Shown one piece after another: positions 1-24,022 of a stretch of 24,022 nucleotides of DNA. A program made the translations under genes and the position numbers. Where the stretch lies: IMG/VR virus record IMGVR_UViG_3300025626_000127, positions 1 through 24,022 of that record. One strand, given 5' to 3'. The notes beneath the pieces are model-generated. The model did not search any database, was not told the DNA's origin, and saw nothing but the letters and a program-made list of their open reading frames with translations. Source of the DNA: a virus. Within the stretch, counting starts at the first letter, position 1. Each line of letters starts with the position of its first letter.

Positions 1-204
1 TTCTTTTAACATTCTTTCATACCATTCTATAATGGTTTCATCATATTTCATTTCATTATCTAAGTTTAAAATCTTATCTAATTCATTTATAATTTCTATT
101 TCATTTTTAATTTGATTTTCACTTCCCCAGTAATCTTTAATATAAAAGGATGTTCTCTCTCTAAACTTTGCTAACTCTTTTACTATTTTTAATCTTACAT
201 TCAT
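1..204 (-). CDS. Hypothetical protein, 3' end cut off by the window edge
   Basis: An ATG at 204-202 on the minus strand opens 68 codons with no stop before the left edge. The peptide begins MNVRLKIVKELAKF and is charged and mostly helix-forming, with runs such as NEIEIINELDKIL. There is no signal peptide or membrane segment. It is the only leftward gene here and is divergent from everything else, so it is probably the first gene of the opposite (early or replication) transcription unit. I do not recognise a function. The start is supported by continuous open frame and by the AT-rich leader, not by a ribosome-binding site. An alternative is that it is a chance frame, but its amino-acid composition looks like real protein. 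Confidence 0.7.
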   Translation of the reverse strand, partial: MNVRLKIVKELAKFRERTSFYIKDYWGSENQIKNEIEIINELDKILNLDNEMKYDETIIEWYERMLKE

Positions 205-714
205 AATACTTATATTTTAATTACACTTATATTATCACATATAAACATAGTTTGTAACGTATTTTATTAAAGAAATAATACAAAAATATACCTTTTTGAA
301 CTTTTATGTAATATATACTATATAAGTAATAAACTTAAGTATTATTGAATATAATGTGATAAAACATATTAATTAATAATAATAATGCAAACATGTATAA
401 GACAATTGTATTAATAGCGAATATAACTAGAATTATTCACTAATATAATAAATATAATTAATATATGCTGCATTATATACAATGAATGTGTGTAATGTAC
501 GAACATATGACGATGTACATAACGTAAATAGTAAAATCAAGCTAGCACATCGACAATAATGCAGTAAATACATACAAACACTGCAAAGTATGTAACAATA
601 GGGTGCATACGTTGCGAATATGGCTTTAAATATACGATTTTATTGCTAATAACGTAGCGTAACACATTACTTCTATATATGAAATACTAATTAATCGAAT
701 ACAATCTACTTTAC
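205..714. promoter_or_regulatory. Divergent non-coding control region (510 bp, very AT-rich)
   Basis: No convincing gene lies here; the longest start-to-stop frame I saw is 25 codons (ATG at 482). It separates the leftward gene from the whole rightward block, so promoters for both directions are expected. TAACGTA occurs at 255-261, 520-526 and 650-656, with an inverted partial copy TACGTT at 608-613. AATAATGCA is directly repeated at 381-389 and 555-563. ATGTAC (495-500) and GTACAT (515-520) form a short inverted repeat. CAAAAATA at 281-288 reads TATTTTTG on the minus strand, matching the Bacteroidota -7 consensus TAnnTTTG, but I see no matching upstream TTG element. It could also hold an origin or a packaging site; I cannot tell which. 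Confidence 0.5.
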
Positions 715-1140
715 ATGAAACATATACTAATAGTGCTATTAATGTTATTTACTCAATCTGTGCTATCACAATCGGTAGGATATGAAATGAGAACAAATGA
801 CAAGTCATACATTGCAGTTACTTATAAAGGCTTTGAGCTTAGACATAGAAGTGATGATTTAGAAAATCGATTTACTTATAGACATAATTTTTGGAAAGAT
901 TCTTCTAAACTTTATTTAAGTGTGCCTTTACATTATAAGATAGAAAAGGACGAACCAACATTAGAACCAAGATTAATATATAAGTTTCCTAAATTCAAAT
1001 TATGGATACAAAAAGAATTTTGGTACAATTCAAATAAAAACGGAGCTATTGCAATTGATTATCCCTACAAAGACTTCACTTATAGAGTTGGTTGGGATAC
1101 TTCAAGCACTTTTAGATTTCGTTTGAAATATAAGTTCTAA
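715..1140 (+). CDS. Secreted small beta-barrel-like (outer membrane?) protein
   Basis: 141 residues. Residues 1-18 are a classical signal peptide: MKH, a hydrophobic stretch ILIVLLMLF, then a likely cleavage site near VLSQS. The mature part of about 122 residues is made of alternating polar/aromatic strands (for example TYKGFELRHR, LYLSVPLHYK, FRFRLKYKF), about eight in all, with no Cys. It ends in Phe, the usual C-terminal signal of outer membrane beta-barrels recognised by the BAM complex. From this I infer an 8-stranded outer-membrane barrel of OmpX-like size. It is the first gene of the rightward unit. Superinfection exclusion, envelope modification or help with outer-membrane lysis are possible roles; none is proven. 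I do not recognise a named family. Confidence 0.7.
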   Translation: MKHILIVLLMLFTQSVLSQSVGYEMRTNDKSYIAVTYKGFELRHRSDDLENRFTYRHNFWKDSSKLYLSVPLHYKIEKDEPTLEPRLIYKFPKFKLWIQKEFWYNSNKNGAIAIDYPYKDFTYRVGWDTSSTFRFRLKYKF

Positions 1141-1158
1141 AACCTAAAATAAATTGAT

Positions 1159-1401
1159 ATGCCGGATACGTTTATAAAGAACAACATGTCTATTGTTATA
1201 TCGTTCTTGGTTGCTGTATTTACGGCGGGTGGTATCTTTGCGGAGTTTACTGCTATAAAGAATGAGCTTACCACTGTCCATGAGAGGTTGGATAAGAAGA
1301 TACGTGTTATAAACGATCTGGAAGATCGGTTGTTAGACATAGAGAAGCAGTTGGAGTATGAGAGAGGATTCCTAGAGGCTGCAAGAAAGAAGAAAAGATA
1401 A
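1159..1401 (+). CDS. Small membrane protein with coiled coil
   Basis: 80 residues. One hydrophobic segment lies at about residues 10-30 (MSIVISFLVAVFTAGGIFAEF), followed by a charged heptad-like helix to about residue 75 and a basic KKKR tail. An in-frame ATG at 1186 could shorten it by nine residues; I keep 1159 because the upstream residues contain a plausible cytoplasmic head. A single transmembrane helix plus coiled coil suits an accessory lysis protein (holin or spanin-like) or a virion membrane-interacting protein. It sits 18 bases after the secreted barrel-like gene and two genes ahead of a holin-like protein. The family is one I associate with marine phages, without a known function. 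Confidence 0.7.
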   Translation: MPDTFIKNNMSIVISFLVAVFTAGGIFAEFTAIKNELTTVHERLDKKIRVINDLEDRLLDIEKQLEYERGFLEAARKKKR

Positions 1402-1416
1402 TTACTACTATTAAAT

Positions 1417-1444
1417 TTAATTAGAACATTGATAAACTAATTAA
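1417..1444. repeat. Perfect 8-bp inverted repeat just before a start codon
   Basis: TTAATTAG at 1417-1424 and CTAATTAA at 1437-1444 are perfect complements around a 12-base loop, ending two bases before the ATG at 1447. It lies in the longest gap of the first 5 kb of the rightward unit (45 bases). The stem is almost all A/T, so it is too weak for a normal intrinsic terminator. It may be an operator, an RNA-processing site or chance. Confidence 0.3.
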
Positions 1445-1446
1445 TT

Positions 1447-1584
1447 ATGGCAAAGCAAAAACACACAGTATCACCTTTACTAAAGAAAGACTCGTGCTAT
1501 TATAAGGTAAAGAGACAGTACAAGGTATTCCCTAGTGCTTATGCATCTGGTGCTATTGCTAAGTGCCGCAAAAAGAAAAGATAG
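1447..1584 (+). CDS. Basic micro-protein with PSAYASGA motif
   Basis: 45 residues from ATG 1447 to TAG 1582-1584, with the next gene starting at the following base. The C-terminal half reads KVKRQYKVFPSAYASGAI and is followed by AKCRKKKR. The PSAYASGA plus CRKK pattern recurs in small lysine-rich proteins of marine phages and some large viruses that I remember, always of unknown function. The protein has two Cys and is rich in Lys and Arg. It resembles in style the basic proteins at 3663-4973, so it may belong to the same functional group (DNA or RNA binding, or virion-packaged). The conserved motif is the reason I call it a real gene despite its size. Confidence 0.7.
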   Translation: MAKQKHTVSPLLKKDSCYYKVKRQYKVFPSAYASGAIAKCRKKKR

Positions 1585-2001
1585 ATGAAGTTACCTAAAA
1601 ACGGAGTAGCAAAGGAGATCAGGCATTATGTTGGTTCCTTATTTATATTTTTACTGATAATGTCGATTATCTTCATACTGATGAAGTATCCGGTATTAGA
1701 CACTAATAAAGAAGTAGTAATGATGCTCATTGGTACAATATCAGCATCGATAGGTTTGGTCGTATCTACAATCACTGGAAGTAAGCCAGATGATGTGAAC
1801 GCACTTAAATCAGACTTAGAGAAAAAGAATCATCAAATAGAACAGCTCATTACAGCTAAGGACAACTTAGAACATATGATCATCGATCTACAGAAAACTA
1901 TTCTAGAAAACCAAGATAACGTAATGGACAAGATCATCCTTAAAGCAGCATTGGATTTTGATGACAGAGAAGCAGCTTACAAGGAATTAAAGAATAAATA
2001 A
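1585..2001 (+). CDS. Holin-like protein with two membrane helices and coiled coil
   Basis: 138 residues. Two hydrophobic helices (about residues 16-34 and 44-64) form a short hairpin, joined by a polar turn (KYPVLDTNKE). A strongly charged, heptad-patterned helix runs from about 70 to 112, and an acidic C-terminal tail follows. Small size, a two-helix hairpin and a charged cytoplasmic tail are the general hallmarks of holins, which permeabilise the inner membrane so that endolysin can reach the wall. A second, better-supported holin is encoded at 18153, so this one may be an antiholin, a partner or an unrelated membrane protein. It begins immediately after the stop of the micro-protein gene, which suggests coupled translation. 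Confidence 0.55.
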   Translation: MKLPKNGVAKEIRHYVGSLFIFLLIMSIIFILMKYPVLDTNKEVVMMLIGTISASIGLVVSTITGSKPDDVNALKSDLEKKNHQIEQLITAKDNLEHMIIDLQKTILENQDNVMDKIILKAALDFDDREAAYKELKNK

Positions 2002-2002
2002 A

Positions 2003-2413
2003 ATGGCATTAACAAAAGTAACAGCAGACGTACTCGGGGATAACTCAGTAGGGCATACCCAGTTACATAACCGCTATAAAAATGCGGCCAGTATTACGAG
2101 TACCACAGGTACTATTAATATAGACTGGTCTGCTGCTGCTGTATATAAAATGGAAGCATCGTTAACCGGTGCAACTACATTGAACTTTACAGGATTTGTA
2201 AAAGGCCAAGTACTAACTATACATCAACTAGAAGGAGCGCAGACGGTAACACTTACATCCGATGCTGGTAATAGTTCAACGTTTTATAAAATCGGTGCAG
2301 ACTACGATGGATCTTCTGATCCTAATATATTACAGGTAGAATGTTTAGACGATAGTGTTAATGCACTTTTCGCATTTACTACGGCTACTATAGCAACCTC
2401 AACAACTATATAA
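2003..2413 (+). CDS. Small beta-rich fibre-associated protein (paralogue 1 of 3)
   Basis: 136 residues beginning MALTKVTADVLGDNSVGHTQ. It is paralogous to the proteins at 13232 and 13591. All three share the MxxTKVxxxxL opening, a DW-A--V(Y/F) strand, a short TLNFT-F--G segment, and a closing strand that carries an IQ-CxDD type motif before the C-terminal FxT. The composition (Thr, Ala, Ser, Asn, no Cys cluster) and its position directly before the glycine-rich adhesin suggest a beta-sandwich tail-fibre or baseplate appendage. The fibre role is inferred from context and from my memory of similar proteins in marine phages; no catalytic motif is visible. Only one base separates it from the upstream stop. 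Confidence 0.65.
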   Translation: MALTKVTADVLGDNSVGHTQLHNRYKNAASITSTTGTINIDWSAAAVYKMEASLTGATTLNFTGFVKGQVLTIHQLEGAQTVTLTSDAGNSSTFYKIGADYDGSSDPNILQVECLDDSVNALFAFTTATIATSTTI

Positions 2414-2414
2414 T

Positions 2415-3284
2415 ATGGGAGTGCGAGGAAAGTTTTTAAGTTTAGGAGCCGCTGCTGGCCCCCCATATGCTTTAACATACGCTCTTCTAGGTGGCGGTGG
2501 TTGTGGAGGTTCTAGTCTATCTAGTTGGGGTGGCTCTGGTGGAGGCGGTGCTGGAGGATTTATATACACTTCTAGCGATGTAGAAACAAACACAACCTTA
2601 ATTATAACAGTAGGAGCAGGGGCTGCAGGTTTAGCGGCTAACCAAAATGGTAGAGGAAACAACGGAACTAATTCTGTTATTCAAGGTGGAACTGGTGGAA
2701 TTTACTTGCCAGCTACTGTAACCGCTTATGGCGGAGGTGGTGGTGGTTGTGGAGGTACCGGTTCTGGTGGAGGCGGTACGTATTTCCGATATGGAAGAGA
2801 CGGAGGCTCCGGTGGGGGTGGTGGATTTTCAAACTATTCTAACTCTACTAACCACGGAAATGGAACTTCAGGACAGGGTAACGACGGTGGTAACTACAGT
2901 AGTGTATCCGCCGCAGGTGCTGGAGGTGGTGGTGCTGGGGGCACAGGTGGATCTAACACTGGCTCAGGTGTTGGTAATAGCGGTACTGTTGGACTGCCGA
3001 CGTCATTAAATATAACAGGAAGTACCATCTATAACGTAGCTATGGGTGGCGCCGGAGGAAGCACAACTTACAACCCAGGACCCAACGGAGCTAACGGTAA
3101 AGGTGGCGGTGGCTACGGCATATATTCAAGTGGAGGGCCTTCAGGATCTGGAGGCAGTGGAAGAGTATATCTTAAAATGTTAACAGAAAATTACTCAGGT
3201 AATACTACTGGGTCACCAGGGGTTAGCACTACAGGAGCATATACTGTTCTTACTTTTACAGGGTCAGGAACTTATACTACATAG
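2415..3284 (+). CDS. Glycine-rich tail-fibre adhesin
   Basis: 289 residues, of which I count 94 glycines. Polyglycine blocks (for example LLGGGGCGGSS near residue 25, YGGGGGGCGGTGSGGGG near 105-121, GAGGGGAGGTGG near 168-179) alternate with short Ser/Thr/Asn stretches. The C-terminus ends TFTGSGTYTT. Phage adhesins with such blocks, like gp38 of the Salmonella phage S16, fold as polyglycine-II helix sandwiches at the fibre tip and bind outer-membrane receptors; applying that fold here is inference. The reading frame is secure because glycine codons stay in phase throughout. The gene lies between two other fibre-type genes. A second open frame inside it (2728-3009) is a by-product of GGN-rich DNA. 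Confidence 0.75.
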   Translation: MGVRGKFLSLGAAAGPPYALTYALLGGGGCGGSSLSSWGGSGGGGAGGFIYTSSDVETNTTLIITVGAGAAGLAANQNGRGNNGTNSVIQGGTGGIYLPATVTAYGGGGGGCGGTGSGGGGTYFRYGRDGGSGGGGGFSNYSNSTNHGNGTSGQGNDGGNYSSVSAAGAGGGGAGGTGGSNTGSGVGNSGTVGLPTSLNITGSTIYNVAMGGAGGSTTYNPGPNGANGKGGGGYGIYSSGGPSGSGGSGRVYLKMLTENYSGNTTGSPGVSTTGAYTVLTFTGSGTYTT

Positions 3285-3286
3285 AT

Positions 3287-3658
3287 ATGGCACATTTTGC
3301 GAAATTAAATAAAAATAATATAGTCACACAAGTTGTTGTTGTTGCTAATGAATTATTATTAGATAATGATAACGTAGAGCAAGAGCAGAAAGGTATAGAT
3401 TTTTTAAATGCAACATTTGGCGAGGCTACATGGATTCAAACATCGTATAATAATTCTATAAGAAACATATACGCAAGTGAAGGTTATTCTTATGATCCTA
3501 TAAAAAATAAATTTTATGAACCATCTCCATTTCTTAGTTGGACATTTAACAACAATACAGAAAAGTGGGAAGCTCCTGTTACTAAACCAGAAGGAAGCTA
3601 TTTTTGGGATGAAGAAAATCAAGAGTGGGAATATATAGAACCGCCTAATATACCTTAA
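3287..3658 (+). CDS. Marine-phage fibre-region protein, MAHFAKL family
   Basis: 123 residues beginning MAHFAKLNKNNIVTQVVVVA. The order of motifs is an N-terminal strand pair, a GIDFLNxxFG segment with W-QTSYN, a GYSYD-----FY-P-P--SW segment, and an acidic C-terminal tail with several Trp (SYFWDEENQEWEY). I recognise this organisation from small proteins next to tail-fibre genes in T4-like cyanophages and other marine phages, where the function is unknown but thought structural. It starts two bases after the adhesin gene ends. There is no signal peptide or membrane helix. Naming it as fibre-associated is context-based; the family similarity is from memory. Confidence 0.7.
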   Translation: MAHFAKLNKNNIVTQVVVVANELLLDNDNVEQEQKGIDFLNATFGEATWIQTSYNNSIRNIYASEGYSYDPIKNKFYEPSPFLSWTFNNNTEKWEAPVTKPEGSYFWDEENQEWEYIEPPNIP

Positions 3659-3662
3659 TAAC

Positions 3663-3926
3663 ATGGCAGTACGTAAAACAAAAAAAGGAGCAAATCTTAA
3701 ACGGTGGTTTAAAGAAAAGTGGACCGACGAAAAAGGTAATCCTTGTGGTTCTGCTAAGAATAAGAAAACAAAGAAGTGTAGACCTTCGGTTAGGATATCA
3801 TCGGGTACTCCAGTTACTTGGGGTCAAATGAGTGCATCTGAAAAAAGAAAGGCTGTAGCTGAAAAGAGAAGAACTGGTATGGGCAAACGTACCTCAAGTA
3901 TAAGAAAGAAACGTAAAAAGAAATAA
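3663..3926 (+). CDS. Lys/Arg-rich small protein (DUF5872-like)
   Basis: 87 residues, of which I count 31 Lys or Arg. The core NLKRWFKEKWTDEKGNPCG is followed by a KCRPS segment and a serine/lysine helix (MSASEKRKAVAEKRR), then a fully basic tail KKRKKK. The LKRWFKEKW plus PCG pattern matches what I remember of DUF5872-type proteins in marine phages and large DNA viruses, whose role is unknown. The charge suggests nucleic-acid binding or packaging in the virion. It is the first of six tightly packed small genes up to the chaperonin, and starts four bases after the preceding stop. Confidence 0.7.
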   Translation: MAVRKTKKGANLKRWFKEKWTDEKGNPCGSAKNKKTKKCRPSVRISSGTPVTWGQMSASEKRKAVAEKRRTGMGKRTSSIRKKRKKK

Positions 3927-3928
3927 TC

Positions 3929-4039
3929 ATGGGAAAAAAAGGAACAACTGTAATACCTGCTGTTATTAAAAAAATGGGTGGGCGCTCTACTGCAAAAAGT
4001 GGGCCAATTAAAAGAATGACTTATAAAACTAAGAAGTGA
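3929..4039 (+). CDS. 36-residue basic micro-protein
   Basis: ATG at 3929, TGA at 4037-4039, 36 codons. The peptide starts MGKKGTTVIPAVIKK and ends RMTYKTKK. Its first residues resemble those of the protein at 4587 (MGTKGTTV), which supports reality as a coding gene and suggests partial duplication. It starts two bases after the previous stop and its stop overlaps the next ATG (TGATG), as expected for coupled translation. Ten of the 36 residues are Lys or Arg. No function is recognised. Confidence 0.5.
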   Translation: MGKKGTTVIPAVIKKMGGRSTAKSGPIKRMTYKTKK

Positions 4040-4248
4040 TGCCAAACATAGATAGACCATCAGATAGCTTTCCAACTAGCTCATTTAATAGATTTAATTA
4101 CGGAGCACCGACAATGAAAAGAGAAGCTCCTGCTAATTTTAAAAAAGCAATAGCTAACAACTCTAATGCACCAGAAGAGCTTCAAGATGCTGTTTTGGCT
4201 CGCAAAATGAAATATTGCGGGGGATCATCTAAACCATATAAAAAATAA
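4039..4248 (+). CDS. Small hypothetical protein
   Basis: 69 residues from ATG 4039, beginning MPNIDRPSDSFPTSSFNRF. A GTG at 4036 would add one residue; the ATG overlapping the upstream TGA is the better start. The N-terminal half is polar with Ser, Pro and Asn. The C-terminal half is a helix-like AIANNSNAPEELQDAVLARKM ending in a basic CGGSSKPYKK. There is no membrane segment. I do not recognise the family. Its place within a chain of overlapping small genes suggests co-expression with its basic neighbours. Confidence 0.55.
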   Translation: MPNIDRPSDSFPTSSFNRFNYGAPTMKREAPANFKKAIANNSNAPEELQDAVLARKMKYCGGSSKPYKK

Positions 4249-4252
4249 TATT

Positions 4253-4348
4253 ATGTCAGAAGATAAAAAAGTAAAAGAAGTAATAAAAAAAGATAAACCA
4301 GCTGCACCTAAAGTAGCACCAGGTACAGATCTTAAGCCAAGACCCTAA
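4253..4348 (+). CDS. 31-residue charged micro-protein
   Basis: ATG 4253 to TAA 4346-4348, 31 codons: a Lys/Glu-rich start (MSEDKKVKEVIKKDK) followed by a Pro/Ala/Lys tail (PAAPKVAPGTDLKPRP). The stop overlaps the next start as TAATG. Without this gene there would be a 99-base hole in an otherwise gapless chain, and its boundaries fit the local overlap style, so I call it. It has no recognised family and is probably disordered. Confidence 0.45.
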   Translation: MSEDKKVKEVIKKDKPAAPKVAPGTDLKPRP

Positions 4349-4587
4349 TGCCACAAAAATTATCTCCTGCGGCTCGTAAGAAAAAAGCGACCCGTGACCT
4401 TGCATATGCGAAAACTCCCCGGCGTAGAGCTATGAAGGCGGAGAATCAAAAGAAAAGACGCGATGCACTTAAGAAGGGGATAAATATAAAAGGTAAAGAC
4501 TGGGACCACAACAAGGGTAAATTTGTCTCTGTTAAAGTTAACAGGGGTGGTCACGGTAAAGGAACTAAAAAATACAATACAGCATAA
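4348..4587 (+). CDS. Lys/Arg-rich small protein, possibly a degenerate HNH-like fold
   Basis: 79 residues. The first half is a basic helix (SPAARKKKATRDLAYAKTP, then RRRAMKAENQKKRRDA). The second half holds GKDWDHNKGKFVSVKVNRGG. A basic helix leading into D-x-D-H and then N-R-G is reminiscent of the small HNH-type endonucleases of phages (DVDH ... NR), but the usual spacing and the last metal-ligand region are not evident, so enzymatic activity is doubtful. I recall similar short proteins in marine phage genomes without assigned function. TAATG overlaps at both ends tie it to its neighbours. The HNH link is speculative; a structural or DNA-binding role is equally possible. Confidence 0.6.
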   Translation: MPQKLSPAARKKKATRDLAYAKTPRRRAMKAENQKKRRDALKKGINIKGKDWDHNKGKFVSVKVNRGGHGKGTKKYNTA

Positions 4588-4973
4588 TGGGAACTAAAGG
4601 AACAACAGTGAAAACTGTATTTAATAAAACAAAACAAAGCTGTGGGTGTGAATCAAGCTGTGGTTGTGATGGCTCCCCACTAAGCAGAAAAAGGCGTAAA
4701 GCTCCTTCTCGCAAAAAGTCAAAAGGCTACTATGCAAAAGTAAAGAAGGGAAGCGGAACCGGTAGCAAAGCTGGTGGTGGTATGACCGCTAAAGGTGTTG
4801 CTAAGTATCGTAAAGACAATCCAGGTTCTAAGTTAAAGACAGCAGTAACAACTCCGCCGTCTAAACTTAAGAAAGGAAGCAAAGCGGCTAAACGTCGTAA
4901 AGCATTTTGTGCCAGAAGCAAAAGCTGGACATCAGAGCGTGGTAGAGCAGCACGCCGTAAATGGAACTGCTAA
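4587..4973 (+). CDS. Cys- and Lys/Arg-rich protein with FCARS...RKWNC tail (DUF6321-like)
   Basis: 128 residues. The N-terminus is MGTKGTTV followed by a cysteine cluster CGCESSCGC (about residues 19-27), a candidate metal site. Then come basic linkers, a GMTAKGVAKYRKDNPGSKLK block (about 66-85), AVTTPPSKLKKGSKAAKRRK, and a terminal KAFCARSKSW ... RRKWNC block. The TAKG-YR--NPGSKLKTAVT and C-terminal RKWNC patterns match small proteins I remember from marine phages and large DNA viruses (DUF6321-like), function unknown. High charge and paired Cys suggest binding to nucleic acid with zinc or disulfides; this is inference. It is the last small gene before the chaperonin. Confidence 0.7.
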   Translation: MGTKGTTVKTVFNKTKQSCGCESSCGCDGSPLSRKRRKAPSRKKSKGYYAKVKKGSGTGSKAGGGMTAKGVAKYRKDNPGSKLKTAVTTPPSKLKKGSKAAKRRKAFCARSKSWTSERGRAARRKWNC

Positions 4974-5002
4974 TATAAATTATATCAATTAAATTAAATT
5001 AA
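4974..5002 (+). promoter_or_regulatory. A/T-only leader with ATTAA tandem repeats before groEL
   Basis: The 29 bases before the chaperonin ATG are almost pure A/T and contain three tandem AATTA-type units (4987-5001) directly abutting the start. There is no Shine-Dalgarno sequence. In Bacteroidota an A/T-rich unstructured leader with A at positions close to the start supports initiation, so this may give high GroEL output. A promoter cannot be excluded, but I see no TTTG / TAnnTTTG pair. Confidence 0.35.
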
Positions 5003-6601
5003 ATGGCAATACAATTTGGAGGGCCGAAGATAGTTAAAGAATTAAGCTTTAAAAACGAAGCTAAAGATAAACTAATCGCGGGCATAGATAAACTAGCAGA
5101 AGCTGTAGGTTCAACACTTGGAGCTTCAGGAAGAACAGTAGTTCTTGAAGATGACTTTGGTAACCCACACGTTACTAAAGATGGTGTTACCGTAGCAAAT
5201 TACATTAATTTAGAAGATCCAGTTGAAAACTTAGGCGTTACTATGTTAAAGCAGGCTTCTAGGCAAACAGCATCAAAAGCAGGGGATGGAACGACGACTT
5301 CTACGGTACTTGCTCAAGCGCTCATTCACAATTACTTCTTACAGAAAGGTGAAGACTATTCTTTTAGAGATATTAAAAGTGGCATTACGAATTTTAGCAA
5401 GCATGTGGTGAGCAGCCTTGACAAGAAAGGAATTGCAGTTGATGACAAAAGATTAAACCAAGTATCAAGAATATCTGCAAATAATGATGCAGAACTTGGT
5501 GATTTTATAGCAGATGCTTTTATAGCAGCTGGAGACAACGGAGTTGTTACAATGGAAACTTCCCCGTCAAATGAAACATACATAGATGTAGTAGATGGTA
5601 CACATATAAATTCTACATCAAAGAGTATACATTTTTATACTAATAGAGAAAAAGAGTTGAGTGAGCTAGATAAGCCACTCATTTTTTTATGTGCGTCTGA
5701 AGTAGCTAACGTTAGACGTATACAAACAATACTAGAGTATGCGATTAAGTCCAATAAGTCGTTATTACTCATTGCCCCTTGCGATCAGCAGGTTGTATCG
5801 GCTCTTGCGATGAACCACGTAAAAGGCAATATTAAGTGCAATATCATTGATCCTCCTTCGTTCGGACTAAAGCGAAAGGATATACTTGATGACATTGCCC
5901 TTCTAACGGGTGCTACTGTTATTGATGAGAACTTAGGAGACTCACTTGACAACATCACCCCAGAAGTGTTAGGATCAGCCGACAAGGCTATTATAGATAA
6001 TGATGGTACTACTATTGCAATTAAAGAAGTACCAGCTGAAGTACAAGAAAGAGTTGATTACTTACGTGAGCAGCTTGAAAGTGAAGAGCATCATGTGATG
6101 CGCCCACATATTGAAAATAGATTAGCTATACTAAATGGCGGAGTATCTATTGTATATGTAGGTGGTGACACAGACGTTGAGGTTTCTGAAAAGAAAGACA
6201 GGGTTGATGATGCTATACACGCCGTGCGTGCCGCAAAGAAAGAGGGTATTTTACCAGGAGGTGGGAGTGCATTAGTGCATATTGCTAGCTCTGATTGGGA
6301 AATGAATCTGAATGCAGGTGAGCTTAAAGGCGTAGAGATACTTAAGGCTGCGTTATACGCACCATTTCTACGTATATTAAGTAATGCAGGTTTAAACCCT
6401 AAAGACTATTCTAAAATAGGTAAATGGGGTAATGGGGTTGATGTTATTGACGGTGAGATTAAAGACATGCGTAAAGCAGGTATTATCGATCCAGTATTAG
6501 TTACTAAGTCTGCACTTTTAAATGCAGTATCTGTAGCTACTACAATATTATCAACTGATTGTGTAATTTCAAATGTACGAGAAGGTGAAAGCAATAGGTA
6601 G
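5003..6601 (+). CDS. groEL: Phage-encoded chaperonin GroEL-like protein (Cpn60)
   Basis: 532 residues, near the usual 545-550. An ATP-driven folding chamber subunit. Visible signatures are VTKDGVTVA (57-65), the ATP site GDGTTT at 94-99 with Asp95, DRVDDAIHAVRAA at 399-411 with Asp403 in the position of the hydrolysis Asp, the PGGG turn at 418-421, and the C-terminal MRKAGIIDPVLVTKSAL segment. The segment before the apical beta strands, where bacterial GroEL has a conserved FDRGYLSPYF-like stretch for substrate and GroES binding, instead reads THINSTSKSIHFYT. The Gly-Gly-Met tail is missing; the protein ends GESNR. It is followed, with overlap, by a GroES-like gene, the reverse of the bacterial order. 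It lies between fibre blocks and probably folds a capsid or fibre protein. The family call is very secure; the client is unknown. Confidence 0.96.
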   Translation: MAIQFGGPKIVKELSFKNEAKDKLIAGIDKLAEAVGSTLGASGRTVVLEDDFGNPHVTKDGVTVANYINLEDPVENLGVTMLKQASRQTASKAGDGTTTSTVLAQALIHNYFLQKGEDYSFRDIKSGITNFSKHVVSSLDKKGIAVDDKRLNQVSRISANNDAELGDFIADAFIAAGDNGVVTMETSPSNETYIDVVDGTHINSTSKSIHFYTNREKELSELDKPLIFLCASEVANVRRIQTILEYAIKSNKSLLLIAPCDQQVVSALAMNHVKGNIKCNIIDPPSFGLKRKDILDDIALLTGATVIDENLGDSLDNITPEVLGSADKAIIDNDGTTIAIKEVPAEVQERVDYLREQLESEEHHVMRPHIENRLAILNGGVSIVYVGGDTDVEVSEKKDRVDDAIHAVRAAKKEGILPGGGSALVHIASSDWEMNLNAGELKGVEILKAALYAPFLRILSNAGLNPKDYSKIGKWGNGVDVIDGEIKDMRKAGIIDPVLVTKSALLNAVSVATTILSTDCVISNVREGESNR

Positions 6602-6845
6602 ATATATTATCATATCCGAAATTAAGGAAGATATTAAAAAAACAGATGGCGGCTTGTTATTAGCCGAGAACCATCGAGAAGATATAAGGTACCGTACTGC
6701 AGATGTAAAGTCTGTAGGTACGGCTATCAAAGGTATAAATGAAAATGACAAAATATACTATGACAGGCATGCTGGCCATAATATAGAAATTGGTAAAGAC
6801 ATATATAAAGTTATACAAGAGCAAGACGTTATAATTGTATTATAA
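6573..6845 (+). CDS. groES: GroES-like co-chaperonin (Cpn10)
   Basis: 90 residues, close to the usual 95-100. This would cap the GroEL chamber. The Cpn10 pattern is present: a first strand VKAIGRYIIIS, a mobile-loop stretch IKKTDGGLLLAEN (21-33) in which GGLLL stands where bacterial proteins have GGIVL, then a strand with KSVGTAI, a short NENDKIYYD turn, and a closing VIQEQDVIIVL. It overlaps groEL by 29 bases. An in-frame GTG at 6585 would begin MKAIGRY, align better with typical Cpn10 starts and cut the overlap to 17 bases; I cannot decide between them. The stop overlaps the next start (TAATG). The conserved loop implies that it pairs with the GroEL encoded immediately upstream. Confidence 0.9.
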   Translation: MYEKVKAIGRYIIISEIKEDIKKTDGGLLLAENHREDIRYRTADVKSVGTAIKGINENDKIYYDRHAGHNIEIGKDIYKVIQEQDVIIVL

Positions 6846-7294
6846 TGGATAGGAGCGATTTTTTAGAAAGAGGCGAATTAAAAGTTGACTTTCTTAAATA
6901 CTATAGGCTCGTATCAAGATGGGCTTGTAAAGAGAACGATATAACTATATCAGATTTAGAATTGTTATTTTATTTAGATCCTATTAAATACTTTACTATA
7001 AAAGATTTTCAAAACGGTACAATGTATTATCACTGGGACCGGCAACGCTTTTATAGAATTCAACGAGAAGGTTGGGTAGAAAAAATACATAAAGGAAATG
7101 GACGCTTAGGCGATCATAATAAATATAAAGTATCTATGAAAGGCAAACGGCTAATCAATAGGATATACAAAATATTGATTGGTAAAGAAGATATGCCTAT
7201 ATCAGCTAAAAGAAGTAAGATTGGAAAACGATCTACTTATGTTGATAAGGTATATGCAAACGCAATAGATAAATTTAACAAAGACAAATTATAA
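6845..7294 (+). CDS. Possible winged-helix DNA-binding protein
   Basis: 149 residues, basic. The segment from about 13 to 115 has the order helix (LKYYRLVSRWACKEND), helix (SDLELLFYL), a short helix leading into WDRQRFYRIQREGWVEKI, a turn (KGNGRLGDHNKY), a strand KVSMKGK and a helix RLINRIYKILIG. This resembles a MarR-like winged helix, with the ITISDLELLFYL helix, a recognition-helix candidate and a wing followed by S-KGK. The C-terminal 35 residues are a Lys-rich tail. It could regulate late genes, but it may equally be a structural protein. It is sandwiched between groES and the giant fibre gene, overlapping the former by one base and abutting the latter. Fold assignment is inference. Confidence 0.55.
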   Translation: MDRSDFLERGELKVDFLKYYRLVSRWACKENDITISDLELLFYLDPIKYFTIKDFQNGTMYYHWDRQRFYRIQREGWVEKIHKGNGRLGDHNKYKVSMKGKRLINRIYKILIGKEDMPISAKRSKIGKRSTYVDKVYANAIDKFNKDKL

Positions 7295-10200
7295 ATGGCT
7301 AGAATATCATCATACGGTCAAGACAGCACTTTAAATAAGCTAGACAAAGTATTAGGTACTGACAGTGCTACTGGTGCTACTAAGAATTATTCTATTAATT
7401 CTATGTTAGGCTTAGTTAACGAAGAAGACTTGGTTGACAGAGTTGACGGTGGATCATTCGCATTTAAAAGTTATGAAGCTGGAAACACAACTCCACAGGG
7501 TATAATTAATTTAAATGCAGGTTCAGCTACTCAAGCAGCTTTTAGTGCTGTAAATCAAATATACATATCTGTACTAGATAAGTCGGGTTTGAGTATAGCT
7601 GAGTACTTAGATAATGCTAATGATGATTTTATTAAAATATCAAAAAGAGATAATATAAATCAGTTTGGTATTTTTGAAGTTACAGCTGTTGTAGATCACG
7701 ATGGAGGTGCTTATAAAAAACTAACCGTAACGCCTAGGGGAACTAATGGTGATATAAACCCAAATGACGAATACTTTGTATCGAATTATTCTGCATTGTA
7801 TGACCAAGATTTTTCAGACGATTCTGTTACTGAGTTTAGCGACGTAACTAACGCTGGTTCTGGTCAAATCATTACTAGTGCTGAAAGAACTAGCTTAACT
7901 AATTTTACTAATAACGGTTTAGTTAACAATGACGTTGTTAATAACGTTACTTCAACAGCTACAACCGTTCCGTTATCTGCGGCTCAAGGTAAAGTATTAA
8001 AAGATTTAATTGACACAATAAATACACTTTTAACAAGTGATAATGTTGATTTAGATAGCTTACAAGAAGTTGTAGATTATATAGAAACCAATCGTCAAGA
8101 CTTAGACAACTTAGGTATAGCCAATATAACTGGGCTTCAAGCTGCTTTAGACTTAAAACAAAATACTGAAGCTGGTAAAGGTTTATCTGCAAACGATTTT
8201 ACTACCATACTTAAAACCAAACTAGATGGTATTGCAGAAAATGCCGAGGTAAATGTTAATGCTAATTGGACAGCATCTACAGGTGATGCTCAGATTTTAA
8301 ATAAACCAACTGACTTAACTAACTTAGGTATTCACGATGCAACCGAATTGCGTGATATTACAAGTACTGGTTCTGGTGCTATTATAACAGGAGGAGAAAG
8401 AACTAAGTTAACTGGGATTGAAACTGGAGCAGAGGTTAATGTGAAAGCTAATTGGAATGAATCAGATTCAGCTAGCGATGCGTTCATACAAAATAAACCG
8501 ACATTAGCACCAAGCAGCGCAGAACAAAACGTTCAAGCTAATTGGAGCGAGTCGGATAATACGTCTGATGCTTTTATATTAAACAAACCGTCTGTTGCCT
8601 TGTCTACAACAACTATAGAAGTTGCAGGCACAGCTAATGAGGTGGAAGTGTCTCCAGCAGGAGCTCAAGATCTTTCAGCTAATAGAACGTTTACTATTGG
8701 TTTACCCGACGACGTAACTATAGGTGAGGATTTAAAAGTTAATGAAACTATTGAGTTAGTTAATGCACAAACCTCAACTCCAACTTTTGATAATGGTATT
8801 TACTATAGCACAGAAGATGGGCACGACACGCTTCATTTCCGTTACCATGGGTATGATTTAAGTATCGATTATTTAACTGAAAACATTCCTACTGGTATTT
8901 TAAACGGTGGTGAATTATCAACAAATACAAGTACAACATTTGACATCGCCGCAGGTGATGGTATAATTAATATACTAAATAAGGGAACGGGTACAGACCC
9001 TCATCCTGAAATAAAGAAAATCGAGTGGAGTGCTACAACAGTAACACATACACTAGGGGATGCTAATGATACGGACCAATTAAATACTTGGGTGTATGTA
9101 GATCAAAATGGGACAATACAACAAACTCTTTCTGAACTTACTCCTGGTATATGGAGAAGTAGTATAGTATTAGGAGCTGTAATACATTCTTCTAATACGA
9201 TTAGGTTTGTAAGAACATTTCCAAGAACTGCTTACTCAAGTGGTAATACATATGCTGAATTTGTAGAGATATTTGGTCCACTTAAAAAGTCTGGACATTT
9301 ACTTACTGTAAACTCTACAAACACTCTAGCTCTCGATAGAGCAGCTGGTCAAGCTTTTGCTCTTGGAAGAAATTATATAACAGATCCATTAAACCCTTCT
9401 TTGGTTTCAGATGGGGCTAGCACACCGGTGTTTCATAGGTATTCAAGCACAGCAAGCGGCTTCACTAAAGATAATGGTGTTGCTGGGGCTGGTTTTACGT
9501 CTATTGACCCGAGCAAGTACGACAATAACGGAACACTTACAACCGTTTCTGGTGGTAACTATTCTGTACAAAGATTATATCACTTCCCAAATAACACTAA
9601 TGTAATTGTAGCTTATTATGGTAAGGATGAATACGCTAGTATTGATGAAGCTGAAAAGAATTACTTATTAGAAAATTTTCAAGAAGCTAACAATACGGCA
9701 ACTCAAGCAATATTCTTAGGTGTTTTAATAGTTAAAGGTAATGCTACTGATTTATCTAACACTGCACAAGCTAAAATATTAACTGGAGGTATATTTAGAA
9801 GTTTATCAGCGGCTAATTTAGGCGGTGTTGCGGCTAACTCGGCATTGAGTGATTTGTCAGACGTAACAATAACGTCACCAACTAATGGGCAAGTTGTTAA
9901 ATATAATTCAACTACTGGTCAATTTGAAAATCAAGCTGACGCAGGTGGAATACAATTAACTGATTTATCTGTAGGAGCTGAAGGAACAGCCGCGGGAGAT
10001 GGTGATATAAGCTATAACAACACAACTGGTGTATTTACTTATACACCACCTGATTTAAGCACATATTTAACCTCGGCAATAGATGGAACGGGAACTCCAG
10101 GTGTATTGCCAAAAATGTCAGATTCTGACACTATAACTGATTCAGTAATATCTGAGTCTGGTCAGGTTGTAAACATTGATACTACAGGAGCTATTCGTAT

Positions 10201-11578
10201 TCCAGATGGAAACACAAGTGCTAGACCTGCTGGTATAAACGGTATGTTTAGATACAATACTGATGATAACCAGTTCGAAGGTTATACTGATGGTGCTTGG
10301 GGTGCTATTGCAGGTTCAGGCGGTGGTTCCGGTGAAATAGTAAAACAAACTTTTAGCGCTACTGGAAGCGCAAGCTTTTCTTTGTCGGATACCATAGTAG
10401 ACATAGATAACGTAAATGTATATGTTAGTGGTGTATACCAATACCCATCTAATTATACAGTAAGTGGTAATACAGTTACTTTTGCCGCTGGGTCAATACC
10501 AACAGCAGGAACTGATAATGTTCACATAAGACATAATGTAACAGCTACAACTTTAACGGAAGGTGCTGCTTTTAGCACTTCTGGAAGTTTAGTAGGTGAT
10601 GGTACAACAGTAACCTTTGCTTTAGGTGGATCACCAAGATCTGCAGATCATACTATGGTTTTCTTAGAAGGTGTTTACCAGGAAAAAGAAAACTATTCTA
10701 TCGCAGGCTCTAATATTACTTTTACTACTGCGCCACCTAATGGCTATAGCATTGAAGTAAAATATGTAAGCGGTGTTTTAGATTTAACTGATGTAGGTGA
10801 AATCGTTTTAGATGAACTTACAGGTGATGGTACAGCAACATATGCTTTATCAGCTACACCGCAATCTGAAAATTATACAAATGTATATATAGAAGGTGTA
10901 TATCAAGAAAAAGGAACCTACAGTGTTTCTAGCTCTAATATAACATTCGGTTCTAATGTACCTACAGGTTATAGTATTGAAGTTAGTACTATGCGTACTA
11001 TTCCTTCTAGTAGTGTTACGCAAACAACATTTGTTACAGATACATTTACAGCTAATGGAAGCACAAATAACTTTACTTTAGTTAATGGTTCACCGAGCAG
11101 TAAGTCTCTTACTATGGTGTTTATACAGGGTGTTTATCAAGCTAAATCAAATTATAATTTAGTTTCTGGCGAAATACAGTTTACAGCTGGAACCCCTAGT
11201 ATTGACGATGCTATAGAAGTAATTTCTATAAGTGCTGTTAATACGGCTGGATCTCCAGTGACAAGCGTTAACGGAGAAGTTGGAGCGGTAACAGTTGCTT
11301 CTAAACATAATGTTTCTGTTATAAGCGCAAGTACAACAGCTGTTGCAAATACTTTGTATGTACTCACAGCTAATCTTAATTTGACATTACCTGCATCACC
11401 TGCAATGGGTGATAGTATAAAAATATCAAATAGATCTAATGTAGCTACTTGTCAGTTATTGAGAAATGGAAATAATATATTAGGTGCAGCTGCAGATTTA
11501 ACTTTAAATACAGTAGCGGCAAGTTTTGAATTAGTATACACTGACACAGCTAATGGCTGGGTAATAATAGGACAATAA
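7295..11578 (+). CDS. Giant tail-fibre protein with tandem beta repeats
   Basis: 1427 residues. N-terminus: MARISSYGQDSTLNKLDKVLG, a virion-attachment-type start. About 200-310 carries LSAAQGKVLKDLID and LDSLQEVVDYI, a helical fibre signature. Around 318-430 there are three copies of a (E)xNVxANW ... (I)LNKP unit. From about 565 to 830 a non-repeated region contains a DGxxTPVFHRY and YSVQRLYHFPN stretch that I associate with marine phage fibres. SDLSDVTI (about 850), a RPAGINGMFRYNT segment (about 975), four related units of about 65-80 residues from 1020 to 1310, and a C-terminal domain with LTLPASPAMGDSIKISN and a final Trp strand follow. No enzymatic motif is visible, so it is a long binding fibre rather than a depolymerase. 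It starts right after the upstream stop. Confidence 0.85.
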   Translation: MARISSYGQDSTLNKLDKVLGTDSATGATKNYSINSMLGLVNEEDLVDRVDGGSFAFKSYEAGNTTPQGIINLNAGSATQAAFSAVNQIYISVLDKSGLSIAEYLDNANDDFIKISKRDNINQFGIFEVTAVVDHDGGAYKKLTVTPRGTNGDINPNDEYFVSNYSALYDQDFSDDSVTEFSDVTNAGSGQIITSAERTSLTNFTNNGLVNNDVVNNVTSTATTVPLSAAQGKVLKDLIDTINTLLTSDNVDLDSLQEVVDYIETNRQDLDNLGIANITGLQAALDLKQNTEAGKGLSANDFTTILKTKLDGIAENAEVNVNANWTASTGDAQILNKPTDLTNLGIHDATELRDITSTGSGAIITGGERTKLTGIETGAEVNVKANWNESDSASDAFIQNKPTLAPSSAEQNVQANWSESDNTSDAFILNKPSVALSTTTIEVAGTANEVEVSPAGAQDLSANRTFTIGLPDDVTIGEDLKVNETIELVNAQTSTPTFDNGIYYSTEDGHDTLHFRYHGYDLSIDYLTENIPTGILNGGELSTNTSTTFDIAAGDGIINILNKGTGTDPHPEIKKIEWSATTVTHTLGDANDTDQLNTWVYVDQNGTIQQTLSELTPGIWRSSIVLGAVIHSSNTIRFVRTFPRTAYSSGNTYAEFVEIFGPLKKSGHLLTVNSTNTLALDRAAGQAFALGRNYITDPLNPSLVSDGASTPVFHRYSSTASGFTKDNGVAGAGFTSIDPSKYDNNGTLTTVSGGNYSVQRLYHFPNNTNVIVAYYGKDEYASIDEAEKNYLLENFQEANNTATQAIFLGVLIVKGNATDLSNTAQAKILTGGIFRSLSAANLGGVAANSALSDLSDVTITSPTNGQVVKYNSTTGQFENQADAGGIQLTDLSVGAEGTAAGDGDISYNNTTGVFTYTPPDLSTYLTSAIDGTGTPGVLPKMSDSDTITDSVISESGQVVNIDTTGAIRIPDGNTSARPAGINGMFRYNTDDNQFEGYTDGAWGAIAGSGGGSGEIVKQTFSATGSASFSLSDTIVDIDNVNVYVSGVYQYPSNYTVSGNTVTFAAGSIPTAGTDNVHIRHNVTATTLTEGAAFSTSGSLVGDGTTVTFALGGSPRSADHTMVFLEGVYQEKENYSIAGSNITFTTAPPNGYSIEVKYVSGVLDLTDVGEIVLDELTGDGTATYALSATPQSENYTNVYIEGVYQEKGTYSVSSSNITFGSNVPTGYSIEVSTMRTIPSSSVTQTTFVTDTFTANGSTNNFTLVNGSPSSKSLTMVFIQGVYQAKSNYNLVSGEIQFTAGTPSIDDAIEVISISAVNTAGSPVTSVNGEVGAVTVASKHNVSVISASTTAVANTLYVLTANLNLTLPASPAMGDSIKISNRSNVATCQLLRNGNNILGAAADLTLNTVAASFELVYTDTANGWVIIGQ
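8246..8600 (+). repeat. Three copies of an NVxANW...NKP coding repeat
   Basis: Within the 1427-residue fibre, units beginning at residues about 318, 380 and 410 share (E)xNVxANW, a Ser/Asp-rich middle (TASTGDAQ, NESDSASDAF, SESDNTSDAF) and an ending I-NKP. Copies two and three are closest. The same style of unit is widespread in phage fibres as a trimeric shaft segment; that role is known for the family type, not shown here. Confidence 0.65.
10352..11240 (+). repeat. Four tandem beta-domain repeats in the fibre C-terminal third
   Basis: Four diverged units start at residues about 1020, 1093, 1173 and 1251 of the fibre protein. Each has a Gly-rich opening, a T/A-F-L strand, a VY/F-x-GVYQ core (VNVYVSGVYQ, TMVFLEGVYQ, TNVYIEGVYQ, TMVFIQGVYQ), a YS/YN strand, an I/V-TF strand and a closing IEV/VHI strand. 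The units are clearly homologous in protein but well diverged in DNA, so the duplication is not recent. Confidence 0.8.
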
Positions 11579-11579
11579 T

Positions 11580-12143
11580 ATGGGAAATTTAACAGATCAT
11601 TTCGCCGGAGGCGGTGGAGGAAACGTACTAGAGTATTTTTCTTATCAACCAGATGGGAGGGTCTTAACAACAACGAAAGGAGATATTACTGTGCCCAACT
11701 TAACTACTTATCAGCATATAGACACAACTGCCTATATAGATGTCACTGGGTCTGTCATATCCTATACACCCCCAGACGACGCTAAATATGTTCAATACCA
11801 ATGGATAACTCAGGCTTGTTATAAAGATAGTTATCTTTTACCTCACTATTATGTTGAACTTGATGGTATTAAAGTAGATTGCACAAAGAAAAGCAATTAC
11901 GAAAACTCAACAAATAGAGATACCCAATTACAAACGGGTTGCACTATTCAAATATTAGGTAGTGGTTATGATGATATAGATCAAAGCAAGGTAGCCACTT
12001 GGACATCAGATAGGACTTTTAAAATAAAAGCCAGGTCTTATAGTACTTCTTACGGGTACTCTTTAGATAGAGTGTACCATTGGAACGGAGCTGGAAGTTA
12101 TCAAAATGTAAAGCCTGAAATGTTAATTGTTGCTTTTAAATAA
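11580..12143 (+). CDS. Fibre companion / receptor-binding tip candidate
   Basis: 187 residues. It starts MGNLTDHFAGGGGGNVLEYF, where a short helix and a polyglycine hinge resemble the attachment end of small fibre-tip proteins. The rest is beta-rich with many Tyr, Thr and Ser (YVQYQWITQACYKDSYLL, SYSTSYGYSLDRVYHW) and a strand-like end EMLIVAFK. Three Cys occur at scattered positions. There is no signal peptide. It follows the giant fibre by one base. By position and composition I infer a trimeric tip or adaptor that contacts the host, but no known family motif is certain. Confidence 0.6.
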   Translation: MGNLTDHFAGGGGGNVLEYFSYQPDGRVLTTTKGDITVPNLTTYQHIDTTAYIDVTGSVISYTPPDDAKYVQYQWITQACYKDSYLLPHYYVELDGIKVDCTKKSNYENSTNRDTQLQTGCTIQILGSGYDDIDQSKVATWTSDRTFKIKARSYSTSYGYSLDRVYHWNGAGSYQNVKPEMLIVAFK

Positions 12144-12149
12144 AAGATT

Positions 12150-12458
12150 ATGGCAAATACTTATACACATAGGATTATTTCTTTAAAAAAAGAAAATGGA
12201 GTTTACCTTAATATGATTAAGAGCTTTGTAATTGAAGTAACAGCATCTGACGGGTCAAACCAGATTTCTGAAGAGTATAAAATTGATTTGCCAGATCCAG
12301 AAGAAAATTTTACTGAATATCAAGATTTACAAGAATCAGATTTAATAGCTTGGTATGAAAGTGATTTTATTCAAAAAGATAATGTAACTAGAGATATTGA
12401 TAAAAAACTTCAAGAACATATACAAGATACAGTTGAATCAAATTTCCCCTGGTCATGA
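12150..12458 (+). CDS. Small acidic fibre-region protein
   Basis: 102 residues beginning MANTYTHRIISLKKENGVYL. Predicted strands in the first half (IKSFVIEVTASDGSNQISEEY) are followed by an acidic, helical second half (NFTEYQDLQESDLIAWYES, then DIDKKLQEHIQD). Marine myophages carry short proteins with a similar beta-then-LI-WY helix design near their fibre genes (DUF7936 is the name I recall), possibly involved in fibre assembly. The resemblance is weak and from memory. The gene overlaps the next by an ATGA junction, so the two are likely translated together and may interact. Confidence 0.55.
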   Translation: MANTYTHRIISLKKENGVYLNMIKSFVIEVTASDGSNQISEEYKIDLPDPEENFTEYQDLQESDLIAWYESDFIQKDNVTRDIDKKLQEHIQDTVESNFPWS

Positions 12459-13228
12459 TAGGTGTTACACAGCTTTTAAACTCTAAACTAGACCCTCCCA
12501 GCATAATGGGCCTAACCGCTGCTACCGCCTTCACTTCTCACGATCAGGTTGCGGCAAGCAGTCAAGCGAATGGAACTTATTATTTTAATGATGGCACACG
12601 AACTCGTCAATATTATTTTGACGTTAATGGAACAGAATCAAACTCAGAAGGTGGTTGGGCTAGGTGGGATTCTTCATGGGCGTCGTGGTACTATGGAAGA
12701 GAATGCACAATTGCAGATCTTTCAAGTGATGGTTTAATAGATAACAAAGCAGGAGGAAATGCTGCGGGCTCTAGCCAGCATAGTGGTTGTGGAGTATGGT
12801 CAAACGATCTTTTTAAATGCCAGTATATTACGGTTTCTGATGTTAATATGGACGGAACATCTTATGCGTCTTATCCTCCTTACATTTACCTTTGTGATGC
12901 AGCAAGTGATGCTTTTCCTGCGGTAAACAACGGGCCAGGTGGGAACAGCTATTACCCAGGGAATGCGCCTTATGGCAACAAAACGCTTGAATTATATGTA
13001 ATAAAAAGAGACCCTTATTATACTGCAAGCCCATCTCCTACCACGGCAACAAATCACAATTATCAAAACGGAAACGCCTCATGGGCTTTTGTTGCTGGAG
13101 CTAAATATAATTTAGGAACAAAGGCAGATAGGAAGCTTTGGAATGGAAGTAGTGATTACTCAGGTACATACGCTGACGGCTACCAACCAGCAAAAAGAGG
13201 TAGATATAAAGTATGGTTTAAATTTTAA
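12455..13228 (+). CDS. Receptor-binding protein candidate with fibrinogen-like segment
   Basis: 257 residues. The stretch NGTYYFNDGTRTRQYYFDV (about 39-57), followed by a GGWARWD motif, is reminiscent of the GxYxI ... YCDM ... GGW pattern of fibrinogen-like heads, but the Cys of the classic motif is missing. Four or more Cys occur later (REC, GCGVW, KCQY, YLCDA) and many Tyr, Trp, Ser and Asn. It closes with a GRYKVWFKF strand. High aromatic and Gly/Asn content suits a host-binding tip. It overlaps the preceding gene by four bases and precedes paralogous small beta proteins. The fold is inferred; I could not see an enzymatic site. Confidence 0.6.
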   Translation: MIGVTQLLNSKLDPPSIMGLTAATAFTSHDQVAASSQANGTYYFNDGTRTRQYYFDVNGTESNSEGGWARWDSSWASWYYGRECTIADLSSDGLIDNKAGGNAAGSSQHSGCGVWSNDLFKCQYITVSDVNMDGTSYASYPPYIYLCDAASDAFPAVNNGPGGNSYYPGNAPYGNKTLELYVIKRDPYYTASPSPTTATNHNYQNGNASWAFVAGAKYNLGTKADRKLWNGSSDYSGTYADGYQPAKRGRYKVWFKF

Positions 13229-13231
13229 AAT

Positions 13232-13588
13232 ATGGCATTAACAAAAATAACATCAGGCGTTATTCATGATGAATTTCAGTCTACTCATAATATAAATGGG
13301 TCTACATCACCGCAAACTATTGATTGGAATGCATCACAAGTATTTAGAGTTACACCAAATGTTCCAATTACATTAAACTTTACTGATTTTAAAATTGGTA
13401 TGGTTAAAATAATTGTAGCAACAGGAGATGGTGTAGGCGCTAATGTTTTAACATTTCCATCTGAGGCTATTTTATTAGGTGGTGAAATGGATACAACTTC
13501 AGGAACAAAAAACTTTATACAAATAGTATGCACAGACGATAATGGTACGCCAGAGTTCTTTTATACTATATCACAACAAGCAACATAA
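13232..13588 (+). CDS. Small beta-rich fibre-associated protein (paralogue 2 of 3)
   Basis: 118 residues: MALTKITSGVIHDEFQ, then IDWNASQVFRV, ITLNFTDFKIGMVKIIV, a VLTFPSEA strand, TKNFIQIVCTDD and a FYTIS end. The same skeleton occurs in the protein at 2003 and in the one at 13591. The opening of the DNA is nearly identical to that at 2003 (ATGGCATTAACAAAA in both). The likely fold is a small beta sandwich used as a virion appendage. The three-way paralogy supports it being a genuine gene; the exact role is unknown. Confidence 0.65.
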   Translation: MALTKITSGVIHDEFQSTHNINGSTSPQTIDWNASQVFRVTPNVPITLNFTDFKIGMVKIIVATGDGVGANVLTFPSEAILLGGEMDTTSGTKNFIQIVCTDDNGTPEFFYTISQQAT

Positions 13589-13590
13589 TT

Positions 13591-13911
13591 ATGGCTAGAA
13601 CAAAAGTAAAAAGCGAATTATTAGCGGATGAATTCTTTTCGTCTAGTGTAATTACAACTAACGTTGACTGGACAGCCTCATCTGTATTTACAAAAACATG
13701 TACCGCTGATACCACACTTACATTTTCAAATGTAAAAACAGGCATGGTAAAAACATTAGTTATTGATGGCAACTACGCATTAACTTGGCCAGCTGGAGTA
13801 AAATGGTTAAACGGAACATATAGCGGAACAGCTACAAAAAACATTATTCAGTTAATATCAACAAATGATGATACTGAAATATTTGGAACAATATCAAATT
13901 ATACTGCATAA
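13591..13911 (+). CDS. Small beta-rich fibre-associated protein (paralogue 3 of 3)
   Basis: 106 residues: MARTKVKSELLADEFF, VDWTASSVFTKT, TLTFSNVKTGMVKTLVI, a YALTWPAGVKW strand, ATKNIIQLISTNDD and FGTISNYT. It aligns motif for motif with its immediate upstream neighbour, which makes a local tandem duplication the simplest origin, and with the more distant copy at 2003. It starts two bases after the previous stop and its stop overlaps the next ATG (TAATG). No catalytic residues are evident. Confidence 0.65.
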   Translation: MARTKVKSELLADEFFSSSVITTNVDWTASSVFTKTCTADTTLTFSNVKTGMVKTLVIDGNYALTWPAGVKWLNGTYSGTATKNIIQLISTNDDTEIFGTISNYTA

Positions 13912-14153
13912 TGAAAGCACGTTTAGAAAGCGGAAAGGTTGTAAAGTACAATACTATTCCAAATATATTATCGAACAGCAATAAAAGTATTACAAACGCA
14001 AATGTAGCTTCTGATGAAGTTTTAGAAGAGTTTGGTTTTTTTAATGTTGTTGTTCCAGAATATAATATAGAAACACAAGCAATAAACAATTTACACTTTA
14101 GTCCTACAGGCAATTACTTTACGTATGATGTTGTAGAAAAAGAAACAGAATAA
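13911..14153 (+). CDS. Small fibre-region hypothetical protein
   Basis: 80 residues beginning MKARLESGKVVKYNTIPNIL, then a polar middle, an EEFGFFNVVVPEYNIETQ segment and a closing NLHFSPTGNYFTYDVVEKE. The order of a short basic strand, a GF(F)-VV-P-YN core and an aromatic YFTYDV strand recurs in small proteins beside fibre genes in other phages that I remember, where it has no known role (perhaps a fibre chaperone or adaptor). It lies one base overlapped with its upstream neighbour and one base before the second giant fibre. Confidence 0.55.
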   Translation: MKARLESGKVVKYNTIPNILSNSNKSITNANVASDEVLEEFGFFNVVVPEYNIETQAINNLHFSPTGNYFTYDVVEKETE

Positions 14154-14154
14154 T

Positions 14155-17100
14155 ATGGCTATTAACGAACGTCTAGTACATACCGCATCAGCATCAGCAG
14201 CAGGAACAGGTAATCAAGAAGAAGGATTGATGCTTCACTTAGATGCTAACGATGTTGACTCTTATGATGGAGATGGAGATGTTTGGTATGATATACACGA
14301 TCATGAGTATACACCTGCTACAAATGTTTCAGAGCATTTTAATACTGTTTTATATACTGGAACAAGTTTAACAAATGCAATAACAGGAGTCGGGTTTTCT
14401 CCTGATTTAGTTTGGCTGAAACAACGCAATAGTGCACAGAACCACGGGCTTTTTGATACCGTAAGGGGGACAAATAATTTCATAATGTCTAACAGTACTA
14501 GTGCTGAAAACGCTCGAACCACAGATACGTTATCTTCTTTTGATGCTGACGGATTTACTTTAACGCCATATAGCAGCGATGCTTTTATAAATTATACAGG
14601 CAGAACTATGGTTGCGTGGTGTTTTAAAGCAGGTGGATTAAAAAATAAAGCTGCTGGTTTTAATGGAAGTAGTTCAAATATTGATATTTCTGGAAATCCG
14701 CTTGGAGTTAATGATTTTACTTATTCAGTTTGGTTTAACGCTGGTACTGTTTCTGTAGCTAATCAAAATATTATAACTTCTAATGCAGGTCACGTAAATT
14801 ATGGTATACAAGTAACAGGTACGGGAGTGTCAATGTATGCTTTAAATTCTTCAGGAGGTGCAGAATATCTTGTATCAAACACAGGATTAGTATCTGCAGG
14901 AACTTGGTATCACATAGCTTATGTAAAAAGTTCTATTTCAGGTCATTCTTTATACTTAAACGGCAATGTTGTAGCTAGTGATTCAGCGTTTACAGGAAAT
15001 TGCGCATCGGGAACTGGAAATGAAACCACAATAGGCTCAGCAAACAATAATATACAGTGGTTTAATGGTAAAATAAGTCAAGTAAGACTTTTTAACAGTG
15101 CATTAACCTCTTCACAAATAACACAATTATACAATGAAACTCCGGAAGAAAATAATGGACATTTACTTGGTTGTGTTGCTGCATTTCCATTAAACGATAA
15201 TGCAAATGAAATAGACAATAACTATACTGCAACTGCATCAAATGTAACTTTTGGTTTGCCTGGTTATGCAAATAGAAACAACGAAGGAACAACTGAAAGC
15301 ACTGTTAGTGCAAATAATGATTTAGGATTTAGTGTTGTTAAATATAACGGTCTTAACACAGCAGTTACAGCTGGGCACGGTTTGGAATCGCCTCCTGAAA
15401 TGGTAATTTGCAAGCCATTAGCCGCAGGAGCTTGGGCTGTATGGCATAAAGATATGGCTTCTGACCTTGATAAAAATTATATACCATTAACAACAGGGGC
15501 TACAACTCCAAACGCATCAAGCTTGTGGAACTATTCTAATTGGGGGGCTACAAAAATAGGTTCATCTAATCCACTAATGTTTGGTACTAATAATGATATT
15601 ATAGCCTACTGCTTTACATCTAAAAGAGGTGTAAGTAAAGTAGGTAGTTATAGAGGCACAGGTGCTTCTATGGATGTTTACACTGGATTTGAACCTGCAT
15701 TTGTAATAATAAAGAATGCTAGTGCTAGTGCTTCTTGGCATATTTTTGACAATGAAAGAACACAGTCCAACCCTTCAACTGGAGCTTTATTTCCTGATGA
15801 TTCACTTGCAGAAGCAGACTACAATAATGTTTTTGAATTTACATCTACTGGCTTTAGAAACTTAGTTACAAGTACATCTTTAAACACAAATGGAAGTACT
15901 TACATCTACTACGCAGTAGCTAAAGACACTAATGAAACTGAGTTAGCTGACACTGTAGGATTTAAACCTTCAATAGACCCAGAAGACCATTTCAACACCG
16001 TTACTTACACTGGTGATGCTTCTACAAGGTCGATAACTGGCGTTGGATTTCAACCAGATTTAGTCTGGATAAAAGAACGAGATGATACAGCTAATCATCA
16101 CATATTTGATGTTTTAAGAGGTGGCAACAAGAAGATTTCCTCAAACACTACATCAGCAGAGGGTAGTGCATTGGATTTTACTCTTGATAGTGATGGTTTT
16201 TCTATTAACAACGCTGCCTACGGAGATTTGAACGGGTTAAATGACACCTACGTTGCTTGGTGTTTCAAAGCAGGAGGTGCAGCATCGTTGAATGAACAGG
16301 GCGATATAGATTCTCAGGTAAGTGTTAACAATGACTTAGGATTCAGTATTGCTAAATATACGGCAACTGGAGTCACTGCAACAGTAGGTCACGGATTAGA
16401 TACACCACCAGAAATGATTATAGCAAAAACAACAAACCAGGCTTATAACTGGATTGTTTACCACAAAGACATAGGTGCTTCAAATTATCTGATGCTTAAT
16501 ACCACAAATGCCCTTGCTTCCAGTTCGGCTTTTATGAACAATACTAGTCCAACAAGTAGTGTATTTACGGCAGGTGCAGGACAAAACCTAAACTACGCAA
16601 ATAATGACCAAATAGTAGCATATAATTTCACATCTAAAAGAGGAGTATCTAAAGTAGGAAGCTTTGAGGGTACAGGTGCTTCAGGTAATAAAATTTATAC
16701 TGAGTTTGAACCTGCTTTTGTTATGTGGAAAAATGCTGACAATAGTGCATCTAACTCAATGTGGTTTATGTTTGATAACCAAAGAGGAGAGTCTGCTTAT
16801 CTTATGGCTAACTCTAATTCTATAGAAGGAACTGACGCTTCTGTTCAATTTCATAGAGATGGATTTATTGTTCCTAATGCTGGAGCTATAAATAACAGTG
16901 GTCAAACTCACATATACTACGCAGTAGCTAAAAACACAAACAACGAACAGCCACACCTAGAACTTAACTTAGAGGCTGACTCTTATAGTGGCTCAGGTGA
17001 CTGGTTAGATTCAAGTGGTAATGGAAACAACGGAACTATAACAGGTGCTACTCATAATGATGAGTTAGGAGACTTCTTTGATTTAGATGGAAGTGGAGAC

Positions 17101-18153
17101 TATATTGATATACCTACATCAGGAGTTTTTACTGGTGATTTCACTGTAGAAATGTGGTGGAATTTTAACACATTGAGCCCTCCTAGCGGCAGTGCGTATA
17201 GAATGCTTTTAGGAGCTTCAGGTTATTCTGGTGGTAGTGGATTAGGTCATTATATTGAAAACAATAGACTTAGAACTTGGGTTAGTGTTAATGGTAGTAC
17301 TAGTAATGTTTTAAATGGTTCAGGAACTGATTTAACTACAAATAAATGGCAACACGTTGTATTAACAAGAAGTGGAGGTACTTATACTCAGTACATAGAC
17401 ACGAATCAGGTTGGTCAAGCTTCAGGTACAACTGCATCTTTAGACGGGGCTAATTCAAGAATTGGTGGACATTATAACGTAGCATCATCACACGATATAA
17501 ATGCTAAAGTTGGACAAGTAAGATTGTATGATACTGCACTAAGTCAAGCACAAATAAGACAAAACTATAACTTTACTAAGCCTAGTTATCCTAATGGGTT
17601 TGATGCTGCATTAACGAATATGAGTAGTAGTGATTTTGACCCTTCTGACGGACATTTCACTTTTAGTGCAGATAACGATAGAATGCAAACTTCTTTTCAA
17701 CCTAACGTAACAGTACCTTTTACTGCCTCTGTATGGGTTAAACGTAATTCAGGCAATAGTGGATATAAAATAGTAATAGACTATACTCAAAACGCATCAC
17801 CTTATAATGGCTTTGGTATTTTTCACGATGGAACAGGTGATTATGGTATGGCTATAAATGGAGGCACGGATGTTACCATAGGCTCAGAAACATCAGGGTT
17901 TGACCACTTAGTTTTTGTTTACAATGGAGGTACCAGCTGCAAAACTTATATAAATGGAGTTGGCACAACAAGAACACTTAACAATGCTATAGCTCAGCCT
18001 AATACCAGCACTAATTTCGTTGTAGGTAATAGTTACGTAAGTACGTGGTCATCATCTAGGATGGATGTAAGTGATGTTAAATTTTACGATAGAGCATTAA
18101 CTGATGATGAAGTAACTGCTCAGCACGGTATAGGTTATAACGGAATAGGATAA
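14155..18153 (+). CDS. Giant tail-fibre protein with duplicated domains and LamG-like folds
   Basis: 1332 residues. After a short N-terminus there are two copies of a module A (about 61-160 and 611-710) with HFNTVxYTG, GVGFxPDLVW, RxxxxNHxxFD and VAWCFKAGG. Each is followed, directly or after a LamG-like domain (166-333), by a module B (about 387-595 and 725-931) that begins NNDLGFSxxKY and ends IYYAVAK; I associate module B with DUF7483-type fibre domains. Two further LamG-like jelly rolls close the protein (about 935-1144, with FTVEMWWNF and WQHVVLTR; and 1151-1322, with FTASVWVKR). LamG folds usually bind carbohydrate, so this is probably a polysaccharide-binding fibre. No hydrolase motif is visible. 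Its stop overlaps the holin start. Confidence 0.85.
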   Translation: MAINERLVHTASASAAGTGNQEEGLMLHLDANDVDSYDGDGDVWYDIHDHEYTPATNVSEHFNTVLYTGTSLTNAITGVGFSPDLVWLKQRNSAQNHGLFDTVRGTNNFIMSNSTSAENARTTDTLSSFDADGFTLTPYSSDAFINYTGRTMVAWCFKAGGLKNKAAGFNGSSSNIDISGNPLGVNDFTYSVWFNAGTVSVANQNIITSNAGHVNYGIQVTGTGVSMYALNSSGGAEYLVSNTGLVSAGTWYHIAYVKSSISGHSLYLNGNVVASDSAFTGNCASGTGNETTIGSANNNIQWFNGKISQVRLFNSALTSSQITQLYNETPEENNGHLLGCVAAFPLNDNANEIDNNYTATASNVTFGLPGYANRNNEGTTESTVSANNDLGFSVVKYNGLNTAVTAGHGLESPPEMVICKPLAAGAWAVWHKDMASDLDKNYIPLTTGATTPNASSLWNYSNWGATKIGSSNPLMFGTNNDIIAYCFTSKRGVSKVGSYRGTGASMDVYTGFEPAFVIIKNASASASWHIFDNERTQSNPSTGALFPDDSLAEADYNNVFEFTSTGFRNLVTSTSLNTNGSTYIYYAVAKDTNETELADTVGFKPSIDPEDHFNTVTYTGDASTRSITGVGFQPDLVWIKERDDTANHHIFDVLRGGNKKISSNTTSAEGSALDFTLDSDGFSINNAAYGDLNGLNDTYVAWCFKAGGAASLNEQGDIDSQVSVNNDLGFSIAKYTATGVTATVGHGLDTPPEMIIAKTTNQAYNWIVYHKDIGASNYLMLNTTNALASSSAFMNNTSPTSSVFTAGAGQNLNYANNDQIVAYNFTSKRGVSKVGSFEGTGASGNKIYTEFEPAFVMWKNADNSASNSMWFMFDNQRGESAYLMANSNSIEGTDASVQFHRDGFIVPNAGAINNSGQTHIYYAVAKNTNNEQPHLELNLEADSYSGSGDWLDSSGNGNNGTITGATHNDELGDFFDLDGSGDYIDIPTSGVFTGDFTVEMWWNFNTLSPPSGSAYRMLLGASGYSGGSGLGHYIENNRLRTWVSVNGSTSNVLNGSGTDLTTNKWQHVVLTRSGGTYTQYIDTNQVGQASGTTASLDGANSRIGGHYNVASSHDINAKVGQVRLYDTALSQAQIRQNYNFTKPSYPNGFDAALTNMSSSDFDPSDGHFTFSADNDRMQTSFQPNVTVPFTASVWVKRNSGNSGYKIVIDYTQNASPYNGFGIFHDGTGDYGMAINGGTDVTIGSETSGFDHLVFVYNGGTSCKTYINGVGTTRTLNNAIAQPNTSTNFVVGNSYVSTWSSSRMDVSDVKFYDRALTDDEVTAQHGIGYNGIG
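14335..16950 (+). repeat. Internal duplication of modules A and B in the 1332-residue fibre
   Basis: Module A occurs at about 14335-14635 and 15985-16282; module B at about 15312-15940 and 16327-16946. Shared stretches include ITGVGF-PDLVW, AWCFKAGG, FTSKRGVSKVGS and IYYAVAK. At the DNA level the end of module B still shares the run TACTACGCAGTAGCTAAA in both copies, while most of the rest has diverged. The second pair lacks the intervening LamG-like domain that separates A and B in the first. Confidence 0.8.
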
Positions 18154-18566
18154 TGGGAAAGAAGAAATTTAAAGACACCAACGTTGGGAAATTTTTATTA
18201 GAAAAGATTCCCAGCGTTGTTGGAGCCATTGCAGGTGATACACCTGTAGGTTCTGTAATACAAGCTATAATCGGTGGTAGTGATATGTCACCAGAAGATA
18301 AAGAAGTTGCTCTTAAAAAATTAGATATTGAAAGAGCGGAAATTGATGGAACAACAAGAAGATGGGTTGCAGACGCTCGGTCAGGAAGCTGGCTTGCTGC
18401 TAATGTACGGCCGTTAACATTGGTATTTTTAGTAATAGCATATGTTGCTGGTTGGTATATGGGTTATCCATTAGATGACATAACGGGACTATTAACAATA
18501 GTTATCGGGGGCTATTTCGGATCACGAGGAGTCGAGAAGGTGTTCGGAAATAATAAACATAAATGA
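18153..18566 (+). CDS. Holin, GTA-type 3TM family
   Basis: 137 residues. Holins form lesions in the inner membrane that time lysis. The N-terminal region contains a GDTPVGSVIQAIIGG hydrophobic patch (about 29-43). A central acidic/basic helix (LDIERAEIDGTTRRWVADAR) leads into the signature RSGSWLAANVRPLTLVFLV (about 76-95), the first strong membrane helix, and a second one with a GLLTIVIGGYFGSRGVEKV end. This matches what I know of the family called holin of 3TMs for gene-transfer release (GTA_holin_3TM). It overlaps the fibre stop (TAATG) and is followed by an overlapping small membrane protein and the endolysin, a typical lysis cassette. Confidence 0.85.
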   Translation: MGKKKFKDTNVGKFLLEKIPSVVGAIAGDTPVGSVIQAIIGGSDMSPEDKEVALKKLDIERAEIDGTTRRWVADARSGSWLAANVRPLTLVFLVIAYVAGWYMGYPLDDITGLLTIVIGGYFGSRGVEKVFGNNKHK

Positions 18567-18718
18567 TAAATACAGATTTGAAAATATACGGTTTAAATAT
18601 AACGGCATTATTTGCTAGTTCAGACATGGCACACAATATTAATCCTACGTTACAAACGCTTGTGTTGGTGCTTACAATAGTTTATACTTCAATCAATATA
18701 TATAAAAAATTTAAATAA
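18563..18718 (+). CDS. Small membrane protein in lysis cassette
   Basis: 51 residues. ATG 18563 overlaps the holin stop (ATGA). The sequence starts MINTDLKIYGLNITALFAS and has a hydrophobic segment TLVLVLTIVYTSI (about 35-46), with a basic end YKKFK. KIYGLN followed by one or two membrane segments is a pattern I have seen in short phage proteins, commonly beside holin and endolysin genes. A role as antiholin or second pore component is plausible by position only. It is below the size usually called automatically. Confidence 0.65.
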   Translation: MINTDLKIYGLNITALFASSDMAHNINPTLQTLVLVLTIVYTSINIYKKFK

Positions 18719-18719
18719 T

Positions 18720-19076
18720 ATGAAATTAAAATATTTTACAGACGAAGGGGATTTTAAAGGTAACATGGATAAAATGGATCCTAAGCTTTTAGGTATGCTT
18801 GATGCTCTTAGAAAAGAGTATGGTTTTCCTATAACCATAAACTCCTCTTATAGATCACCAGAGCATCCTATAGAAGCTGCTAAAAATAAACCAGGTGAAC
18901 ATGCGCACGGTGCGGCTGTAGATATTAAATGCGTAGGAGGTGAGGCTACATACTTATTAGTTGCAGCAGCAATTAAATGTGGCTTTAAAAGAATAGGTAT
19001 ATCAAGAAAGAGTAACTTTGTGCACGTAGGCATAGGTTACCCAGGAGCGCCTAGCACTACTATTTGGACATACTAA
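18720..19076 (+). CDS. M15 family peptidase, likely endolysin
   Basis: 118 residues, the whole being the catalytic domain. It would cleave peptide cross-links of peptidoglycan. Motifs: INSSYRSPEHP (40-50), GEHAHGAAVDIK (59-70) with His61 and Asp68 in the H-x6-D spacing of zinc ligands, and RIGISRKSNFVHVGIG (91-106) with His102 as third ligand. Many M15 enzymes have HVD here; this one has HVG. The domain corresponds to Peptidase_M15_3 (PF08291). There is no signal peptide, so it needs the holin to reach the wall. It lies one base after the small membrane protein, completing the lysis cassette. Confidence 0.9.
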   Translation: MKLKYFTDEGDFKGNMDKMDPKLLGMLDALRKEYGFPITINSSYRSPEHPIEAAKNKPGEHAHGAAVDIKCVGGEATYLLVAAAIKCGFKRIGISRKSNFVHVGIGYPGAPSTTIWTY

Positions 19077-19086
19077 AATAACTTAA

Positions 19087-19305
19087 ATGAAATTAATTAG
19101 AAAGATAAGCATTGGGCAGGATTATAAAAATGAAGCAATGCACTACTCTGTAGGTCAAGAAGTTTACGGAGGTCATAAGATATGTGACATATTAGAAGAA
19201 GATGGTAATTACAAGATCTATATTCAAAAAGACGGAGCTCAGCTGCCTTGGAAACATTTCAATGCGAATATGGCTGTATCAATAGAATATAACTTAGACT
19301 ACTAA
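19087..19305 (+). CDS. Small hypothetical protein near terminase
   Basis: 72 residues starting MKLIRKISIGQDYKNEAMHY, then SVGQEVYGGHKICDILEED, a NYKIYIQK strand and a closing PVSI-like segment (MAVSIEYNLDY). The family feel, with an AMHY-VGQEV--G-KI opening and a short W-x-F core, is known to me from phage genomes directly upstream of packaging genes, without assigned function. It is beta-rich with no membrane helix. It lies ten bases after the endolysin and ends right before the next start. Confidence 0.6.
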   Translation: MKLIRKISIGQDYKNEAMHYSVGQEVYGGHKICDILEEDGNYKIYIQKDGAQLPWKHFNANMAVSIEYNLDY

Positions 19306-19893
19306 ATGAAATCACTATACAATTATATTATATCAACAACCAATCGATACGATAATAAAGTGTCTATCGATAACAAAGAACTTATACTAAATACAGAAAT
19401 AACCGAACGTGATTATAAGTTTGTAAATAGAATTGGAACTGTAGTTAATGTTCCTATTAATATAAACACACCTATAAAACCAGGTAATGAAGTTATTATA
19501 CATCACAACGTATTTAGAAGATGGTTTGATGCAAGAGGAAATGAAAGAAACTCGGGTAGCTATATAGACGAAGATAAATATATAGTTTCACAAGATCAAC
19601 TCTTTGCATATAAGCAAAACAATAAGTGGCACTGCCCAAATATGTATTGTTTTGTAGAACCTTTAGAAAACGAAGACATATGGAGCACCGAGAGCGAACA
19701 AAAGCTTTTGGGAAAGCTTACATATACAAACGACTATTTGGAGTCCCTAGGGTTGTCCTATGGCGATACCGTAGGGTTTACTCCAGATTCTGAGTATGAA
19801 TTTAACATAGATGATAAAAAATTATATAGAATTTTATCAACAGACATAACTATCAACTATGGACATAAAAAAGAAACGAGAACTTATTCTTAA
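19306..19893 (+). CDS. Two-domain GroES-like (Cpn10-like) protein
   Basis: 195 residues. The first half (about 5-103) shows a Cpn10-like order: a first strand LYNYIIS, RIGTVVNVP, IKPGNEVIIHHNVFRRW, then KYIVSQDQLFAYK, mirroring the bacterial pattern G-V--V ... GD-V ... Y-I---DI-A. The second half (about 135-186) repeats it more weakly: LLGKLTY, LGLSYGDTVGFTP, EYEFNIDDKKLYRILSTDIT. A long insert replaces the usual mobile loop, and GGIVL is absent, so it may not cap GroEL. I recall proteins of this type labelled co-chaperonin in uncultured phages. It overlaps the TerS candidate by 35 bases. A virion or packaging role is an alternative. Confidence 0.6.
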   Translation: MKSLYNYIISTTNRYDNKVSIDNKELILNTEITERDYKFVNRIGTVVNVPININTPIKPGNEVIIHHNVFRRWFDARGNERNSGSYIDEDKYIVSQDQLFAYKQNNKWHCPNMYCFVEPLENEDIWSTESEQKLLGKLTYTNDYLESLGLSYGDTVGFTPDSEYEFNIDDKKLYRILSTDITINYGHKKETRTYS

Positions 19894-20119
19894 AGCTACA
19901 GAAAATTCAATAAATGAATTAATAAAAGTTATGAATAAGAAAATGGATCCAGATGAATTAGATCCTGAAAAAGTTAAAATATCTGCTTCAGCATATAGAT
20001 TAGCAATGGAAGACGCTATCACAATGTTAGATAGAGTTGAGGAGTTGTCTAATATAAAAGAAGAAGGAGAAAAAGAAAAAAGAGAATTCTTTGGTGTGGA
20101 GGGCCGCACTAATGTATAA
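19859..20119 (+). CDS. Candidate small terminase subunit
   Basis: 86 residues, all helical and highly charged: KKKRELILKATENSINELIKV, a DPDELDPEKVK turn, then SAYRLAMEDAITMLDRVEEL and a Lys/Glu-rich tail. A small helical protein encoded immediately before TerL is the expected place for TerS, which recognises phage DNA and nucleates packaging. No specific DNA-binding motif can be named. Its start overlaps the previous gene by 35 bases; an in-frame ATG at 19931 would avoid this but drop a well-formed helix. It overlaps TerL by 8 bases. The assignment depends on position. Confidence 0.5.
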   Translation: MDIKKKRELILKATENSINELIKVMNKKMDPDELDPEKVKISASAYRLAMEDAITMLDRVEELSNIKEEGEKEKREFFGVEGRTNV

Positions 20120-22340
20120 GCAAATGCTATACACAACAACTACAGATCATTTAGATCTTAAGCACGTTAAAAAGACTAATAAAGCTAAAGCTTTTAAATA
20201 TGGTTATAACGAAGATATTGATTGTGTTGTTATAAGTAAAACCGGTGTTATAGGTGAAATATATGAAGTTCAAGGATTACGAATTGCATTACCTCAAGCA
20301 CCAGATAAAATTGCTGGTCAAGAATTAAATAAAGAAGAACAGGTGTTCATAAAAACACCAAAGCCTTCTTCGCTAAATAAAATTAAAACAATATATGATT
20401 TTAAAATACTTCCAGACGATTTTAAAGAACAGTACTACGATTATATCGATAATGAGTTTAGTCGTAGGTCTGATGGTTATTGGTTCATGTGCAACGGGGA
20501 CCCGTGTTACATTACAGGGTCACACTATGTCTACCTCAATTGGACAAAAATTGACGTGGGATCACCGGACTTTAGGCAGGCAAACAAGATATTCTACTAT
20601 TTCTGGGAGGCGTGCAAAGCTGATCCAAGAAGTTATGGAATGTGCTACCTCAAGAACAGACGGTCTGGTTTTTCCTTCATGGGAAGCTCAGAGGTTGTTA
20701 ATCAAGCTACAGTATCAAGGGATTCCAGATTCGGAATTTTATCTAAATCTGGATCAGATGCAAAGAAGATGTTCACAGATAAAGTTGTACCAATATCAGC
20801 AAATTATCCGTTTTTCTTTAAGCCGATACAGGATGGAATGGAAAGACCCAAAACTGAGTTATCGTACAAAACACCGTCGCGGAGGCTCACCAGGAGTACC
20901 ATTAACGAAGCCTCAACAGAAACCCAAAAAGGATTGGACACGACGATCGATTGGAAAAATACAGGGGACAACTCGTACGATGGGGAGAAACTCAGATTAC
21001 TTGTTCACGACGAATCGGGAAAATGGGAGAAGCCGGACAATATACTCAACAACTGGAGGGTCACAAAAACGTGCCTCAGGCTTGGAGCAAAGGTAGTTGG
21101 TAAGTGCATGATGGGTTCTACATCTAATGCTTTAGATAAAGGCGGAGAGAACTTTAAAAAATTATACTATGACTCAAACGTTACGAAGCGAAATCGCAAT
21201 GGGCAGACTGCTAGTGGACTATACGCTTTGTTCATACCTATGGAATGGAATTACGAAGGATTCATTGACAAATATGGATACCCTGTGTTTGATACTCCAG
21301 AAAGCCCGGTTGAGGGAGTCGACGGAGAACTTATCAGCTATGGAGTTATCGAGCATTGGGAGAATGAAGCAGATGGGCTTAAAGGAAACAATGATGGACT
21401 TAATGAATTTTATAGACAGTTCCCAAGATATGAAAAGCACGCATTTAGAGATGAAATAGAAAAGTCTTTATTCAATCTAAATAAAATATATGAACAAATA
21501 GATTTCAATGAAGAAATGGTTATGCAGGGTTATGTAACTCGAGGATCATTTAGTTGGAAGAACGGAGTGAAAGATTCTGAAGTAGAATTTCACCCAAATA
21601 AAACCGGTAGATTTAAGTTATCTTGGATACCACCGGTTAGTATGCAAAACAATATAATTGTTAAGAACGGAATTAAATATCCAGGTAATCAAGACTTAGG
21701 AGCTTTTGGCTGTGATAGTTATGATATATCCGGAACAACTGATGGTAGTGGTTCAAATGGTGCTTTACACGGATTAACAACATTTAATATGTTATCTGAA
21801 GTTCCATCTAGTCAATTCTTTTTAGAATATGTAGCTAGACCACAAACTGCAGAAATATTTTTTGAAGATGTTCTTATGGCAATGATATTTTATGGAATGC
21901 CAATACTAGCGGAAAACAATAAACCTAGATTATTATATCATATTAAAAGAAGAGGCTACAGAGGTTATTCAATGAATAGACCTGATAAGTCTCGTAATAA
22001 ACTTTCTGTAACAGAAAAAGAATTAGGTGGTATACCTAACTCCTCAGAAGACATAAGACAAGCTCATGCAGCTGCAATTGAAAGTTATATTGAAAACCAT
22101 GTTGGCATCAAAGAAGATGGCGTTTGTGGTAGAATGTACTTTCAAAGAACGCTTGAAGACTGGTCAAAGTTTGATATTAATAAGAGAACTAAGTTTGATG
22201 CGTCTATAAGTTCTGGACTAGCTATTATGGCTTGTCAAAGACATTTATACGCATCCAAAAGTACACGCGAAATTAAAAAAATAGATTTTGGGTTTTCAAA
22301 GTACAACAACGCAGGATCAAACAGTAAAATAATACAATAG
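20112..22340 (+). CDS. terL: Terminase large subunit
   Basis: 742 residues from the ATG at 20112; GTG 20094 or TTG 20091 are alternatives but begin in a stretch that is coding in the preceding gene. TerL pumps DNA into the prohead and cuts it. Around 181-192 KNRRSGFSFMGS fits the Walker A region. LRLLVHDESGKW gives a Walker B with Asp300-Glu301. KCMMGSTSNAL resembles the coupling motif. The nuclease half shows GCDSYDISG (about 534-542), EIFFED (about 581-586) and KFDASISSGLAIM (about 694-706), with acidic residues in the order expected for the RNase-H-like site. The middle third is richer in G+C than the rest. It is followed after 3 bases by the portal gene. Confidence 0.92.
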   Translation: MYKQMLYTTTTDHLDLKHVKKTNKAKAFKYGYNEDIDCVVISKTGVIGEIYEVQGLRIALPQAPDKIAGQELNKEEQVFIKTPKPSSLNKIKTIYDFKILPDDFKEQYYDYIDNEFSRRSDGYWFMCNGDPCYITGSHYVYLNWTKIDVGSPDFRQANKIFYYFWEACKADPRSYGMCYLKNRRSGFSFMGSSEVVNQATVSRDSRFGILSKSGSDAKKMFTDKVVPISANYPFFFKPIQDGMERPKTELSYKTPSRRLTRSTINEASTETQKGLDTTIDWKNTGDNSYDGEKLRLLVHDESGKWEKPDNILNNWRVTKTCLRLGAKVVGKCMMGSTSNALDKGGENFKKLYYDSNVTKRNRNGQTASGLYALFIPMEWNYEGFIDKYGYPVFDTPESPVEGVDGELISYGVIEHWENEADGLKGNNDGLNEFYRQFPRYEKHAFRDEIEKSLFNLNKIYEQIDFNEEMVMQGYVTRGSFSWKNGVKDSEVEFHPNKTGRFKLSWIPPVSMQNNIIVKNGIKYPGNQDLGAFGCDSYDISGTTDGSGSNGALHGLTTFNMLSEVPSSQFFLEYVARPQTAEIFFEDVLMAMIFYGMPILAENNKPRLLYHIKRRGYRGYSMNRPDKSRNKLSVTEKELGGIPNSSEDIRQAHAAAIESYIENHVGIKEDGVCGRMYFQRTLEDWSKFDINKRTKFDASISSGLAIMACQRHLYASKSTREIKKIDFGFSKYNNAGSNSKIIQ

Positions 22341-22343
22341 AAA

Positions 22344-24022
22344 ATGGCAGAAGCTACAGGACAAGTTACCCAATTTCCCAGCCAATCGGTTGACGACGCT
22401 ACGAAGAGTAGCAAATCATACGGAATGGAAGTGGCACGAGGTATCCAAAACGAATGGTTTAGAAAAAACTCTGGATCGGGTAGGTTCACTCAGAATCAAC
22501 GTGATTTTCACAAGTTAAGATTATATGCAAGAGGTGAGCAATCAACTCAAAAATATAAGGATGAGTTTTCAATTAACGGAGATTTGTCATACCTTAATTT
22601 AGACTGGAAACCAGTTCCAATTATACCTAAGTTTGTAGATATAGTTGTAAACGGAATGCAAGATAGGCTATTTAAAATAAAAGCTTTTGCTCAAGACCCT
22701 ACTTCTACTAAAGAAAGAACAAGTTTTGTTGAAGCAATGCTTGAAGATATGAACACCCAAGAGTTAATTGAGCAAATAGATGAAAAGCTCGGTGTTAATG
22801 TTAGAAATTTTAAGAAAAGCGATTTACCTAGCAATACAGAGGAGTTAGAACTCCATATGCAAATAGGATATAAGCAGTCTATAGAAATTGCTCATGAGCA
22901 AGCTATTGACAACGTCTTTAAGCATAACGATTATCCTGAGCTTAAAAAGAGATTAGATTACGATCAAACTGTTTTAGGAATAGCAGCAGCTAAACATTCT
23001 TTTAATAATACAGATGGTATAAAATTAGATTACGTTGATCCAGCTAATTTAGTTTATTCTTATACTGACGATCCTAACTTTGAAGATGTTTATTATTTTG
23101 GAGAAGTTAAACAGATTAAAAGCAATGAGCTTAAAAAACAATTTCCAGGATTATCTGAAGAAGAGTTTGAAGATGCGGTAAAAAAATCAAGTAATTATAA
23201 TAATTACGATTATACTACTAATGATAGTGCTGATAGCTCAGACTCTAACACATTAACTGTATTATATTTTAATTGGAAAACTTGGGAAAAAAGTGTTTAT
23301 AAAATAAAAGAAACATCTACCGGAGCAAAAAAAGCTATTAAAAAAGATGATACATTTGATCCTCCAAAAGATCAAAGAGCTAGATTTGAAAAAGTTGCTC
23401 AATCTCGAGAAGTAGTATATGAAGGAGTTATGGTTCTTGGTGCTAATAAACTATTAAAATGGGAAAAAGCATCTAATATGGTTCGTCCAGATTCTAACTT
23501 TAATAAAGTTATGATGAACTATTCAGTAAGCGCTCCTAGACTATATAAAGGTAAGATAGAAAGTTTAGTTAGTAGAATGGTAACATATGCTGATTTAATA
23601 CAGCTTACACATTTAAAGTTACAACAAACAATTCAAAGAATGACACCATCAGGTGTTTATTTAGACGCTGATGGTTTAGCTGAAATTGATCTAGGTAATG
23701 GAACTAACTATAACCCACAAGAAGCGCTTAATATGTACTTCCAAACGGGTTCTGTTATAGGTAGATCTATGACTGTTGATGGCGATATGAACCCTGGAAA
23801 AGTTCCTATTCAAGAACTGCCTGGCGGTGGTGGTCAACAAACGCAATTACTAATACAAGCATATAATTATTATTTACAAATGATGCGTGATGTTACAGGG
23901 CTTAATGAAGCTCGTGACGGAAGTGATCCAGATCCATACGCTTTAGTAGGTGTTCAAAAACTAGCAGCGGCTAATTCTAATACAGCAACAAGACATATAT
24001 TACATAGTTCTTTATATATAAC
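22344..24022 (+). CDS. Portal protein (cut off at the right edge)
   Basis: Starts at ATG 22344 and stays open through the last base: 559 complete codons plus two bases. The N-terminus MAEATGQVTQFPSQSVDDA is followed by a helical QRDFHKLRLYARGEQ stretch, then WKPVPIIPKFVDIVVNGMQ, YDQTVLGIAAAKHSF, GIKLDYVDPANLVYSYTDD, and later ALNMYFQTGSVIGRSM and MMRDVTGLNEARDGS. The DYVDP--LVYS and DVTGLNEAR motifs, the position immediately after TerL, and the size all fit a portal (the dodecameric ring at the capsid vertex that docks the terminase). I recognise similar proteins in uncultured Bacteroidota phages. No frameshift is seen. Only its end is missing. Confidence 0.85.
   Translation, partial: MAEATGQVTQFPSQSVDDATKSSKSYGMEVARGIQNEWFRKNSGSGRFTQNQRDFHKLRLYARGEQSTQKYKDEFSINGDLSYLNLDWKPVPIIPKFVDIVVNGMQDRLFKIKAFAQDPTSTKERTSFVEAMLEDMNTQELIEQIDEKLGVNVRNFKKSDLPSNTEELELHMQIGYKQSIEIAHEQAIDNVFKHNDYPELKKRLDYDQTVLGIAAAKHSFNNTDGIKLDYVDPANLVYSYTDDPNFEDVYYFGEVKQIKSNELKKQFPGLSEEEFEDAVKKSSNYNNYDYTTNDSADSSDSNTLTVLYFNWKTWEKSVYKIKETSTGAKKAIKKDDTFDPPKDQRARFEKVAQSREVVYEGVMVLGANKLLKWEKASNMVRPDSNFNKVMMNYSVSAPRLYKGKIESLVSRMVTYADLIQLTHLKLQQTIQRMTPSGVYLDADGLAEIDLGNGTNYNPQEALNMYFQTGSVIGRSMTVDGDMNPGKVPIQELPGGGGQQTQLLIQAYNYYLQMMRDVTGLNEARDGSDPDPYALVGVQKLAAANSNTATRHILHSSLYI

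Follow-up and report, generated by a model that had tools for sequence, protein, structure and literature searches.

A phage lineage that encodes its own GroEL, an overlapping roofless GroES and a second co-chaperonin-like protein

Phage folding systems described to date consist either of host GroEL closed by a phage-encoded lid, as in T4, or of rings that work without a lid, as in phages EL, OBP and AR9. The T4 co-chaperonin gp31, which has no roof loops, makes the chamber a little larger, and its client is the 56-kDa capsid protein gp23 (PMC6318259). GroEL was reported from marine Bacteroidetes phages in 2017 (PMC5332604), and the core genes of the Pervagoviridae, the family of Cellulophaga phage phi40:1, include a "chaperonin cpn10" (PMC8776804). 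In chloroplasts, mixed Cpn10/Cpn20 rings contain seven GroES-like domains, and tandem co-chaperonins have been called chloroplast-specific in a review (PMC5780408). Phage GroELs are already known, and it is the set with two putative lids, described below, that is new: in the literature searched, which was partial and included few subscription journals, neither a tandem co-chaperonin from a phage, nor a pair of lids, nor the inverted gene order was found described.

We analysed a viral record of 24,022 bases, referred to here in its entirety as the window. The phage is marine, with a host probably belonging to the phylum Bacteroidota. A contig from a Bacteroidetes MAG (L212, QQUU01000095.1) encodes a GroEL 79% identical to that of the window; this contig is probably phage DNA binned with its host, and it lends weak support to a Bacteroidota host. 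The features considered below are as follows.

5003..6601, + strand: groEL, 532 aa, group I chaperonin with an intact ATP site and a rewritten apical groove
5618..5647, + strand: replaced apical segment STSKSIHFYT, GroEL residues 206-215, roughly equivalent to E. coli Y199-F204 and the residues that follow
6585..6845, + strand: groES, 86 aa from a likely GTG start within the groEL 3' end, Cpn10 without the roof segment
6845..7294, + strand: ORF of unknown role (PHROG 17028), directly 3' of groES, a constant member of the cassette
19087..19305, + strand: conserved small ORF immediately 5' of coch2
19306..19893, + strand: coch2, 195 aa, second co-chaperonin-like gene, predicted Cpn20-like tandem of two Cpn10 barrels
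20091..22340, + strand: terminase large subunit, with coch2 just 5' of it

The TTG start of the terminase gene at 20091 is probably too early, ATG 20112 being likelier (relatives align from about residue 7). Elsewhere in the window, three small ORFs (2003-2413, 13232-13588 and 13591-13911) have alike N-termini (MALTKVT, MALTKIT and MARTKVK) and bodies that look similar, and are perhaps paralogous tail or fibre modules. The ORF at 14155-18153 encodes 1,332 aa with three stretches each of DUF7483 and Laminin_G_3 (concanavalin-like), probably a receptor-binding or fibre protein. Three small, very Lys/Arg-rich proteins are encoded at 3663-3926, 4348-4587 and 4587-4973, two of them matching DUF5872 and DUF6321, and form a block 5' of groEL that is kept across the window clade.

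A first-pass annotation of the window had drawn attention to the gene pair, its order, the altered apical segment, the missing GroEL tail and the GroES mobile loop, features that are not due to chance. It was silent on coch2, the GTG start of groES, the absent GroES roof and the lost inter-ring contacts.

The phage GroEL, its gene order and its apical groove

The window GroEL matched Pfam Cpn60_TCP1 with E=3.4e-60 (488 of 490 positions, residues 31-524 of 532) and PHROG 5725, "chaperonin groEL", with E=1.7e-133. Its structure model aligned with GroEL 4ki8 at Z 44.3 over 517 residues (group I structures matched up to Z 44), and full-length equatorial, intermediate and apical domains were all present. 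The gene had been described at the outset as a complete GroEL with an intact ATP site (GDGTTT, Asp403), and the 532-aa ORF bears this out: D60 (E. coli D52), G94-D95-G96-T97-T98-T99 (E. coli D87 and T89-T91) and D403 (E. coli D398) are all in place. The ATP-site residues were invariant in 31 of 31 clade members and in 91 of 91 other viral relatives. Nei-Gojobori estimates of dN/dS were about 0.1 for groEL (0.04-0.11 for its apical domain), 0.03-0.15 for groES and 0.09-0.16 for coch2, the ratios being approximate because dS was high in several pairs. groEL is under strong purifying selection, which, together with the kept ATPase residues, makes an active chamber likely.

Gene order separated viral from bacterial loci. 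groEL preceded groES in all 80 viral loci recovered with the GroEL profile, and the two genes overlapped or abutted in 78 of them, the exceptions having gaps of 408 nt (L134) and 254 nt (L139). Bacterial loci were GroES-first in 78 of 79 cases, the remaining one being cut at a contig edge. The inversion relative to bacterial operons, first noticed in the window alone, thus holds in every viral locus recovered, and a single change of order is needed on the GroEL tree. MW202828, Elemovirus and Maribacter phage Panino are also GroEL-first; Immutovirus, Bacteroides phage DAC20 and Cellulophaga phage phi40:1 are not.

A careful GroEL tree of 39 proteins united all 16 viral sequences, the window's included, in one phage-only clade (100/100) whose stem is 2.08 substitutions per site long, in agreement with the deep phage branch that had been anticipated. 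Where Pseudomonadota part from Bacteroidota/Fibrobacterota (100/98), the viral clade falls on the latter side. GroELs of cellular Bacteroidota form a group apart from the viral clade (72/96, not starred), whose point of attachment within that side was not fixed by AU tests (p=0.23 and 0.44 for the viral clade). In a wider quick tree, Elemovirus, MW202828, Panino and phi40:1 fell on the window's phage side, their exact places being unsure because of long branches. A GGM-type tail was present in 77 of 79 bacterial GroELs versus 0 of 31 clade members and 0 of 91 other viral sequences, so that the tail loss reported for the window extends to all 122 viral GroELs. That the phage recently acquired a copy of a host groESL operon would agree with attachment on the tree side that holds the likely host phylum, but the phage-only clade with its long stem, the inverted order and the absence of the GGM tail rule this out for all practical purposes, as the first-pass annotation had suggested; the window gene is not nested in a host groEL clade. 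As a separate matter, a groES-groEL pair beside dgkA and glpQ in L293 (CAKLQH020000021.1, "Acinetobacter phage MD-2021a") groups with A. haemolyticus on an end branch of 0.007; it looks like host DNA and was left out for that reason.

For the apical groove, we took nine positions of E. coli GroEL (199, 201, 203, 204, 234, 237, 259, 263 and 264), drawn from the mutational literature, to be the contacts for substrate and GroES. The window GroEL keeps three of the nine E. coli residues, compared with a bacterial mean of 8.8, and its apical surface is therefore unlike that of E. coli at six of these sites, as had been expected. Y199S, Y203H and L234Q (window S206, H210 and Q241) introduce polar residues, and L259V, V263A and V264M (V265, A269 and M270) are still non-polar. 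L234Q was found in 122 of 122 viral sequences; the residue replacing Y199 varies by subclade, being S or T in the window's and mostly L or I elsewhere, and loss of Y199 together with L234Q extends through the wider viral clade. The reported replacement of FDRGYLS-type residues is seen in the alignment of E. coli FDRGYLSPYF with window INSTSKSIHF, a wording limited to the window subclade. Identity to E. coli GroEL was 36% in the apical domain versus 40% in the remainder of the window protein; judged from these alignments, the specialty is the groove and not the whole apical domain, which is only slightly more diverged. Pure drift is an unlikely cause of the groove changes, given purifying selection on the apical domain in the clade and the fixation of L234Q in all viral sequences. 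The first-pass annotation had proposed an active chamber retuned for a phage client: the kept ATPase and the purifying selection support the activity, and the retuning for a client is what we infer.

Contacts between the rings and two salt bridges are altered as well. The window GroEL has lost the inter-ring residues R452, E461, S463 and V464 together with the salt-bridge pairs R197-E386 and D83-K327, and it has other residues in place of the acidic cluster D359/D361/E363. Given the lost inter-ring contacts and pairs, a weaker or different double ring would be expected.

A roofless GroES and a second co-chaperonin-like protein

The window GroES matched Pfam Cpn10 (E=3e-10). Its frame has a first ATG at 6573, but GTG 6585 is the likely start, giving 86 aa, because relatives begin at an aligned MKAIG and because an in-frame stop comes immediately after the upstream ATG in L004 and L027. 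The overlap with groEL stands with the revised start, at 17 nt: the groEL end GGT GAA AGC AAT AGG TAG is the groES start GTG AAA GCA ATA GGT AGA, and this shared sequence constrains the possible GroEL tail. As first noted, the mobile loop retains GGLLL, with a hydrophobic tripeptide of the L-L-L type, and all 138 viral GroES proteins have the loop glycine (E. coli G24). The roof segment comprises nine residues in 136 of the 138, versus 13-18 in bacteria.

Almost the entire coch2 product aligned with PHROG 13932, "co-chaperonin GroES" (E=1.3e-25), a family that all 52 aligned relatives matched as well. A structure model of middling confidence (pLDDT 79.8), built from 52 sequences, had chloroplast Cpn20 7ekq_R as its best PDB match (Foldseek 5.3e-5; VIA Z 10.6 over 158 residues at 3.7 A). 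Taken separately, the C half of the model (residues 107-186) resembles GroES (Z up to 8.2) and the N half (residues 1-106) human Hsp10 (Z 7.5, 2.4 A, 83 residues); alcohol-dehydrogenase GroES-like domains rank next for the N half, at Z 5 and less. The C half is Cpn10-like by both sequence and fold: its comparison with GroES by hhalign gave a probability of 82% and E=1e-5 (reversed control 0.5%), and the C half of the phi40:1 homologue scored above the Pfam Cpn10 cutoff. Neither Pfam nor profile-profile comparison found Cpn10 in the N half, so that a Cpn10 barrel there is suggested by the predicted fold, and the coch2 profile had no significant match among PDB sequences. We therefore describe the protein as having a predicted Cpn20-like architecture and do not assign it as a Cpn20.

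Residues 21-40 of the N half form a loop modelled with low confidence (pLDDT 58-66) that carries L26-I27-L28, with L26 kept in 51 of 52 members; in the model it looks like a mobile loop. The corresponding region of the C half is shortened, so each coch2 protein may present a single GroEL-binding loop. An HHN(V/I)FR motif (H66, H67, N68, F70 and R71) is invariant in the 52 sequences and, to our knowledge, is not among known lid features. In one record (G007, that of L029), coch2 at 31734-32322 is in two pieces with internal stops, a frameshift or sequencing error, and GroEL and GroES are present.

GroEL, GroES and coch2 occurred together in 31 of 33 long viral records (coch2 in 33, GroEL in 31, GroES in 31), a co-occurrence within one lineage that is partly linkage, the records having been selected through GroEL or coch2 hits. 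The two lacking GroEL and GroES are fragments of 40-42 kb. phi40:1, Panino, MW202828 and Elemovirus each carry a GroEL, a short Cpn10 and coch2, and no coch2 match was found in Immutovirus, DAC20 or the crAss-like cr108_1, all of which have GroEL. coch2 lies just 5' of the terminase gene in the window, the viral loci, Elemovirus, Panino and MW202828, at a distance from groEL of 12.7 kb in the window and at least 1.6 kb in every measured locus.

Proposed mechanism and alternative readings

On balance, we favour a phage-encoded group I chaperonin with two co-chaperonins that folds virion proteins unsuited to host GroEL/ES. The clients would exceed the host machinery in size or have special needs that it does not serve, capsid or tail proteins being the customary guess from T4 and lambda. 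An unfolded client would bind the rewritten apical groove, ATP at the intact equatorial site would drive the cycle, and a lid would dock in the groove through its hydrophobic mobile-loop tripeptide and close the chamber, which may be roomier, as with T4 gp31, because GroES has no roof. Lids would come from two genes, a single-barrel GroES encoded from within the groEL end and a presumed two-barrel coch2 encoded among packaging genes, and could act separately or mix in one seven-barrel ring. Two-barrel units alone cannot match seven GroEL subunits, but three coch2 and one GroES would supply seven barrels. In a more specific version, GroES and the tandem co-chaperonin of a whole Bacteroidota phage lineage would join in a hetero-oligomeric lid (for example 3x2+1=7) on the phage's own GroEL, a Cpn20-like arrangement arisen outside plastids, and the resulting chamber, lopsided and roofless, would serve a phage client. 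This version is speculative, and we think it unlikely to be right in full. If such a mixed lid were real, tandem co-chaperonins would exist in viruses too and not in chloroplasts only, and the system would offer a compact test of an even-numbered lid part on a seven-fold chamber and a way to separate client from lid recognition in one groove.

The groove changes might reflect co-adaptation to the phage's own lids and not to a phage client. The same GroEL groove residues bind both substrate and the GroES mobile loop, so lid matching accounts for the changes equally well, and the mobile-loop tripeptide differs between sampled bacteria (I-[IFY]-I types) and viral GroES (L-L-L types). No result obtained here tells lid matching from client matching, and we regard co-adaptation to the lids as a plausible reading, though one we lean away from. 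coch2 itself could be a GroES-fold packaging or head-assembly protein outside the chaperonin cycle, the machine then consisting of GroEL and the short GroES. Its place among packaging genes, next to terminase and away from groEL wherever measured, makes such a role possible, and the invariant HHN(V/I)FR motif, unlike known lid features, and the short C-half loop point the same way. This role nevertheless seems doubtful to us, considering that coch2 accompanies GroEL and GroES in 31 of the 33 long records, has no match in phages with the bacterial groES-groEL order (Immutovirus, DAC20) and retains L26 of its N-domain loop in all but one of 52 members; moreover, its phi40:1 homologue gp089 is without the mass-spectrometry annotation as a virion protein that the nearby gp087 and gp091 carry.

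It is highly improbable that the window GroEL works lidless as an open ring, in the manner of the giant-phage chaperonins (EL, OBP, AR9). The loss of R452, E461, S463 and V464 and of both salt-bridge pairs would fit such a ring, and loss of R197-E386 and D83-K327 is also reported for phage EL (PMC7185714). However, the window has an adjacent, overlapping groES whose product carries a hydrophobic mobile-loop tripeptide, and the giant-phage chaperonins, which dispense with a co-chaperonin (PMC9598537), share only about 20-25% identity with the window GroEL.

Comparison with known systems

No GroEL in the phage collection exceeds about 41% identity to that of the window. The best match among phage records is the GroEL of the Flavobacterium phage Immutovirus (40.6%), which also has its own GroEL and GroES but differs from the window in its bacterial gene order, its groove segment FNRGYKSPYF and the lack of a coch2 match. 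In gene content, Elemovirus, MW202828, Panino and phi40:1 resemble the window, with GroEL, a short GroES and a coch2 homologue, but they do not have the INSTSKSIHF groove segment of the window subclade. In phi40:1, moreover, GroES comes first with one gene between, whereas in the window GroEL comes first and the genes overlap.

T4 borrows host GroEL and adds a phage lid, whereas the window phage encodes its own GroEL; gp31 and the window GroES are both phage co-chaperonins without roof loops, a shared feature that is not proof of kinship. Cpn20 has a mobile loop with a hydrophobic tripeptide in both domains, whereas coch2 has LIL in the N domain and a shortened C-domain loop. Chlamydomonas CPN20 (7ekq_R) nevertheless has the tandem Cpn10 barrels predicted for coch2, at 11-13% identity and in a plastid instead of a phage, and Cpn20 occurs alongside single-barrel Cpn10 (PMC5780408) as coch2 does alongside GroES. 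The chains of PDB 7ekq, one CPN11, two CPN20 and one CPN23, add up to seven barrels. The GroEL homologues of the giant phages EL, OBP and AR9 are like the window GroEL in being without E. coli-type inter-ring and allosteric contacts, but they are far more divergent and need no co-chaperonin (PMC9598537), whereas the window has an overlapping groES. Compared with these systems, the window lineage brings together a chamber, a lid and a putative double-barrel lid-like protein, and it differs in the groove, the roof and the ring contacts alike.
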